Below, piece after piece: positions 1-64,000 of a stretch of DNA of 64,000 nt (positions are counted from its first letter, which is position 1; each line of letters begins with the position of its first letter). This DNA is from Oligoflexales bacterium (GTDB taxonomy: Bacteria > Bdellovibrionota_B > Oligoflexia > Oligoflexales > JALZUQ01), in the NCBI GenBank assembly GCA_023301465.1, contig JALZUQ010000008.1, forward strand, positions 1-64,000. Direction: 5' to 3'. The position numbers and the translations under genes are program-made. The notes below the pieces were generated by a model that did not search any database, was not told where the DNA came from, and saw nothing but the letters and a program-made list of their open reading frames with translations.

Positions 1-53
1 AAGGTTTTGAAATTTGCGAGAGGTGATAAGTAACTGTTTTTAAAGAAGAAAAG

Positions 54-130
54 TGGCGCACCCTGAGCGATTCGAACGCCCGACCTACTGGTTCGAAGCC
101 AGTTGCTCTATCCAGCTGAGCTAAGGGTGC
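54..130 (-). tRNA. tRNA-Arg (anticodon UCG)
   Basis: On the minus strand the sequence folds into a full cloverleaf. The acceptor stem is GCACCCT/AGGGTGC, the D arm has GCTC/GAGC, and the anticodon stem ACTGG/CCAGT holds the loop CTTCGAA (anticodon TCG, reading CGA Arg codons). The T arm has loop TTCGAAT. A discriminator G and an encoded CCA tail (54-56) follow. It lies just downstream of the cytochrome oxidase assembly genes on the same strand. I see no clear terminator in the 53 bases at the window edge. Confidence 0.97.
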
Positions 131-186
131 ACATGTTCAATTTGACATATATATCGTGAAATTCAAACAGTTATTCTGTGTTCTGT

Positions 187-717
187 TCAGTTGCAATTAG
201 ACTTAGACGGAAAGAACTGTTCAAGCTGATTTAAAGCACTTACGGAGAATCCACGTTCATGTTGATAAATAACCTTGCCCTCTTCACTTAAGACGACTGC
301 ACGGGCGTTTCTTGGGTTTGTATTACCCAAGAAGTTGATGATTTGATCGGCATCCTTATAGACTGTTAAAACAACTTTCCAGAGTTCTTCTGGAATTCCT
401 GATCGCATGCCCCCATTAATCTTAGATTTGATGATTCTTGGGACCCACCCCTTAATGGTAGGAACTTCAAAAACATTTAAAACAAACCCCTTTTGATCTA
501 AACCGATTAACCACCTATCAATATCAAATTGTGTATCTTGATCGTATCCTATTAAAAGCAATGTTTTTTTGCCGAGAATATCTTTTGGTAGTTCTATTTT
601 CTTTCCTTCTAAGGTCTCACCTTCAACTTCTGGAAAAGACTTTCCTATTACCTTTTTGTTTTGAACGGTAGTTGTACAAGAAACCAAAAAAATCAGGATA
701 AAACAAAAACGATACAT
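187..717 (-). CDS. Lipoprotein with thioredoxin-like fold, no catalytic cysteines
   Basis: 176 residues. The N-terminus is a lipoprotein signal peptide ending in the lipobox LVSC (Cys14), so the protein is probably anchored in a membrane and faces the periplasm. The rest has the look of a peroxiredoxin/AhpC-TSA type domain (an early GKSFPEVEGETLEGK segment and a late strand AVVLSEEGKVIYQHERG) but no CxxC pair. Such Cys-less proteins are sometimes related to ATP10-like or assembly factors; I cannot confirm this. The SD AAGGTG lies 5 bases before the ATG. It is the last protein gene of the oxidase assembly cluster, 22 bases after the DUF420 gene, which suggests a role in respiratory-complex biogenesis (inference). 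Confidence 0.6.
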   Translation of the reverse strand: MYRFCFILIFLVSCTTTVQNKKVIGKSFPEVEGETLEGKKIELPKDILGKKTLLLIGYDQDTQFDIDRWLIGLDQKGFVLNVFEVPTIKGWVPRIIKSKINGGMRSGIPEELWKVVLTVYKDADQIINFLGNTNPRNARAVVLSEEGKVIYQHERGFSVSALNQLEQFFPSKSNCN

Positions 718-739
718 CGTGACACCTTAAGAAAAAAAA

Positions 740-1147
740 TCATGAAGTATGAACCATGAAATAAATAATAATTCCTGTCACAGAGACATAGAGCCATATA
801 GGGAAAGTAATCTTTGCGATTTTCTTATGGAGCTCGAACTTTTCTCTCCATGCACGAAGCAACGTAATAGTAACAAGGTAAGGTACAGTAAACGCTAAAA
901 TAATATGACTTATTAAAATGATACGGTACGCTATAACCCACTCTCCTACATAAGGTACAGACTCATGGGTATAATGATAAATTAAATAACATATCAAAAA
1001 GCAAGCTGAAGAGGCCACAGCTCCGAGCATCAATGCACGGTGAATTTTTTTCTTTTTGTTTTTTATAGCTATAATAGCAGAAACCATGAAGACAACGGAA
1101 ATCCCATTAAAAATGGCTTCTAGTAAAGGTAAACTGACTTCGCTCAC
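740..1147 (-). CDS. DUF420 membrane protein (CtaM/YozB-like oxidase maturation factor)
   Basis: 135 residues with four hydrophobic segments (about 8-28, 39-59, 72-96 and 112-131) and conserved His residues between them (near 58, 60 and 80). This is the pattern of the DUF420 family. In Firmicutes DUF420 proteins (CtaM/YozB) are needed for maturation of heme-copper oxidases. The start is GTG at 1147, overlapping the stop of the SCO-like gene as GTGA, so the two are probably translationally coupled. Its place at the end of an aa3 oxidase operon supports a role in oxidase assembly. Confidence 0.85.
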   Translation of the reverse strand: MSEVSLPLLEAIFNGISVVFMVSAIIAIKNKKKKIHRALMLGAVASSACFLICYLIYHYTHESVPYVGEWVIAYRIILISHIILAFTVPYLVTITLLRAWREKFELHKKIAKITFPIWLYVSVTGIIIYFMVHTS

Positions 1148-2217
1148 TTTTTTGAAATCTTATGCACTGAAAGCAAACTCGTAATTTTTGTGACTAAGTT
1201 TCTCATTTGTCTTTGGTTATCAGCGTCGTAATAGCCAAGTAAATGCATTCCATTCATAAGAACAAACTTCTGGGTATGAAAGACAGGGTTATCAGGACTT
1301 CCGATCCCGAAACCTTCTTGCATGATCTTACGTGTGTTTTTTGGATCTGTTCTTACGAGGCTCCAATTTTTGATATGATCAATTTTAAGTTCACTTTGAT
1401 ACTCTTTTAGCTTCTTAGAAGTATCCGTTACAGGATCAACTGTGACAGATACAAAATGTAAGTAAGGATTTTGTTTGAAGTGCCTTGTTATTTTTTGCAT
1501 CTTTTTCATTAACATTGGGCATTCCATCTGACAGCTTGTAAAAATGAAATTTGCAATCCATATTTTGTCAGTCAACGATCCAGCAAAAGAAAATTCTTTT
1601 GAATGTTGATCAATGAATTTTGCATTTTTGATGGCATTACTTTGCTCATGCTTTTTTAGAGCAGGTGAGTTGACTAAAGTAAGGGTCGCTTGATGCAGTT
1701 TTTTATATCTTTCTTCATGTAAGGTACCTCGAAACCATCTCCGAATTTTACCGTTTTTATCTACCAAAATCGTTTGAGGGATACCTTCGATACCAAGCAT
1801 TGAAGCTAATGTTTTTGATCCTTGATCTAGTAACAAAGGATAAGGAGCATTATAATAAGCTCCATTTTTTTCGAATATTTCTTGTTTTGTAGACTCCGGA
1901 GAGTTTTCAAAAGAAGCAATGCCTACAACGTCGACTTTGCCTTTAAAATCATTTGCTAGTTTTTTAATCCACGCTGTTTCTTTCTTGCAGTTACTGCACC
2001 AAGTCGCAAAAAAGTTAAATATTCTTGGTTTAGTGGATTTGCCTAATTGAACAGTCTGCGGGCTCACCATATCTGTAAACTTCATTTCTGAAATCTCTTT
2101 AGGAAACTCAGTCATCTTAAATGATAGACTATTATTAGATTGGTATTTTTGGATGCCAATATAAGCAACTACTATCAGTGCCAAAGGCAGAAGGTTTTTT
2201 ATCCACTTACGATTCAT
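1144..2217 (-). CDS. Fused thioredoxin (TlpA/ResA-like) and SCO1/SenC copper chaperone
   Basis: About 357 residues. An N-terminal membrane anchor (residues 4-24) is followed by a TlpA/ResA-type thioredoxin domain with WCSNC (Cys74, Cys77) and the cis-proline segment GIPQT (near 147). A second thioredoxin-fold domain of SCO1/SenC type has the copper motif CxxxC (Cys229, Cys233) and the distal ligand in FHTQK (His314). SCO proteins deliver copper to the CuA site of subunit II, and TlpA-type proteins keep the CuA or SCO thiols reduced. Here both jobs sit in one chain. The ATG at 2217 was chosen because GAGGA lies 5 bases upstream; a longer reading frame to 2268 has no such signal. It overlaps the upstream small gene by 11 bases. 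Confidence 0.9.
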   Translation of the reverse strand: MNRKWIKNLLPLALIVVAYIGIQKYQSNNSLSFKMTEFPKEISEMKFTDMVSPQTVQLGKSTKPRIFNFFATWCSNCKKETAWIKKLANDFKGKVDVVGIASFENSPESTKQEIFEKNGAYYNAPYPLLLDQGSKTLASMLGIEGIPQTILVDKNGKIRRWFRGTLHEERYKKLHQATLTLVNSPALKKHEQSNAIKNAKFIDQHSKEFSFAGSLTDKIWIANFIFTSCQMECPMLMKKMQKITRHFKQNPYLHFVSVTVDPVTDTSKKLKEYQSELKIDHIKNWSLVRTDPKNTRKIMQEGFGIGSPDNPVFHTQKFVLMNGMHLLGYYDADNQRQMRNLVTKITSLLSVHKISKK

Positions 2218-2419
2218 AATCATCCTCATTTGAATTAAATTTTTTTCGCACCCACCAAACCAATCCACCGATCATCATCAGAGGTACTAATGTCAAGATG
2301 CCTGCCGTAAACAAATATGCTCCTTGCGTTCCATCGTCGGCAAAGCCACAAGCAGCACAAGCAAATACACTATGAGAAGCACTCATCCATAAAAAGGAAA
2401 GAATAATATTTATGTACAT
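2207..2419 (-). CDS. Small membrane protein with CAACG motif, oxidase cluster
   Basis: 70 residues. A signal peptide or first membrane segment (1-20) is followed directly by the cysteine motif CAACG (Cys21, Cys24), a short polar stretch and a second membrane segment (about 34-57) ending in WWVRKK. The SD GAGGA sits 4 bases before the ATG. It lies between the second subunit III gene and the SCO-thioredoxin fusion, so a role in copper or thiol handling for the oxidase is a reasonable inference. I recognise the arrangement from delta-proteobacterial oxidase loci but know no named family. Confidence 0.75.
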   Translation of the reverse strand: MYINIILSFLWMSASHSVFACAACGFADDGTQGAYLFTAGILTLVPLMMIGGLVWWVRKKFNSNEDDYES

Positions 2420-2432
2420 AGCTTCCTCTTTA

Positions 2433-2999
2433 CTAAAAATAGACTAGGCCAAACAATACAGGCCAGATCCCAACCACTAAAAACCAAAAAATCATTAATG
2501 CATGGATGGTGCCACGCTGAGTTTTTTCAAATACATTTGCAAAGTATAGTAGTGCTACCGCTCCCATTAAAGCATGTAGTCCATGAGATCCGATTAATAA
2601 GTAAAAACACGCACCAAAAATACTAGAGTGCATGGTCATGCCGTATTGGATAAGTTGAATCCATTCGTAACCTTGAATCCCAACAAATATTAAACCAAAA
2701 ACGGCTGCTTTAGTTAGTTGAGACTTGGTTTCTTCTAAGTTTTTTTTGACATGGTAACTACCTGCATTCCACAAGAAGTACCCACTCAAAAATAGTAAAA
2801 AGGTATTAAAGAGTGTTGTGTATATTGGAAGTGTGATGCCATCCGGAATGGACCACTCTGGCGTGCCTGCTTTGATAACTAAAAATGCACTAATGAGTGC
2901 TAAAAAAAACATAACTTCTGTAAAAACAAAAATCCCCATACCTATTACAGGGCTCGATATCTTTGATGGTTTGACAGCGGATTGAGCTTGTTGGTTCAT
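2433..2999 (-). CDS. Cytochrome c oxidase subunit III-like protein (second copy)
   Basis: 188 residues with five hydrophobic helices. Family features of heme-copper oxidase subunit III are present: an early Glu in FTEVMFF, the segment GYEWIQL, and the helix YLLIGSHGLHALMG. The start was set at ATG 2999 because GGAGGA lies 4 bases upstream; a frame open to 3020 lacks an SD. It is separated from the rest of the oxidase operon by about 660 bases and is a paralogue of the subunit III gene at 4023-4601. It may replace that subunit under some conditions or belong to a second complex. Confidence 0.85.
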   Translation of the reverse strand: MNQQAQSAVKPSKISSPVIGMGIFVFTEVMFFLALISAFLVIKAGTPEWSIPDGITLPIYTTLFNTFLLFLSGYFLWNAGSYHVKKNLEETKSQLTKAAVFGLIFVGIQGYEWIQLIQYGMTMHSSIFGACFYLLIGSHGLHALMGAVALLYFANVFEKTQRGTIHALMIFWFLVVGIWPVLFGLVYF

Positions 3000-3069
3000 A
3001 AGATCCTCCAATATATTCATACCATGATTTTGAATCTTGTGGAATTCAATTTAGTCATGAAACAGGTTC

Positions 3070-3650
3070 TTACAAAGCTCTTAAAGCAATGAATTTACTA
3101 GTTTTATATTCAATGATCACTTTTGAACTTTTTATATCTAAGGATTGAATGATGTCTTTTCTTAACTTTACTATATAGCTTGAAAGATCTTTTAGTTTCT
3201 GATTCTAAAAATACCTAATCCTAATTTGTGAGCTATTCATGATGTCATGATGTCATGATCTAATGCCACGATACGAAAACCACACTTTAGCCTGCGAAGG
3301 ATAATAGGATCATTAAAAATGTGATCAAGCTAGTCTACTTCATCGAACCCCTTAGTTAACTCAACTATTTTATTGAGCGTTGCAGTCTAAATGCCTTTTC
3401 AACAGCATTCTTGTTCAACCATCGATATATTTATCATAAACTTCGATGGACCACATGCAGCTCCATAAGGAGGCCCATCAAACGGACTCCAATAAAGTCA
3501 CCAATATTTATTGCTTGCTTTTGAACAACAAAATCTTTTTCATTGAGTCTTGAGTATTCCCGTTGAGGAATAAAACATTGTAGGATTCGAGATTACGTTT
3601 GACTAAATTATCAAAGACTTCTTTACGAAGTCTTCAACAACTTTAATTTA
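3070..3650 (-). pseudogene. Decayed reading frame of unknown product
   Basis: This roughly 640-base interval (3000-3660) has no intact gene. On the minus strand it reads as protein-like fragments that hop between frames. One near 3440 contains FDGPPYGAACGPSK, one near 3330 contains LTKGFDEVD followed by a stop, and a 43-codon stretch ends at a TAA at 3070-3072 with the segment SSKVIIEYKTSKFIALRAL. Together they suggest one gene of roughly 190 codons broken by several frameshifts and stops. I cannot assign a family. Two direct copies of GATGTCAT lie at 3241-3256. The alternative is plain non-coding DNA. Confidence 0.35.
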
Positions 3651-3660
3651 AATATTAGGG

Positions 3661-4011
3661 TTAATGGGGCTCATCGTCATGATGATCGTCAGCAGGAATA
3701 GTCTTGTCTAACCTAAGACGCTCCCAGCCACTACCTTTTGAGCTCATGATATCTACCATGGTACCTGCAACAAAAACCAATAAAAGAGCGACCATGCCTA
3801 GAAGCATATAAGTAATGATTCTTTTTTCTGACTTGAGGTGCATAAAGTAAGCCCCAACAATGTAAGCTTTCACAAAAGCAATACCAAATGCTGTGACCAT
3901 TGTTACCCAACGAATTCCAAATTCAGGACCAATGATACTTATAATTAATAAAACAAGTAATAGAGCCCAAATTTTTACATAGTATATTGGTGAATGACTT
4001 TCACTACTCAT
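3661..4011 (-). CDS. coxD: Cytochrome c oxidase subunit IV (small, prokaryotic type)
   Basis: 116 residues with three membrane helices, the pattern of the prokaryotic cytochrome c oxidase subunit IV family (CtaF/CoxD). The helix with FVKAYIVGAYFMHLKSEKR is typical. The C-terminus is His- and Asp-rich (DDHHDDEPH). ATG at 4011 was preferred over TTG at 4017 because AGGAG lies 8 bases upstream of the ATG but only 2 bases from the TTG. It follows subunit III by 11 bases and closes the core oxidase operon. Confidence 0.9.
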   Translation of the reverse strand: MSSESHSPIYYVKIWALLLVLLIISIIGPEFGIRWVTMVTAFGIAFVKAYIVGAYFMHLKSEKRIITYMLLGMVALLLVFVAGTMVDIMSSKGSGWERLRLDKTIPADDHHDDEPH

Positions 4012-4022
4012 GATCAAAACTC

Positions 4023-4601
4023 CTACTTAGCAATATAAAGAAGTGGAAATAAGAAAATCCAAACAATATCGACAAAGTGCCAATAAAGCCCGATTAACTC
4101 AACCCGATTAAAATACTTACCTTTGAGAACATCAAAGCTGATCCAGGCCATTACTGCCAGACCACCAATAACGTGAAGACCGTGAAGACCAGCCGCCGTA
4201 TAATAAAAAGACCAGAACAAGCTTTTACCCATGGTATAACCATGCATGATTTCAATAGTCCACTCGTAACTTTTAATGGCTAAAAAAGTTAAACCACCGC
4301 CAATAGTCAGCCAAATATAGGTAAATGTTTTGATTCGATTTTTTTGTTCAGCTGCTTGGTGAGCAAGCACGATAAACAATGAAGAAGTTAAAAGGACAAA
4401 AGTGTTCAAAGCACCGCAAACAACGTTTGTGTGTGCTGCTTCTGCTGCCCAATGACCATGAAAAATCCTGTGCATAATGTAGCACATTAGCAAACCACCA
4501 AAGATCACAATCTCTGATCCTATGATCCACCACAATGCGAGCTTGCCCGTATCCATACCAGCCGCACTTCTTGTTGTTGCTATCGGTTGTGTTAGTCCCA
4601 C
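4023..4601 (-). CDS. coxC: Cytochrome c oxidase subunit III
   Basis: 192 residues with five transmembrane helices, as in the short bacterial subunit III. Typical segments are IIGSEIVIFGGL, KSYEWTIEI, YYTAAGLHGLHV and the C-terminal WHFVDIVWIFLFPLLY. The gene probably starts at GTG 4601, where GGGAG lies 5 bases upstream and the start is 14 bases after the subunit I stop. A frame extending to TTG 4643 would overlap subunit I and lacks this support. It belongs with CoxB, CoxA and CoxD in one transcription unit. Confidence 0.93.
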   Translation of the reverse strand: MGLTQPIATTRSAAGMDTGKLALWWIIGSEIVIFGGLLMCYIMHRIFHGHWAAEAAHTNVVCGALNTFVLLTSSLFIVLAHQAAEQKNRIKTFTYIWLTIGGGLTFLAIKSYEWTIEIMHGYTMGKSLFWSFYYTAAGLHGLHVIGGLAVMAWISFDVLKGKYFNRVELIGLYWHFVDIVWIFLFPLLYIAK

Positions 4602-4615
4602 TTCTTCTCCCTTTT

Positions 4616-6295
4616 CTAGACTGGTTTTTCGTTTTGAGGCCAATAATCAAGTTCGCGACCTTCAACACTGTATTCATAAGGACCACGGTAACATTCAGGC
4701 AATTCTTCAAAGTTTCCATGAGGAGGAGGCGAAGGAGCCACCCACTCTAAAGTGTTTGCATTCCATGGGTTCCGCTCTGCTTTTGGGCCATAGAAGATAC
4801 TGTAAAACAGGTTAATCACAAATGGAATTTGAAATAAGATCATAATAACAAGTGATACCGTAGCAATGATTCTTAGGGTTTGATATCCATCGCTTGCTAG
4901 CCCTGGGAAGTTTGAAAAATCAAAGATTCTTCGGTGCTGTCCCGCCATTCCCAAATAAAAGAGAGGAATAAAAATAGTGTTAAAAGGAAGAACCGTTCCC
5001 CAAAAGTGAATCTTTCCTAGTTTTTCGTTGTACATACGTCCGAACATTTTTGGAAACCAATAATAGATCCCCGCAAACGTTGCAATGATTGCAATTGGCA
5101 CAAAAGTATAGTGGAAGTGAGCAATTACAAAGTAAGTGTCATGCAAGAAAATATCTGCACCACTAGCACCTAAAAAGATGCCTGTTACACCACCGATGAG
5201 AAACTCCACTAAAAATGCGAGAGCAAAAAGCATTGGCGTTGAAAAAGTAATTGAACCACCATAAAGAGTTGCGATGTAAACAAATAGTGCTTCCGCAACA
5301 GGAATAGAGATAAGAAGTGTTGTGACCGTAAACACGTTAGCCATACGTGGATCAATACCAGCAACAAACTGATGGTGAGCCCAAACAAAGAAGCTCAAAA
5401 CACCCGTTGCAATCGCAGTGTATAAAACTGTTTTATATGCGAAAAGTTTTTTGCGAGCAAAGACACACATGACGTCAGCAACGATACCCATTGCCGGAAG
5501 AAGAACAACGTAGACCTCAGGGTGACCAAAGAACCAGAATAAATGTTGCCATAAAATTGGGTCACCGCCACGGGCTGGATCAAAGAAACCAACATGCAGC
5601 GTTTGGTCAAAAATCATCATAATGGCACCAGCAACCAGTGGACCAACAGAAGCCATAAATAAAACACTAGCAATGACAATAAACCAAAGCACGATTGGAA
5701 TATCCATCATCTTCATGCCCTTGGCTCTTGAGTTCATCAAAGTTGTAATGAAGTTGATACCACCTAAAAGGAAAGCTATTAACTCTAGGGTAACCGCAGT
5801 AATCCAAAGAATTGCTCCCCAAGGAGTCAAACTATATGTAGGGGTTGTTGATAAAGGAGGGTAAGCAGTCCAAGCACCACCGAATGCCCCTTGCGGCACA
5901 AAGAAAGAGGCAATTAAGACGACCACACTCAACAAAAACACTTGGTATGAAGTTCGGTTTAATCTTGGAAAAACCATATCATCACAACCGATCATCAATG
6001 GAATCAAAAAGTTTCCGAATGCCGCAATCAACACAGGCATCGCAAACCAGAAGATCATGATCGTACCATGATTTGTAACAAGTGAGTTATAACTTGCAGA
6101 GTTTACTAACCCATAAAAAGGTATCTCACTACCGGGAAACGCAAGCTGCATACGAAACGCATAAACAAGAAAGCCACCAATAGCCCCCATGAATAAACCA
6201 GTAAATAAGTACTGCAATGCGATGACCTTATGGTCGACTGAAAACACGTACTTTTGCCAAAAGCTTTGTTCGTGGTGATGGGAATCTGCTGACAT
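4616..6295 (-). CDS. coxA: Cytochrome c oxidase subunit I (aa3 type)
   Basis: 559 residues, about twelve helices. It holds the heme and copper ligands of heme-copper oxidase subunit I: His76 and His395 (low-spin heme a), His258 with Tyr262 in GHPEVY, His307-His308 (CuB) and His393 (heme a3). The D-pathway residues are present (Asn95, Asp106, Asn113, Glu260), as in type A1 enzymes. The usual K-pathway residues are not: aligning by His258/Glu260 places Ala273, Val333, Ala336 and Val339 where Ser, Thr, Lys and Ser are expected, with Glu335 beside the lysine site. The SD is AGAGGT 3 bases before the ATG. It acts in the inner membrane, reducing O2 to water. Confidence 0.98.
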   Translation of the reverse strand: MSADSHHHEQSFWQKYVFSVDHKVIALQYLFTGLFMGAIGGFLVYAFRMQLAFPGSEIPFYGLVNSASYNSLVTNHGTIMIFWFAMPVLIAAFGNFLIPLMIGCDDMVFPRLNRTSYQVFLLSVVVLIASFFVPQGAFGGAWTAYPPLSTTPTYSLTPWGAILWITAVTLELIAFLLGGINFITTLMNSRAKGMKMMDIPIVLWFIVIASVLFMASVGPLVAGAIMMIFDQTLHVGFFDPARGGDPILWQHLFWFFGHPEVYVVLLPAMGIVADVMCVFARKKLFAYKTVLYTAIATGVLSFFVWAHHQFVAGIDPRMANVFTVTTLLISIPVAEALFVYIATLYGGSITFSTPMLFALAFLVEFLIGGVTGIFLGASGADIFLHDTYFVIAHFHYTFVPIAIIATFAGIYYWFPKMFGRMYNEKLGKIHFWGTVLPFNTIFIPLFYLGMAGQHRRIFDFSNFPGLASDGYQTLRIIATVSLVIMILFQIPFVINLFYSIFYGPKAERNPWNANTLEWVAPSPPPHGNFEELPECYRGPYEYSVEGRELDYWPQNEKPV

Positions 6296-6344
6296 ATGAC
6301 CTCTTCTTTACTTTCTTGCTGAGAGATTATCTCGTTAAACTAAA

Positions 6345-7046
6345 CTACTGTTCTACTTCTTCTTTAGGCTCTTGGTATAAAGTGTACTTAAGGTTTGGAC
6401 TCTCTAACCATTTTGCATGATCTTCTTTTGAGTTAATATAAAGCTTAGCTGCCATAATTCCATGACCAATCCCGCACATTTCTGCACACTGAATATCAAA
6501 CTCACCTGTCTTGATTGGTTTAAACCAACCAGTAATAACACGCCCGGGAACAGCATCTTGCTTGAGCCTGAAAACTGGCACTGAAAAATCGTGCAACACA
6601 TCTTTAGAGCTCAGCTTATAATGATGAACCTTACCTACTTCGATATGCAGCTCATCAATTGTCACAATATCATCTTCAGTATCTAAGATATTATCTGGTC
6701 CAGGGTGCGTGAATTCCCAAGCCCACTGCTGACCAACAATCTTAATGGTTGTATCTGCTGTTGGTAGCTCTTGCTTTACGTGATACCAAGCTTTAATCGC
6801 AAAAAAGATAATCACAAGGTCACATGCGATCACACCCCAGTGAGCCCAGTGTATAAATTTTGTTTCGGAATGCTTTTCACCAGTAATGTACTCTGCCTTT
6901 GGTTGGCGTTTTTTGCGGTAGCGAAATAAAAAGTAAAAGATAATTCCTTGAGCCAACACAAACCAAAACATAACAAAAGCCCCAACAATGAGGATTAGGT
7001 TATCAATCTGAGCGGCGTAACTCGAAGCTTGTTCGATGATTCCCAC
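6345..7046 (-). CDS. coxB: Cytochrome c oxidase subunit II (CuA)
   Basis: 233 residues. Two membrane helices (about 16-41 and 68-90) are followed by a periplasmic cupredoxin domain. The CuA ligands are complete: His152, Cys187, Glu189, Cys191, His195 and Met198 in CAEMCGIGHGIM. The aromatic patch QQWAWEF (106-112) is where electrons usually enter from cytochrome c. There is no C-terminal heme domain, so a separate cytochrome c must donate electrons; one is encoded upstream at 7209-7865. The start is GTG with AGGAG 5 bases upstream. Confidence 0.97.
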   Translation of the reverse strand: MGIIEQASSYAAQIDNLILIVGAFVMFWFVLAQGIIFYFLFRYRKKRQPKAEYITGEKHSETKFIHWAHWGVIACDLVIIFFAIKAWYHVKQELPTADTTIKIVGQQWAWEFTHPGPDNILDTEDDIVTIDELHIEVGKVHHYKLSSKDVLHDFSVPVFRLKQDAVPGRVITGWFKPIKTGEFDIQCAEMCGIGHGIMAAKLYINSKEDHAKWLESPNLKYTLYQEPKEEVEQ

Positions 7047-7058
7047 AAGTACTCCTTT

Positions 7059-7184
7059 TTACGATATGAAGATGAGGTATGCTGCACCAAAAAACAGTCC
7101 AGTACATACCATGACAATATAAAATAGTTTCTGTGACAACTCGTCAGGAAACTTTTCGGGATCAATTGGTTTTTGATCGGACAC
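7059..7184 (-). CDS. 41-residue single-helix protein of the oxidase operon
   Basis: A short reading frame of 41 codons lies between the cytochrome c gene and subunit II on the same strand. It starts at GTG 7184 with GAGGT 5 bases upstream and stops at 7059-7061, 12 bases before the subunit II start. The product has a polar, proline- and acid-rich N-terminus (SDQKPIDPEKFPDELSQK) and one hydrophobic helix (about 20-40). Small single-helix subunits or assembly peptides are common in oxidase complexes, and this could be one. I know no named family for it. Confidence 0.65.
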   Translation of the reverse strand: MSDQKPIDPEKFPDELSQKLFYIVMVCTGLFFGAAYLIFIS

Positions 7185-7208
7185 TTCGAACCTCACACTC
7201 TTTTATGA

Positions 7209-7865
7209 TTAACGAATAGAAAAAATATAATTAACAACATCTTTCATGGCTTGTTCCGTCTTGAGGGTTTGAGCCATTCCAACCATCGAAGCACCTGTTG
7301 GATCTAACACTGGATCAAACCCACGAATACCTCGTTGAAAATTTTTGAGCTGTGAAATCAAATACCAGTCGTTCATCATTCCTAGAGGTGGAGCATTTAA
7401 TACTTGATTACCTTCTGCGTTTGCACCGTGACATGCTTTGCAGACTGCGTAAGCTAACTCACCTTTGGCGATATTTCCTTTGACGGTAGAAACCGGTTTT
7501 GTAGGTTTAAGTTTTGAGACGTATTCAGCTACACCAGCAATGTCTTTTGCATTGAGAGTTCTAGACATAGGACGCATACGGACACCATTGATATCCTGAG
7601 GGTGTTTGCCTCTTGCTCCATTACGAAATTTTTTGAGTTGAGCAACAACGTACCATGCCGGTAGACCAGCAATGGCAGGAGTCTTGATATCGTAGCGGCC
7701 TTCACCGTTTAATCCATGACACTTTTTGCATAACTGATATTGAGCTTTTATTCGTGATCCAGCAAAAGTTGTTTGAGGAAAACAAAATCCAACAACGCTT
7801 AACCATAAAAGGTAAAAAGGTACTCTCAACCGAACTCTCCAATCCATGCTCATATGTAGACGCAT
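7209..7865 (-). CDS. Periplasmic diheme cytochrome c (c4-like)
   Basis: About 218 residues: signal peptide (cleavage near FAG, residue 36) and two class I cytochrome c domains, each with a CxxCH heme site (CKKCH at 46-50, CKACH at 142-146). Each is followed by a Met ligand region (MRPMSRTL and MVGMAQTL). The two similar halves fit the cytochrome c4 family. As first gene of the oxidase operon it is the likely electron donor to CoxB. ATG 7865 was chosen as the first start giving a normal signal peptide; AAGGG lies 10 bases upstream. ATG 7853 or 7847 are possible alternatives. Confidence 0.88.
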   Translation of the reverse strand: MRLHMSMDWRVRLRVPFYLLWLSVVGFCFPQTTFAGSRIKAQYQLCKKCHGLNGEGRYDIKTPAIAGLPAWYVVAQLKKFRNGARGKHPQDINGVRMRPMSRTLNAKDIAGVAEYVSKLKPTKPVSTVKGNIAKGELAYAVCKACHGANAEGNQVLNAPPLGMMNDWYLISQLKNFQRGIRGFDPVLDPTGASMVGMAQTLKTEQAMKDVVNYIFSIR

Positions 7866-8018
7866 ATTACAACAACCCTTTAAATAAACAACCAAAAATC
7901 TATTGTATAACCCGCAGAGTGCATCTATTGTACTCCAGCTACATGGGAACACAAAGTTATTTCACCCATGTTTTGAATATTTTGATTGCATATGATTCAA
8001 ATCAAAAAGGAACATAAA

Positions 8019-8627
8019 ATGATCATTGGCGTAATAAACGGCAGTCCAAGAAAAAACTCAAACTCCGAAAAAATTTCAAAATACTTTGAATCAACTATTA
8101 AGGCAGAAAAACTAGCCAATGAAGTTGAAATGTTTTCACTAAAAAACAATCCACTAGAATTTTGGCACCAAGGCTTTTGGGACCCTGCTTCTGAAGCAAG
8201 CAAAAACTGGAAACCATGGGCAACAAGGATTGAAAGATGCACATCTTTTGTGGTGATCTCACCAGAATATGGAGGTATGGCGACGGCATGCCTTAAAAAC
8301 TTTTTCACCATCTGTGGAGGTTCCTTGCTTGCACACAAACCAGCTATGATCGTTGCTGTTTCAAGCGGTGAAGGTGGGTCGTATGCTCAAGCGGAACTAA
8401 GAATGAGCTCATACAAAAATAACCGCATCTGTTTTATACCTGATCACATGGTTATAAAAAGAGCTGATGATATGCTTAATGGAGAACAAGCAGCTGCTGG
8501 AGAGGACGAACACATTCGCCAAAGAGTCTTTCACTCCCTAAAAAGCTTAAAAAGATACGACTTAGCATTACAAACGGTTCGAAGAAATGATGACTTTGAC
8601 TATAAAAGCTTCCCGTTTGGAATGTAA
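8019..8627 (+). CDS. NADPH-dependent FMN reductase family protein
   Basis: 202 residues with a flavodoxin-like fold. The N-terminal FMN phosphate loop is GSPRKNSNS (9-17), and the segment PEYGGMATACLKNFF matches the NAD(P)H-dependent FMN reductase family (SsuE/ArsH/YhdA-like). It probably reduces flavin or quinone in the cytoplasm; the substrate is not evident. ATG 8019 has AAGGA 7 bases upstream, so the open frame before it is not used. Just upstream lies an inverted repeat TTTGATT/AATCAAA (7981-8006) that might be an operator. Divergent from the oxidase operon. Confidence 0.8.
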   Translation: MIIGVINGSPRKNSNSEKISKYFESTIKAEKLANEVEMFSLKNNPLEFWHQGFWDPASEASKNWKPWATRIERCTSFVVISPEYGGMATACLKNFFTICGGSLLAHKPAMIVAVSSGEGGSYAQAELRMSSYKNNRICFIPDHMVIKRADDMLNGEQAAAGEDEHIRQRVFHSLKSLKRYDLALQTVRRNDDFDYKSFPFGM

Positions 8628-8748
8628 CTACCAAATATAATTGACCTTTTAAATTAGCAGGTAAAATCTAGGGCAATAAATCGGTAAGAGCTTGTCTTTT
8701 ATGATCAATTTTCATAGATTGTTGGCCTGCGAGAATGGAGAATTTAGC

Positions 8749-8904
8749 ATGGCTTCGGCAACAAGAAAATTAAAGATTAGAAGAGCGATCAACAAGGCAA
8801 GAGCTGGTAAGTCGCGTAAAAACTCAATCAAACTTCATGGTTCTACAAAACCAAACCTAGCTTTAAATAAGCCAAATGCAAATGAAAAGGCACAAACCAA
8901 GTAA
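8749..8904 (+). CDS. Small basic protein, unknown
   Basis: 51 residues, very rich in Lys and Arg (ASATRKLKIRRAINKARAGK at the start), with no hydrophobic segment. The ATG at 8749 has GGAG 8 bases upstream; the open frame continues further 5' but without an SD. The composition suggests nucleic-acid or ribosome binding, but no family is recognised. Its 3' end overlaps the CoaBC gene by 29 bases, so the two may be co-transcribed. A weak promoter-like TTGACC with TAAAAT 15 bases on lies at 8641-8667. Confidence 0.6.
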   Translation: MASATRKLKIRRAINKARAGKSRKNSIKLHGSTKPNLALNKPNANEKAQTK

Positions 8905-10105
8905 TCTGACTCAAACTTCTAAAGAAGCCCTTGAACGGACACGAGATCAAGATGTTGAGCAGATATCAAGATCTCTACAAGACGTTGAAGTTCAGGTGGT
9001 TATATCTGGCTCAATTGCAGCTGTTCAATCCATTAAATTTATTAGAAGCCTTCGAAGACTTGGAGCTAATGTTCACTGCCTGTTAACAGACGGTGGGCAA
9101 ATGTTTATCACAAAAACATCTTTAGAATGGGCATCACAAAACCCTGTGATCACCTCATTTTCTGGATTAAGTGAACATGCACTACCAAAAGACTTACTAT
9201 TGGTTGCACCTGCTAGTGGAAATTTTATTGCCAAAGCAGCCACAGGAATATGCGACAGCCCTGCAACAACTTTTTTTGCAAGTTACCTCGGAGCAAAACA
9301 AAAGACGATGGTGATTCCCACCATGCACGAAAACCTATACGACTCTAAAATTTTTCAAAAAAACCTAAAAACATTAAGCACAAATGGTGTTTATGTTTAT
9401 GAAGAGAATTCAGAAGAAGGCCGAAAGAAATTCCCAGACCCAGACAGACTTGCCATAGAAGCCTCTCACTTCTATCACTTAAATCAAAAGAAAATTTTCA
9501 TCAATATGGGCGGCACACAATCTAAGTTAGATGCTGTTCGCTTTCTTGGGAACACCTCGTCTGGAAGGCTTGGCTCAAGCATTACAGAAGAACTCTACAG
9601 ACGGGGATATGAAGTCGATGTTCTTATGGGGTCTGTCACCACAGAACCAAAATGCGGCAATATCACAAGAGCACTTTGGATTGAGGATTTCACAAAATAT
9701 ATCGAAGAAGCTCACTGGAATGATTATGATGGTGCAGTATGTTGCGGTGCAATTTTAGATTACAAAATTTCAAACCCTGCCAACGAAAAAACCTCATCAG
9801 GTAAAGACTCTTGGAGCATCTCTTTAGAACCAACAAAAAAACTCATTCCGATGATCCAACCAAAAGGCAAAAAGAAAGTCGGCTTTAAACTTTCTGAAGC
9901 CATGGACGAGGCAAGCAAGCAGAAACTTGTAAAGTCCTACGTGGATAAGTATAATCTTAGCCAGTTAGTCTTTAATGAAATTGGAGATGTTTCTCCTACT
10001 AGCCACAAGGCCACTATTTTCACAAAAGACAAAGAGACAAAGAACGCCATGAACCGTTCAGAAATAAGCCAGATTATCGCAGACCATATGGATGACAAAA
10101 ACTAA
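8876..10105 (+). CDS. coaBC: Divergent phosphopantothenoylcysteine decarboxylase/synthase (CoaBC)
   Basis: 409 residues. After a charged 35-residue leader comes the CoaC flavoprotein domain (about 38-175) with SGSIAAVQS, His101 in EHAL and the loop VAPASGNFIAKAATGICD. The CoaB domain (about 205-400) has MGGTQSKLDAVRFLGNTSSG. CoaBC ligates cysteine to phosphopantothenate and decarboxylates the product in coenzyme A synthesis. The usual PxMNxxMW motif reads PTMHENLY, so the Asn is His151 and the Trp is Tyr; some homologues vary here, but the whole chain is divergent. A role in another flavin-dependent decarboxylation cannot be excluded. Confidence 0.8.
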   Translation: MQMKRHKPSNLTQTSKEALERTRDQDVEQISRSLQDVEVQVVISGSIAAVQSIKFIRSLRRLGANVHCLLTDGGQMFITKTSLEWASQNPVITSFSGLSEHALPKDLLLVAPASGNFIAKAATGICDSPATTFFASYLGAKQKTMVIPTMHENLYDSKIFQKNLKTLSTNGVYVYEENSEEGRKKFPDPDRLAIEASHFYHLNQKKIFINMGGTQSKLDAVRFLGNTSSGRLGSSITEELYRRGYEVDVLMGSVTTEPKCGNITRALWIEDFTKYIEEAHWNDYDGAVCCGAILDYKISNPANEKTSSGKDSWSISLEPTKKLIPMIQPKGKKKVGFKLSEAMDEASKQKLVKSYVDKYNLSQLVFNEIGDVSPTSHKATIFTKDKETKNAMNRSEISQIIADHMDDKN

Positions 10106-10855
10106 ATGATCGGCAAACTCATTAGATGGATACAGTTTTGGATTGCTTTTCCTATTGCAACCCTACTCACTACATCTTTTGCTGGTGTGGTTTGGGTTTT
10201 GATGGCTCTCTCCATGATCAACGACAAGACTGCTGCTAACCTAGTTCACAATTCAGGTATTTTTTGGTCCTATTTTATTTTTTTTGGCATGAAACCTTGG
10301 TGGAGCATCAAGGTTATAGATAGACATAAACTGGCAAAAGACCAAGGAGCAACAGTTATAGTATGCAACCATCAATCTGTTGCAGATATTTGGTCAGCTT
10401 ATTTTTTGAGTATGCAGTTTTGCTGGCTATCGAAAGCAGAGGTCTTCAAACTGCCATTGATCGGCAAAGCCATGCGTGTTGCTGGGTATATTCCTTTAGA
10501 CCGAAAGAGCCGTGAAAGCCGTGCAAATGTCCTCGAGCTTTGTCGCAACCGCTTGCAACAAGGGATATCCATGTTTTTCTACCCAGAGGGCACACGCTCA
10601 AAGGATGGACGCATCAAAACCTTTCATATGGGTGCATTTCAACTAGCTACTGAAGAAAAAGTCACGCTTCAACCTGTCATTATTTTGGGAACAAAATCTT
10701 TATTTATTAAAGGTGGCGGAATTCCCGGCGTTGCAAGAGTAAAGCTCAAAGTATTAGACCCCATCACCTTTGAAGAGTCTCGCAGCAAAGATGAACTCAA
10801 AAAAGTGTGTCACGAGATCATGGTCTCTGAACTTCAAAAACTAGAAAAGTCTTAG
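10106..10855 (+). CDS. 1-acyl-sn-glycerol-3-phosphate acyltransferase (PlsC family)
   Basis: 249 residues, beginning at the base after the CoaBC stop. Two N-terminal membrane segments (about 9-38) precede the acyltransferase domain. The catalytic HxxxxD motif is NHQSVAD (His89, Asp94), and the substrate-binding motif FYPEGTRS lies at 158-165. Such enzymes add the second acyl chain to lysophosphatidic acid in the inner membrane. The motifs are intact and the length is normal. A paralogue with another acyl acceptor is possible, as bacteria often carry several. Confidence 0.92.
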   Translation: MIGKLIRWIQFWIAFPIATLLTTSFAGVVWVLMALSMINDKTAANLVHNSGIFWSYFIFFGMKPWWSIKVIDRHKLAKDQGATVIVCNHQSVADIWSAYFLSMQFCWLSKAEVFKLPLIGKAMRVAGYIPLDRKSRESRANVLELCRNRLQQGISMFFYPEGTRSKDGRIKTFHMGAFQLATEEKVTLQPVIILGTKSLFIKGGGIPGVARVKLKVLDPITFEESRSKDELKKVCHEIMVSELQKLEKS

Positions 10856-10859
10856 AGCC

Positions 10860-11714
10860 ATGCATTGGATTCTTATACTGATATTCTTGTTACAGCTACC
10901 TTTCCTCTTGGCATTTGATAAATTGTCATTTGACAAATCATCACTTGATAAACCGCCTTTGAATAAAAAAAACAAAACCAGAATCGCGTCTCTCGCATTG
11001 GTTACGGATGAGATCCTTGTAGACCTTAAGCTTCCAAAAGACCAGTACGAGATGATACTACTGTCACACTTTAGCCAAAAAAAATCTTATTCAAACATTC
11101 ACGTAAAAAACGTTCCACTTTTTTATGGAGAACCAGAAGAAATAGCAAAAGCAAAGCCCGATATTGTTTTATACGCCTCATTCAATAGACCAAGCATTAA
11201 AAACTACATCAAAAATCAAAAGTTTAAAGCCGTTGAATTAAAGAGTTTTCAAAGCATTGAAGACATTAAAAAAAACACCTTGATGATTTCTGATGCCGTT
11301 GGTTATCAACGTGGAGCAAACAAGCTCGTCAAAGACATGAACATCAAACCATGCAAAGAAGCGTCTAGGAAATCCATTCTAAGTTATTCAGAAAACTTAG
11401 TCTTTTCTGGTAAGAAATCCCTTTTGAATGATTTGCTATCTCAAGTTGGGTTTCAATATGCCCCAGCAGATATTGTCTTGGGACCATATGGAAAAATAAC
11501 AGAAGAAAAAATCATCAGCATGAAACCTCACTACCTTTTGGTAGATGATCTTCAAAAAATAAAAGACTCAGGATCTTGGCACTACGTTCTTAAAAACAAA
11601 CCAAAAATAATCAGAGTTCCAAGAAAAATACTTTCTAGTGTTAATCACTATGCATTTCGTTTAACTCAATTGATATGCCAGCAGATCAAAACCACGCAAA
11701 AAAGAATGAAGTGA
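10860..11714 (+). CDS. Substrate-binding protein of metal-chelate/B12-type ABC importer
   Basis: 284 residues with a signal peptide (1-18). Directly after it comes a short repetitive linker of near-copies of FDKLS/FDKSS/LDKPP/LNK (19-36) encoded by imperfect 15-base repeats. The rest fits a helical-backbone periplasmic binding protein of the BtuF/FepB type (segments KPDIVLYASFNRP and MKPHYLLVDD). It is short and poorly conserved. It precedes a FecCD-type permease and an ATPase by 1 base and overlap, making one importer for an iron chelate, cobalamin or similar; the ligand cannot be told from sequence. Confidence 0.75.
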   Translation: MHWILILIFLLQLPFLLAFDKLSFDKSSLDKPPLNKKNKTRIASLALVTDEILVDLKLPKDQYEMILLSHFSQKKSYSNIHVKNVPLFYGEPEEIAKAKPDIVLYASFNRPSIKNYIKNQKFKAVELKSFQSIEDIKKNTLMISDAVGYQRGANKLVKDMNIKPCKEASRKSILSYSENLVFSGKKSLLNDLLSQVGFQYAPADIVLGPYGKITEEKIISMKPHYLLVDDLQKIKDSGSWHYVLKNKPKIIRVPRKILSSVNHYAFRLTQLICQQIKTTQKRMK

Positions 11715-11715
11715 T

Positions 11716-12705
11716 ATGAACAAAAATACATTCTTTATCATTATTATGCCTCTACTTACTTTGGTCACTGCGTTAGAGTTTGGGTCAACAAGCTTTTCAA
11801 TATTTCAATCAGAGTGGCCTGCAGTTTTCCAAGAAGGTATCTTTCGTTTAAGACTGACTAGGGTTTGCGTGGCTTTTTTCTCTGGAAGCTTTCTAGCCGT
11901 AGCAGGAGTGCTTAGCCAAACTATTTTTCAAAACCCTCTTGCAACACCTACCGTTTTGGGAACTGCTTCTGGTGCAAGCTTTGGAGCTGTGCTCACTTTT
12001 CTTTTAACTGGTTCCATGGGCGTCTCCATTGGCTTTGGGGCAACAAGTGGTGCACTGATATCGACATCACTTCTATTTTGGTTTATCAAAATACAAAAGC
12101 ACAACTTAGAGGTGGGACGACTTTTATTATTTGGAATTGCCCTCAACACATTGTTTTCAGCCATGAGTATGCTTATGATTTCAATATTACTTTCAAAGGA
12201 AATCAACGTTCCAGACATCATGTACTGGCTATATGGAGAGGTAGCCGGTAAAGGGAGCACCGAAATCATTTTTGGTTTTTTATCGTTTTTCATCTGCTTG
12301 ATACCTTTATTGCTATTTTCAAGACCAATTGACAAACTCCAACTTGGAATGAACTTAGCAGCTTCTCAAAATAGAAAAGTTCATATCGTCCTTTATTTTT
12401 GTCTGTTTATGATTGCAGCGTTGGTCGGAAGTAATATGTTTTTAACAGGGTTTATACCTTTTGTTGGCTTGATTATTCCTATTATCAGTAGGTTTTTACG
12501 TGGAAACCGCATCAACAACATGCTTCTACCTAGCGTACTACTAGGAGGGAGTTTTACGGTTGCAGCAGACCTTATCTCCAGAACCATCTTAAAAGAAATC
12601 CCTATACAGATTGGTGCAATGACTGCCGTAGTAGGTGCTCCAGTCTTCATTTATTTTTTAGTACAAGATCGTTTTCAAATGACTGGGATAAAACAAGGTG
12701 ATTGA
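11716..12705 (+). CDS. FecCD/BtuC-family ABC permease
   Basis: 329 residues with about ten hydrophobic helices. Family hallmarks are RLTRVCVAFFSGSFLAVAG near the N-terminus, the FQNPLATPTVLGTASGA loop, and GFIPFVGLIIPIISR near residue 255, the segment that contacts the ATPase. This is the inner-membrane channel of an iron-chelate or vitamin B12 importer. It begins 1 base after the binding-protein gene and overlaps the ATPase start by 8 bases, so the three are one operon. Confidence 0.93.
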   Translation: MNKNTFFIIIMPLLTLVTALEFGSTSFSIFQSEWPAVFQEGIFRLRLTRVCVAFFSGSFLAVAGVLSQTIFQNPLATPTVLGTASGASFGAVLTFLLTGSMGVSIGFGATSGALISTSLLFWFIKIQKHNLEVGRLLLFGIALNTLFSAMSMLMISILLSKEINVPDIMYWLYGEVAGKGSTEIIFGFLSFFICLIPLLLFSRPIDKLQLGMNLAASQNRKVHIVLYFCLFMIAALVGSNMFLTGFIPFVGLIIPIISRFLRGNRINNMLLPSVLLGGSFTVAADLISRTILKEIPIQIGAMTAVVGAPVFIYFLVQDRFQMTGIKQGD

Positions 12706-13381
12706 ACTATCTAACATATCTTTCTCATACAAGAACAAGAAAGTTTTTGATGGATTAAATCATCATTTTCATGGATCTACGGTGTTAATGGGAAAAAACG
12801 GTAGCGGTAAGTCAACCCTTCTTAAAATCATTGCAGGTATTCAAAAAACAGATAATGGCAAAGTGAAACATCAGACGACGAGAATTACATGGCAGCCTGC
12901 TACCTCCCACCTCAAAACAAGCTTAAGAGTTGGCGAGTTCATTGAAATATATTTTGATGGATATTCTAAAACTCAAATGCAAGAAGCCAAAAAATTTCTA
13001 GATAGTTTTTTTGGGTTTTCTTCTTTTCAAAAACCCATTGTTGAGTGTAGCTCTGGAGAGATACAAATGATTTTACTTAGCTGTTCTCTAAACGTCTCCT
13101 CTGATCTTTTGCTACTTGATGAACCCCTTAGCTACCTTGATACGAAAACAAAAATACACACATCCCAATACCTAAAAAATTTCAAGACCCCTATCATCTT
13201 GACTTCTCATGAGTCTTGGCTTGTATGGAGTATTTTTGAACATTGCACCAAGCTTCAAGACTCCAAGCTTCAGAGCGTTGAGACAATGGAAGGCTATTTA
13301 TCAGAGCTCCATAAGATGACAAATATCCACCACCAATCCGTTGGTTCTTTTGTGCTACCTCGTGAAAGCCAACTAAAATGA
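12698..13381 (+). CDS. ABC importer ATPase (FecE/BtuD type)
   Basis: 227 residues. It has Walker A GKNGSGKST (32-40), a Q-loop at Gln66, an ABC signature CSSGEIQ (117-123, departing from LSGGQ) and Walker B LLLLDEP with Glu142. The switch His is likely in LTSHES. It is slightly short for the family (usually about 250). It energises the FecCD-type permease encoded directly upstream, whose end it overlaps by 8 bases (GTG start). Its stop overlaps the next gene as ATGA. Confidence 0.92.
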   Translation: MIELSNISFSYKNKKVFDGLNHHFHGSTVLMGKNGSGKSTLLKIIAGIQKTDNGKVKHQTTRITWQPATSHLKTSLRVGEFIEIYFDGYSKTQMQEAKKFLDSFFGFSSFQKPIVECSSGEIQMILLSCSLNVSSDLLLLDEPLSYLDTKTKIHTSQYLKNFKTPIILTSHESWLVWSIFEHCTKLQDSKLQSVETMEGYLSELHKMTNIHHQSVGSFVLPRESQLK

Positions 13382-14481
13382 GTACTTTTCATGAGCTACT
13401 AAATGACCGACTGATCACACAAAACGATCATACTTCTAAAGAGACTCTACCAATTTTTATTGCCCCGATGGTTGGCTTAAGCCATGTTGCTACCCGCGAG
13501 TGGCTAAGATGCTTTATACCCAAAAACTACCGTGTCTTGATGTTTAGCGAGATGCTTTCATCAAGAAGAATCCCAAACCAAAACATAGACCACATAGAAA
13601 AACTCAGTGTCTCTAACTCAGAAAAAGAAGAATATAGCTGGATCCCTCAACTTTTGATTAACGAAGAACGCTTTATTGAACCAAGTATTCAAAGACTTGC
13701 TGCCTATCAACCTTGGGGGTTCGATATTAATATGGGTTGCCCCGTAAAGCACACCCTCAAGCATAACTGGGGCTTTCGCTTGATGGGAGATCCGCAATAC
13801 GCAAAACAAATTGTCTCCTGGGCAAGAGATTGTTACGACGGGCCATTGAGTGTCAAACTTAGATTAATTGAAAACGAGTCTGAAACAATTCCATACATGG
13901 TCAACTTTATCAAAGAAATCACCGATGCTGGTGCAAATTGGATAACCCTACACGGGAGATTTCAAACTCAACACCATAAAGGTGCACCAAGGTGGGATAT
14001 CCTTGAGTCTGTTACCAAAAAGATAGATATTCCTATGGTGGTTAATGGTGGTATTCAATCCAGTGAAGATATGCACCAACTACTACAAGTCAAAAAGTTT
14101 GCAGGCATTATGATTGCAAGAGCTGCACTTGTAAAACCATGGCTAGTTTGGCAATACATTCACGAACATATTGAAAAAAAACCGCCTATGGAAATAGATG
14201 GATTTGAACTGCCACAAACTCCAAAAGATGAAGGGAGTTTTTATATTAAAAGCCTTCAAGTCTACTGCAAAAAACTAGACGAGTACTATAAATGTGAAAC
14301 CTATAAATTGGAACGTTTACTATTTTTGATTACTTATGGTGTGAAGTGGTTTGATTTTGGGCATTCTTTTTGGAAAGGGTTTTTAAAGAAAAAAACTTGG
14401 ATCCACGCAAAAGAATGGCTTAACTATTATCATGAGAACCACCAGTTAACGATGTCCCAAAGCTACTCTCTCAGAAATTAA
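13378..14481 (+). CDS. tRNA-dihydrouridine synthase (Dus family)
   Basis: 367 residues, an FMN-binding TIM barrel that reduces uridines in tRNA D-loops. Visible motifs are the N-terminal FIAPMVGLSHVATR, the catalytic cysteine in NMGCPVKHTLK (Cys121), SVKLRL (Lys160), LHGRFQTQHHKG and the phosphate-binding VVNGGI and IMIARAAL. After Cys121 the usual GaG(A/G)aL reads HNWGFRL, which is unusual. It is coupled to the ABC importer operon by an ATGA overlap, though no functional link is obvious. Which Dus subtype it is cannot be told. Confidence 0.9.
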   Translation: MSTFHELLNDRLITQNDHTSKETLPIFIAPMVGLSHVATREWLRCFIPKNYRVLMFSEMLSSRRIPNQNIDHIEKLSVSNSEKEEYSWIPQLLINEERFIEPSIQRLAAYQPWGFDINMGCPVKHTLKHNWGFRLMGDPQYAKQIVSWARDCYDGPLSVKLRLIENESETIPYMVNFIKEITDAGANWITLHGRFQTQHHKGAPRWDILESVTKKIDIPMVVNGGIQSSEDMHQLLQVKKFAGIMIARAALVKPWLVWQYIHEHIEKKPPMEIDGFELPQTPKDEGSFYIKSLQVYCKKLDEYYKCETYKLERLLFLITYGVKWFDFGHSFWKGFLKKKTWIHAKEWLNYYHENHQLTMSQSYSLRN

Positions 14482-14547
14482 CTAATAACAGAGCTTTTGC
14501 GGTCCTGAAGCTTTTCAAAAGAACCAATAAATAATCTTTAAATTGTA

Positions 14548-14584
14548 GAAACGACTTCTAAACCTAAGGAATACAAGTCGTTTC
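14548..14584. terminator. Hairpin between convergent genes
   Basis: A perfect 10-base-pair inverted repeat, GAAACGACTT (14548-14557) and AAGTCGTTTC (14575-14584), with a 17-base loop. It sits between the dus gene and the convergent histone gene, where a bidirectional terminator would be expected. No long U-run follows on either strand, so termination by this element is uncertain. Confidence 0.4.
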
Positions 14585-14612
14585 ACCAATGATTTGATCG
14601 TCACAAAGACGC

Positions 14613-14795
14613 TTAATCGAAATCTCTATCCATTACCGTTTTACGTTTGGCATCTTGAGCAGTCGTGATTGCTTTACCGCATTCACGCTCGATGATTTCC
14701 GTCAATTTGGCCATAACCGTAGCAGAAGTAGACATTCCACTTTTTTCTTTGATGAGTTTTTTTATTTTACTCGCGACAACTAAGACTTCTGACAT
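14613..14795 (-). CDS. Bacterial histone (Bdellovibrio HBb-type)
   Basis: 60 residues, close in length and layout to the bacterial histone Bd0055 (HBb) of Bdellovibrio bacteriovorus. A short first helix (about 5-18, VASKIKKLIKEKSG), loop MSTS, a long central helix (about 23-48) and the second loop with the histone-fold signature RKTVMDRD (51-58) are visible. As in HBb, the third helix is very short. HBb dimers bind and bend DNA and are abundant nucleoid proteins. ATG 14795 has AAGGG 8 bases upstream. A promoter-like TTAGAC/TAATAT pair lies immediately upstream but would leave almost no leader. Convergent with dus. Confidence 0.88.
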   Translation of the reverse strand: MSEVLVVASKIKKLIKEKSGMSTSATVMAKLTEIIERECGKAITTAQDAKRKTVMDRDFD

Positions 14796-14888
14796 AACAT
14801 CAACCCTTTATATTACTTGGTATTGATGAGAGTCTAACAGAAAGAATTTAGGGTTTTCCAGCGATAAGTGGCCCGTGGGCCAATTTTG

Positions 14889-15173
14889 TTACGATTTTGA
14901 ACTGCCTTCCATGTAAAGGCACCAATCTATTGGAGAAAGATCTCTTTTCTTTTGATTACAATCTAGGCAACAAGCCACCAAATTTGCTTTTTTGCTCTTT
15001 CCACCCATGATTAAAGGCATCACATGGTCCATTGTCAGCTGTTTTGCACCTACCTGAGACTTACAATAATAGCACTCACCAGCAGAAATTTTTCGGTTCC
15101 ACCAGTTGGATTTTTTCAATAAGCGAGCTTTTTGTTTTTCTTGAGCTATCTGAGCTGTAAGTGACTCTGTCAA
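14889..15173 (-). CDS. HNH endonuclease-domain protein
   Basis: 94 residues. A charged helical leader (1-30) is followed by a zinc-type HNH domain: CYYC (Cys34, Cys37), the catalytic DH pair (Asp49, His50), Asn64 and a second pair in CCLDC (Cys69, Cys72). Stand-alone HNH proteins of this size cut or nick DNA, but many are of unknown role. The start is TTG 15173 with AGGA 5 bases upstream, only 2 bases after the stop of the ABC permease gene, so it is translated with the exporter operon. Confidence 0.85.
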   Translation of the reverse strand: MTESLTAQIAQEKQKARLLKKSNWWNRKISAGECYYCKSQVGAKQLTMDHVMPLIMGGKSKKANLVACCLDCNQKKRDLSPIDWCLYMEGSSKS

Positions 15174-15175
15174 AA

Positions 15176-15949
15176 CTATCCTGCAATATCTTTATTATTA
15201 AATACCCACCCAGTTAGCGGTAACACGATCAATAGGATCCCACAACCGTATAAGCCAGTATACAAGACATTATCCCATGGTATTGGCAACGTGAAGTCAT
15301 ACACAATTGAAGTCTTAATAAACCGTTGTAAGTTCCAGACCCCAGCAACACCTTCAACAGTTGAGCGAATCCACTGAGGTGTCGTCTCAGATAGAGCTGA
15401 AACAGCGACTGGAGCTAACAACCCTAAAAACCACAAACACACACTACTAAATAAAGCAATATTGGAACCTGCAAAACTACAGAAGAAAAGTCCAATACCA
15501 CCAAGAATGACCCATAAAAAAATTATATTTAAAAAGATGACTAATTGCCTAAGGCTCATAATACTCTGGCCATCCATCAATAGACAAACTTGCCAACCAG
15601 CAATCATCAACGCCCCAGCAAATAAAAGCACAGAAGAAAGCCCTAAAAACTTTCCGATAACCCACTGAGAGCGGCTAATAGGAGTGCTAAGCTGTAACTC
15701 CATGACCCCTTCTGCTTTTGAGTCCCCCATCAGTTTGACTGCCCAAAAGATCGAAAGAAATCCACCCATTAAGTGAAAACCAAAACTAGCAACTTCCATC
15801 ATCACTTTTGTGAAGTCGCCATGAGCCCAATCACTAATAAGAACAGACATTCCCAAAAAACAAAAAAGAGCAATAGAAAATGGAACAAAAACCTTATCTC
15901 TAAGAAGTTGTAAAAATGTAGACACCCAAATAGAACGAATTTTATTCAT
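15176..15949 (-). CDS. ABC-2 type exporter permease
   Basis: 257 residues with six hydrophobic helices and the segment GVMELQLSTPISRSQWVIGKF, typical of ABC-2 permeases (ABC-2 family 2 type). ATG 15949 was chosen: AAGGG lies 7 bases upstream, and it overlaps the ATPase stop by 8 bases. A frame open to 15964 is less likely. With the upstream ATPase it forms an exporter of unknown substrate; such pairs move lipids, peptides or drugs, or serve gliding and copper processing in other bacteria. Confidence 0.87.
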   Translation of the reverse strand: MNKIRSIWVSTFLQLLRDKVFVPFSIALFCFLGMSVLISDWAHGDFTKVMMEVASFGFHLMGGFLSIFWAVKLMGDSKAEGVMELQLSTPISRSQWVIGKFLGLSSVLLFAGALMIAGWQVCLLMDGQSIMSLRQLVIFLNIIFLWVILGGIGLFFCSFAGSNIALFSSVCLWFLGLLAPVAVSALSETTPQWIRSTVEGVAGVWNLQRFIKTSIVYDFTLPIPWDNVLYTGLYGCGILLIVLPLTGWVFNNKDIAG

Positions 15950-16697
15950 GACCTTTCCCTTCAAAATAGTTTAGGATTTCATCGACACTTCTCTTCTTTC
16001 CAGCGGCATCTAAAACACTGCCAGAAAATGCCAGCTCACCAAATCTAAGAATATTTAAAGAATCGCAATTATTTAAAATAGCCTCAATTTCATGAGTACA
16101 TAAAATCACTGTTTTATTATTTGATTTTAACGCTTCAATCCATGAAGACATATCCCGCCTACCTATTGGATCAAGGCCCGCAAATGGTTCATCTAATATA
16201 ATAATCTCTGGATCATGAGACACCGCACAACACCAACTAACTCTTCTAGCTAAACCTTTTGAAAGTTGAGATATTTTTTTGTTTCGATGCGTCCATAAAC
16301 CTGCTTCTTTTAACAAGCTATTGATACGCTTTTTACTTTGTTCTTTTGTTTGACCACTTGAACTTTGAAAAAGTTTATTTTGAAAAAAAATAGTTTCTGC
16401 CACCTTTAAGTTCTTTGGAAGCTTACTAATTTCAGGCATATACCCAAGTATACCTCTAGCCTTTTGATCAATGAGTTTATCATTGATTTTAATCTCTCCA
16501 CTATCAGGTCTTATTAAGCCAAAAATCATTTTAATCGTTGTAGTTTTTCCAGCACCATTATGCCCTAAAAGACCTGTGCATTTCCCAGATAAAAAAGACA
16601 GATCAAGATTTTTTACAACAGATGTACTCTTTTTAAGGATATCTGATGAAAAAGTTTTTTGAAGCTTCGTGATCTCTAATGCGTTATTTGAACTCAT
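15942..16697 (-). CDS. ABC exporter ATPase
   Basis: 251 residues. Walker A is GHNGAGKTTT (45-54), the signature is LSKGLARR, and Walker B is IIILDEPFAGLDPIGRRD, all typical of the ABC-2-linked ATPases (CcmA/NatA-like). The switch His is in LCTHEIEAI. It partners the permease encoded downstream. Its start ATG overlaps the stop of the preceding TPR-like gene (ATGA), so the three genes are an operon. Confidence 0.93.
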   Translation of the reverse strand: MSSNNALEITKLQKTFSSDILKKSTSVVKNLDLSFLSGKCTGLLGHNGAGKTTTIKMIFGLIRPDSGEIKINDKLIDQKARGILGYMPEISKLPKNLKVAETIFFQNKLFQSSSGQTKEQSKKRINSLLKEAGLWTHRNKKISQLSKGLARRVSWCCAVSHDPEIIILDEPFAGLDPIGRRDMSSWIEALKSNNKTVILCTHEIEAILNNCDSLNILRFGELAFSGSVLDAAGKKRSVDEILNYFEGKGHE

Positions 16698-17344
16698 AGA
16701 CTCTCCTTATTGCTAGATTTAAGTTTTTTTTCAATTTTAATCATCTCATCATGAAGTTTTTTTACTTCAGAGTTTTCCAGGATTTTTCCTGATTTAATTT
16801 TTTTGACTAAACTCTTTAAATACGCAGGAGAACCTCTAATTTCTGATGCGATTCCATAATAATAAGCCGCTTCTTTTAATTCTAACCTTTTAAACAGGTG
16901 AACCCAGCCCTGGATCACAGGAATCATCCAACTATCTGGCATAGCTTTCATTCCTAACTTCGTGATGTCTTCACATAAATCTCCTCGCTCTAAATCAATC
17001 ACTAAAGTGTAACAAGCAAGTGCATAAGTTCCCTCAATTTCAGGAAGTTGTTTTAGTACTTCTTTACTCCAATTTGCAAAGCGAACAGGATCTACATTTT
17101 TGACCTTCTCACTTGCAAAAATTTGCAGCGTATATAAATAAAGATAAATATTATAAACACGGCCATTACCAAGAGTAAGAACATCTACTGCTTTTTTAGG
17201 TAACCTTGAAAAAAATGGGTACTCTGAAAGAAGATCTGTTGACTGATCGTTTTTGAAAAATTGACTACTTGAAAACATGATACCAGCACCAAGTGAAATT
17301 AAAATCAATTTAATAACGATAAATTTAAAACTTAATCGATACAA
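16694..17344 (-). CDS. Membrane-anchored helical (TPR-like) protein of exporter operon
   Basis: 216 residues. One N-terminal membrane helix (about 7-27) and a mostly helical remainder with paired helices, for example NWSKEVLKQLPEIEGTYALA and WVHLFKRLELKEAAYYYG, that looks like degenerate TPR repeats. The C-terminus is a charged helix. It is the first gene of the ABC-2 exporter operon and overlaps the ATPase by 4 bases, so it probably assists that exporter. No named family is recognised. The ATG lies close after GGAGGAG (17348-17354 on this strand). Confidence 0.7.
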   Translation of the reverse strand: MYRLSFKFIVIKLILISLGAGIMFSSSQFFKNDQSTDLLSEYPFFSRLPKKAVDVLTLGNGRVYNIYLYLYTLQIFASEKVKNVDPVRFANWSKEVLKQLPEIEGTYALACYTLVIDLERGDLCEDITKLGMKAMPDSWMIPVIQGWVHLFKRLELKEAAYYYGIASEIRGSPAYLKSLVKKIKSGKILENSEVKKLHDEMIKIEKKLKSSNKESL

Positions 17345-17389
17345 TGAACTCCTCCCTCTTTCAAAGATTTATTGATTCACATCTTACTG

Positions 17390-17647
17390 CTACAGCAAAG
17401 GAATTAAAAAACGCTGAAGCGTCATAAGAAAAAAACAAATAATCAAAGGTGCCCAATCAAGTGGGCCGGGAATGTTTTTGGTAACAGGCCGCACGAACTT
17501 GTATAAAGGTTCTGTACAACGGTTTAACCAGCCTACAAATGGGTGAGCCTTTGATAAGTCCATCCAAGATGAAAGTGCAGACACGATCACTAATAATATT
17601 AACCCCTGACAAATAATATTAATGATAAATCCAAAAAAAGGAAACAC
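17390..17647 (-). CDS. YggT family membrane protein
   Basis: 85 residues with two hydrophobic helices (about 5-25 and 64-84) and the family sequence LNRCTEPLYKFVRPVTKNIP between them. YggT proteins are inner-membrane proteins often found beside yggS and division genes; they affect osmotic tolerance and cell-envelope processes. The start is GTG 17647 with GGAG 5 bases upstream. It lies just downstream of the yggS-like gene on the same strand, the common yggS-yggT order. Confidence 0.88.
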   Translation of the reverse strand: MFPFFGFIINIICQGLILLVIVSALSSWMDLSKAHPFVGWLNRCTEPLYKFVRPVTKNIPGPLDWAPLIICFFLMTLQRFLIPLL

Positions 17648-17739
17648 TTCAACTCCGAAAAAAAACTTATACTATATTCTAAAAAGATCGTTGCTTGATT
17701 GCAACCCTTTGGATCAAAAAGATAACCCTATCACCTTAG

Positions 17740-18315
17740 CTAAGAGCGTGCCCCCATGATCACAGTCCCAAGGCGTAAATAGCTGGAACCCTTATTCAGT
17801 GCTACTTCGAAGTCTTGTGACATACCAAGTGAAACTTTCCCAGCCCCTATACTTTTTGCTTCACTGACAAGCCGTTGATAACCAAAACTCTGTTGCTCAG
17901 CTGTTAGACTTGCAGCTGGAATAGACATCAACCCTAAACACTCCACATGAGTAAGTTCATGTTGCGAATCAAAAAATTGTTTAGCATTTTCTATGGTTAA
18001 TCCATTTTTTTGTGGCTCATTGTTTAAATTCACATTGATAAAATATTGAACTTTTTGATGAGCTAAATCAGAAATTTTTTTTAGGTGTTTGGCATTATTG
18101 ATAGAGTGAAATATCGAACTGTGCTGAAGTATTAATTTTAGTTTATTTGATTGGATTTGACCAATAAAATGCCAACGAATGTCTGGGCACTCTACTTTTA
18201 AAAACTCTGCTTTCTCGGATAGTTCAGAGGCATAGTTTTCACCAAAATCACGGTGACCAAGTTGATATAAATCTATTATCTTAGAAACAGAGTGTTTTTT
18301 TGAAACAACCACCAC
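17740..18315 (-). CDS. yggS: YggS/PLPBP family PLP-binding protein, start uncertain
   Basis: 191 residues from GTG 18315. It has the PLP lysine in VVSKKHS, the segment FGENY, HFIGQIQSNK and the C-terminal phosphate loop SLGMSQDFEVAL. The family normally has about 30 residues before the lysine motif. In this frame the sequence stays open upstream and continues to look like YggS (KLRYQQVLQNIKEICIKKQRS) back into the end of the leucine dehydrogenase gene, but has no ATG, GTG or TTG there. Either a rare start (ATT near 18399, or CTG) is used or the N-terminus is shortened. YggS controls PLP homeostasis in the cytoplasm. Confidence 0.85.
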   Translation of the reverse strand: MVVVSKKHSVSKIIDLYQLGHRDFGENYASELSEKAEFLKVECPDIRWHFIGQIQSNKLKLILQHSSIFHSINNAKHLKKISDLAHQKVQYFINVNLNNEPQKNGLTIENAKQFFDSQHELTHVECLGLMSIPAASLTAEQQSFGYQRLVSEAKSIGAGKVSLGMSQDFEVALNKGSSYLRLGTVIMGARS

Positions 18316-18391
18316 TACTGGCTCTGATCGTTGTTTCTTTATACATATTTCTTTTATATTTTGTAGTACCTGTTGGTACCTTAACTTATGG

Positions 18392-19480
18392 CTAATTTCT
18401 TTTAACCCAATCAGCTTTATAATAGCTTTGTTTAAGCCTTAAAGATTGATCTGCAGCAGCAATTCTCTTTTCGGCAATTGTATCTGACGCTTCATGTGTT
18501 GGAATATTTTTCTCTGCTGATGTTTGGAATACCTCAGTGAGGGTGTTATAGATTTCTGCTGCTTTTGCTTTTGCTTTTACCGCATCATAACCTGTGAGCT
18601 CATTATAAACATTAATGAGACCACCCGCATTAATCACATAATCCGGGGCATAAAGAATATTCTTGTCTTTGAGAACTTTGCCATGAACATCTTCGTTTTG
18701 AAGCTGATTATTAGCAGCACCTGCAACAATTGTTGCTTTTAGTTCAGGGATAGTTTTGTCATTAATGATGGCCCCAAGTGCACATGGAGCAAAAACATCA
18801 ACATCAGATGCGTGAATGTCAGTTACATCAGCAACTTTTGCGTTAAAGCGTTCTACCATTTGGTTTACTTTTTCTGGCTTAATATCTGCAACCACTAGCT
18901 TTGCACCTGCTTGATGCAGGTCTTCACAGAGATTTGAACCAACAGCACCCAAACCCTGAACCGCAACTCTGATACCTTCGAGACTATCTTTACCTAGCTG
19001 ATGTTTTACAGCAGCTTTAATACCAACAAATGTTCCCATTGCCGTTACAGGAGAAGGGTCTCCTGACTTTCCGAGCAAACCTGTCACAGCTTCTGTTTCT
19101 TTGCGGACGTTTTCCATGTCTTCAGGTTTAATATTCACGTCTTCGGCAGTGATATAGCGTCCACCAAGGGTTTCTACAAAACGACCAAAAGCTTGAAATA
19201 ACTCAGGTGTCTTAATTTTTGGATCACCGATGATTACCGCTTTGCCCCCACCAAGAGTTAAGCCCGCAACAGCAGCCTTGTAAGTCATACCTCTAGACAA
19301 TCTAAGCACGTCTTTTAGAGCTTCTTCATCAGAAGCGTATGGCCACATTCTTGTGCCGCCTAGTGCTGGACCGAGAACCGTATTATGAATAGCGATGATC
19401 GCTCTAAGACCTGTTGATGCATCATTGCAGAAAACAACTTGTTCGTGTCCCATGGTTGGAATAAGTTCGATGTTACTCAA
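18392..19480 (-). CDS. Leucine (branched-chain amino acid) dehydrogenase
   Basis: 362 residues, a Glu/Leu/Phe/Val dehydrogenase. The substrate-binding segment is GPALGGTRMWPY, the catalytic lysines lie in MTYKAA (Lys68) and LGGGKAVI (Lys80), and the Rossmann motif is VQGLGAVGSNL (about 187). It deaminates leucine, valine and isoleucine to keto acids with NAD+, fitting an amino-acid-consuming lifestyle. The TTG at 19480 has a strong SD (GGGGAG, 4 bases upstream). It is read ahead of yggS. Confidence 0.94.
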   Translation of the reverse strand: MSNIELIPTMGHEQVVFCNDASTGLRAIIAIHNTVLGPALGGTRMWPYASDEEALKDVLRLSRGMTYKAAVAGLTLGGGKAVIIGDPKIKTPELFQAFGRFVETLGGRYITAEDVNIKPEDMENVRKETEAVTGLLGKSGDPSPVTAMGTFVGIKAAVKHQLGKDSLEGIRVAVQGLGAVGSNLCEDLHQAGAKLVVADIKPEKVNQMVERFNAKVADVTDIHASDVDVFAPCALGAIINDKTIPELKATIVAGAANNQLQNEDVHGKVLKDKNILYAPDYVINAGGLINVYNELTGYDAVKAKAKAAEIYNTLTEVFQTSAEKNIPTHEASDTIAEKRIAAADQSLRLKQSYYKADWVKRN

Positions 19481-19622
19481 ATGACTCCCCTTTTTAGGTT
19501 TTGTTCTTACTCAGAAGTTTGACCAATATGGCAGATTCAGCAAAACAGCACAACCATCCAATTTGACTACTTTCTAATCTTAAAAAATCTGATATATAAC
19601 CGTGACTGATGAAGAGATGAAC

Positions 19623-21476
19623 ATGAATGAATTTGATATAATTGTAGTAGGTGCCGGACACGCTGGGTGCGAAGCTGCATACGCAGCAGCAAAGCTTGGA
19701 CAAAAAGTTCTTTTTTTGACCATGTCCGTGGATAAGATTGCTGCAATGAGTTGCAACCCCGCCATTGGTGGCACAGCAAAAGGCCACCTTGTAAAAGAGA
19801 TTGATGCACTTGATGGACTCATGGGCAAAATGGCCGATGCTGCTGGAATTCAGTTCAGAGTTTTAAACAGAACAAAAGGCCCTGCTATCTGGTCATCACG
19901 AGCACAGGTTGATATGTCATTATACAGCATGCTCATGAAAGACGAGATCGAAAAAGTTCCGGGTATTCACTTAAGACAAGACAAAGTCAAAGACCTTATT
20001 ATCGAAAACGGCCATGTTGTCGGGGTTAGAACTGGAATCTTTGGCGACATTCGAGCAAAAAACGTCATCTTGACTTCGGGCACCTTCTTAAATGGCTTGA
20101 TTCACATTGGCGAACAAAGAATTTCCGCTGGAAGGTTTGGAGATCCTGCTGCTAAATCTTTACCGGATTCTTTAAACGAGCTCGGACTTGAAGTTGGCAG
20201 GCTTAAAACTGGAACTACACCAAGACTAGACGGGAAAACCATTGAATGGGGCTCCCTCGAAGTTCAACACTCTGATGAAAATATCATTCCTTTTAGCTTT
20301 ATGAATCATAAGATCAAACAAGAACTACTTCCTTGTTATATCACCCAAACAAACACTGATACTCATCAAGTCATCTTAGACGATATCAAAAAATCACCGG
20401 TTTATAACGGAAGCATTGCTGGAAAAGGACCTCGTTACTGCCCTTCTATTGAAGATAAAGTCATGAGGTTTCCCGATCGTCAGCAACACCAAATATTTTT
20501 AGAGCCACAAGGTTACAAAACCTGCGAGATATATCCGAACGGAATTTCTACCTCACTTCCTCTCGAAACTCAGCTTCGATTTATAAGGAGCATTAAAGGG
20601 CTAGAAAAAGCCGAAATCATTCGTCCTGGTTATGCGATTGAGTATGACTTTGTTCAACCCACTGAACTAGATAATTGCCTCAAAGTAAAATCTTGCAAAG
20701 GACTATACTTAGCGGGTCAAATCAACGGAACGACTGGATACGAAGAAGCTGCGTCTCAAGGGTTAATTGCTGGAATCAATGCGGCACTTGAAAACAAAGG
20801 AAGTGCTCCTTTTATTCTATCGAGGTCGGAAGCTTATATAGGTGTATTAGTTGACGACTTGGTGACAAAAGGAACGAAAGAACCTTATAGAATGTTTACC
20901 TCTAGAGCTGAGCACAGGCTAAAACTAAGAGAAGATAACGCCGATGAACGTCTCACTCCTAGAGCGATTGATTTTGGAATTTGTTCCGATGAAAGAAAAA
21001 CTGCTTTCGAAGATTCACAAAAACGAAAGGTTTCTTTAGAGCAGTTTATTTACAACACAAAGCTAGGCTCTCGCACTCTACCGAAAGAGCTTAGTAGCAT
21101 GCAAGACAACCCCGGAACGACTTTATCAAAGCTTGTTTCCAGACCAAGCATACATTTAACTGATTTGGTTTCTTTATTTCCTGAACTTGATGCATACCAA
21201 CACAGAACTAAACACCAAGTTGAAACGAAAATTAAATACGCTGGTTACATTGAAAGGCAAGAAGTTGCCCTTAAAAAATTAGAGCATTTAGATAATATAA
21301 AAATACCTAAGACTTTTACATACGATAAAATCTCAGGTCTTTCTAATGAAGTCGTTGAAAAGTTGACTCATATTGCTCCAAGGAACCTTGGTCAGGCATC
21401 GAGAATCAGTGGTGTGACCCCAGCTGCAATTCAGTTACTTGAAATACAGCTAAAGAATCCGCTCCACCAGCATTAA
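19623..21476 (+). CDS. mnmG: tRNA uridine-5-carboxymethylaminomethyl modification enzyme MnmG
   Basis: About 617 residues. The FAD-binding motif VGAGHAGCEAA is at the N-terminus, followed by MSCNPAIGGTAKGHLVKEIDALDG and other MnmG/GidA signatures, including the conserved FTSRAEHRLKLREDNAD. With MnmE it modifies the wobble uridine of several tRNAs. GAAGAG lies 6 bases before ATG 19623; GTG 19602 and ATG 19617 are other candidates. Its stop overlaps that of the convergent downstream gene by 4 bases. Confidence 0.97.
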   Translation: MNEFDIIVVGAGHAGCEAAYAAAKLGQKVLFLTMSVDKIAAMSCNPAIGGTAKGHLVKEIDALDGLMGKMADAAGIQFRVLNRTKGPAIWSSRAQVDMSLYSMLMKDEIEKVPGIHLRQDKVKDLIIENGHVVGVRTGIFGDIRAKNVILTSGTFLNGLIHIGEQRISAGRFGDPAAKSLPDSLNELGLEVGRLKTGTTPRLDGKTIEWGSLEVQHSDENIIPFSFMNHKIKQELLPCYITQTNTDTHQVILDDIKKSPVYNGSIAGKGPRYCPSIEDKVMRFPDRQQHQIFLEPQGYKTCEIYPNGISTSLPLETQLRFIRSIKGLEKAEIIRPGYAIEYDFVQPTELDNCLKVKSCKGLYLAGQINGTTGYEEAASQGLIAGINAALENKGSAPFILSRSEAYIGVLVDDLVTKGTKEPYRMFTSRAEHRLKLREDNADERLTPRAIDFGICSDERKTAFEDSQKRKVSLEQFIYNTKLGSRTLPKELSSMQDNPGTTLSKLVSRPSIHLTDLVSLFPELDAYQHRTKHQVETKIKYAGYIERQEVALKKLEHLDNIKIPKTFTYDKISGLSNEVVEKLTHIAPRNLGQASRISGVTPAAIQLLEIQLKNPLHQH

Positions 21477-22456
21477 GCTAAACGGTATACACTCATTGCT
21501 AATGCATCAAAAATATCTTCTGTAGCAAACCTTAAAAAAGTTGCGTCGTTTACGTTTCCAATTTGTGACTCTGTCAAACCAAGCTGAGTTATTTGTGCTG
21601 GAGTTAGTTGTTCTACAATCATAGAACCAGCTTTGCCTTTGGAGCCTGTCAGTGCAGTACCTTTATTTGTAGTTTCATTCCAGTCACGTTTCACGTAACC
21701 AACAATTCTTCCAACAGGATCTAAGATCATAAAGTAACGCATATAATGATTTTTATGAGCATCGCCGTGCATTAATTCCATATCAACCTTAATGGATCCA
21801 TCGCTACCAATGTCAAGGATATGACCCTTTGCTGAGTGAGTATTAATCCCATTGTGAGTATAAAATTGGAATGGATTTGTCAGAAGGCCAGGAGTTTTCT
21901 CATATACAAATTGAACAAAATCCTGACGAATAATCTCTGGTAAAAAATGTGAGTTCATTGAACTACGAGCGGGATTTGCTATTTCGTGAAGGTACAGCAA
22001 AGACTCCGTGCCTTTTTTAACAACATAAAACACACGGTATGATTGCAAGTGGTCTAATTCAATATTTTCAAAAATCACAAAAGGAACATGTTCAGTAGAC
22101 ATTTTAGTGGATGCGTCGTAATAGTAGGCTCCGATCACCTTATTGCTTGAATCTGTAAGAACAACACTTTCAACAAACTCATCAATCTTTTGTTTTACAT
22201 CTAAAAAACAACTAATATTTGCTCTCGACTTTAACGTTGAACTTTGAAAATGAATACCATCAACCCAATATTGAAGAGAACTTCCGGGAGCAAGTGCTTT
22301 TACATCTGTAGGAATATCAGAAACCATTTCACACTCACCCATTGCCATCAAAGAGCTAGGATTGACAAATTGACTTCCAACACTTAATAACCCAGTAGCT
22401 TTGAGCATAAAACGCCTGTCCATTTTATAAATTTTTGATTTTATTTTCCCGTTCAT
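21473..22456 (-). CDS. Twin-arginine-type exported protein, unknown function
   Basis: 327 residues. The N-terminus DRRFMLKATGLLSVGS (13-28) looks like a twin-arginine (Tat) signal, so it is probably exported folded. The middle is beta-rich with a segment VDGIHFQSSTLKSRANISCF and repeated charged strands; the C-terminal half includes HNGINTHSAKGHILDIGSDG and many His residues. No family is recognised; a SoxYZ-like beta-sandwich is possible. GGGG lies 5 bases before the ATG, 9 bases after the stop of the gene upstream, so the two are an operon. The two operon products may share a related domain. Confidence 0.6.
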   Translation of the reverse strand: MNGKIKSKIYKMDRRFMLKATGLLSVGSQFVNPSSLMAMGECEMVSDIPTDVKALAPGSSLQYWVDGIHFQSSTLKSRANISCFLDVKQKIDEFVESVVLTDSSNKVIGAYYYDASTKMSTEHVPFVIFENIELDHLQSYRVFYVVKKGTESLLYLHEIANPARSSMNSHFLPEIIRQDFVQFVYEKTPGLLTNPFQFYTHNGINTHSAKGHILDIGSDGSIKVDMELMHGDAHKNHYMRYFMILDPVGRIVGYVKRDWNETTNKGTALTGSKGKAGSMIVEQLTPAQITQLGLTESQIGNVNDATFLRFATEDIFDALAMSVYRLA

Positions 22457-22465
22457 GCTAGCCCC

Positions 22466-23455
22466 TTAAACTACTTTTATAATTGTGCGGTATGCTTTTG
22501 AGCCAATCACTCTATAAGCAATAAATGTTTGATACTCCTTAATATTAGTAAAGGAAGCTCCAGAACCAAGTGAGTTACCCATAATATCAGTCAACTCCAT
22601 CCCAGCTAATAATGACGCAGGTAAATGAACTACATTATTTTGTGCAGTATATAAAAACCTATCTGAATTATTTTCATTATCGTAAGTTAAATTCCTATTT
22701 TCGATAAAACCCTCTGGGGCATTAGGAAAATTATCTTTTGTGTCAAAGTCTGCAATACCCTCATTCCCAACCCAATCACTAGGTATTGCTTTAGGGGAGA
22801 TACCAACAATTTCGTTACCTTTATATTGAGATTCTAATACTGCAGGTACAATAAATTTATAACGTTGGCCACTAACTAACTCAATAATAATTTTAATCTC
22901 AGAAGTACCACGGATATGTAAATTATCCATAATAAACGGCCTATAGTTTGACTCTACAACGTCAGCCCCAGTAAAACCTCTCAATGCTAATATTCTTGAT
23001 TCTGAAGTTAAAACACTAATAGACTTTAAAGAACCATCCCCTGAAACAGGAGCTTTATCAAAATGCATAGCTAAAAATACTTTTTCAATCGTTCCGTACA
23101 TTTTTACGTTTGGAACAAGATTTCCTGTCGCTAACTCTAAGTCATCAAACAAATCAACAACTGTTAAAACAGTGCAATCTTCTAAATCACTAGGGTTTCC
23201 AATACCTACAATCGGGTTTTTTATAATTGGAGAACTTGTCTCTGGAATTTCTGTAGCTGGTTTAGAGTCTTCTTCACTATTTTTTGAACTAGACCCTGTA
23301 AAACCAAAAAATTGGCTTACACCACATGCTTGCATGAAACTTGCGACTAACGCTACACCAGCAATCTTCATTACTTTCCTAGAAGATTCACATTTTTGAG
23401 AGTCTTCTTTTAGCTCAGAGCTCTTTTCTTCTTGATTTTCTATTAAATTACTCAA
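22466..23455 (-). CDS. Exported protein with Tat- or lipoprotein-like signal, unknown
   Basis: About 329 residues from TTG 23455 (GAGGG 4 bases upstream). A charged leader is followed by SRKVMKIAGVALVASFMQAC, which can be read as a Tat-like signal with RK in place of RR, or as a lipoprotein signal if translation begins at ATG 23371 (AGGA 5 bases upstream). A Ser- and Pro-rich linker follows, then a beta-rich domain (KVFLAMHFDKAP, EIKIIIELVSGQRYKFIVP). ATG 23485 is also possible. The function is unknown. It is the first gene of a minus-strand pair divergent from the heme lipoprotein gene. Confidence 0.55.
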   Translation of the reverse strand: MSNLIENQEEKSSELKEDSQKCESSRKVMKIAGVALVASFMQACGVSQFFGFTGSSSKNSEEDSKPATEIPETSSPIIKNPIVGIGNPSDLEDCTVLTVVDLFDDLELATGNLVPNVKMYGTIEKVFLAMHFDKAPVSGDGSLKSISVLTSESRILALRGFTGADVVESNYRPFIMDNLHIRGTSEIKIIIELVSGQRYKFIVPAVLESQYKGNEIVGISPKAIPSDWVGNEGIADFDTKDNFPNAPEGFIENRNLTYDNENNSDRFLYTAQNNVVHLPASLLAGMELTDIMGNSLGSGASFTNIKEYQTFIAYRVIGSKAYRTIIKVV

Positions 23456-23545
23456 AACACCCTCTTTTAGATAAAATAGCTTCATGTTCTCATCGGATCT
23501 AAAAACTCAAACATAAGTATGTTCTCTAACGTTTTGTTTTTACTG

Positions 23546-23551
23546 TATAAT
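23546..23551 (+). promoter_or_regulatory. Candidate -10 box for the heme lipoprotein operon
   Basis: A perfect TATAAT preceded by TG lies in the spacer between the divergent exported-protein genes, about 70 bases before the plus-strand TTG start at 23624. No good -35 box is seen 16-18 bases upstream, so this is only a candidate. Confidence 0.3.
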
Positions 23552-23623
23552 TATGACCACAGTATTTTTTCCTAAATTTTCACTTCGAATATCACGATAA
23601 CAGTTTAAATAAAGGAGCTCTTT

Positions 23624-25351
23624 TTGAAGTTTTTATGCGTCATATTAATATCCGCTTGGATCATGATTTCATGTGAACAACCTGAAGTATTTGCCCCAAA
23701 CACTGTTGATGAAACCCTATCTGATGCAACAAACCAAACATCCACGATCACTCCTCCCCCAACAAACAGTTTTAATGCAGAACCATTCACTGATAATGAA
23801 GCTATTTTATTTTTAAAAGATAATTGTGAAAGTTGTCATAACGATAAAAACGGAACATATAAATCTATATGGGCTTTTAATTCTGAGAACAATACAAAAA
23901 ACTCCGTTTTGAGTGATTCAAAAATTGTTACTGCTTACACCACAATGATTAAAAAAATCAAAAAAATATCTGATGGAAAACCTGCACCAATGCCACCTTT
24001 TATAAGTGAAGAAGACACACCAAAACTTCAACAAATGATTGATTGGTTAGAATCAAACTCTGCAGCTGTTATACACTCGAGTATTTTTTCAGAAATTAAC
24101 AAAGATAAGGAGTCTCCTTCTACTACTATTAATTATCAATGTAGTGAGAAAGCGACTGTTAGACAAATTATCAGAAGACTCATGAATGATTTATTTGATC
24201 GAGAACCAACCAAAGACGAACTAAAATTAGTTGATTCTGAAATACTAGATCTACCCGTGACAAACGAAATACAAAAAGCAATTGTTGATCATATCTTTAA
24301 TAAAGACGACTTACTTAAAAACGATATCAGGATTAAGTCGTTAAAAAAATTTGCAGACTCCTTATCTGGAGCAAATGGGCTAGAAAAACTTGACGGAATC
24401 ACAAATGATCAAATCATTGATTTAAGAGATGAATTCTATCAACTTTTACTGAATAAAGTTGATTCAACACCATATAAAGAGATACTTCTCACAAAAGAAG
24501 TTTATGCTACAAATAACACCATGCAATTCTACAAAGACTGCTTACCCAAAGATAACAGTAATGACAAATGGTTTGCTTGTAATTTAAAAGAACCAAGAGA
24601 CTCATACTTTGGAACTGTAAGTTTCTTGAATTCGGCACCAACAAATTTTTTAACTATAAATAATAACTATAAACGTATTAAAACGGCTGTTTATATGATT
24701 CATGGTGAAATTGTTGAATCTGCTGCAGATGATGATTCAGGAGATATAACAAACCCACTACCTGAATGTTTTCAGTCTAAAGATAGAAGAGGAACGCTTG
24801 GCAATGATGGATCTGTTGCACCTTATGGATCAACATCTATTCCAGAGTCAGGTAATTTTTGTCAAAGCTGCCACATTCACCAACACATGGGAGCAGCTTC
24901 CGTTTTATTTAGGCCTTTTTCAGCAGGTGGGCTTGTCTACGAAAGACAAATAAACATAGAAGATGATCCAAGCTTCCTTAATGCAACATCGAGTGATCAA
25001 GTAAATGTTTCAGGAGAAGACACGCTTCCGGTTAATAAAGAATTATTACTTGATCTTATGAACTTAAATGGTGAAAAAGTATGTGTTATTGACAATCAAA
25101 TTGACTCATTTGAATCTATAGACGTCAAAAACATTGGAGAACTCATGAGGTTTCTTGCGAAAGATGAAACAAAAATTGCTGCAGGATTAGCAAGACACCT
25201 TCCTAGAGCTATGAGCAATTTACCACGAACATCAAATGAACTCATTGAAATAATATCGAAAGCATACCAAGAGCACAATGGGAACCTACTTCCATTGATG
25301 CAAAAATATTTTGAATCAGAAACATTTTCTTGTGCCAGAGGGACCGAATAA
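23624..25351 (+). CDS. Diheme c-type cytochrome lipoprotein
   Basis: 575 residues. The lipobox IMISC (Cys17) makes it a lipoprotein. Two c-type heme sites are visible: CESCH (68-72), followed by a likely Met ligand region APMPPF near 125, and CQSCH (413-417). Between them is a long helical region with no recognised domain, and a helical tail follows the second site. The TTG start has GGAG 5 bases upstream. It leads a plus-strand operon with a Cys-containing lipoprotein and a Tat-type protein. It resembles in outline the large secreted cytochromes of Planctomycetes and Myxococcota that pair with DUF1501/DUF1552 proteins, but I cannot assign it to those families. Confidence 0.7.
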   Translation: MKFLCVILISAWIMISCEQPEVFAPNTVDETLSDATNQTSTITPPPTNSFNAEPFTDNEAILFLKDNCESCHNDKNGTYKSIWAFNSENNTKNSVLSDSKIVTAYTTMIKKIKKISDGKPAPMPPFISEEDTPKLQQMIDWLESNSAAVIHSSIFSEINKDKESPSTTINYQCSEKATVRQIIRRLMNDLFDREPTKDELKLVDSEILDLPVTNEIQKAIVDHIFNKDDLLKNDIRIKSLKKFADSLSGANGLEKLDGITNDQIIDLRDEFYQLLLNKVDSTPYKEILLTKEVYATNNTMQFYKDCLPKDNSNDKWFACNLKEPRDSYFGTVSFLNSAPTNFLTINNNYKRIKTAVYMIHGEIVESAADDDSGDITNPLPECFQSKDRRGTLGNDGSVAPYGSTSIPESGNFCQSCHIHQHMGAASVLFRPFSAGGLVYERQINIEDDPSFLNATSSDQVNVSGEDTLPVNKELLLDLMNLNGEKVCVIDNQIDSFESIDVKNIGELMRFLAKDETKIAAGLARHLPRAMSNLPRTSNELIEIISKAYQEHNGNLLPLMQKYFESETFSCARGTE

Positions 25352-26049
25352 TGAAAAAATTAAACTTATTTTTAATGATCGTTTTTTTTATTTTGTCTTG
25401 TAATAATGAAACCACAAACACACATATAGACTTATCTATAATAGAAACGCCATCTCCAACACCTACAGAAAAATCTGACATTCAAGTGTTAACTGTAGAA
25501 CTTGACAGCCAGAATATTCAAGTCAAAAACTTAAACCTCCTCAAAGACTCCGTTAATTCTTGTGTGGGCCAAGGGTTTACAACCATACAAGCAAGCATGT
25601 TTCAAAGTAAAATACTTCCAAATACAAACTCTTCTGAAAGTCAAGATCGCATTCGTTTTCTTACTCCAAACGAATTCCCAGTTGGTGAAGATATTTTTGA
25701 AATCAACTCTATTATTGAGAGGCTAGTAGATACGAATAAAAATAACCGATTTACTTCTGTAGCAGACAGTGTGTCGTTTACTTATTTATCAACATTGCAA
25801 TTAATTGGAGATATCGTCGCTCATAATTGCAGCTCATCAATTGGCACCTGTCAATGCTCAAGTAGGGTTGCAGCAGCCGGTTTAGTATCTAGGTGTTTTC
25901 CATTCTTAAATCAACAAACAGAGCAATTTAATGAAACCGTAGATAACATCAAAGCAATTTGCGAACAAGAGAGCATCGACGGAATTCCGGGTTTTCGAGT
26001 TGCTATTGCTTCCATTATATCATCTTTAGCTTTTGCTATTTCACGCTAA
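25351..26049 (+). CDS. Lipoprotein with conserved cysteine cluster, unknown
   Basis: 232 residues from ATG 25351, which overlaps the stop of the cytochrome gene (TAATG); GAGGG lies 8 bases upstream. The signal peptide ends in ILSC (Cys17). The mature part has a Pro/Thr linker, a mixed middle region and, at about 155-175, a cysteine cluster (HNCSSSIGTCQCSSR) with further Cys residues near 180 and 205. The C-terminus is hydrophobic (IASIISSLAFAIS). The cysteines may form disulfides or bind a metal. No family is recognised; its place suggests it works with the heme lipoprotein and the Tat-type protein. Confidence 0.65.
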   Translation: MKKLNLFLMIVFFILSCNNETTNTHIDLSIIETPSPTPTEKSDIQVLTVELDSQNIQVKNLNLLKDSVNSCVGQGFTTIQASMFQSKILPNTNSSESQDRIRFLTPNEFPVGEDIFEINSIIERLVDTNKNNRFTSVADSVSFTYLSTLQLIGDIVAHNCSSSIGTCQCSSRVAAAGLVSRCFPFLNQQTEQFNETVDNIKAICEQESIDGIPGFRVAIASIISSLAFAISR

Positions 26050-26065
26050 AACAAGGATTGTCATC

Positions 26066-27811
26066 ATGGCTGATCAAAACAAAAAAACAAGACGATGGTT
26101 TATTGAAAACGCTATCAAGGCGGGTGTTGGAACTTCATTCTTGGAGTCTATGACAGCTATCCCTCTTGTGAATACTTGGGCTAGTGATTATCTTATTAAT
26201 CCTGCCTACAACATGTTAGATGCCCATAAACTTATCCCAAGTGCTCTTCAAGGTGGTTTTGGGCTTTTAAGAATGTCAGAAGTTCTTGCATCCACCCCAG
26301 AAAATCACGAAAATGTTTCATTAGTGCATATTAGGGTCGTAAATCATACCGCATTAAATCTCGCTTTTACTCTAGGCGGCAACTACCAAAACAAGAAGCA
26401 AGAGGTCAAAAATAATGAATCCGTTAGCCCTATTAAAAACCAATCCATTGCTAGCGTTGCTATCCGATCTGAACTTGATAGTTTAGGAATCAACAGACAA
26501 AGTAAAGATGTATATTTTGGAGGTAAATTTAGATTTAATGAGTGGTTCTCTAATATGATGAACTTTGGAACTACAGACGGTAAAACACCAAATTCTAATA
26601 ACCGCATGGGTATTGATGAAAAATATTTTAATGTATTTAATAAAGATAAAATTGCGGTGCAAGTATTTCAACATTTAGGTTTTGAAAAAATCAAAACAGT
26701 ACATGAGCTAAAAAACTTTCAGATTCGTGAAAACATTAGCGATCTAAATAATTATGTCGACTCAAAAAACTTAATAAAATCTCCATTAGGCATTACATGT
26801 TTTATGATGGGTGAAAATTACGATAGTGCACAAGGACCATTAACTAAAAACGCTATTCTCACAAAAGATTCTACGGCACTTGAATCTCAAACTGTTAAAA
26901 GCTACGCTGATCAAATCAAACAAAGTGTTGGTAAAAGTTATATTCACCGTGAACCTGTTGTTCAAGAAAACCTGACTTACAAACTAGATCAACTAGTCAA
27001 AGAAAAACCTATTCTAAGAGAACAAATTATTGGCACTATTAATGATTTACAATCTGCAATTGATGGCTTTAGTTATGCAGGAGAGGTTGAAAAACAATTT
27101 CAAACAAAAAACCTTAACTCAGGTAATTTTCAAAGCACATTAGAATCACAAGGTGCAAGCAAAGAGTTTTTAGCACAGTGTCTCTATGTTGCTAATGCAG
27201 TCAGTATTCCGGGAAGGAACGGATCACCTGTGAATAATTTTAATCTGTTTTTAAATATGGTGGATATTGACCAAAATTCTTTTGATAATGACTTGAACAA
27301 GCTAAGTGGAGCATCTACAGATAAAGCTGTAAAAGCATATACTTATATCGAAGGCATGAGACAGCTCGCCATGGGTTTAAATGTATTAAGTAATAAAATA
27401 ACTGAAGGGCACAAACTAATTGTTGTCGTTTCTTCAGAAGGTGGGCGAAACTGCGATACAAGACAAGACTCACAAACTAGCTTTGGTATGGTTTTAGGCC
27501 CAAAAACCACAGGCTGGCTAGATGATTATTTGTATGCAAATATGAATGTTATTGATAGTGCTAGCCCTGAACTTGTCGGAAGAGGAAATACTGCAACAAA
27601 TGGCTTTTCCACCAATGCATGGAATATGGCTTACGATACAGAAGAAGGTCTACGCGACAAAAATGGCAATAAAATCCAAAGCACAAAACCATCTGTTGGT
27701 GATATGATGATGGGTGTTGTTGAGTTTTTAGAAGAAAGAAGAGGCGTGAACACAAGAGAGAGCCTAAGTGATTCCGAAGCTAGATTTATTAAACTAAAAA
27801 GAAAAACTTAA
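26066..27811 (+). CDS. Tat-exported protein of the heme lipoprotein operon, unknown
   Basis: About 581 residues from ATG 26066 (AAGGA 8 bases upstream). The N-terminus KKTRRWFIENAIKAGVGTSF is a twin-arginine signal of the kind seen in DUF1501 and DUF1552 proteins, which are also encoded beside secreted cytochromes. The body has VSLVHIRVVNHTALNLAF, a long helical middle and a C-terminal motif-like segment VVVSSEGGRNCDTRQDSQ. That segment recalls the late EGGR/EFGR region of DUF1501-type alkaline-phosphatase-fold proteins, but the match is weak. The function is unknown; export in folded form suggests a cofactor or complex assembly. Confidence 0.6.
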   Translation: MADQNKKTRRWFIENAIKAGVGTSFLESMTAIPLVNTWASDYLINPAYNMLDAHKLIPSALQGGFGLLRMSEVLASTPENHENVSLVHIRVVNHTALNLAFTLGGNYQNKKQEVKNNESVSPIKNQSIASVAIRSELDSLGINRQSKDVYFGGKFRFNEWFSNMMNFGTTDGKTPNSNNRMGIDEKYFNVFNKDKIAVQVFQHLGFEKIKTVHELKNFQIRENISDLNNYVDSKNLIKSPLGITCFMMGENYDSAQGPLTKNAILTKDSTALESQTVKSYADQIKQSVGKSYIHREPVVQENLTYKLDQLVKEKPILREQIIGTINDLQSAIDGFSYAGEVEKQFQTKNLNSGNFQSTLESQGASKEFLAQCLYVANAVSIPGRNGSPVNNFNLFLNMVDIDQNSFDNDLNKLSGASTDKAVKAYTYIEGMRQLAMGLNVLSNKITEGHKLIVVVSSEGGRNCDTRQDSQTSFGMVLGPKTTGWLDDYLYANMNVIDSASPELVGRGNTATNGFSTNAWNMAYDTEEGLRDKNGNKIQSTKPSVGDMMMGVVEFLEERRGVNTRESLSDSEARFIKLKRKT

Positions 27812-27815
27812 AAAC

Positions 27816-28784
27816 CTATTCAGCACCCGGTATAACCGACAACTCTAAAACCTGAAAACTACCACCAGCTTGCACTGTTTTTTCCAGTAATCTTGCAGCA
27901 TTTGGTGTCTGAAGGCTTGCATAAAAGTTAAGAGCATTCCCAGATAAAAAACTATTTAATTGACCATCAGAAGATAGTTCATTGATCAACCCACCAATAC
28001 TAAGTATTCCAGTTATCGCCCCATTTACCAATAAGGGGCCACCTGAATCTCCGCTAGAAGCGATAGTAAGGTTTTGGCTACCATTTTCTTCTTTCCAACC
28101 TGAAATTAGTATCGTCCCAAATGGAAGTGATAAATTTTTAGGTACAAGCGGCAACCTATTGGTTCCTGCTCTTCTAACAGAAACAAGATTTTCTGAAGTT
28201 GCTGGAATCGTAATATCTCCGTAACCAACCAATTCTACAAACTCACAAGAAACTGGATTTCTGTCTCCAATTGGCAGAAAGGAATGAAACGTATCATCAG
28301 GAAAAATAATCGCCGCTAAATCTTGATGGACAGCTTCTGTATTGATAACAGCATCACCATTATCATTAAATTTTACATCTGGTTGCTCATCAATAATGAT
28401 TTGAAGGGCACGACGATCTTCAGTGAGTAGTTCATCTTGTTGTTCAATCGTCCACTCTAAATTTAACTCAGCTTCATCAACATAGTAAATACTACTTGGA
28501 GTTTTGTTTGTTGGTAAACAATGAAAAGCAGTTAAAAAAGTATTTTCAGAAAGTGCACTTCCGGAACATATTTTGATGAAGTAATTCTCTGGATCATCTG
28601 GATCAACTTCTTTAATGACCAATCTGCCCACAGATTCGTAGTCCGTTGTGATGTCTGCATTCACAAGTGAGAACTGGTCATTATTATTACACTTCAAAGA
28701 TCCTTGAGGTGGAGGGGCCTCTTCGTTTCCGCAGCTTAGTGCAAAAACAAATAGCGAAGTCAGTAAATACCTCAGAAAATTCAT
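27816..28784 (-). CDS. Trypsin-like serine protease lipoprotein (S1 family)
   Basis: 322 residues. A signal peptide with lipobox ALSC (Cys18) is followed by a chymotrypsin-fold domain with a full catalytic triad: His88 in TAFHC, Asp155 in HQDLAAI and Ser247 in GDSGGP. An acidic insert lies between the His and Asp regions. It probably acts as an anchored periplasmic or surface protease. It converges on the Tat-type gene (4 bases between stops). Secreted S1 proteases are plentiful in predatory Bdellovibrionota, but the target here is unknown. Confidence 0.9.
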   Translation of the reverse strand: MNFLRYLLTSLFVFALSCGNEEAPPPQGSLKCNNNDQFSLVNADITTDYESVGRLVIKEVDPDDPENYFIKICSGSALSENTFLTAFHCLPTNKTPSSIYYVDEAELNLEWTIEQQDELLTEDRRALQIIIDEQPDVKFNDNGDAVINTEAVHQDLAAIIFPDDTFHSFLPIGDRNPVSCEFVELVGYGDITIPATSENLVSVRRAGTNRLPLVPKNLSLPFGTILISGWKEENGSQNLTIASSGDSGGPLLVNGAITGILSIGGLINELSSDGQLNSFLSGNALNFYASLQTPNAARLLEKTVQAGGSFQVLELSVIPGAE

Positions 28785-28873
28785 GGTTTATCCCCCTATC
28801 TTCCTATCGGCGGCTCTTCAGATTTCTCAAAATAAGGGGTTAAAAATAAAAAATTAACCGGGAAAATCAACAC

Positions 28874-28902
28874 TTTACACTTGATTAGGAAAGGCATATA
28901 TT
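28874..28902 (+). promoter_or_regulatory. Sigma-70-type promoter of the AMP nucleosidase gene
   Basis: TTTACA (28874-28879) and TATATT (28897-28902) are separated by 17 bases, each one base off consensus. Transcription would begin about 7 bases downstream, at or next to the ATG at 28909, and the bases between (ACCCCC) hold no ribosome binding site. This predicts a leaderless or nearly leaderless transcript. Confidence 0.5.
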
Positions 28903-28908
28903 ACCCCC

Positions 28909-29682
28909 ATGAAAACTAAAGCAGATATCGTAAAAAATTGGCTACCTAGATATACTGGTACGCCGCTAGAGGAGTTCGGAGATTACATTCTTCTAACAAA
29001 CTTTTCGAACTACGTTGTGAACTTTGCAACAATGTTTGATGTCCCCATTCGTGGACTAAGCCACCCGATGCAAACCGCCACCAACAAAGATGGTATCACT
29101 ATCATTAACTTTGGTATCGGCTCAGCAATGGCTGCGTTAGTCATGGATTTACTAGGTGCTATTCAACCTAGTGGAGTATTATTTTTAGGAAAATGCGGGG
29201 GACTAAAAGACTCAACAGAGATTGGTCATTTTGTTTTGCCAATTGCAGCAATTCGAGGAGAAGGAACATCTAACGATTACCTTCCACCAGAAGTACCTGC
29301 ACTTCCGTCTTTTAAACTTCATAAGTTTGTTTCTGACAAAATCATTCAACACAACATGGACTATCGTTCTGGTGTTGTGTATACAACCAACCGTAGGGTA
29401 TGGGAACATGATGAGGTATTCAAAGACAAACTTAGAGACCTAAGTGCACTTGCCATTGACATGGAAACTGCGTCTATTTTTGTTGTTGGACATGCAAATG
29501 AGATAGCTCGTGGAGCGTTACTCCTTGTGAGTGATCGACCTATGACTCCTGAAGGCGTAAAAACTTCTACCTCAGACAAAAAAGTAACTGAGAATTTTGT
29601 AGATTTGCACCTAAAAATAGGCATCGAAGCGATGAGTGAAATTGGCTCTAAGGGTGAGCAAATTAAACACTTTCGCTACTAA
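28909..29682 (+). CDS. amn: AMP nucleosidase (short form)
   Basis: 257 residues of the purine nucleoside phosphorylase fold. Strongly conserved AMP nucleosidase segments are GKCGGLKDSTEIGHFVLP, IRGEGTSNDYLPPEVPALP, VYTTNRRVWEHDE, IDMETASIF and LLLVSDRPM. The enzyme splits AMP to adenine and ribose 5-phosphate in the cytoplasm. The chain is the compact form without the N-terminal regulatory domain of the E. coli protein. It is followed by yebC after 49 bases. The start has no SD and a promoter directly abuts it. Confidence 0.92.
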   Translation: MKTKADIVKNWLPRYTGTPLEEFGDYILLTNFSNYVVNFATMFDVPIRGLSHPMQTATNKDGITIINFGIGSAMAALVMDLLGAIQPSGVLFLGKCGGLKDSTEIGHFVLPIAAIRGEGTSNDYLPPEVPALPSFKLHKFVSDKIIQHNMDYRSGVVYTTNRRVWEHDEVFKDKLRDLSALAIDMETASIFVVGHANEIARGALLLVSDRPMTPEGVKTSTSDKKVTENFVDLHLKIGIEAMSEIGSKGEQIKHFRY

Positions 29683-29731
29683 CTTTTATTAAGTGGATTT
29701 TTTTCTATAACTTTCAACTGGAGATCGTCAC

Positions 29732-30469
29732 ATGGCAGGACACAGTAAGTGGGCCAATATAAGACACCGTAAAGGTGCACAAGACAAAAAACGCGGTAAA
29801 ATCTTTACAAAAATTGCAAAAGAAATAACGATCGCAGCAGGACTAGGCGGCGATGATCCGAGTGCAAACCCGAGACTTCGCTTAGCACTTACAAAAGCCC
29901 GATCAGCAAACATGCCTAAAGACAATATTGCCAGAGCTGTCAAAAAAGGTACTGGCGAAGGCAATACCGCAACTTATACAGAAAAAGTCTACGAAGGTTA
30001 TGGACCTGCTGGCGTTGCAGTCATTGTTGAATGTTTAACTGACAATGTAAACCGCACTGTTAGTGAAGTAAGACACGCTTTTGGAAAATTTGGCGGCAAC
30101 TTAGGAACAGAAGGCTCTGTTTCTTGGATGTTTCAAAAAAAAGGCATCCTTGTCTATGACCGCAAGAACATCCCTAGTATTGATACATTCTTCGAAAAAA
30201 CCCTAGAATCTGGTGCTGAAGATATTGAAGAAGGTGACGGCCTTGTTGAAGTTAGCTGTGACTGGCAAAAATTCTCTGACATTAAAGATGCCATTGAATC
30301 TCAAGGCATCGAACCTGAGCTTGCAGAAGTCCAGCAAGTACCAGAAAACTACAACAGACTAAATAAAGAGCAAACCGAGTCTTTAAACAAAATCATAGAT
30401 TGGCTTGAAGATCTCGACGACGTTCAAACCGTCTCTCATAATGGAGAGGTTTACTCTGAAGAATCTTAG
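29732..30469 (+). CDS. yebC: YebC/PmpR (TACO1) family protein
   Basis: 245 residues with the invariant N-terminus AGHSKWANIRHRKGAQDKKR and the family blocks LTKARSANMPKDNIARA and YGPAGVAVIVECLTDN. YebC proteins act as translation factors that relieve stalling at proline stretches, and some as DNA-binding regulators. GGAG lies 8 bases before the ATG. The 3' end overlaps the start of the next gene. Usually found near ruvC, which is not here. Confidence 0.96.
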   Translation: MAGHSKWANIRHRKGAQDKKRGKIFTKIAKEITIAAGLGGDDPSANPRLRLALTKARSANMPKDNIARAVKKGTGEGNTATYTEKVYEGYGPAGVAVIVECLTDNVNRTVSEVRHAFGKFGGNLGTEGSVSWMFQKKGILVYDRKNIPSIDTFFEKTLESGAEDIEEGDGLVEVSCDWQKFSDIKDAIESQGIEPELAEVQQVPENYNRLNKEQTESLNKIIDWLEDLDDVQTVSHNGEVYSEES

Positions 30470-31673
30470 TGGTTTTAATAACCATGAAAGCTTTAGTCGA
30501 AAATTTACGGGGGTATTGATTGCTCTTATTTTTAGTTTATTTACTCCCCACACTTTAAACGCAAAAAAAACGGTCCGAATAGAGTCCATCAAAGTAAATG
30601 GCTCTACTAGAATTAATGAAAAGCAAATCGTAGAAGAGTTTGACTTATATCGTAACATTGATTTATCTCAAAAGTTTGCAAGATCCATTATCACAAGAAT
30701 GCTAGGAATGGGGCTTTTCCAAAAAGCAAACCTCATCATGAAAAAAGGCAGTGAAAAAGGCAAGGCTAACTTAAACATCAACCTAAAAGATGACCCATCC
30801 GTTGTAGGTGATTGGGCAATTGGGACGAACCTTCAGCTTCGTTTCACAGATACACATGCATCAGCATTTAATTTTGAAGGCTCCCCCCTTAATATTAAAG
30901 CAGGACTTATTGCAAGAAATGCATTTGGTGCATTACACCGCCTTGGAACCGATGTCCGAATAAACTCGGACGGAGATATCAGTCAATTTAATCTTGGGTG
31001 GGGGCTTCCAAAGTTTGCTCAATCTGAAACTCAGTTTGACTTTGGGTTTCACCTTAAAAGACCATCACATATGTACCTTGATTTATACGGGTTCGCATTA
31101 GAAGCATATGGCATCTGGTCGTTTGTCATTGCTGATACATACAACTTTAGATACGGAGTGGCCGGACTTGCAAACCGAAAACCGCTTTTTGCTCTTCCTC
31201 ACTACCCAAGCACCATTGTTGGTCCTTACGTTGAAATCGGAACCACCACAAGCTTTGCGAGTTTCCTTGGGGATAATGGATATAATATTGTTCTAAGACT
31301 TGTTCCTTCGGTTGGAAATATCAGTGACAGTTATATTCGCTTAGACTTAGACCAGACCTTTACTATCTTTGATAAACTACAAATTAAATATGGTGGCAAG
31401 GGCTATATCGTTGGCGATAAAGGCTACGGTGCTAGGTTCGAAGTTCGCCTAGGTCATCCTTTTGGTGGGAAGTTTGGAAAATTTATTACCGACACATCAG
31501 AAATATTTGTCCGAGGACGCTATGGTAGAGATTGGCTTCCCGGAGACGACATTATTGGTTATGACGGCACCATAGGAGTGCGACTATTTAGTCGTGGGTT
31601 TATAGGGGAACTAGGTTTTAAAATCCTTCAAATCCCTTCAAAAAAAATCACTAACCTTTTTTCGGGAGACTAG
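30441..31673 (+). CDS. Short POTRA plus beta-barrel outer membrane protein
   Basis: About 410 residues from ATG 30441. A signal peptide (hydrophobic GVLIALIFSLF, cleavage near LNA) is followed by one POTRA-like domain (VRIESIKVNGSTRINEKQI to INLKDD). The rest is an alternating beta-strand barrel ending in aromatic strands (GVRLFSRGFIGELGFKI). The layout is like a miniature BamA/TamA/FhaC (Omp85) protein with one POTRA domain, but the barrel sequence is divergent. It would sit in the outer membrane and insert or export proteins (inference). It overlaps yebC by 29 bases and precedes a secreted protein and an NtrY-NtrX pair. Confidence 0.7.
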   Translation: MERFTLKNLSGFNNHESFSRKFTGVLIALIFSLFTPHTLNAKKTVRIESIKVNGSTRINEKQIVEEFDLYRNIDLSQKFARSIITRMLGMGLFQKANLIMKKGSEKGKANLNINLKDDPSVVGDWAIGTNLQLRFTDTHASAFNFEGSPLNIKAGLIARNAFGALHRLGTDVRINSDGDISQFNLGWGLPKFAQSETQFDFGFHLKRPSHMYLDLYGFALEAYGIWSFVIADTYNFRYGVAGLANRKPLFALPHYPSTIVGPYVEIGTTTSFASFLGDNGYNIVLRLVPSVGNISDSYIRLDLDQTFTIFDKLQIKYGGKGYIVGDKGYGARFEVRLGHPFGGKFGKFITDTSEIFVRGRYGRDWLPGDDIIGYDGTIGVRLFSRGFIGELGFKILQIPSKKITNLFSGD

Positions 31674-31675
31674 GC

Positions 31676-32308
31676 TTGCGTTTTATTTTCCCTTGGGTTT
31701 TGTCTTGCTTGCTTACAACATCGTTGTTTGCCCAATACAAGACAATTCAAGGAAAGTGGACTAAAATCAATGGCCAGCAATTTATTAGTGCTTCATTTTT
31801 AAAACATATACCGAAAGACCAAATTGACATCATCCAATCTGGGTTTTCAACATTTACAAGAATAGAAGCCAACCTTCCAAAAGGGGAATCCTATGTTCCA
31901 CTTCACTTTATGGACTGCACAGCAATTTATGACACATGGGACGAGTTCTTTGACGTTGTAAAACTCTCTCCAAAACAAAAATCTAAAAAAGTAAACTCAC
32001 TAAATAAATATGGAGACTTTTGTCTCCAGTACCTCATACCACTTAGCTCAGCTATAAAGCCTCTTATTGGCACGAACTCAAAACTTCCAGCAACTGTATT
32101 AATTGAACAAATCTCTGAAAAACAATCGGATAATATTCGAAACTGGCTTGTTCAACAACAATCTCCATTAATTCAAAATCTTTTTTCTCACATGCTAGGA
32201 AAATTCAAGCTAGAGAAACAACTAAAATTCGCAATTTTACTTCCAAGCTCACTCCCAACTAACTCGAAAAAAAAACCGCAATCAACGAATATCGGAACGA
32301 GTAAATGA
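31676..32308 (+). CDS. Secreted protein upstream of NtrY-like kinase, unknown
   Basis: 210 residues from TTG 31676 (GGAG 7 bases upstream). A signal peptide ends near LFAQ (residue 20). The mature part resembles a small alpha/beta chalcone-isomerase-like domain in outline (KINGQQFISASFLKHIP, then a phenylalanine-rich stretch), with a basic C-terminus. In beta-proteobacteria a secreted DUF4390 protein sits directly before ntrYX; this gene is in the same place, but I cannot show homology. Its stop overlaps the kinase start (ATGA). It may sense or signal to the kinase. Confidence 0.6.
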   Translation: MRFIFPWVLSCLLTTSLFAQYKTIQGKWTKINGQQFISASFLKHIPKDQIDIIQSGFSTFTRIEANLPKGESYVPLHFMDCTAIYDTWDEFFDVVKLSPKQKSKKVNSLNKYGDFCLQYLIPLSSAIKPLIGTNSKLPATVLIEQISEKQSDNIRNWLVQQQSPLIQNLFSHMLGKFKLEKQLKFAILLPSSLPTNSKKKPQSTNIGTSK

Positions 32309-33810
32309 CCCGGAGCAGACCTGCACATTTATTTAAAATTGCTTGGTACCGCTCGTGGATCATTCGAGTTGCATTGGTATGTATCCTACTTTTAGGCATA
32401 GGTTTTTGCCTCAACTTTTATTTTTCCCTCAAAAGCTTTGATGCTGTAACAAACATTTCATTTTCAGATGAATTTGAAATGAGCCTTGATGAACAATTAG
32501 ATGAATATAAAAAACTGAGGACCTATTACCGCAAACTGATTCTTGATCAAGTCACCATGCAGACCATGACACATATTCCAAAGACAAAAAATGATGTAAA
32601 CAATATTCTCAAAAAAATTCAGATCCACCGTTATTTTGACCCTGAAAACATGATTGTCAGGGACGCTATGATAAGAGGAAGAAATGTACAGTGGGTAAAC
32701 GGTGACACCATTAAAATTTTTAGTTTTTCTGCAAAACTTGGCAACATGCACATCAAAGAAAAATACAGTCGACTTGAGTCTGTCAAACGCCGAAGAAAAA
32801 TCATTGCATTAAAGCTAAAAGAAGACATCAAGCCTAGTCTTATCTTAAGCCATACTATTGTTATTCTTGTATGTTTAATATTAATTGTCATTGCATTTAT
32901 CTACTCTGCTAGACAATACAAATCAAGAACTGATGAACTTATCACAGGACTTCAACTATGGAGTAACGATGAAGATGACTTTCGTTTTCATGGCGATTGG
33001 CCTGCTGAGCTTGGGTTGATTGCTAGAAACTTTAATCATATGGCTGATGAAGTACATCGCAATCGTCAAAAATCATTATATTTAGAAAAAATGGCGTCAT
33101 GGCAAACAATCGCTCGTAAACTAGCACACGAAATTAAAAACCCACTGACTCCAATCAAAATGCTAATTAATCAACTCAATAGAAGCTATAAAGGTGATGA
33201 CACTAAGTTTCAAACCTTACTTAACAGCAGTCATGACATCATTAACTCAGAAATAGAAAGCCTCAAAACTCTTGTAGATAGTTTTTCAAAGTTTGCAAAA
33301 CTACCTCAACCTGTATTTAAATTAAATGACCTTGTAAAAACGGCCACCCAAACTATTGAATTATACCGTAGTGCATATCCGGATGTTAAATTTGAACTGA
33401 ATAACCACCTAGAGAATCATAATTATGTATTTGACTCAAACCTTCTTGCACAAGTACTCAAAAACCTCATAAAAAACGCCGCTGAAGCACAAAAGACCGA
33501 CAACCAAATCGTGGTAGACCTTAGCCTTGATAAAAAAACTCTTTGTGTCCATGTCATTGATTCTGGCCCGGGAATTCCTGAAGATATTCAAAAAAATGTT
33601 TTTGAAGCTTATTTCACTACTAAACACACTGGTGATACACATGGTATGGGGTTAGGCTTAGCCATCTGCAGAAAAATTGCAATGGACCACCAAGGAAAAA
33701 TTTCATTTTTTAGTAAACCAGGAAAAACAATTTTTAAGCTCAGTTTCCCGAACCACTTAGAAAGCACAGAAACAACTTCAACCAAGCATAAGGAAGAAAC
33801 ACTATCGTGA
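32305..33810 (+). CDS. NtrY-like sensor histidine kinase
   Basis: 501 residues. Two membrane helices (about 17-35 and 182-200) flank a periplasmic sensor of about 145 residues, followed by a HAMP-like linker. The kinase core has the H-box [15 protein letters not shown] (His275), N-box [12 protein letters not shown]1 DSGPGIPED and G2 GMGLGLAI. The H-box sequence is the NtrY type. It probably phosphorylates the sigma-54 activator encoded directly downstream. The signal sensed is unknown; NtrY in other bacteria responds to nitrogen or redox state. Confidence 0.9.
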
Positions 33811-35234
33811 GCCAATCTATTGAAGGTAAAAAAATACTCGTCATTGATGATCATCATAATATTCGCACTAGCCTTAAACTAAGTCTTGAATCAGAAGGTT
33901 GTACAGTCAAAGAAGCGGGCTCTGTTCAAGATGGTCTGTTAGCACTTGGAAAATTAAAAGAAGACACACCACTAGAATACGATGTTGTGTTTCTTGACAT
34001 CAGAATGCCAGATGGTTCAGGTATGGATATTTTGGCTCAACTCGCAAAATATAATCTAGCAGGACGTGTTGTGGTTATTTCTGGAGAAGGGTCTGTGAGT
34101 GATGCTTTTAAAGCAACACAATTTGGAGCCTTCGACTATATAGAGAAACCATTTACACCTGAAAGAATCATGGTAAGTGCTACTCGTTGCATTGAATTAA
34201 ACAGTGAAAAACAAACCAATAAAATCCTTCGAAGCCAAGTTAAACAAAACAATATAATTGGCGAACACTCTTCTATTCAAGCCGTAAAGAAGATGATTGC
34301 TAAAGTTGCCCCAACCAATGGACGTGTGTTAATTCAAGGCGAAAGTGGCACCGGTAAAGAACTAGTGGCTGAGTCTATTCACCGACAATCGCCAAGAGCA
34401 ACAAAACCCCTCATCAAGGTCAACTGTGCTGCCATTCCACACTCCTTAATTGAGAGTGAACTCTTTGGTCACGTGAAGGGTGCATTTACTGGTGCTAGCA
34501 AAGACCGAAGAGGCTTATTTGAACAAGCTCATGGCGGAACACTGTTCCTAGATGAAATTGGTGAATTAAACCTTGAAGTACAAGCTAAACTCCTAAGAAC
34601 GTTACAAGGCGGAGAAATCATTGCCGTTGGTAGTGAAAAAGTAAAAGTTGTCGATGTGAGGGTACTTGCTGCAACCCACAGAGACTTAGAGGGAATGTGT
34701 GAGCAAGGTGAGTTTAGAGAAGACTTATTTTTCAGGTTAAATGTTGTTGGTATTTCTGTACCAGCATTGAGAGAACGTGCAAGTGATATTAAAGCACTAT
34801 CAGAAACACTTTTAAAACAAGCTTGTAAAGAACATGGAATTGGCACAAGACAATTATCAGAAACTGCACTGAAAAGTTTAGAATCATATTCTTGGCCCGG
34901 AAATATCAGAGAACTAAAGAACACTCTCGAGCGAGAGGCCATCTTAAGTGAATCAAACAGCATTGAAGATATTCAACTTCAATCTAAAAGGTCAAAAGAC
35001 AAAACAAATCCTGTTTCTGCAATGACAGGCGATGGTTTTGGATACGGGTGTTCAGATGTCTTATCTTGGCAAGCGTTTCACCAAGAAGTAGATAAAGAAT
35101 ATATTAAATATGTACTGAGTAAATCAAAAGGCAATGTCAGTGAAGCCTCTAGAATGCTCTGCCTAGAAAGAGCCTACCTCCATAGATTGATGAAAAAACT
35201 TGGGGTTCAGCGAGATATTGTCGTCCAAAGCTAA
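33807..35234 (+). CDS. Sigma-54-dependent response regulator (NtrX/NtrC family)
   Basis: 475 residues. The receiver domain (1-125) has phospho-acceptor Asp64 in [10 protein letters not shown] and Lys114. The AAA+ domain has Walker A GESGTGKE (178-185) and the intact sigma-54 contact loop GAFTGA (225-230). A Fis-type helix-turn-helix ends the chain ([20 protein letters not shown]). It should activate RpoN-dependent promoters when phosphorylated by the NtrY-like kinase, whose gene it overlaps (GTGA). Target promoters were not found in the window. Confidence 0.94.
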
Positions 35235-35284
35235 TTTTTTGGTCAAACTTTAATCACTAGATCCGCCACCTGAAGGGTGGTAGG

Positions 35285-36163
35285 ATGTGCTCTGTACGAG
35301 ATTTGAGGGTATTTTTGATGAGTATTTTATCTGTAGCACTTCTAGGTTTTTCTGCCGTCATGGCTGGCCTTGCTTATTTCTATCATAAGCAGTTTTCAGG
35401 GCTTCACCAGTTGTTTGCAGAAACCACCTCTAGGTTTGAGCAAGGCAGACTATTTAATCAAAACCTTGAGAAAAAAAATAAAGAATTAAAAGAAGAACTA
35501 AAAAACGAAAAAACAAAGCAAGAAAAAAACCAGAAAAAGCTCTTTCAACTAGAAAAGTCTAGAGAGAGTTTTTCTAAAAACGATTCTAAGGAAACTGAAA
35601 AACTAAAGTTGAATACTAGCCACCTTGAAGAGCAAGTTCAAACCCTTACCATGCAACTACAAGATGCAGTACACCATAAAGTAAACGCAGAAAAAAAATT
35701 GCAAACAGCAAATATCGACAAACTTCAGTCTAAAATTGAATCCCTAACAACTAAAAACAACTCTCTACAAGAGGGTTTAGACAAAAACAAAAAGGAGTTT
35801 GAGTCCTTAGATGTAAAGCACCACCAACTGGAAAAGAAATCAAAAGGCCTAGACGCAAAAGAGTACTTTAAGACAAAACGAAGATGTTCCCAGTACAACC
35901 GACTTTATAATGGTATGAAAGGGATGCGAGAGATGGCTGATGAACAGTCGGCAAATTTTAGAGAAGCTGCACTGCAACTGAGCCAGTGGATTTTACAAAA
36001 CAAGGATATTTCTACAGATGATCTTGAGTCAAAAACCTCAGTGATTTCTACAGCCCTAGAAAAAATTAATGGCTCTTACCTCCCACTAGAAGAGAATATT
36101 GAACCAGACCAAAGTTTTATGAATGAAGTGAAAGCCGTTGAAGAAAACCGACCCACATCCTAA
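35285..36163 (+). CDS. Membrane-anchored coiled-coil protein
   Basis: 292 residues from ATG 35285. One membrane helix (about 10-33) is followed by a long charged coiled coil (about 45-205) rich in Lys, Glu and Gln, then a shorter helical domain with FREAALQLSQWILQ. TTG 35315, which has GAGGG 5 bases upstream, is an alternative start. A small hairpin (35266-35280) covers the region just before the ATG. Function unknown; the shape suggests a scaffold. It follows the two-component genes by 50 bases and overlaps the TrmH gene by 26 bases. Confidence 0.7.
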   Translation: MCSVRDLRVFLMSILSVALLGFSAVMAGLAYFYHKQFSGLHQLFAETTSRFEQGRLFNQNLEKKNKELKEELKNEKTKQEKNQKKLFQLEKSRESFSKNDSKETEKLKLNTSHLEEQVQTLTMQLQDAVHHKVNAEKKLQTANIDKLQSKIESLTTKNNSLQEGLDKNKKEFESLDVKHHQLEKKSKGLDAKEYFKTKRRCSQYNRLYNGMKGMREMADEQSANFREAALQLSQWILQNKDISTDDLESKTSVISTALEKINGSYLPLEENIEPDQSFMNEVKAVEENRPTS

Positions 36164-36818
36164 AAGCTGGGAAATCATTCAAACACAACTGAGTGATCAA
36201 CGGCGAAAAAAGCTAGAAGCGGTTGCTTCACGAAGAACGGACTACCTCACTGTTGTCCTTCAAGGCATTCATGACCCTCATAATGTCAGTGCGTGTATTC
36301 GATCTGCTGAAGCTCTTGGCATTCAAAACATTCATATTATCCCTCCACCAGAATCCAGCAAAAGCTACAAAGCGACTACACCTGCTAAAGGTGCTCGTGA
36401 CTGGGTTGATATTAATCGTTATCGCTCTATTCAAGAGTGTGCTGATACTCTCAAAGAAAAGGGCTACCGATTGATGGGAGCGTACCCTCCATCACAACGT
36501 ACTGTTTCTCTTGCACAGATAGGTGTAAACAAACCAGTAGCTGTGGTTTTTGGCAATGAACATGCTGGCCTAGACCCCAGCTGGGCTGAGATACTTGACG
36601 GGGTATTTACAATCCCAATGTACGGAATGGTAGAAAGTTTTAATATTTCTGTTGCTGCTGCAATTTCACTATTTACCTTGCAACAAAAAGCTCTAAACCT
36701 TCTTGATAAAGATTTTTTTATACCTCAAGATCGCCAGCTAGAACTTTTGAATAAATGGGCTCTTAAACAACGTCGCCACTCTCAAAAGATCATTACAGAA
36801 AAAACAAAGAACCCTTAG
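36138..36818 (+). CDS. trmH: TrmH-type tRNA/rRNA 2'-O-methyltransferase
   Basis: 226 residues of the SPOUT (SpoU/TrmH) superfamily. Motif 1 is HDPHNVSACIRSAEALG, motif 2 is VFGNEHAGLDPSW and motif 3 is IPMYGMVESFNISVAAAI, the knotted SAM-binding site. The N-terminal and C-terminal basic extensions match TrmH, which methylates Gm18 in tRNA, better than rRNA RlmB. The TTG start at 36138 has a weak SD; a start slightly downstream cannot be ruled out. Confidence 0.88.
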   Translation: MKKTDPHPKSWEIIQTQLSDQRRKKLEAVASRRTDYLTVVLQGIHDPHNVSACIRSAEALGIQNIHIIPPPESSKSYKATTPAKGARDWVDINRYRSIQECADTLKEKGYRLMGAYPPSQRTVSLAQIGVNKPVAVVFGNEHAGLDPSWAEILDGVFTIPMYGMVESFNISVAAAISLFTLQQKALNLLDKDFFIPQDRQLELLNKWALKQRRHSQKIITEKTKNP

Positions 36819-36946
36819 TATGTTATTTAGATAGTTTATGCATTCATGCCTAAAAGCATATTCAAAAACTTTTTATTATGAGTAGCTGAAAAAAATTCCA
36901 AAATATGACGTTCTACTACTACAACTCTTCGCTTTTAAAAAATTTA

Positions 36947-37612
36947 TTAATGAACAATTTTTAAATGAGGTTCTTTTTTCTTTGGAGCAAAAGGAGTCAT
37001 TAGTCTTTGAAATTTACCACTAGAATACAGGTAAGAAACAAGCATCGCAGCAAAATAAAGATATAAATGATTTGGCTCACCATTTAAAGCCTGAAGAACC
37101 GTCAATAAGATAAAAAACCCGACCAAAACTTTAGTTTGAATCGGCAGAACAAAACCAAAAAGAATTTTAGAATTTGGTTCCTTCACTACCATATACACAA
37201 GTAGTGCATCTACAAATGCATGAGGCCCAGTATAAAGACCACTTCCAGAAGAAAGTGGGATGAACTTTTGCAAGATCGCAGCAATAACACCTGCCCCTAT
37301 GGTGATAATTACCGCAAAACGAAAATACTCTTTAGACCCCCACACCCGTTCGTAATGAAGACCAAATAAATATAAAATCACACAACTAATCAAGAGCCTT
37401 AGTGCATTGCCTTCCACAAGAGGATAAGTAACCAATCTCCAGATCTCACCTGCAAAAATTTGCTCAGGAGAAAAAGCAGCTAATAATGGAATAGAAACGC
37501 CCAAAAAATTCTGGCCTACAGCATTTAATAAAAACATCGCGAATAAAGTAATAATCCAAGACTTAGATACTTTTCCAAGTCTATTCCAGCCATCTGAAAA
37601 ACTATCGAACAC
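36947..37612 (-). CDS. Rhomboid-like membrane protein without the catalytic serine
   Basis: 221 residues with six hydrophobic helices in the rhomboid arrangement. A first helix is followed by GEIWRLVTYPLVEG (the conserved WR of the L1 loop) and LYLFGLHYERVWG. Where active rhomboids have GxSG, this has GPHAF (near 133-137), so the catalytic serine is missing; a His is present in the last helices (NHLYLYF). It is therefore probably a pseudo-rhomboid of the DUF1751/derlin-like kind. GTG 37612 has GAGG 5 bases upstream. Confidence 0.7.
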   Translation of the reverse strand: MFDSFSDGWNRLGKVSKSWIITLFAMFLLNAVGQNFLGVSIPLLAAFSPEQIFAGEIWRLVTYPLVEGNALRLLISCVILYLFGLHYERVWGSKEYFRFAVIITIGAGVIAAILQKFIPLSSGSGLYTGPHAFVDALLVYMVVKEPNSKILFGFVLPIQTKVLVGFFILLTVLQALNGEPNHLYLYFAAMLVSYLYSSGKFQRLMTPFAPKKKEPHLKIVH

Positions 37613-37700
37613 AGCAACCTCGATTAAAAAGAGTTCAAATTGATAACTCTATGATATGTCAGTACGCCTGCTCATTACAATGAAGAGTTGAAGGTAAGCA

Positions 37701-39221
37701 TTAATGCAAGAACCCACGCTGACCTGTGAAATACATGGGAATCCCTTGCTGATCACAGACTTCAACAGATTCACTATCTCTTTTAGAGCCTCCCGGCTGA
37801 ACAATACCAGATACTCCATGTGATAACGCTAACTCCACGCAGTCTTTAAAGGGAAAGAACCCGTCACTTGCCATCACAGAGCCTTTAACGTCATGGCCAT
37901 GTTGAGCGGCTTTCTTGATGGCAATTTCAAGGGCATCAATACGACTCATTTGACCAGCCCCTACTCCGATCACCTGACCATGTTTTGCAAGAACAATTGC
38001 ATTAGATCTTACGTTTTTACAAACTTTAAACGAGAAGCTCATCTCCTCAAGTAGCTCAAGATTTGCTTTATGTTTTGGCGTTGATAACTCCCACTGAGAG
38101 TGATCTACCAAGTGATAGTTGTTTTCTTGCTTTAAAAAACCACCATCAATAGGCTTTGTTAACATCAATGCTTTAATAGGTGTTGCAACCGATGGAACTT
38201 TAAGAAGACGCATGTTCTTTTTTGACTTTAAGACTTCTAGAGCTTCTTCCTCAAACCCTAGGGCCGCTATACATTCTACAAACATGTTTTCTTTTATGTA
38301 TTCAGCGTTCTGTTTATTTAGAACAAAATTCATCGCAACAATCCCACCGAAAGCAGATTGAGGATCACCTAAGTGAGCCCTTTTAAAGATATCAAAATAC
38401 GACTCGGACTCAGATATACGGCTTGCACATCCACAAGGGTTGGTGTGCTTGATGACGGAGACAGAATCTTTTCCGTTAAGTTCACGCACAATTTGTATCG
38501 CAGCATCTAAATCTAAATAGTTATTATAGGACAAGGCTTTCCCAGCAATAAGAGGTGCCGCGGCAAGAGTGCCTTTTTTTAAAATTTGCAAAGAGGCTTT
38601 TTGACCGGGGTTTTCACCATAACGTAACGGTTTTGATCTTTCGTTTTGTCCTATATAAGAAGAAATTTCATGATCATAACTAGAAATCTCTGTAAATACT
38701 TTAACTGCTAGTTCAGATGGGACCGTAGGGTCATTTTTATTTTTTAGGTAGCTTATTACTTTAGAATAATCTGCTGGGTCCATTACCGGCAGACAATTTT
38801 TAAAATTCTTTGCAGCTGCACGCAGTAGTGTTGGACCACCTATGTCTATAAACTCTATTGCTTCAGATACAGGTAAGTTTTTTTCTTTTACTTGTTTTAC
38901 AAATGGATATAAATTTACAACCACCAGATCAATAGCATGAATATTTTGATCTTTAATGGTTTGTAGGTGATCTTTGTTTTCACGGTCAAATAAAATTCCA
39001 CCATGGATTTTTGGGTGAAGTGTTTTGACTCTTCCGCCTAAAATTTCTGGAGACCCTGTAAATTCGTCAACCGCAACAGATGGTATTGCATGTTCACGGA
39101 GAAACTTAGCAGTGCCACCGCTTGCAAGGATTTTAAACCCTAACGAAGAAAGGTTTTTTGCAAAATCTTCTAACCCACTTTTGTCAGATACCGAGATTAA
39201 CGCGAACTTTTGACCAGACAT
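37701..39221 (-). CDS. purH: Bifunctional AICAR transformylase/IMP cyclohydrolase
   Basis: About 506 residues. The N-terminal IMP cyclohydrolase domain begins FALISVSDKSGLEDFAKNL and has GGRVKTLHPKIHGGILFDR. The C-terminal transformylase domain has RYGENPGQKA, SVIKHTNPCGCA (with the catalytic Lys-His pair) and the late DGFFPFKDCVELA. It performs the last two steps of IMP synthesis. ATG 39221 has GGGGG 6 bases upstream; the open frame to 39266 is not needed. The family length is about 510-530. Confidence 0.97.
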   Translation of the reverse strand: MSGQKFALISVSDKSGLEDFAKNLSSLGFKILASGGTAKFLREHAIPSVAVDEFTGSPEILGGRVKTLHPKIHGGILFDRENKDHLQTIKDQNIHAIDLVVVNLYPFVKQVKEKNLPVSEAIEFIDIGGPTLLRAAAKNFKNCLPVMDPADYSKVISYLKNKNDPTVPSELAVKVFTEISSYDHEISSYIGQNERSKPLRYGENPGQKASLQILKKGTLAAAPLIAGKALSYNNYLDLDAAIQIVRELNGKDSVSVIKHTNPCGCASRISESESYFDIFKRAHLGDPQSAFGGIVAMNFVLNKQNAEYIKENMFVECIAALGFEEEALEVLKSKKNMRLLKVPSVATPIKALMLTKPIDGGFLKQENNYHLVDHSQWELSTPKHKANLELLEEMSFSFKVCKNVRSNAIVLAKHGQVIGVGAGQMSRIDALEIAIKKAAQHGHDVKGSVMASDGFFPFKDCVELALSHGVSGIVQPGGSKRDSESVEVCDQQGIPMYFTGQRGFLH

Positions 39222-39339
39222 GGCAGACCCCCTGAAATGAGCTGGTATTTTCGCCTTTCTCACCAAAAAATCAACGAGAAAGAGGCTTTGGTATGAATTC
39301 TACATTGCTGCGGATTAAATAAACACTTATTCTTAAAGA

Positions 39340-39651
39340 ATGGAAATTACTTTTAAATTAAATCAATACATCGAGTGCCTTGAGCCCCACATTAACCAGA
39401 GTCTTGACCTATCTACCGTCATGAGCCCATTTGAAATGCATTGCCCTTCTGTAAAGTCGGAATTTCTTCTACATGGTCATTTTTGTGATTGGTTAAACTC
39501 TCAGTACAAACCTGAAGACCGTTTGATGGTGTTTGATATTCTCGAACAGCTTGCGTTTTTGGGCTTTGATCCAGCGAATCAAATGGTGGAAAAATTACAC
39601 TTCTTGATTCAACGCCAAGTGGATATGGGCGAGTTCGATGCTACTGCTTAG
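39340..39651 (+). CDS. Small acidic cytoplasmic protein, unknown
   Basis: 103 residues, no signal peptide or membrane segment. It is mainly helical with conserved-looking segments HGHFCDWLNSQYKPEDRLMVFDILEQLAFLGFD. No family is recognised. The ATG has only a weak SD. It ends at the base next to the convergent smpB stop, so the two genes share no terminator space. Confidence 0.6.
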   Translation: MEITFKLNQYIECLEPHINQSLDLSTVMSPFEMHCPSVKSEFLLHGHFCDWLNSQYKPEDRLMVFDILEQLAFLGFDPANQMVEKLHFLIQRQVDMGEFDATA

Positions 39652-40101
39652 TTAGCGTTCTTTAAGGACTCGACGAAGCTTTTTGTTGACGTCTTTTTGC
39701 TTATTGGATTCTCGCTTATCAAACTGCTTTTTTCCTCTAGCAGTAGCGATTTCTACTTTAATACGACTGTCTTTAAAATACAGAGCAATAGGGATGACTG
39801 TCATCCCTTTTGAAGCCACAAGATGAGAAAGCTTTGCAATTTCTTTTTTGTGGAGAAGCAACCTTCGAGATCGTTTTTCTTCGTGATTATTACGGTTACC
39901 ATGGCTGAAATGTCCAATATGAACCTCTTTTAACCAAACATCAAAACCATCAAAATCTACCCAGCCATCTGTAAGATTGACCCTACCATCTCGTAAAGCT
40001 TTGACCTCAGTTCCCACCAAAGAGACACCAGCCTCTAATTTGTCAATGATTTCAAAATCATGGAATGCTTTTTTATTTTTAATGATTATCTTTACGCCCA
40101 T
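39652..40101 (-). CDS. smpB: SsrA-binding protein SmpB
   Basis: 149 residues with the family blocks NKKAFHDFEIIDKLEAGVSL, GTEVKALRDGRVNLTD and the basic C-terminal tail ARGKKQFDKRESNKQKD. SmpB carries tmRNA to stalled ribosomes in trans-translation. The length is normal. Its start lies only 27 bases from the divergent RluA-type gene, so its promoter must overlap that gene or its start. The tmRNA gene itself was not found here. Confidence 0.97.
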   Translation of the reverse strand: MGVKIIIKNKKAFHDFEIIDKLEAGVSLVGTEVKALRDGRVNLTDGWVDFDGFDVWLKEVHIGHFSHGNRNNHEEKRSRRLLLHKKEIAKLSHLVASKGMTVIPIALYFKDSRIKVEIATARGKKQFDKRESNKQKDVNKKLRRVLKER

Positions 40102-40128
40102 ACATATTCATAATATGTTTGAGACGAT

Positions 40129-41067
40129 ATGGCAAACACCGAACATCTGCGAACCCTTGGAGCTCCTGTCAAAGAAGAAGACATCGGGGTAAGAATCGAC
40201 CGTTATCTGGCAAAGAACTTTTTGTTCCTTAGCCGCTCTGGCTGGCAAAAACGCATCAAAAAAGGCGAGATCTACATTGATCAAAATGTAGCAAGACACC
40301 ACCAGACCCTCAAAGAGGGGTCACAGATATCCATGTACTATCCGCCTGAAAATGAACCAGATGTACAAACCCATTGCGATATCCTTTACCAAGATGATGA
40401 CATTGCAGTGCTCAACAAACCATCGGGCCTAGCCATGCACTGTCATGGAGCTTACTTCAAAAATACCGTCCACGAGTTTTTACAAACCAAATTTGGCCCT
40501 TCTTGGTCTGCTGTTCACCGCCTCGATGTTGAAACCAGTGGAGTTTTAATAACCGCCGGAACATTTGAAGCTCGTCAACACCTTTCACTTCAGTTTCAAA
40601 ACAATCAGATTCAAAAAAAATATGCAGCGGTTGTATTTAACCCCCACGATCAAATAAAGTGGCGAAACCACCAACCTCAAGCAAATCTTGTAAATAGCAA
40701 AATCAGAATAAAAAGATGGGTAGACCCAAAAGGTTTACCTTGCTCTACAAAATTTACAATGCTTCGAAAATCAAATTACGGTTTGGTTTTAGCAGAACCA
40801 AAAACTGGCCGAACCAATCAGATTAGGATTCATCTAGCTGCTGATGGAATGCATCTCGTCGGAGACAAACTTTATCATCCTAACGAAGATATTTTTTGTG
40901 ACTATCAAGATCATGGTTTCACGCAAAAAACTGAAGAAGCTGTCGTTTCAACTAGGCTGATGTTACATGCATGGCAGATCACATTCACCCACCCTACTAC
41001 AAAAGAAATAATGCGTTTGCATTGCCCTTTGCCTGAATCATTTAAATCTATCATAAAGAAAAGCTAA
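40129..41067 (+). CDS. RluA family pseudouridine synthase
   Basis: 312 residues. An N-terminal S4 RNA-binding domain (about 17-75, VRIDRYLAKNFLFLSRSGWQ) is followed by the catalytic domain with HRLDVETSGVL, whose Asp is the nucleophile, and the late KTGRTNQIRIHLA and KLYHP. It isomerises uridines in rRNA or tRNA. The exact target (RluC- or RluD-like) is not clear. Divergent from smpB with 27 bases between starts. Confidence 0.92.
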   Translation: MANTEHLRTLGAPVKEEDIGVRIDRYLAKNFLFLSRSGWQKRIKKGEIYIDQNVARHHQTLKEGSQISMYYPPENEPDVQTHCDILYQDDDIAVLNKPSGLAMHCHGAYFKNTVHEFLQTKFGPSWSAVHRLDVETSGVLITAGTFEARQHLSLQFQNNQIQKKYAAVVFNPHDQIKWRNHQPQANLVNSKIRIKRWVDPKGLPCSTKFTMLRKSNYGLVLAEPKTGRTNQIRIHLAADGMHLVGDKLYHPNEDIFCDYQDHGFTQKTEEAVVSTRLMLHAWQITFTHPTTKEIMRLHCPLPESFKSIIKKS

Positions 41068-41173
41068 TGGTTTACAAAGCTCCAGAACTTTTTACAGGCA
41101 GACTTGTTTCTTTCTACAATAAAAAAAATAAGCCATAATTTTATTATGAATTCACAGAGCAAGGCACAGAACA

Positions 41174-41668
41174 TTACACAAGACGTACATCTCCACGCTC
41201 ATCACAGTAAGCAACAATTGAAATAATATCGTAAGGAAGCTGTAAATTAAGATTTTTAATTTCATGAAGTTTATCATTGAGATATAAACTTAACACCATC
41301 TTATCCACCATCATTTTTTGCTTTTGATTTTTTTTAATCTGTGTAAAAAGCGAATCTAATTTTGCCAATTGACATAGTGCATATTTTTTATTTTTTTCAA
41401 GGAACTTCCAAAAACCTATCGTAGTATTGTTAATACTCATTTGCGTAGGTGGGTTTAAATCAAGGTATTTAACATATTCACCATCAAATTTTTCTTTTGA
41501 AAGAACCTCTAATACGCTTGGATAAACCTCGTAGGCAACTTCTAACAAACCTTGATAAAAATTATTAAGATAAACCTTTAAACCTGAAGCTCTATCTACG
41601 TCTTGCTCAAGAATACTGGTGTCTCTTGTCAAAATCACTCGACTAAGTTTTTGAATTTCATCTACCAT
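41174..41668 (-). CDS. bufC: BufC-like DUF2063 partner protein of bufferin biosynthesis
   Basis: 164 residues. The N-terminal part matches the DUF2063 domain (segment LKVYLNNFYQGLLEVAYEVYPSV, then LSKEKFDGEYVKYL), the partner that binds the RiPP leader and delivers it to the DUF692 oxidase. It is shorter than most HvfC/BufC proteins (about 250 residues), with a reduced C-terminal half. The ATG overlaps the oxidase stop by 11 bases, so the genes are coupled. Third gene of the precursor-oxidase-partner operon. Confidence 0.8.
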   Translation of the reverse strand: MVDEIQKLSRVILTRDTSILEQDVDRASGLKVYLNNFYQGLLEVAYEVYPSVLEVLSKEKFDGEYVKYLDLNPPTQMSINNTTIGFWKFLEKNKKYALCQLAKLDSLFTQIKKNQKQKMMVDKMVLSLYLNDKLHEIKNLNLQLPYDIISIVAYCDERGDVRLV

Positions 41669-42461
41669 TTAGTTTTCTTTTCACTCTTTGAATAACTTTG
41701 ACGGACTCTTCAAACTGAGGGACGTGGCTGTCTCTCTCATAACAAATTGGAATCCCTTGATACCCTCTGTTGACGATGCTTTCAACGATTTCATCTTTTG
41801 GTTCTGTGCCGTGAGTGTCTACCCAAAAATCTTCTAAAAGCTCTCCACCTGCGATATGGATCTGACCAATAAGATCCTTGGGGATTTTATCAAGATAAGA
41901 ACCATAGGGACTTTTGAAGTTTAGGTCATTCAAATCAATATTATTTAAATCTAATAAAACCTTTGATTCAACCTCAGTGCAAAGCTTTACTAAAAAGTCT
42001 GCTTCATGAATAGTAGAAGAATGGAATTGAATGTAACTAGTCAGGTTTTCAACATAAACAGACCTTTGAATAAAGGTGTGTATAGCACTTAAGCGTTCTT
42101 GGCACTTTTCTAAGTTTTTTTCATGAAGAGGAAATGGCAATAAGTCAAAATGAGAAATATTTTGATTTTTTTGAAAACATAAATGGTCTGAAACTACTCT
42201 TGGTTCTAACTCTTCTATTAATAGTTTGATTTTTTCGAGGTAATGATAATCAAGTGCATCATTACCAGCAATATTCATACCCACACAATGCAGATGAATT
42301 GGATAGTGCTTGCGAATAAGTTTGACCTTCTCGATTGTTTCTTGTTGATCAATAAGGTTTTCAGCAATCACCTCAAAAAAACCAATGTCAGGCCTTTTCT
42401 CTAAGATTTCATCAATGTATTGAATTCTTAAATTAAGCCCGACATCTGCTTGCTCAGACAA
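41658..42461 (-). CDS. bufB: BufB-like DUF692 multinuclear non-heme iron oxidase (MNIO)
   Basis: 267 residues, a TIM-barrel DUF692 protein. Conserved metal-site segments are visible: GFFEVIAEN, HLHCVGM (His58), VVSDHLCF (His93), DLLPFPL, YVENLTSY (Glu138), LLDLNNI, IHIAGG (His202), DTHG (Asp215, His217) and CYERD (Glu242). MNIOs use two or three irons to convert Cys residues of small precursor peptides to oxazolone/thiooxazole-type groups. TTG 42461 was preferred, with GGTGG 5 bases upstream, 1 base after the precursor stop; TTG 42473 is an alternative. It would act on the DUF2282 peptide encoded just upstream. Confidence 0.9.
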   Translation of the reverse strand: MSEQADVGLNLRIQYIDEILEKRPDIGFFEVIAENLIDQQETIEKVKLIRKHYPIHLHCVGMNIAGNDALDYHYLEKIKLLIEELEPRVVSDHLCFQKNQNISHFDLLPFPLHEKNLEKCQERLSAIHTFIQRSVYVENLTSYIQFHSSTIHEADFLVKLCTEVESKVLLDLNNIDLNDLNFKSPYGSYLDKIPKDLIGQIHIAGGELLEDFWVDTHGTEPKDEIVESIVNRGYQGIPICYERDSHVPQFEESVKVIQRVKRKLNGR

Positions 42462-42462
42462 A

Positions 42463-42786
42463 TTAACCACCAATAAACTTACTTGCTGGCTTTACTTTTT
42501 TGACAATCTTGCCATTTTTGACCATTTTTTTACCGCCAATGTCTTCACATAATGGACCATCTGGAAGGTATACCCACTCAGTAGGATCTAAATGCTTTGT
42601 AGCTTTACCTGAACAGGTATGTCTACCATCTGTCGACCCACAGTCATTATGACCAGCTTTTGCAACGCCTAAACACTTTACGACAGTAATTTTGTCTAAA
42701 CTTGCATTCATTGTTGATTGATTGCTCGGTGTTGTACAACCTAAAGCTGTTAGTAAACTACCTGCTACCATTAGTTTTCTTTTCAC
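42463..42786 (-). CDS. bufA: BufA-like DUF2282 RiPP precursor with lipobox
   Basis: 107 residues. The core has the DUF2282 pattern VVKCLGVAKAGHNDC (Cys38, Cys49), RHTCSG (Cys58) and DGPLC (Cys80), the four cysteines typical of bufferin precursors. Bufferins are copper-binding RiPPs that protect the cell from copper after DUF692 modification of their cysteines. Unusually the signal peptide ends in LLTALGC (Cys17), a lipoprotein box, so the mature peptide may be membrane-anchored instead of free in the periplasm. GTG 42786 has AAGGAG 7 bases upstream. First gene of the operon. Confidence 0.88.
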   Translation of the reverse strand: MKRKLMVAGSLLTALGCTTPSNQSTMNASLDKITVVKCLGVAKAGHNDCGSTDGRHTCSGKATKHLDPTEWVYLPDGPLCEDIGGKKMVKNGKIVKKVKPASKFIGG

Positions 42787-42960
42787 TTAAAGACTCCTTA
42801 AGAATTATTTCTATAAATATAACGTTTTACTTACTAGTATGATTGCAATTTATTTCAGATTTGCATAATGGTTGCGTTTCTTTTGTACAACAACATATTT
42901 ATACAGGCATGTATTCATTCGCTTTACTTAAAAAACATAAAACTTCAAAATTTTAGATCT

Positions 42961-43149
42961 TCACTTTAGACAACATAAAAGGGGATTTTTTTGATGATAG
43001 TTTTTGTACACTTTACTTAAGTAAACCACCACTAGGTAGCAAACAATATTAACCAAAACCAAGACTATAAGTATTTTCCATAAAAGCTTTATGGAGCCTA
43101 TAGAACAAAGAGTACAGAAACAAGTAAGCAACGCCCCAGCCAGTGACAT
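42961..43149 (-). CDS. Small cysteine-rich membrane protein, tentative
   Basis: 62 residues from ATG 43149 (weak SD GGG). The first half is hydrophobic with three cysteines (LLTCFCTLC, near 8-16), a second hydrophobic helix spans about 22-45, and the tail ends LLCCLK. The composition is that of a real small membrane protein, and the cysteines recall metal-transport peptides, but no family is recognised. It lies between the bufferin operon and the diguanylate cyclase on the same strand, 174 bases upstream of bufA. It could be a chance frame. Confidence 0.4.
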   Translation of the reverse strand: MSLAGALLTCFCTLCSIGSIKLLWKILIVLVLVNIVCYLVVVYLSKVYKNYHQKNPLLCCLK

Positions 43150-43175
43150 CACTAACCCGACAAAAGTTTATAAAA

Positions 43176-44336
43176 CTAGCTATTAGATACTGCCTTGAAC
43201 TCAGAATCAACTTTTTTTAAATTCTCTTTATCAAATGCCGTTTGGTTACGACCATTTTCTTTTGCTTGATACAAAAACTCATCTGCTCTTTGAATAATAG
43301 ATTTAAGATCATCAGTTGAGTCTTTTAGTTTTGAAACACCAATAGATGCTGTTACAAAAATCGTTTTTGAGTTGCCTTTGTCTAGTATTGTAATAGGATT
43401 TGTATGCATTTGTTGGTGAATTCTATTTACTACAGTATAAACAGCATCTTCGAATGAAATATCAGGCATAACAACAACAAACTCTTCACCACCGTACCTA
43501 CAAGCAATATCAATCGTTCTCACACTCTTGGTAAGTAATTGTCCAATATACTTTAGGATCTTATCTCCCTCAGCATGACCATAGTCATCATTAATTTGTT
43601 TGAAATAGTCTAGATCAAGAATTAAAACAGCGAGATTGCGTTTGTGTCTAATACACCTGTCAACTTCACGACCAGCCACATCAAAAAGGTAATGGCGGTT
43701 TTTGAGACCTGTAAGAGAGTCTGTGGTAGCTAGTTTTCTAATATAAGCTAAAGATCTACGGTTAGATAATTTCTGCTCAAATCTTAATTTTTCTTTTGCC
43801 AGCCTATTAATTTGCCCTGTCAAAGTAACCATTGCAAAACCAAAAAAGAAAGCCTGATTCGTCAAAAATGAGCTAAAAGGTAAAAATTGATCGAAATAAA
43901 TCAACGGAGCTAAGTATGCAACATACATAGCACTAATAAAAATCAAAGCATGATGGAATTTCCAAGTATAATTTACCGCTATAGCAGCCATCATCATACA
44001 AATAGCAATAAAGTATTGACTATTTGGACCTTCAATAATCCAGCATTTTATTGAAGTAACCAAAGCTGTAATAAAGGTTAATGTAAGAATAAGTTTAAAA
44101 TTATTTCGAGCTGCAAAGCTCTTCTTATATAACGTCAAGTACCATAAGAAAGCAGCAAAAATGATCGGTACTGCTCGTAACCCAGCTGTCAATAAAAGTA
44201 ATTCTTGTGGAAAAATAAACCAGTCTAAAACCCAAAAAATCGCAACATTAAAAACAATCAGGTAAGACCCAATTCTGAGCGTAGTAACATTCATGGTTGC
44301 TAAGTTTTTATCGAACGCATGTTGTTGATTATACAA
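43176..44336 (-). CDS. Membrane diguanylate cyclase (GGDEF)
   Basis: 386 residues from TTG 44336 (AGGAG 5 bases upstream); the frame stays open to 44426 without an SD. Six hydrophobic helices (about residues 20-180) form a MASE-like sensor region, followed by a GGDEF domain with active-site RYGGEEF and the metal-binding ILDLDYFKQINDDYGHAEGD. It makes cyclic di-GMP from GTP. No RxxD inhibitory site is evident before the GGEEF. Cyclic di-GMP controls the switch between lifestyles in Bdellovibrio. Confidence 0.93.
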   Translation of the reverse strand: MYNQQHAFDKNLATMNVTTLRIGSYLIVFNVAIFWVLDWFIFPQELLLLTAGLRAVPIIFAAFLWYLTLYKKSFAARNNFKLILTLTFITALVTSIKCWIIEGPNSQYFIAICMMMAAIAVNYTWKFHHALIFISAMYVAYLAPLIYFDQFLPFSSFLTNQAFFFGFAMVTLTGQINRLAKEKLRFEQKLSNRRSLAYIRKLATTDSLTGLKNRHYLFDVAGREVDRCIRHKRNLAVLILDLDYFKQINDDYGHAEGDKILKYIGQLLTKSVRTIDIACRYGGEEFVVVMPDISFEDAVYTVVNRIHQQMHTNPITILDKGNSKTIFVTASIGVSKLKDSTDDLKSIIQRADEFLYQAKENGRNQTAFDKENLKKVDSEFKAVSNS

Positions 44337-44490
44337 AAGAACTCCTACACCTAATTCGCCTACATCATAGTTTCTATCGGTATATTTTAAGCAAAAAAAA
44401 ATAATTTTATTTAGAACAAACCACAAAAACGTAAGGTCTTGAATTTACCTGATTATTTTAAGATAAAAACATAGAGAATTAGGTAAAAGT

Positions 44491-45855
44491 CTATTGCGAC
44501 AGGCTTGTTTTTGACCACAAATCTTCGGAATTCCTGAATTCTTCATTCAAATCTAAACCCACTTCTTTAAATATTTTTTCTGCACTGATTCTTTTTGGGG
44601 TAATCGCTTCGATAATCTCTCTTACTTTATCTTCTGAAAATTTCTCTGAAACATAATCTATAAAATAATGTGACTGTTGATACGCACTAGTTACTGATGA
44701 GTGATCAGATTTTACAAAGTTAAAATTAAGCAACTTTTCATTTAAATATTTTTCGTTTTTTGAAATGCTATAACTTGGAGTGCATTCTTGAATCAGACAA
44801 GTCACATATTGGGCTAAGCCTTCATTAAGCCACACATCTACTGAATAACCCTGTGACTGTTGGTCCAAAAGAGCATGAAACAACTCATGCAGCAACCTAG
44901 ATTCAAAACTCCCTAGCGAGATACTTTTATGAAATGGCACACGTATACTACCATCATATACGGCACCAGCCCATCCAGGAACATGGCTTTTGGAAGTAAT
45001 TTCTTTAACGTCTTCATAGATAACAACTCTTATAATCTTCATTGGAAAACTCAAACCAAAACGAAAGCTCATGATCTGCAAGCCTGATTCAAGTTCATCA
45101 AGTATCATACTGCGATACTGTTCAAGTTCGACTGGTATTTCTAACTTAAAAAAACCAGTCGTTTCGCTTTGCCTGTTATCTGAACTTAGCTTATCTGTTT
45201 GAAGTTGCTTTAAAGCGACAAACAATGATTTTTTTTCTGCTGGGGTAACTTTTATTGCATCACTGATTGTTTTGATGCCTTGATTAAATGAACCTGTTTT
45301 TTCATAACCCTTAACACATGTGTCTAAGACCCATTTGTCATAATTTTCTTCAAAAAAAGACTGACAGTACTCATCTACTTTTGAAAAGTCTTCACTTCTT
45401 TCCATGCAATAAAATATGCCCTTCAAAGCTAATTTGGTAACTTTCAAATTTAAAGACTCTTCAAAGTGGGTGAGAGCCCCATTACAATCTTTATTTTTAA
45501 TTTCTTGCCAACCTATCGCCAGAAGAATTGCATGACGCTGCTTAGCAAACCATTCATGATAAATTGTTTTTTTTGATGTTTTGATCTCTATAAGTTCAAG
45601 TGCACGCTTGTATTGACTTGTTTCAAGAAGTTCTAAAAAAACCTTAACTTCCTTATTCTTCAAGCTGGGAAGAGGGTCTAATGCAGGTTTAGGGGCTAAC
45701 TCAGGCTTGGAGGCTGGATCAGGTTTAGATGGGTAACTTTCAGACTGGAACGTCGTGATGGCTTGTTTTTTTAGCTTAGATTGAAATAAAACGGCAGCTA
45801 AAAGTGCTGCCGCAAAAATAATAATGATGAGAGACTGCTTATGCCCCACTAGCAA
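44491..45855 (-). CDS. Membrane-anchored TPR and gluzincin metallopeptidase (MA-like) protein
   Basis: 454 residues. One N-terminal membrane helix (about 8-25), a proline-rich linker (KPDPASKPELAPKPAL), a helical TPR-like region (about 60-220) and a C-terminal peptidase MA-like domain with HELFH (His323, Glu324, His327) and the third-ligand segment LNEGLAQYV. It is probably periplasmic and anchored in the inner membrane. The frame begins TTG 45855, overlapping the glutaredoxin gene; GTG 45849 is possible and neither has a clear SD. Substrate unknown. Confidence 0.75.
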   Translation of the reverse strand: MLVGHKQSLIIIIFAAALLAAVLFQSKLKKQAITTFQSESYPSKPDPASKPELAPKPALDPLPSLKNKEVKVFLELLETSQYKRALELIEIKTSKKTIYHEWFAKQRHAILLAIGWQEIKNKDCNGALTHFEESLNLKVTKLALKGIFYCMERSEDFSKVDEYCQSFFEENYDKWVLDTCVKGYEKTGSFNQGIKTISDAIKVTPAEKKSLFVALKQLQTDKLSSDNRQSETTGFFKLEIPVELEQYRSMILDELESGLQIMSFRFGLSFPMKIIRVVIYEDVKEITSKSHVPGWAGAVYDGSIRVPFHKSISLGSFESRLLHELFHALLDQQSQGYSVDVWLNEGLAQYVTCLIQECTPSYSISKNEKYLNEKLLNFNFVKSDHSSVTSAYQQSHYFIDYVSEKFSEDKVREIIEAITPKRISAEKIFKEVGLDLNEEFRNSEDLWSKTSLSQ

Positions 45856-46102
45856 CTAACTTATCTAGCTCACCTGATGTTGATAGTTGATGTAGCTCTT
45901 GATAGCCACCAACGAATTTTTCTCCAATAAAGATCATGGGCACTGTCCGGTAGCCATTATTTTCATCGGAAAGCTTTTTTCGAAGTTCTTGGTCATTACT
46001 CAGGTCAATTGCCTCAAATGGAAGGTTTTTAGACGTAAGTAGTCGTTTTGCTTGGGTACAATAAGGGCAGTAAGATGTTACGTAGACTTTAATAGGTTGC
46101 AC
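45839..46102 (-). CDS. grxC: Glutaredoxin (GrxC type)
   Basis: 87 residues with the active site CPYC (Cys12, Cys15), cis-proline segment TVPMIFIG and the glutathione-binding GGYQEL. It is a dithiol glutaredoxin of normal length that reduces disulfides with glutathione. GTG 46102 has AGAGG 5 bases upstream. Divergent from the Mrp gene with 66 bases between starts, and overlapping the metallopeptidase gene downstream. Confidence 0.94.
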   Translation of the reverse strand: MQPIKVYVTSYCPYCTQAKRLLTSKNLPFEAIDLSNDQELRKKLSDENNGYRTVPMIFIGEKFVGGYQELHQLSTSGELDKLVASGA

Positions 46103-46168
46103 GATTGCCTCTCTTTCTTAAGTGATATATAGATTATACGTTATTTCTAATGCGAGAAAAAGAACTGT

Positions 46169-47170
46169 ATGACCCAATCTGAGCAATTATCAAAACAAAA
46201 CAAAATAGTCGAAAAATACCTACAGCAACTTGGCGAGTTTAAAGACCTTCCGCCAAACCTCCATCAAGGAGATGATTTTCCCAAACGATTACTCAATATT
46301 CAAGACCAAAAAGAACAATTTTTGCTCACTATTGATTCTACTGATTTAGAGCTTGCAGACCGTGTCTTTCTTGAAAAATACCTTCTTAAGGCTGCTGATC
46401 AACAAAAAGAAAAGTGGATGATCTATTTCAAGAGTTCAACCACTCAAAGCACTACCACCACCAACAATCTTGCTTCATCAAAACGCATTGATGGTATCAA
46501 AAAAATAGTTCTTGTAGCTTCCGGCAAAGGGGGTGTTGGCAAAACAACGATGGCTGCAAGCATTGCAAAGAGTCTACGTTCTGATGGAGAGTCTGTTGGT
46601 CTTTTAGATGCTGACATCCAAGGCCCATCTCTTGGGCATATGATGGAAATCAAAACCCCAGCAACTGTCTCAGGAAAGTCTCTGATTCCAGCATTAACAA
46701 GTGATGGCATCAAAACCGTTAGTTTTACTTACCTTACCGAAAAAGGTCAGCCAATTATTTGGCGTGGACCAATGCTAAACAAAGCCATTGGACAACTTCT
46801 TTTTGAAGTCGAGTGGGGAAAACTAGATACTCTTATTGTGGATTTACCACCCGGAACCGGTGACACTCAAATGAGTTTGCTTGAGAGCGTTCAAATTGAC
46901 GGAGCATACATCATCATCACACCTCACCAGCTTGCCATTGAAGATGCATCGAGAGCGGTGGCGATGTTTAAGCAATACAGCATTCCAATTTTAGCGGTAA
47001 TTGAAAACATGTCTTATTTCATGTGTGGAGACTGCGATACAAAACACAGAATTTTTGGTGAGACAAAAGCACAATCATTTGCAGAGTCACACCAGATTAA
47101 AAAGTCCGCTCAAGTACCATTTAAGGGCCAAGGCTTTCATAGGTTTGAGGGAGCATTCCTGCAGCAATAG
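46169..47170 (+). CDS. Mrp/NBP35-family Fe-S carrier ATPase
   Basis: 333 residues. An N-terminal helical region (1-108) replaces the usual DUF59 domain. The P-loop is SGKGGVGKTT (118-127), followed by DADIQGPSLGHMM, DLPPGTGDTQMS and the Fe-S-binding pair in MCGDC near 290. ApbC/Mrp proteins carry [4Fe-4S] clusters to apoproteins. The C-terminus after QVPF is short compared with relatives. The neighbouring glutaredoxin gene fits an Fe-S assembly theme. Confidence 0.9.
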   Translation: MTQSEQLSKQNKIVEKYLQQLGEFKDLPPNLHQGDDFPKRLLNIQDQKEQFLLTIDSTDLELADRVFLEKYLLKAADQQKEKWMIYFKSSTTQSTTTTNNLASSKRIDGIKKIVLVASGKGGVGKTTMAASIAKSLRSDGESVGLLDADIQGPSLGHMMEIKTPATVSGKSLIPALTSDGIKTVSFTYLTEKGQPIIWRGPMLNKAIGQLLFEVEWGKLDTLIVDLPPGTGDTQMSLLESVQIDGAYIIITPHQLAIEDASRAVAMFKQYSIPILAVIENMSYFMCGDCDTKHRIFGETKAQSFAESHQIKKSAQVPFKGQGFHRFEGAFLQQ

Positions 47171-47178
47171 TTTTACTG

Positions 47179-48318
47179 CTAAATGATTTGTTTTGGAATA
47201 TCTTGGTGAATGCGAGTTAAGGCTTCATAAGAGATTGTCTGGGACCAAGTTGCAAGCTGATCTATACTTATTGTTTCACCTAAACTTTCTCCAATCAACA
47301 CAACCTCATCACATAACTTTTCCTCAGGAAGGTTAGTGACATCCACCATCATCATGTTCATACAGATACGCCCCACCACTGGGCAGCGTTGTCCTGCAAT
47401 TAAAACATATGCGTTATGGTTTGAGCATAGGCGAGAGTAACCTTCATCGTAGCCAACAGGCAAAACTCCTATTCTCATCTTTGACTCTGCTTTGTAGCTA
47501 CAGCCATACCCAACAAAATCTCCTTGATGAATGGTTCGCGTTTCTACAATTTGAGTTTTCCAACTTAAGACAGGTTTTAAAACGGGCGGCACTTGATGAA
47601 CCTGGTGATAAGAAAGCTTTGTCAATGAGCTTGGCATGATTCCATAAATACTTATTCCAACCCTACAAATATCAAACTGACTTTCTGGGAGAATCATGGC
47701 TGCACCAGACGCGGCTAAATGAAACTCAGTATCTTCAGAAAATACTTTTTTGCATTCTGTTTGTATTTTTTTCATTTGGGTTAATTGTGCATTTGCGAAA
47801 TCTTGGTCCATCACGTCTTCAACGTTTGCAAAATGACTTGAAACACCTTGAATATATTGAAGACTTACGTCATCAAGCTTTTTGGTGATTTCAGAGAGTT
47901 GACTCAACTCAAACCCTTGACGGTTCAGGCCAGTGTTAAACTTAAGGTGGACTCTACCAGTGGTTGCCAAACTTTTAGTGGTACGAAGCCAAATCTCTAG
48001 TGCACCCATATTTGAGGCGGTAATCTCAATATTTAACTGAGCTAACTCACTCAATGAACTTTGATGAGGAAAGGGACCAACTATCACAACCCTTCCTTTA
48101 TAGCCGGTTTTGCGTAAAAACATAGCTTCATGAGCGTAGTTCACCATTAACATCGGAACCTTAAACTCCTTCGCCAAACTCGCTATTTCAGCCATACCGT
48201 GTCCGTAAGCATTAGCCTTCACCACCGGCGATAGAAGAGCGGAAGGAATAATGCCCTTAAAAAACGAAAGGTTATGCTCGAATGCGTTGCGACTTAGCTG
48301 AATCTTGGTATGCTTCAT
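47179..48318 (-). CDS. alr: Alanine racemase
   Basis: 379 residues. The PLP lysine is in VVKANAYGHG (Lys34) and the second catalytic region is in VLPVGYDEGYSR. Other family segments are FHLAASGAAMILPES, VGISIYGIMPS and GRICMNMMMVDVT. It makes D-alanine for peptidoglycan. The length is normal. ATG 48318 has AAAGAGA 4 bases upstream. It converges on the Mrp gene with 8 bases between stops. Confidence 0.97.
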   Translation of the reverse strand: MKHTKIQLSRNAFEHNLSFFKGIIPSALLSPVVKANAYGHGMAEIASLAKEFKVPMLMVNYAHEAMFLRKTGYKGRVVIVGPFPHQSSLSELAQLNIEITASNMGALEIWLRTTKSLATTGRVHLKFNTGLNRQGFELSQLSEITKKLDDVSLQYIQGVSSHFANVEDVMDQDFANAQLTQMKKIQTECKKVFSEDTEFHLAASGAAMILPESQFDICRVGISIYGIMPSSLTKLSYHQVHQVPPVLKPVLSWKTQIVETRTIHQGDFVGYGCSYKAESKMRIGVLPVGYDEGYSRLCSNHNAYVLIAGQRCPVVGRICMNMMMVDVTNLPEEKLCDEVVLIGESLGETISIDQLATWSQTISYEALTRIHQDIPKQII

Positions 48319-48444
48319 GGGTCTCTTTTTCCGTCAAATGAATATGCTGTTTTTTAAACAGTTTTTCACAATATCATGGTACACATGATAAACTACCACG
48401 GTAATGAAAGCATCGGCAACTAGAACAAGATAGCGAAGCAGACT

Positions 48445-49248
48445 ATGAAACTAAACATACAAAAAGCAAACCTTGATCAAACCCTAGGCTTCTTTGAGAT
48501 CATGGAAGAAATGGGTCTCCAAAAACTGAACATGCAGTCTAAGGCCGCTCTCATTATGGAGCATGTTGATAGGTTACCGCACCTTTTTCAATGGCTTCGC
48601 CAAACACTACAAGTGGATGAAACACTGATTCAAAACCTTAACCATGACCGTGATGAACTCTACGATGAAGAGCAAGAACACAGTCAATTTCATATTGCGA
48701 TGGAATTTTTTTGGATGATCGAGCGAGTTTCTGTTGCTGTCATGGAAAAAATTCTCATAGAAGAACCAGTACGCATTGCACTCTCATCACCTGAACTTTT
48801 TAATCTTTGGCAATCAAAATTTACGGATATTCCAGGCATCATTCCTGCAAAAAACTGTACTGAAATGCTAAGTCTTGGTCAGTCGTATTCGGTTTCTGGG
48901 TTTCGAAGAATTTCAAGACTTCCAAAAACTTCTCACACTACCCTAGCAAACTTAAGCGTTGGTGAACTTAGCTACCCTGCAATCGAATTCAAAAACATGG
49001 CTGATGCAACACTGCCATCCACCATCGTCTATGGTGCTCAACACCAGTGGGTCTTTGAGAACTTTGAAGAGTTTGAAGACCAATGCCGCCACACGATTGG
49101 CATCATTCACGATCAACTACGCAAAGTAGAAGACCATGAAAATATTTTGTTTTGGTTGGTAGATGACGACTTAAGTGACCGAGCAATGGAAAACTTTGTT
49201 CTAGATGACACTGCAGAAACCGAAGCACCGCAACCAACTACTCACTAA
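48445..49248 (+). CDS. Acidic cytoplasmic protein, unknown
   Basis: 267 residues without signal peptide or membrane helix. The N-terminal half is helical (EIMEEMGLQKLNMQSKAALIMEHVDRL, read in two parts), with an acidic stretch DRDELYDEEQEH near 70. The C-terminal half is mixed and ends in an acidic tail. No family is recognised. It stands alone between alr (divergent) and serC (convergent), with a weak SD. Confidence 0.6.
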   Translation: MKLNIQKANLDQTLGFFEIMEEMGLQKLNMQSKAALIMEHVDRLPHLFQWLRQTLQVDETLIQNLNHDRDELYDEEQEHSQFHIAMEFFWMIERVSVAVMEKILIEEPVRIALSSPELFNLWQSKFTDIPGIIPAKNCTEMLSLGQSYSVSGFRRISRLPKTSHTTLANLSVGELSYPAIEFKNMADATLPSTIVYGAQHQWVFENFEEFEDQCRHTIGIIHDQLRKVEDHENILFWLVDDDLSDRAMENFVLDDTAETEAPQPTTH

Positions 49249-49268
49249 ATATTGGCATCAATCAAAAA

Positions 49269-50375
49269 TTAAGAAGTCGATGTGACAAACGCTTCCATAA
49301 ACTCTTTTAGCGACTGCACTGCCTCTAGTGTCACAGCGTTATAGTTTGAGATTCGAATCCCACCCAATTCACGGTGACCCTTAACGTTGATAAAACCTTT
49401 TTGTGCTGCTTGCTTGATAAACTTATCTTGCAGCTCTGGCTTTTTGAATTTAAGGATAACATTCATGGTTGAACGAGCATTGACTTCGCAATGGTCCGTA
49501 TAAAAATCAGGATACTTATCCAATAGCTCGTAAAGCATATCTGCCTTTTGTTGGTTAAATTTCGCCACTGCTTCAAGAGTACCGAATTCTTTTTTGATCC
49601 ATCGACACATTAGCAGTGAAACATAAATCGGTAACACCGGAGCTGTATTATAAATGGAGTCTAATTTTACGAGGTTTTTGTAGGCAAAAACAGGTGGTAG
49701 ATCCTCACGAGAATTTTTGAGTAGATCACGGTGAATAATCACCACTGTATTTCCAACCACTCCAAGATTTTTTTGTGCACAAGCATAAATCATTCCATAC
49801 TTTTTACATGGAAGTGGTCTTGATAAAAGGTCACTAGATGTATCCATAATAATATGATTATCGGTTTTTACAATTTGGCTTGGGTCTTCTGGAATCTGAA
49901 TACCATGAATAGTTTCGTTTCCGGTGACATGAACAAACGCATGTTTCTTTGAGATTTCGACAGGTTTTGAGGGAATCTTACGGTAACCGTTTTCTCGGTC
50001 ACTCCAATAAATTTCTGGGTTGTAACCTCCAAGATCAGCCTCAACAGAAGCACGGTATCCCCAGTGCCCTGTATTGATATACGCAGGGGTTAAACCACCG
50101 TGACAAAAATTAAGAAGCGTCATAGCAAATTGCTGACGTGCCCCACCTTGAAGGCAAACAATTTCGTGTTCATCATCTAATGCGAGTAACTCTTTTAATG
50201 AGCTTTTGAGTTCATCGCGGATTTCTGAAAAAACCGGAGTACGGTGACCTTGCTCCAACAAGGAGATGCCTTGCCCTCGAAAGTCCAAGACATCTTTAGA
50301 AACCTGCTCAATCACTTCCAGGGGAAGAGCAGCCGGGCCTGCCGCAAAGTTAAAAGGCCTTGATTTTACTGACAT
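49269..50375 (-). CDS. serC: Phosphoserine aminotransferase
   Basis: About 368 residues, a class V aminotransferase. SerC signatures are FNFAAGPAALPLEVIEQ, CLQGGARQQFAM, MDTSSDLLSRPL and the PLP lysine in CAQKNLG. It converts 3-phosphohydroxypyruvate to phosphoserine, and a related reaction in PLP synthesis. ATG 50375 has GGAG 7 bases upstream; the frame is open to 50411 without an SD. Length and motifs are normal. Confidence 0.96.
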   Translation of the reverse strand: MSVKSRPFNFAAGPAALPLEVIEQVSKDVLDFRGQGISLLEQGHRTPVFSEIRDELKSSLKELLALDDEHEIVCLQGGARQQFAMTLLNFCHGGLTPAYINTGHWGYRASVEADLGGYNPEIYWSDRENGYRKIPSKPVEISKKHAFVHVTGNETIHGIQIPEDPSQIVKTDNHIIMDTSSDLLSRPLPCKKYGMIYACAQKNLGVVGNTVVIIHRDLLKNSREDLPPVFAYKNLVKLDSIYNTAPVLPIYVSLLMCRWIKKEFGTLEAVAKFNQQKADMLYELLDKYPDFYTDHCEVNARSTMNVILKFKKPELQDKFIKQAAQKGFINVKGHRELGGIRISNYNAVTLEAVQSLKEFMEAFVTSTS

Positions 50376-50479
50376 ATTTAGTCTCCACAAAGAAAAATTC
50401 GTGATCATCATAAGATAAAAGTCTCTTGTCTTTTATAGCATTGTATGATGAATTTGGCATGAATATTTGGAGAATTTTG

Positions 50480-51289
50480 GTGTCACACGTTGTTTATAGT
50501 TTTTATGAGTTTCATGGGTTTTCAAACGAGCAACTCACGTCGTTACAAACAAGCATACGAGAACTTTGCAACAAACACGATATCCTAGGCACCATTCTTC
50601 TTGCACCAGAAGGTGGCAACTTTAATGTTTCTGGTAAAGTAAGCGACTTAGATACGTTTGTCTCAGAACTTTGTCAAAGCTCTGTTTTTGATATTCAACA
50701 TATCAACAAAACTTACGGTGAACAAAAACCGTTTCCAAGACTCAAAGTAAAAATTCAAGATAGTATTATTACTTTTTTAGAGAAAGACCCTGACGTAGAA
50801 AGCATCAGGTCTGGAAAACGCATTTCCCCAAACGAACTTCAAGACATGCTCAATACTAACCCTGAGCAAGTGCAAATGATAGATACCCGGAACCTATATG
50901 AAGCCCAGTGGGGAACCTTCAAAAACGCAAAGGTATTTGATATTGATAAGTTCTCTGAATTTCCTGATCAGTTCAAAAAAGAATACCGTGATAAAAAAAA
51001 CAAAAAATATGTGATGTTCTGTACTGGTGGAGTTCGCTGTGAAAAAGCAGCTGTGTGGGCAGAGAATGAAGGTTATGAAAACGTCTACCAACTTGATGGC
51101 GGAATTCTTTCATACATGGAACAACACAAAGAAAACAGTCACTGGGATGGAAAATGCTTTGTCTTTGATCGCAGGTGGGCTGTTGGGGCTGACTTAACGG
51201 AAGTCCATGATGAAAAAGACCCTAAGAGTTTTAGGCAGCCGAAACAGTATTTTGATTCAGAGTTTAGTCATTACTTTGCTTTTGATTAA
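50480..51289 (+). CDS. trhO: tRNA uridine(34) hydroxylase (TrhO/YceA), rhodanese family
   Basis: 269 residues from GTG 50480 (GGAG 7 bases upstream). An N-terminal acylphosphatase-like domain (LLAPEGGNFNVSG, where most relatives have EGINGT) is followed by a rhodanese domain with the active cysteine in FCTGGVRCEKA, then YQLDGGILSY and the C-terminal CFVFDRRWAV. TrhO hydroxylates U34 of tRNAs using O2. The tail is shorter than in E. coli and lacks its Cys-rich end. Divergent from serC. Confidence 0.9.
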   Translation: MSHVVYSFYEFHGFSNEQLTSLQTSIRELCNKHDILGTILLAPEGGNFNVSGKVSDLDTFVSELCQSSVFDIQHINKTYGEQKPFPRLKVKIQDSIITFLEKDPDVESIRSGKRISPNELQDMLNTNPEQVQMIDTRNLYEAQWGTFKNAKVFDIDKFSEFPDQFKKEYRDKKNKKYVMFCTGGVRCEKAAVWAENEGYENVYQLDGGILSYMEQHKENSHWDGKCFVFDRRWAVGADLTEVHDEKDPKSFRQPKQYFDSEFSHYFAFD

Positions 51290-51327
51290 AAGCTCCTACC
51301 TTACAATAAGGCAAGAGCTTGATATGA

Positions 51328-52494
51328 TTAAAATATATATAAATACTCTGCAATTTTTCCATTCTTAATACCGTAAAAGTATTTAATTCTCTCAATTCCA
51401 AAACTTGCATATGGATTGCCATAAATATTCACAAGGACTCCACCATCATCAATAACACCTTTAACGTCTCGGTACCAAGAATGAAAATACGAACTTAAAT
51501 ATTTAATTTTTGTTTTTTTGATTCTCTGACTTTTTGGCAAGACCAATGTTATTTCTCCTTTTTCAAAAATCTCAATATCATTAAAGTAGATTACAGAATT
51601 TCCTGACTTCAGTAGAACTTGCGTACCTTGATTAACTACTTTTCTGACTGGAAAAAAAATGTTTTTATTACGATCGTTACGCCTATAAAAAATTTGAGAT
51701 CTTCGGTTGTAAGTAATCATGGACTGAAATGATTTATTATGACTAATGGAAAAATTATTACTAGATGCTGCCTCATTACTACAATCAACAGTTTGGTCCC
51801 TGTTCCATTTATGGCTGATAGACTTTTCAACAATGCTTGCATCCATAAAACGCTCATTTGATGAGTGCTTTAAACCAAATACGTGTCCTAACTCATGAAT
51901 TAATGCATGATAGAAATTCACGCTATTGCAAGTATTCCAAGGATTTTTATGCACATCAAAAATAAATGACTTCATTCGATGAGGTCCACGATCAGCACCA
52001 ATATAAATCACTCCCTTACCTTTTAATTTTTTTTGATCATAACTACCAAGAATGGTTACACCGGCCATAAAACTTGGATTTTTGACAGTATTTAATAATT
52101 TTTGATCTACCGCACCTAATTTAAACTCAATATCTTCAGAACCATTACACGCATTCAACTTCACAAAATCTTGAGTTCCAAGCTCAAATGGCATTTTAAA
52201 AGATTTGTTTTGAGCTTTACCTACAAGCTTATTATTATCTCCCCATTGAGAAAAATACGTTTTATAATATTGAAATGCGTCACTTATTTTTTGTTCTGCA
52301 ACTTTAGGGTCTAAGCTGAAATTTTGTTGATCTTGATTAATACAATAATAAACTGTTTCCGTGTTTTCGATAAACCAAGGGTTTTGTAAAAATGTGGTTA
52401 AACCTGCACCGCCACCCGATATTGCACCACCACACAGATACGAACTTAAAAATAAAAAATGAACGACCACGACTCGCTTCATTAACTTTTGCAT
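51328..52494 (-). CDS. Secreted matrixin-like zinc metalloprotease
   Basis: 388 residues. A signal peptide (1-20, possible lipobox SYLC) is followed by a Gly-rich segment and a metzincin domain with HELGHVFGLKH (His200, Glu201, His204, His210) and a Met-turn candidate in RFMDAS. The C-terminal half is beta-rich. AGAGG lies 4 bases before the ATG. Such proteases cut extracellular or prey proteins. It is divergent from the TIGR02147-type regulator, which may control it. Confidence 0.87.
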   Translation of the reverse strand: MQKLMKRVVVVHFLFLSSYLCGGAISGGGAGLTTFLQNPWFIENTETVYYCINQDQQNFSLDPKVAEQKISDAFQYYKTYFSQWGDNNKLVGKAQNKSFKMPFELGTQDFVKLNACNGSEDIEFKLGAVDQKLLNTVKNPSFMAGVTILGSYDQKKLKGKGVIYIGADRGPHRMKSFIFDVHKNPWNTCNSVNFYHALIHELGHVFGLKHSSNERFMDASIVEKSISHKWNRDQTVDCSNEAASSNNFSISHNKSFQSMITYNRRSQIFYRRNDRNKNIFFPVRKVVNQGTQVLLKSGNSVIYFNDIEIFEKGEITLVLPKSQRIKKTKIKYLSSYFHSWYRDVKGVIDDGGVLVNIYGNPYASFGIERIKYFYGIKNGKIAEYLYIF

Positions 52495-52598
52495 TTTTAC
52501 CTCTTTGCTTTGATTTATATATACTCTATGTAAAACCTAAAATGATTTATATTTTTTTATTATTAAAAATATGATGATTATCTTACTGTTTTCATAAC

Positions 52599-53417
52599 AT
52601 GAAAAGCAATCTATACAAATTTAATAATACTTCTAGCTACTTAAAACACATAGCACAAAACCAAAACAAACCAAATAGAGGCATGCAGTCACGGTTAGCG
52701 GAAGCTGCTGGGTGCAGCAAACCTCACTTTTCCCTCGTCATGAAAGAAAGAGCTTTTTTAACCCCTGATCAAGCCTATGGGGTTTGTCAATATTTGGGTC
52801 TCAGCAAAATGGAACAAAAGTATTTTGAATTAATCCTCTCACATGAAAGAGCATCGAATAAAAAATATAAAGATTATCTAAAACAAGAAATCAAAAAATA
52901 CAAAATAAAAGCAACAAAGCTTATCCACAAAACTGAAAACAACAACCCTACAGAGTTATCTTCTGAAGATTTGTTTTTGTATTATTCTGATTGGATCTAC
53001 AGTGCAGTTCACATTGCAACGAGTATTCCTCATTATCAATCTATAAAAAAATTAAAATCTTTCTTTCACTTAGACTCAAAAAAAATCAACGAAATCATAG
53101 ATTACTTAAATAAAATAAAGCTCATCAAGCAAGACGGAGACTCTGTTAAGATCTCCAACAACAATATGCATTTAGATAAAGAATCAAAGTATTATAAAAT
53201 CTTCTCTAAACAGTGGTCTGATAAAATCCACGAACTACAAAAGAATAAAAACTTAGATGATTTTGACTATACTGGCTGCTTTACATGCGATGAAGATGCG
53301 TACGAACAAATCCGTGAAGAGTTTGATCATCTGTTTGAAAAGATACAAAAAATAGTCCAAAAGAGTTCTGAGCGAAAGATGGCTGTGATCAAAATTAACC
53401 TATCAAACCTCATATAA
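52599..53417 (+). CDS. TIGR02147-family (DUF4423) helix-turn-helix regulator
   Basis: 272 residues. The N-terminus is a helix-turn-helix of the kind RGMQSRLAEAAGCSKPHFSL (44-63) followed by the TIGR02147 body with DLFLYYSDWIYSAVHIATSI and a winged-helix-like middle (INEIIDYLNKIKLI). This family is largely confined to Bdellovibrionota and Fibrobacteres. It is probably a transcription regulator. The start is 104 bases from the divergent metalloprotease gene, an arrangement that suggests local control. Confidence 0.85.
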   Translation: MKSNLYKFNNTSSYLKHIAQNQNKPNRGMQSRLAEAAGCSKPHFSLVMKERAFLTPDQAYGVCQYLGLSKMEQKYFELILSHERASNKKYKDYLKQEIKKYKIKATKLIHKTENNNPTELSSEDLFLYYSDWIYSAVHIATSIPHYQSIKKLKSFFHLDSKKINEIIDYLNKIKLIKQDGDSVKISNNNMHLDKESKYYKIFSKQWSDKIHELQKNKNLDDFDYTGCFTCDEDAYEQIREEFDHLFEKIQKIVQKSSERKMAVIKINLSNLI

Positions 53418-53632
53418 AACTAAAAAATGCGTAAAAAATTTATTGCCTAAAAACACATCAATCAAATCATACTTTTCAAAAAGATTGACCTTGTTCTCTT
53501 ATAAAAACTATCTACGTTTTCTATCACGATGACTAAAACTATAATTTCATTTGTATTTTTAATGAATTTTGCATTAGACTAAAGCCACACGAAAAACTTG
53601 TGCAGAGTGAATTAACAACCGGAGGAAATTGT

Positions 53633-54784
53633 ATGCAAATTATTGAGAAAATTCAGAGTGCCCTTGGGCCTGTAGGATCAGGTGCATTAGGGCATGCATT
53701 GATTGGACTAGCGATATTAGTTATTGGATTATTGGTCGTAAAGTTTTTGGTTGGAATTTTCAAATCTTTACTAGGTAAAGTAGATTTCTTGCATAAGCAT
53801 AACTTAGTAAAACCAATTGGCTCATTAATTAAAGCCGTCATGACTATCTTTGTCTTAATCGCTGTACTTCAGCATTTTGGCTTAACAAAGGTATTAGAAC
53901 CACTTGAAAACCTTGCATCGCAGTTTATGTCAGCAGTTCCAAGAATTATTGGTGCTGGTGTTGTTGGCTATGCAGGTTGGGTTATTGCAAAGATTGTTGC
54001 AGAACTTGTTGGCTTAGGCCTTGGCAAAGTTGATACTCAATTAGCAAACAAAATTGGTAACGACAGTATCAAAGTATCTAAATTTGGTAGTGCGTTTGTC
54101 TTTGGCGGTGTTTTACTTCCAATCATCGTTGCTGCTTTAGGCGTTTTAAACATTCCAGCAATCACAGTTCCTGCTTCTAATATGATCAATGAACTCATGA
54201 GTTCTGTACCAAATATTGTCGGTGCAGCGATCATCCTTTTAGTCGCTTTCTTTGTGACTAAGTTTGTTATCTTCATGTTGACTGGACTTCTTGAAGGTAT
54301 GGGCGTTAACGCTCTTCCCAAAAAACTAGGGATTGACGGGATGCTTCCTGCTTCTCTTACTCCAATCAAACTTATCAGCAACGCAATCATGTTCTTTGCA
54401 ATGCTAACTGCTGCAACTGGTGCTGTTCAAACTCTTGGTATCGAAATCATTTCAGATGTTTTCTCAAAGGTCCTTGAGTTCGGTGGCGGTGTATTGATCG
54501 GCTCTGTGATTTTAATCATTGGTAACTTCTTAAGCACGATTGCTTACAACAAGTTAAGCGGCTCTGGCAACCAAGCATTGGCTGGTATTGCAAGAGTAGC
54601 GATCCTTGGTTTAGTTCTAGCAATGGGACTTAAGTCAATGGGACTTGCAGATAATATCGTCAACATGGCATTTGGCTTCTCAATCGGTTCAGCTGCAATT
54701 GCATTTGCTCTAGCTTTTGGCTTGGGTGGACGTGACGCTGCAAAGAGCTTATCTGATACTTGGGTTTCAAAACTCAAAAAATAA
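53633..54784 (+). CDS. Mechanosensitive-channel-like protein with repeated TM helices
   Basis: 383 residues. Repeated hydrophobic helices with Gly- and Val-rich sequence (LIGLAILVIGLLVVKFL, VPRIIGAGVVGYAGWVIAKI, VPNIVGAAIILLVAFFVTKF) match the conserved TM helix family PF05552 found in MscS-like proteins. No clear MscS beta domain follows, so it is a channel-like protein of uncertain gating. The SD GGAGGA lies 6 bases before ATG 53633. The coding sequence has GC- and Gly-rich codons and a strong terminator follows, suggesting high expression. Confidence 0.8.
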   Translation: MQIIEKIQSALGPVGSGALGHALIGLAILVIGLLVVKFLVGIFKSLLGKVDFLHKHNLVKPIGSLIKAVMTIFVLIAVLQHFGLTKVLEPLENLASQFMSAVPRIIGAGVVGYAGWVIAKIVAELVGLGLGKVDTQLANKIGNDSIKVSKFGSAFVFGGVLLPIIVAALGVLNIPAITVPASNMINELMSSVPNIVGAAIILLVAFFVTKFVIFMLTGLLEGMGVNALPKKLGIDGMLPASLTPIKLISNAIMFFAMLTAATGAVQTLGIEIISDVFSKVLEFGGGVLIGSVILIIGNFLSTIAYNKLSGSGNQALAGIARVAILGLVLAMGLKSMGLADNIVNMAFGFSIGSAAIAFALAFGLGGRDAAKSLSDTWVSKLKK

Positions 54785-54801
54785 TCTCTAAGACTCTTAT
54801 T

Positions 54802-54838
54802 AAAAAAAAGCACCATCTCATTTGATGGTGCTTTTTTT
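54802..54838 (+). terminator. Rho-independent terminator after the channel-like gene
   Basis: The 8-base-pair stem GCACCATC/GATGGTGC (54810-54817 and 54824-54831) with a TCATTT loop is followed by seven T residues. Eight A residues precede it, so it could also stop transcription from the other strand. It lies 17 bases after the stop of the channel-like gene. Confidence 0.93.
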
Positions 54839-54912
54839 AATATTATTAGACACTTAAAAACTATTTATTAATCAGGGACTATGATATGTAAATCATAAAA
54901 AATGGAGATATC

Positions 54913-55260
54913 ATGATCAAATTATTAAGTACTATTTTATTATTAACATTCGCGGCCACTGGGCTCTCGTCAGAAAGCATTGATGGCAAAGTTGTAATCC
55001 TAAAAAATGTAACAGTCACTACATGTGGAGTCCAACTTATGGGCTGTTCTTCTCAAATTATACTAGATGATCATTCTAATTATCTTTTAGATACGTCGAG
55101 CATGAAAAACTTCTTAAATATAAATGGACATCTGATTGCACAAGACTCAAAAAAGATTAATGTTTCAGAGATTGTAGGGGTTGTTTCTAAAGAAACTGGT
55201 TTCTTTCCAAACCCTACTGCTACATTTGATGTAATTAGAGTGCTAAGCTTTAAAAAATAA
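54913..55260 (+). CDS. Small secreted protein, unknown
   Basis: 115 residues. A signal peptide (1-18) is followed by a beta-rich domain of about 95 residues with a pair of cysteines (TTCGVQLMGCSSQ, near 37-44). No family is recognised. GGAG lies 6 bases before the ATG. It ends 8 bases before a 13-base-pair hairpin shared with the convergent ABC exporter gene. Confidence 0.7.
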   Translation: MIKLLSTILLLTFAATGLSSESIDGKVVILKNVTVTTCGVQLMGCSSQIILDDHSNYLLDTSSMKNFLNINGHLIAQDSKKINVSEIVGVVSKETGFFPNPTATFDVIRVLSFKK

Positions 55261-55268
55261 CTTCATCT

Positions 55269-55301
55269 TTTCACCATGCTTCGATCACAAGCATGGTGAA
55301 A
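55269..55301. terminator. Hairpin between convergent genes
   Basis: A 13-base-pair inverted repeat around a 7-base loop, TTCACCATGCTT and AAGCATGGTGAA in the core, between the small secreted protein gene and the convergent ABC exporter. It lacks a clear U-run, but the position and long stem suit a bidirectional terminator. Confidence 0.55.
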
Positions 55302-55307
55302 TAGAAG

Positions 55308-58300
55308 CTAGATAATTACCCGCCCCTGATCTAATTCAATCACCCTGTCACAGTCTGATAATGTATGAAGCCTATGAGCAATCATTAAAATAGTAACTCC
55401 GCTGAACTCATCTTTTAATACATTTTGTATTTTCTCATCCGTGATAACATCAACAGAAGCAGTAGCTTCGTCCATGACAATAATTTTTGTTTGAGTTAAT
55501 AGAGCTCTGGCAAGACATAATAACTGCCTTTGACCCTGTGATATATTGAGACCATCTTCTGTAATTTTAGAACCTAGAGCTTTTGGCATTTTTTTGACAA
55601 ATTGAAAAAGCTGAACTTTCTTTAAAGCTTTCCATATTTGATCGTCAGAATACACAGAAAAACGATCTAAGTTTTCTCGGAGTGTTCCATAAAAAAGAAC
55701 TGGGTCTTGAGGGATGATGGCCATTTTTTGTCGCAATTGACTGAGGGGAATCCCTTCTATATCAACACCGCCGACCAGAACACTACCTGACTTCGCCTCG
55801 ACAAAACGAAATAAAATTTGAAAAATACTACTCTTACCAGAACCCGTACGCCCTTTTATACCAACTCTTTCACCTTTTTTAATTTGAAAACTAAGACCTC
55901 GAATCACATCAGGAAGGTGTTTATCGTAACGCATCCAGACATCTTTAAACTCAATGGTTGGCACAACCGGCCAACTCGAAAGGTCATCACTTATTTCTTT
56001 TATGACTTGCTGTTCTTGAGGAAGTTGTTTGTAACGTCTCAACCTTTCAAGGGTTGTAATCTTTGCTTCCACCTCACTGAAAGAACGAATACACCAGTTC
56101 AAATCTTGCCAGAACCCCATGCTATATGTCATTGCTAGTGCACCCAGCGAAAGTTGCACGTACCCCCATTTTACAAAAAACAGAACAGACAGAATGGTTC
56201 CAAAGCTCACAAAGCTTGCAATAATTGGAATACGTATGGAGAACCACCTATTCAGTAGTAAAGCCCCATAATAAGTACGTTGGCTTTCGTTTAGTTTGTT
56301 TAAGAATTTTTCATAGAAACATTGACCTTTTTTGTAAGCTCTTAGTACCTGCAAGCCCTTAATAGATTCTTTAAAGTGAGCAAACTTTGGAGATCTACTC
56401 ACAAACACAAGTCTTTTAGACTCCCTCGCAGAAACTCTATATTTTTTTTGAAGCTTATAAAAAGCAAAGACCATGGGTATGATGACGCATAAAACCAATG
56501 GAGAAATACTCACAATCACTACTAAGGCTAGAAGAGATTTTGTTCCAAAGCGTACGGTATGCTCAAAACTCCAAGGCAACTCCCTCTCAATGACATCAAT
56601 ATCTTTTGAAAAGCGATTTAGCACTCTCCCAACTGGGTTTTTATCAAAAAACCTGACACCGGTATTTAATACACCTTTGACAGCATCTGCATGAATTTTT
56701 TTGGAGGCTTGAATAGACCTCCAAGAGTAATATAAATGCTGAAAAAAACTAAAGACCAAACCCACTAGACTAATGCAAATAAAAACGGTTAAGTAAAACC
56801 ACTGGGTATCAACGGTCGTCAAGTGCCGTAATTTCTCTGACCATATTGAAACCCAAAAATCCCTCCCTAAAGGGGCTAATAAAAAACCTAAAAGAAGAAA
56901 AACCAAAAGACTCAACACGAATTTAGGGCGTTTTATTCCAGCCATAGCCCTAAAAAAATCCATAAAAACCTTTGGTGAAACGCCACCCACTTCACGGTCC
57001 TCGACATCATTAAAAAACTTTTGAGTTAACTCCGTTTTTTTGGTTTGTGATGCCTTCACTTTTTTTGCACGAATTTTTTGTTCAGAAGCTACTTGGATAA
57101 ATTCTTTAAATTTTGGGTGTTTTTGTACTTCTTCCATGGACCCTTGGCAAACTTTTTTCCCTTCATCCATTAAGATAATTTTGTCAAAATACTCTAAATG
57201 TTCAAACCTATGAGTCACAAGCACAAGCGTCTTATCAGCCCACTCAGACCTTATTAAATCCTTAAAAATATAATTCTCAGTCTCATGATCTAAAGGTGCA
57301 AAGGGGTCATCTAATAGAATCATATCAGCATCATGGTACACTGACCTTGCAAGACTTACTCGCATTTTTTGTCCACCAGATAAATTCACACCCTGCTCAC
57401 CAATATCTGTTTCTAAACCTCCGGCAATTTGTGCAATGTCAGGCGTCATCCCTGATAACTTAATTGCTTTTTCTAAGGCGTTGCATTTTGTTTCGCTTGT
57501 TTCATGAAAGATAATATTTTCTTTGATGGTTGCATTCATGATAAAAGGTTGTTGAGACACATAAGCAACAGAAGCATCTGAACGCACACGAATATCACCT
57601 GATTTATGTTTTATTTCACCAAGTAGTAGTTTTAAAATCAAGCTTTTACCAGCCCCAGTTTTTCCAAGAATTGCAATTTTATCAGCTTTTTCTATTTGAA
57701 AAGATAAATCACTTATTTTTTCAGCACCATCATACTCAACAACAACATTAGATATTTTTGCAATTTGTTTTTTTTCTGATGAAACCAATGGTTTTAAAGG
57801 AGACCTGACATGATCACTACTTAAATAAGCTCTGACACGATCCCCGCTCACCTTTGCCATAGCAAGATCGGCGATAAAGTAAGTTAACTCACCAAATGGC
57901 CCCTCCAGTAAAATAAATAATGCAAGACTTGAAAACATCACAGAAATACTGAGTTCACCACCTGCATATAGGTAATAAGCAAAACAAACAGACGCCGATA
58001 AAACACCTGTTGAATAAAAAATTGTATGAGAAACCGCACGCACCACATCAAATAAAAACTTCGTACTCAGTTCTTTATCTCTATGCTTTTCGATAACTTC
58101 AGTAAACTTATCTGTCCAAGCAAAGTACTTTACGATCCTCATTGAACCAAGTATTTGAGACATCACAGAAACACGGTCATCTCGTATCTTCATCATTTGA
58201 TCATTGTAGTACGCAAATTTTTTCCCCGTTAAATACATCAAGGGAGTTAGAAGCAACATGACTAAAAATGAAAGTAATGCAGCATTGCCTAAAATGGAAT

Positions 58301-58925
58301 AAAGAGCTCCACAAATTGCTAATATAGAAAACAGAGAATAGATGATTTCTAAGCCAATCCAAGCAAAAACAGACAAAGTATCTGTATCAGAACCTATCAA
58401 ATTGACAACATCACCACTTTGAAACTCACCAGACATACTCTCGTTGCCTTGAAGTGTCTTTTGAAAAATTTTTTGATTAAGAATATTGATAATTTCCATG
58501 TGAGAGCAAACTGCATGGTAAATATAGTGATTAATCATGACAAAGCTAATGGGGCCGAGTAATGTCATCATTGCTCCCCAAAACACAGCTGTATAAAATA
58601 AGTCTTGGGTAAACACTTGAGCTTCAAAACAGGATAAAACCTCTTTGAGCATCAAAGGACCCATAATACGCAATGGAATGACACTGAATAAAAGCACAGT
58701 CATCCAAAAAAAACGTTTTTTAATAAAGCTCAATAAACATAAGAAGAAACGAAAACTTGAATCTGTCTCTATTGATTTTTGACGGTAATCTACTTTACAT
58801 GGATCAATGCTTGGATCTAAATGAGGCAAATCATCCATTTCTAAAGGACGAGTTAAACCTAAGTTGATGATCTGGCCAATGTGAGAGAAAGTTAGTTTTT
58901 GCCAAACCTCTCTAAAGCTGATCAT
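55308..58925 (-). CDS. Full-length ABCC (MRP)-like ABC exporter, two TMD-NBD units in one chain
   Basis: 1205 residues with two halves, each a membrane domain and an ATPase. NBD1 has Walker A GKTGAGKS (421-428), VNLSGGQKMRVSLARSVYHD and Walker B LLDDP with Asp540 in place of the catalytic Glu. NBD2 has GRTGSGKSS and LLCLARALLTQTKIIVMDEA, with the catalytic Glu present. A degenerate first site and canonical second site, and the segment FFDKNPVGRVLNRFSKDI in the second membrane domain, are the pattern of eukaryotic ABCC proteins. It likely exports an organic substrate. It overlaps the FMN oxidoreductase gene by 14 bases. Confidence 0.93.
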   Translation of the reverse strand: MISFREVWQKLTFSHIGQIINLGLTRPLEMDDLPHLDPSIDPCKVDYRQKSIETDSSFRFFLCLLSFIKKRFFWMTVLLFSVIPLRIMGPLMLKEVLSCFEAQVFTQDLFYTAVFWGAMMTLLGPISFVMINHYIYHAVCSHMEIINILNQKIFQKTLQGNESMSGEFQSGDVVNLIGSDTDTLSVFAWIGLEIIYSLFSILAICGALYSILGNAALLSFLVMLLLTPLMYLTGKKFAYYNDQMMKIRDDRVSVMSQILGSMRIVKYFAWTDKFTEVIEKHRDKELSTKFLFDVVRAVSHTIFYSTGVLSASVCFAYYLYAGGELSISVMFSSLALFILLEGPFGELTYFIADLAMAKVSGDRVRAYLSSDHVRSPLKPLVSSEKKQIAKISNVVVEYDGAEKISDLSFQIEKADKIAILGKTGAGKSLILKLLLGEIKHKSGDIRVRSDASVAYVSQQPFIMNATIKENIIFHETSETKCNALEKAIKLSGMTPDIAQIAGGLETDIGEQGVNLSGGQKMRVSLARSVYHDADMILLDDPFAPLDHETENYIFKDLIRSEWADKTLVLVTHRFEHLEYFDKIILMDEGKKVCQGSMEEVQKHPKFKEFIQVASEQKIRAKKVKASQTKKTELTQKFFNDVEDREVGGVSPKVFMDFFRAMAGIKRPKFVLSLLVFLLLGFLLAPLGRDFWVSIWSEKLRHLTTVDTQWFYLTVFICISLVGLVFSFFQHLYYSWRSIQASKKIHADAVKGVLNTGVRFFDKNPVGRVLNRFSKDIDVIERELPWSFEHTVRFGTKSLLALVVIVSISPLVLCVIIPMVFAFYKLQKKYRVSARESKRLVFVSRSPKFAHFKESIKGLQVLRAYKKGQCFYEKFLNKLNESQRTYYGALLLNRWFSIRIPIIASFVSFGTILSVLFFVKWGYVQLSLGALAMTYSMGFWQDLNWCIRSFSEVEAKITTLERLRRYKQLPQEQQVIKEISDDLSSWPVVPTIEFKDVWMRYDKHLPDVIRGLSFQIKKGERVGIKGRTGSGKSSIFQILFRFVEAKSGSVLVGGVDIEGIPLSQLRQKMAIIPQDPVLFYGTLRENLDRFSVYSDDQIWKALKKVQLFQFVKKMPKALGSKITEDGLNISQGQRQLLCLARALLTQTKIIVMDEATASVDVITDEKIQNVLKDEFSGVTILMIAHRLHTLSDCDRVIELDQGRVII

Positions 58926-60513
58926 AATGGGCTTTGAAGTCTTTAGCGGATGCTATCTTTAGCATCCTACTCATATCGTCAGAAATAGGCTTTGATGATT
59001 CAGGCAAAAAAGCACCTTCTCCTGTACAGGGAAACAAGTCATCGTATGTTTGCACCGTTGAGTGGTCATACCGCCTCATGATCATTCTAGGAACTAAATG
59101 ATCGGGATGACTAACCCCCATTGCACCAAGCATATGACAAATACTGTCAATGGTGCCGTGATGGAACTGGGCTACTCTTTTCTTTTTGTCAGTGACAACA
59201 ATCGCTTTATAAAGATTTGGGTTCTGTGTAGCAACGCCAGTAGGACAGTCGTTAGCATGACATTTTAATGCTTGAATGCAACCAAGAGCCATCATCATTG
59301 CACGAGACATATAAACCGCATCAGCACCCAAGGCAAGAAACTTGATCACTTGAAAGCCAGTGACAGCACGTCCTGAAGCAATGATCTTTAACTTAGAGCG
59401 AAGACCAAAGCCACGCAATGCATTATGAACAAATGACAACCCATCAATCAAGGGAAAACCCAAGTGATTTGAAAACTCAAGTGGAGCAGCACCTGTTCCA
59501 CCCTCACCACCGTCCACACAAATGTAATCTGGTGAAATTCCTGTTTCTAACATTGCTTTACACAATGCAATAAACTCATGACGACGACCAATACAAAGCT
59601 TAAAACCAATAGGTTTTCCACCTGACAAGTCTCTAAGCTCCTTTAAAAAATGACAGAACCCAATCGGGTCATGAAACGCCTTATGGTAAGGAGGAGAAAG
59701 AACCGACTTACCAACTTCTACCCCGCGAATTTCAGCAATCTCAGAAGTTACTTTTTTTGCAGGAAGGATTCCCCCATGACCCGGTTTTGCTCCTTGAGAA
59801 AGTTTGAGCTCAATCATCTTGATGTTTGGGTTCACAGAAAGTTTCGCATACTTTTCTGAATCAAACCCACCGTCCGCTGCACGACATCCAAAGTATCCGG
59901 TACCAATTTGCCAGATCAAATCACCACCAGAATTTAAATGATAAGGACTCACCCCACCTTCACCAGTGTTGTGGGCAAAGTTTCCAATTTTTGCACCGGC
60001 GTTTAGAGATTCAATAGCAGTCCGGCTTAATGAACCAAAGCTCATGGCTCCAATATTGACGAGACTGGCAGAATAAGGTTGCTTGCACTCACTTCCACCA
60101 ATCATCACTCTCGGTTCTTCTTCGATATGCTTTGGAGAAACAGAATGGTTTAGCCATTCGTAACCGGGTGCATAAACATCTTTTTGAGTACCAAAAGGCA
60201 AAGATGATAATTGCTTTTTTGCTCTTTGATATACGATAGAGCGAAGCTCTCTACTAAACGGAACTCCGTCACTATTTGACTCAACAAAATACTGATGAAT
60301 CTCTGGGCGAATCATTTCAAAGAGATAACGCATGCGACCTAAAATAGGAAAGTTTCTTAAGATGCTATGTTTGACTTGAAACGCATCATGTAAAATCCAA
60401 AAACCTACAAAGCCAAGAATTGCAGCAATCCACCATGGTAATGCACAAGTGATTATGGTTGAAGCAGCTGCAATTATCATCAAGACAGCTGCTATGATCA
60501 TTTGGTTTCTCAT
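58912..60513 (-). CDS. FMN-binding glutamate-synthase-like oxidoreductase
   Basis: 533 residues. Two N-terminal membrane helices (about 5-45) are followed by the GltB central/FMN domain: GAMSFGSLSRTAIESLNAGA, GEGGVSPYHLNSGGDLIWQIG, KPGHGGILPAKKV, VDGGEGGTGAAP and CHANDCPTGVATQNP. The last segment carries cysteines that bind a cluster in the family. It lacks the glutaminase domain of true GltB, so it is a stand-alone oxidoreductase of unknown substrate, perhaps membrane-bound. It is cotranscribed with the ABCC-like exporter downstream. Confidence 0.9.
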   Translation of the reverse strand: MRNQMIIAAVLMIIAAASTIITCALPWWIAAILGFVGFWILHDAFQVKHSILRNFPILGRMRYLFEMIRPEIHQYFVESNSDGVPFSRELRSIVYQRAKKQLSSLPFGTQKDVYAPGYEWLNHSVSPKHIEEEPRVMIGGSECKQPYSASLVNIGAMSFGSLSRTAIESLNAGAKIGNFAHNTGEGGVSPYHLNSGGDLIWQIGTGYFGCRAADGGFDSEKYAKLSVNPNIKMIELKLSQGAKPGHGGILPAKKVTSEIAEIRGVEVGKSVLSPPYHKAFHDPIGFCHFLKELRDLSGGKPIGFKLCIGRRHEFIALCKAMLETGISPDYICVDGGEGGTGAAPLEFSNHLGFPLIDGLSFVHNALRGFGLRSKLKIIASGRAVTGFQVIKFLALGADAVYMSRAMMMALGCIQALKCHANDCPTGVATQNPNLYKAIVVTDKKKRVAQFHHGTIDSICHMLGAMGVSHPDHLVPRMIMRRYDHSTVQTYDDLFPCTGEGAFLPESSKPISDDMSRMLKIASAKDFKAHYDQL

Positions 60514-60638
60514 TCAATAGACCTTATATTTAAAAGATATGTTGATGTCCAAAAGATATCGCATCCATACAAGCCTCGCAACCACAATGAACAAGGTTCG
60601 AAATTGCTTCCCTGACTGGATTATGTCATCTTCCTAAC

Positions 60639-61427
60639 ATGAACTTATTTTTTCAAAACATTGTTCTTATTTATGTCATTTGTATTTGTTTATGGCTGTT
60701 ATCGCTACGCCTCAAAAACTCATCTATTATAGACCCATTTTGGGGAATGTTTTTTGTGGTTTCCACGTGGCACTTTGTTTTAAACACGCCGACTCTTTCT
60801 AAAAGAGCTTTGCTTCTTACTTTTTGCACAACACTTTGGGGCCTCAGGCTCAGTGTGTACTTATTTTTACGCAACTACAACAAAGGTGAAGACAAAAGAT
60901 ATACTACTGTTAGAAACAATGACCCAAAGAGGTTTTGGTGGACGAGTTTATTTAAAGTTTTTTTACTCCAAGGCACCATAGCAAGCCTCATCTGTGTTCC
61001 TATGTACCTTGGAATCACAAGCACTAGCAGCGACCTCAGGTGGTTTGAGTTCATCGGTTTATCTTTATTTTATTTTGGATTTTTATGGGAAACTCAAGCT
61101 GATTGGCAACTATCTCAATTTAAAACAAATCGAAAATCTGATGAAGAAATTTTGGATACTGGCCTTTGGGCATACTCAAGACACCCAAATTATTTCGGAG
61201 AAATTGTGCTTTGGTATGGCTTTGCTGGGATGGTGTTATCTACCAAGAATAGTTGGCTAGCTGTTCTTGCTGCAATCTCCATGAATTATCTCATCATTCA
61301 TTTCTCTGGTGTAAAACCTTTAGAAAAATCCTTGACTGACAGAAAATCTAAATACTATGACTATATCAATAACGTTCCAACCCTAGTGCCTTGGAACCTT
61401 TTCAAATTAACCAAACAAAAGGGCTAA
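60639..61427 (+). CDS. DUF1295 (steroid 5-alpha reductase-like) membrane protein
   Basis: 262 residues with about six helices. The C-terminal signature GLWAYSRHPNYFGEIVLWYG is that of DUF1295 and isoprenylcysteine methyltransferase-like proteins, with a cofactor-binding region. The early SSIIDPFWG is also typical of DUF1295. It probably reduces or methylates a lipid, but the substrate is unknown. No SD precedes the ATG. It is divergent from the FMN oxidoreductase and followed by the creatininase-family gene after 4 bases. Confidence 0.87.
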   Translation: MNLFFQNIVLIYVICICLWLLSLRLKNSSIIDPFWGMFFVVSTWHFVLNTPTLSKRALLLTFCTTLWGLRLSVYLFLRNYNKGEDKRYTTVRNNDPKRFWWTSLFKVFLLQGTIASLICVPMYLGITSTSSDLRWFEFIGLSLFYFGFLWETQADWQLSQFKTNRKSDEEILDTGLWAYSRHPNYFGEIVLWYGFAGMVLSTKNSWLAVLAAISMNYLIIHFSGVKPLEKSLTDRKSKYYDYINNVPTLVPWNLFKLTKQKG

Positions 61428-61431
61428 AACT

Positions 61432-62172
61432 ATGGAACTTCAATTTATGACTTGGATGGAAGTTGAATCTTACCTGAAAAAAAGAACTGATGTTATCATG
61501 CCTATTGGATCCACCGAACAACACGGACCGAACGGGCTAGTAGGAACTGACGCACTCACTGGATATGGAATGGCTATGGAGCTAAATAAACATGTTGGTA
61601 GCATTGTTGCTCCTTGCATGAATGTGGGTATGGCTCTTCACCATATGGAATTTCCCGGTTCCATGAGCCTAAAGCCTAGTACGATGATCGCCGTCCTAAA
61701 AGACTATGTAACATCTCTTGCAAGACATGGGTTTAAGAGATTCTTTTTTGTAAATGGTCACGGCGGAAATATAGCAACCGCAAAGTCAGCATTTAGTGAA
61801 ATTTATCACGAACTGGAGACTGCTGGAATCTCTGGGGTTAAGTGTCATTTTGAAAGTTGGTTTATAAACCCCGATGTTTTAAAACTTTGCAGAGAACTTT
61901 ACGGTAAAGGTGAAGGCTACCACGCTACTCCAAGTGAAATATCAGTTACTCAATATCTTCATCCAGAACATGTCAAAAGTGCTAATGGGCTCAAGCCTGC
62001 TCCTGAAATGGATGATCATGATATTTATGGTGCAAAGGCATTTAGAGACGCATTCCCAGACGGTAGAATGGGATCAAACTCTGCTGCTGCTTCTATTGAG
62101 GCCGGAGAGAAAATTGTAAAACTTACGGGTGAGGTCCTTTCAAAAACTTTCAAAGAGTTTATTGGTTCGTAA
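61432..62172 (+). CDS. Creatininase-family amidohydrolase
   Basis: 246 residues. The metal-binding blocks of the family are present: MPIGSTEQHGPNG, GTDALTGYGM, FFVNGHGGN and the late GEGYHATPSEIS. Members open creatinine, remove amide or formamide groups in riboflavin/F420 biosynthesis, or act in mycofactocin maturation. Which of these applies here is not clear. It is coupled to the DUF1295 gene, and its last 14 bases overlap the convergent lipoprotein gene. Confidence 0.88.
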   Translation: MELQFMTWMEVESYLKKRTDVIMPIGSTEQHGPNGLVGTDALTGYGMAMELNKHVGSIVAPCMNVGMALHHMEFPGSMSLKPSTMIAVLKDYVTSLARHGFKRFFFVNGHGGNIATAKSAFSEIYHELETAGISGVKCHFESWFINPDVLKLCRELYGKGEGYHATPSEISVTQYLHPEHVKSANGLKPAPEMDDHDIYGAKAFRDAFPDGRMGSNSAAASIEAGEKIVKLTGEVLSKTFKEFIGS

Positions 62173-63670
62173 CTCCTTTAAAGTATTGCTCAAATAAATA
62201 CTGACGAGTACTTTCTGGAATAGGGATGATTTTTGAAAAGTGATAATACATTGGCACAAGTTGCTTTTGTTCTTTGTCACTCATCTTTAATACCGATTCA
62301 AGGGAATGCCCGCCTAATAAGAACCAATACCGAAAATCACCGTATACTGCTAAGATTTCTGTTCTCATATTTTTAATTGCTTTTTTTTCTCCCATAAAAG
62401 CACGTTCAAGCTGCAAAAGTACATAAGCCATCATACCATCTGCATAGTATTCATGTGGGTGGCTCATTGCATAGGCTCCCAAAACAAAATTTTTTGAAAG
62501 TGCAGAGAATAATACCGTTTCATATTCAGCTTCTATGAGCAGTTTATTCCAATCCTGACTAGATTTTAATAGATAAGTAGACTCTGAGTATTGATCAACT
62601 CCGTCCTGCCAATGATCACGGTAAACCTTTTTTGTAAATAGTTCAGCATCACCCTTAAGCTTCCACCCAAAACCTTGAATCAACTTTTCAAAACGAGTTC
62701 TAGGTAATGACAATGAAGAAGCTTCTAAAGATTTCCCATAAAAATCCATTGAGTAATGATATGCATGAGCCAACTCATGAGCCAATAGCCCAAACAAAAC
62801 AAAAGGGCTATGATTCTGACCTTCAGCAAAAACAGTCAATGTTTGGTCATGGATACTAAAAACACCTTCCGTTTGATCATCAATTTTAGAGTTTAGCAAT
62901 GCAAATTGCTCAGTAGAAATAACCTTTAATGATGGTAGAGTTTTACTTCCTTCAAACCAACTTTGATATGCATTTAATAGTAAGTCCTGTGTCACATATA
63001 TTAATTTTTCTGAAAAAACTTGAGATCTTTCAACAAGAGCTACTCCAGCAGCTTCAAAAATTTTCTTTTGAATGTCTATTACCTCAGGTGAATACCTAGA
63101 ATGGTCAAAGACCAAGTGTGCCGGAAGAATATCCGTACCATCAACATCAGGCATTCCATTCAAGTTAGAGTCTTCTATGTCTTTATTTACTGTGTAAGGA
63201 GCCAAATCAAAAACATTATCTATCCCATCACCATCTACATCTGGATCACCTGCATAAAATTTTCCAAGGAACTTTACTCCATACTCTTCATCGGAGATTC
63301 GGTAATCTGGAACCCCATCTGAGTCTGTGTCACGAATCGCCAAGGCCATAAGATATTGATTGCCAAAATAAACTTCATTCAAACGGTCAATCGTATCAGG
63401 ATTTATGTTTTTTAATTTTTCTAGTAATAAAAGTTCATCTGAAGACATTGGTTTTGGCATTGGGTTACCAACATAAAAAACAGACCTTAAACTATTTATT
63501 TGTTGTTGATTAACACTCTCACTATTTAGACTAAAGCTACCTCCCACTGGGAGCGGCTTTGAGGGTCTGGCAGGTTTACAGTCAAAGCTTAAACTAAGAA
63601 GAACAAAAAAGAGGCCTAGGTTCATAAGAACCACTGGCCTCTTTCTCAATGTACTTTTCAATTCAATCAC
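62159..63670 (-). CDS. Calcium-repeat metallopeptidase lipoprotein
   Basis: 503 residues in the longest frame (GTG 63670; TTG 63649 or ATG 63625 would give a neater signal peptide). The signal peptide ends LSFDC, a lipobox-like site. It is followed by thrombospondin type 3-like calcium repeats (DTDSDGVPD, DPDVDGDGIDN, DSNLNGMPD; about 116-178) and a zinc peptidase domain with HELAHAYH (His298, Glu299, His302) and a later HPHEYYADG. It is probably anchored to the outer membrane and exposed. Substrate unknown. Confidence 0.82.
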   Translation of the reverse strand: MIELKSTLRKRPVVLMNLGLFFVLLSLSFDCKPARPSKPLPVGGSFSLNSESVNQQQINSLRSVFYVGNPMPKPMSSDELLLLEKLKNINPDTIDRLNEVYFGNQYLMALAIRDTDSDGVPDYRISDEEYGVKFLGKFYAGDPDVDGDGIDNVFDLAPYTVNKDIEDSNLNGMPDVDGTDILPAHLVFDHSRYSPEVIDIQKKIFEAAGVALVERSQVFSEKLIYVTQDLLLNAYQSWFEGSKTLPSLKVISTEQFALLNSKIDDQTEGVFSIHDQTLTVFAEGQNHSPFVLFGLLAHELAHAYHYSMDFYGKSLEASSLSLPRTRFEKLIQGFGWKLKGDAELFTKKVYRDHWQDGVDQYSESTYLLKSSQDWNKLLIEAEYETVLFSALSKNFVLGAYAMSHPHEYYADGMMAYVLLQLERAFMGEKKAIKNMRTEILAVYGDFRYWFLLGGHSLESVLKMSDKEQKQLVPMYYHFSKIIPIPESTRQYLFEQYFKGVTNQ

Positions 63671-63676
63671 AAGAGA

Positions 63677-64000
63677 CTACTTAAAGAATAGACCTAGCTC
63701 TACTCTTCTGTTCTGGTAACGTCCGCCTTCTGTTGTGTTATCAGCGATTGGTTGAGTTTCACCATAACCTGTTGCTTGAAGCATATTTCCATCAACACCT
63801 TGTTTTATAAACCAGCGTTTAACAGACTCTGCACGTTTTTGACTTAAGCTCATGTTATAGCTGTCTTTTCCTCTTGAATCAGTATGACCAGCGACAATAA
63901 CATTCTTTAATTTATCTTGTACTTTTTTGATAGACTCAAGAGCTTCGTTTAGATTAGCAGTTGTTGTTGGGTTCCAATCAATGATTGCTGAGTTTGTCTT
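63677..64000 (-). CDS. OmpA-family protein, C-terminal part (cut by window edge)
   Basis: About 107 C-terminal residues are visible; the 5' end lies outside the window. They form an OmpA-like peptidoglycan-binding domain: VAGHTDSRGKDSYNMSLSQK with the diaminopimelate-binding Asp and Arg, GYGETQPIADNTTEGGR and the final NRRVELGLFFK. It anchors the outer membrane to the cell wall. It ends 6 bases upstream of the metallopeptidase start frame, so the two may be cotranscribed. Confidence 0.93.
   Translation of the reverse strand, partial: KTNSAIIDWNPTTTANLNEALESIKKVQDKLKNVIVAGHTDSRGKDSYNMSLSQKRAESVKRWFIKQGVDGNMLQATGYGETQPIADNTTEGGRYQNRRVELGLFFK

Follow-up and report, generated by a model that had tools for sequence, protein, structure and literature searches.

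Judged by its gene content, the minus-strand segment at 41174-42786 of the window (the whole stretch of 64,000 nucleotides analysed here, from an Oligoflexales bacterium) is a minimal Buf1 bufferin operon from which DoxX is absent, and the lipoprotein type of its precursor is well supported. This operon of the Buf1 (DUF2282) family probably makes a RiPP-lipoprotein. The gene content, the four-cysteine core, the conserved lipobox cysteine and the presence of Lgt in the genome are established directly from the DNA.

Organization of the operon

The minimal Buf1 set comprises a precursor, an MNIO and a partner (PMC12452194), and the three consecutive open reading frames (ORFs) read from the window are a precursor, an MNIO and a DUF2063 partner (Table 1). 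Neighbouring ORFs overlap by 11 nt at each junction. In Pfam, the precursor matches DUF2282 (E=8.3e-17, 61 bits against a cut-off of 22), the MNIO matches PF05114 (MbnB_TglH_ChrH; E=2.6e-65) and the partner matches DUF2063 (E=1.1e-7, 32 bits against a cut-off of 27). All three genes of the bufferin set proposed in the initial annotation were thus recovered where it had placed them. The top NCBIfam match of the MNIO is BufB (NF050167), at 214 bits and under the equivalog cut-off of 310. Its residues H62, D96, H97, E142, N143, D175, N178, H206, D219, H221 and E246 are invariant across five aligned MNIOs, consistent with the metal-site residues that had been claimed for it. The sequence AAGGAG lies a few bases upstream of the GTG start of the precursor, whose N-terminus lines up with that of an ATG-started orthologue. 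The start codon of the MNIO is uncertain, being a TTG or GTG near 42473.

Table 1. Features of the Buf1 operon, in window coordinates, and of the third MNIO operon of the same genome (G000:C35), in coordinates of its locus L005
Feature	Position	Strand	Evidence	Sequence
Precursor, BufA1-like, DUF2282, 107 aa, GTG start	42463..42786	-	PF10048 match, conservation, lipobox rule	
Parts of the precursor: MKRK as the n-region, an h-region, the lipobox LTALGC with Cys17, a linker, the core containing C38/C49/C58/C80 and a conserved basic C-terminal tail (KMVKNGKIVKKVKPASKF)				
Lipoprotein-type signal peptide, residues 1-17, last residue lipobox Cys17	42736..42786	-	lipobox rule and relatives	
MNIO maturase, DUF692/PF05114, BufB-like, at most 271 aa	41658..42473	-	Pfam, NCBIfam, alignment, tree	
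Short DUF2063 partner, BufC-like, PME-type 1, 164 aa	41174..41668	-	Pfam, model, structure match	
Ribosome-binding site AAGGAG and GTG start of precursor	42774..42799	-	sequence	
L005, ABC exporter	3833-5590	-		
L005, precursor	about 3676-3810	-		
L005, MNIO	2702-3574	-		
L005, partner	1977-2705	-		

The lipo-Buf1 subfamily

A genome scan using the two closest sequences returned five loci. The nearest relative of the window precursor is carried by G001, an Oligoflexales metagenome-assembled genome (MAG) of the same family as the window genome, and two further loci, L056 and L057, lie in unplaced proteobacterial-type MAGs and have the same gene order as the window, with precursor, MNIO and short partner. 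The complete precursors of this lipo-Buf1 subfamily are 61-70% identical, and 61-69% when each is compared with the window precursor. Outside the core, four members have in common ITVVKCLG, GSTDGRH, GPLC and a basic C-terminal tail, MVK.GK.VKK.KPA..F, which is mostly missing in other aligned Buf1s, apart from incomplete KPA motifs in G186 and G188. In the fifth member (L058 5884-6357, plus strand), from a Myxococcales MAG, an in-frame fusion joins the lipo-Buf1 core to the apparent C-terminal end of a partner, the MNIO is gone and the signal region is broken; this locus reads, from its sequence, as a decayed operon relic.

Class-wide searches covered 58 genomes of the phylum of the window and, across three other classes, 180 genomes. 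No lipo-Buf1 beyond those already known turned up in the classes to which the three further MAG loci belong, which gave three weaker Buf1s only. None of 62 candidate stretches of viral contigs encodes a relative, and a phage or virus origin is rejected on this ground. Plasmids gave only ordinary DUF2282 proteins of <60% identity, with query coverage below 80% in every case, and plasmid relatives are likewise rejected. No meaningful sequence relatives of the precursor or the partner were found in the PDB. There is an even chance, in our estimate, that these loci represent a distinct and thinly spread membrane-anchored Buf1 subfamily (Oligoflexia, Myxococcales and other MAGs) marked by a reduced DUF2063 partner and by a C-terminal tail that is basic and conserved. 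One cell would then hold a tethered copper-buffering RiPP alongside a free one, and in one species the modifying enzymes would act from a different locus.

Precursor core and signal peptide

The cysteines of the precursor are Cys17, which ends the signal peptide, followed by C38, C49, C58 and C80. These last four, the core cysteines already claimed for the protein, are indeed invariant in ten aligned Buf1 proteins, as are K37, G40, N47, D48, H56, D67, E70, W71, Y73 and G77. Judged by rule, the N-terminus has the features of a Sec signal, with an MKRK n-region and a hydrophobic h-region. Within this signal peptide (MKRKLMVAGSLLTALGC), Cys17 conforms to the PROSITE PS51257 lipobox rule. The stricter form [LVI][ASTVIG][GAS]C does not fit because position -3 is Ala. 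As criteria for a lipoprotein, a lipobox cysteine within 15-35 residues and a positive n-region were applied, and the window precursor has both; no good AxA site follows Cys17.

Each of the four complete members has exactly one pre-core cysteine, which closes the signal peptide: LTALGC in the window, LGLTGC in G001, ALTAC in L056 (...GALTAC) and AAPAC in L057 (...TAAPAC). Three of the four conform to PS51257. The G001 orthologue, with the signal peptide MKKELILATGLLGLTGC, is 31% divergent and yet has a canonical LTGC at the same place, and the APAC of L057 can also be read as a signal peptidase I (SPI; AxA) site. The residues flanking the cysteine vary among the four while the cysteine stays, and LTGC and LTAC are textbook lipoboxes. 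For comparison, 12 other Buf1 N-termini were considered, 11 of them from the phylum of the window and the class of the L056 MAG and one from Aeromonas; 11/12, among them the second Buf1 of the window genome, have SPI-type ends without a signal-end cysteine, and the Buf1 of G186 is ambiguous, with LAAAC and then an AYA site. The lipobox proposed in the initial annotation is strengthened, less by the PS51257 match than by retention of the cysteine in every complete member (4/4).

The short DUF2063 partner

Published type 1 partners occupy a narrow length range of 250-260 aa (PMC12452194), and those of Buf1 operons include an RRE domain; such a length is customary for them but not essential. The initial annotation had also remarked on the shortness of the partner; its length of 164 aa stands, but is not unusual in its clade, as partners in the clade of this MNIO measure 162-170 aa in 7/7 cases. 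Shortening by mutation or frameshift is rejected because this range holds for all seven, including the 170-aa partner of a second Buf1 operon in the window genome. An AlphaFold2 model of the partner (pLDDT 80.8, pTM 0.72) places the DUF2063 helices at residues 2-110, followed by a reduced strand-helix-helix-strand-strand part. The sole plausible structure match, NGO1945 (3dee, DUF2063-RRE), has a probability of 0.66 and a TM of 0.53 but an E of 1.5, and is partial. We take the partner to be a DUF2063 protein whose RRE-like tail is truncated, and one that is ordinary for its lineage. The operon offers a test of the function of a DUF2063 partner with a seemingly cut-down RRE domain.

Maturase phylogeny and probable modification in trans

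In a tree of MNIOs, the enzymes of the three lipo-Buf1 operons cluster (support 94/79). The MNIOs of the subfamily share 35-39% identity, far below that of their precursors. In G001, a lone lipo-Buf1 gene (C87; L024 3808-4128, plus strand) lies between prs and rplY, and a precursor-less MNIO with a 165-170-aa partner is found on another contig (C108; L072 5573-6896, plus strand). The C108 MNIO joins the lipo-operon enzymes with weak support (62/70). Because the precursor stands alone and a precursor-less pair is present elsewhere, and since the C108 enzyme falls near those of the lipo-Buf1 operons, the G001 lipo-Buf1 is probably modified in trans by this pair. G001 thus provides a test of whether an MNIO pair modifies a lipoprotein precursor encoded elsewhere.

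Genomic context

The absence of a DoxX-like neighbour, as claimed earlier, is borne out: tblastn with the Aeromonas DoxX returned nothing near the operon, elsewhere in the window or in the related loci tested. Among the window ORFs, no copper gene adjoins the operon. The genome had also been described as rich in copper oxidase genes, and the window does contain, at about 1.1-8 kb, a single cluster for an aa3-type cytochrome c oxidase together with SCO1 and cytochrome c; this cluster lies ~33 kb from the bufferin operon and is not part of it. Just upstream of the precursor is a 63-aa hydrophobic, cysteine-containing ORF (42961-43152, minus strand). It was rejected as an operon member or a DoxX/MerC-like gene, with no Pfam family above cut-off.

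Elsewhere in the window genome are two PF01790 (Lgt) genes (2.9e-65 and 2.7e-36). Targeted searches of this genome for further precursor/MNIO pairs found a second Buf1 operon (C20) and a third MNIO operon (C35, described below). The C20 operon (L004 4086-5723, plus strand) comprises a precursor, an MNIO and a 170-aa DUF2063 partner. Its precursor has an ordinary SPI-type signal peptide (MNKKQLILTAAISGALSIGTTAFG) with no cysteine at the signal end, and its MNIO falls outside the lipo-operon group. The C20 product thus appears, from its sequence, to be the soluble counterpart of the tethered lipo-Buf1, and the two within one genome would allow a direct comparison.

Proposed mechanism and alternatives

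Cysteine modification, lipidation, location and copper binding are all deduced from what is known of the family. The MNIO and its short DUF2063 partner would oxidise the inner core cysteines in the cytoplasm; by analogy with Buf1 these would be C49 and C58, and the product would probably be 5-thiooxazoles. The peptide would then be exported by Sec, lipidated at Cys17 by Lgt and cleaved before Cys17 by LspA, which would leave the mature peptide anchored to a membrane on its periplasmic side. Position +2 holds Thr rather than Asp; in E. coli this would point to the outer membrane. Tethered in this way, the peptide would buffer copper(I) locally, alongside the soluble Buf1 encoded elsewhere in the genome.

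Counting against the RiPP-lipoprotein reading are the Ala at -3 of the window lipobox, the possible SPI site in the APAC of L057, the MNIO score below the BufB equivalog cut-off and the G001 precursor without adjacent enzymes. The signal-peptide points would suit an ordinary soluble bufferin, cleaved by SPI with Cys17 lost or unlipidated and free in the periplasm as a copper buffer like other Buf1s, and most Buf1 precursors examined are indeed of SPI type. Such a product is nonetheless unlikely, as the signal-end cysteine is kept in four diverged members with varying flanks, two of them textbook lipoboxes, and the window protein offers no good AxA site past Cys17. The lone G001 gene, together with precursors that are 61-70% identical where their MNIOs are 35-39% identical, would instead be expected if lipo-Buf1 acted largely unmodified as a thiol/disulphide lipoprotein, the adjacent MNIO pair being dispensable or serving other precursors. 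G001 does, however, keep an MNIO/short-partner pair close to the lipo-Buf1 MNIOs in the tree (support 62/70 only), and three other loci keep, or once kept, linked genes, so that largely unmodified action is considered improbable. The lack of an adjoining copper gene, along with known MerC-Buf1 fusions in mercury loci (PMC12452194), could also point to an operon that binds a non-copper metal or handles redox stress (zinc, mercury, sulphur), with the core as a general soft-metal site. Characterised Buf1/captophorin peptides bind copper (PMC12452194, PMC13097082), and there seems only a slim chance that the operon departs from this.

Relation to known systems

The conversion of Buf1 cysteines to thiooxazoles and protection against copper are published (PMC12452194, PMC13097082), with the two inner cysteines modified and the outer two forming a disulphide (PMC12452194). 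The name captophorins has been proposed for thiooxazole copper peptides, bufferins included (PMC13097082). Like the Buf1 bufferins (BufA1-BufB1-BufC1), the window operon has a DUF2282 core whose four cysteines are spaced identically, and adjacent MNIO and DUF2063 genes. It differs in its lipoprotein-type rather than SPI signal peptide, its conserved basic C-terminal tail, its partner of 164 aa versus 250-260 aa, and its lack of DoxX and of sigma/anti-sigma genes.

The initial annotation had taken a tethered copper-binding RiPP in a likely predatory lineage to be new. As a class, however, MNIO RiPPs tethered to a membrane are already known: lipoproteins are predicted to make up about 16% of Buf2 bufferins (PMC12452194), and a 2025 preprint describes the production of lipidated DybA and NedA in E. 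coli and also reports SPII signals in some bufferins (PMC12636315). In the MNIO and bufferin literature examined, no statement on lipoprotein Buf1s was found. The lipoprotein-type Buf2s are similarly predicted to be membrane-anchored (PMC12452194), but have 6 or 12 cysteines and a different core, whereas the window core is that of Buf1. The RiPP-lipoprotein hybrids DybA and NedA share an MNIO-linked precursor with a lipobox, and their lipidation was seen by mass spectrometry (PMC12636315); unlike the window precursor, DybA is chryseobasin-like and NedA of the EGKCG oxazolin type, and neither is a DUF2282 protein. The partner resembles the short PME-type 2 partners in having a DUF2063-like domain and what looks like a truncated RRE (PMC12452194), yet its match to the DUF2063 profile places it in type 1, and its precursor carries a signal peptide. 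Should the RiPP-lipoprotein reading be true, bufferins would be membrane-fixed as well as free in the periplasm, and copper could therefore be retained at its point of entry or at the site of cuproenzyme loading.

Other MNIO loci

The precursor of the third MNIO operon in the window genome is a short peptide that lacks a signal peptide and is composed of Cys-Gly/Ser-Arg-Arg/Lys/His repeats (MIKLNTLSGNTEAGKTTAARCGRRCGRKCGRKCGRRCGRRCGRR). An ABC exporter lies upstream of the precursor, and an MNIO and a 242-249-aa partner lie downstream; two such partners were scanned and have no Pfam match. The operon recurs in two other genomes of the class, in G001 (C105; L073 3022-6709, plus strand) with CSRR/CSRK repeats and in G004 (C230; L083 4003-7942, minus strand) with two tandem precursor copies bearing CGRR/CGHR. 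These precursors have ribosome-binding sites. A DNA pattern for CGRR matched 10/379 genomes in the phylum of the Myxococcales MAG, and is uninformative on spread because a reversed control pattern gave similar numbers. No such repeat precursor was found in the MNIO literature examined, and the operon possibly represents a new MNIO RiPP family, perhaps more novel than lipo-Buf1. Separately, G019 encodes a 240-aa protein (L037 2301-3023, minus strand) with a lipoprotein-like signal ending ...GASACG, directly upstream of an MNIO and a 289-aa partner; it is a possible further lipidated MNIO substrate.
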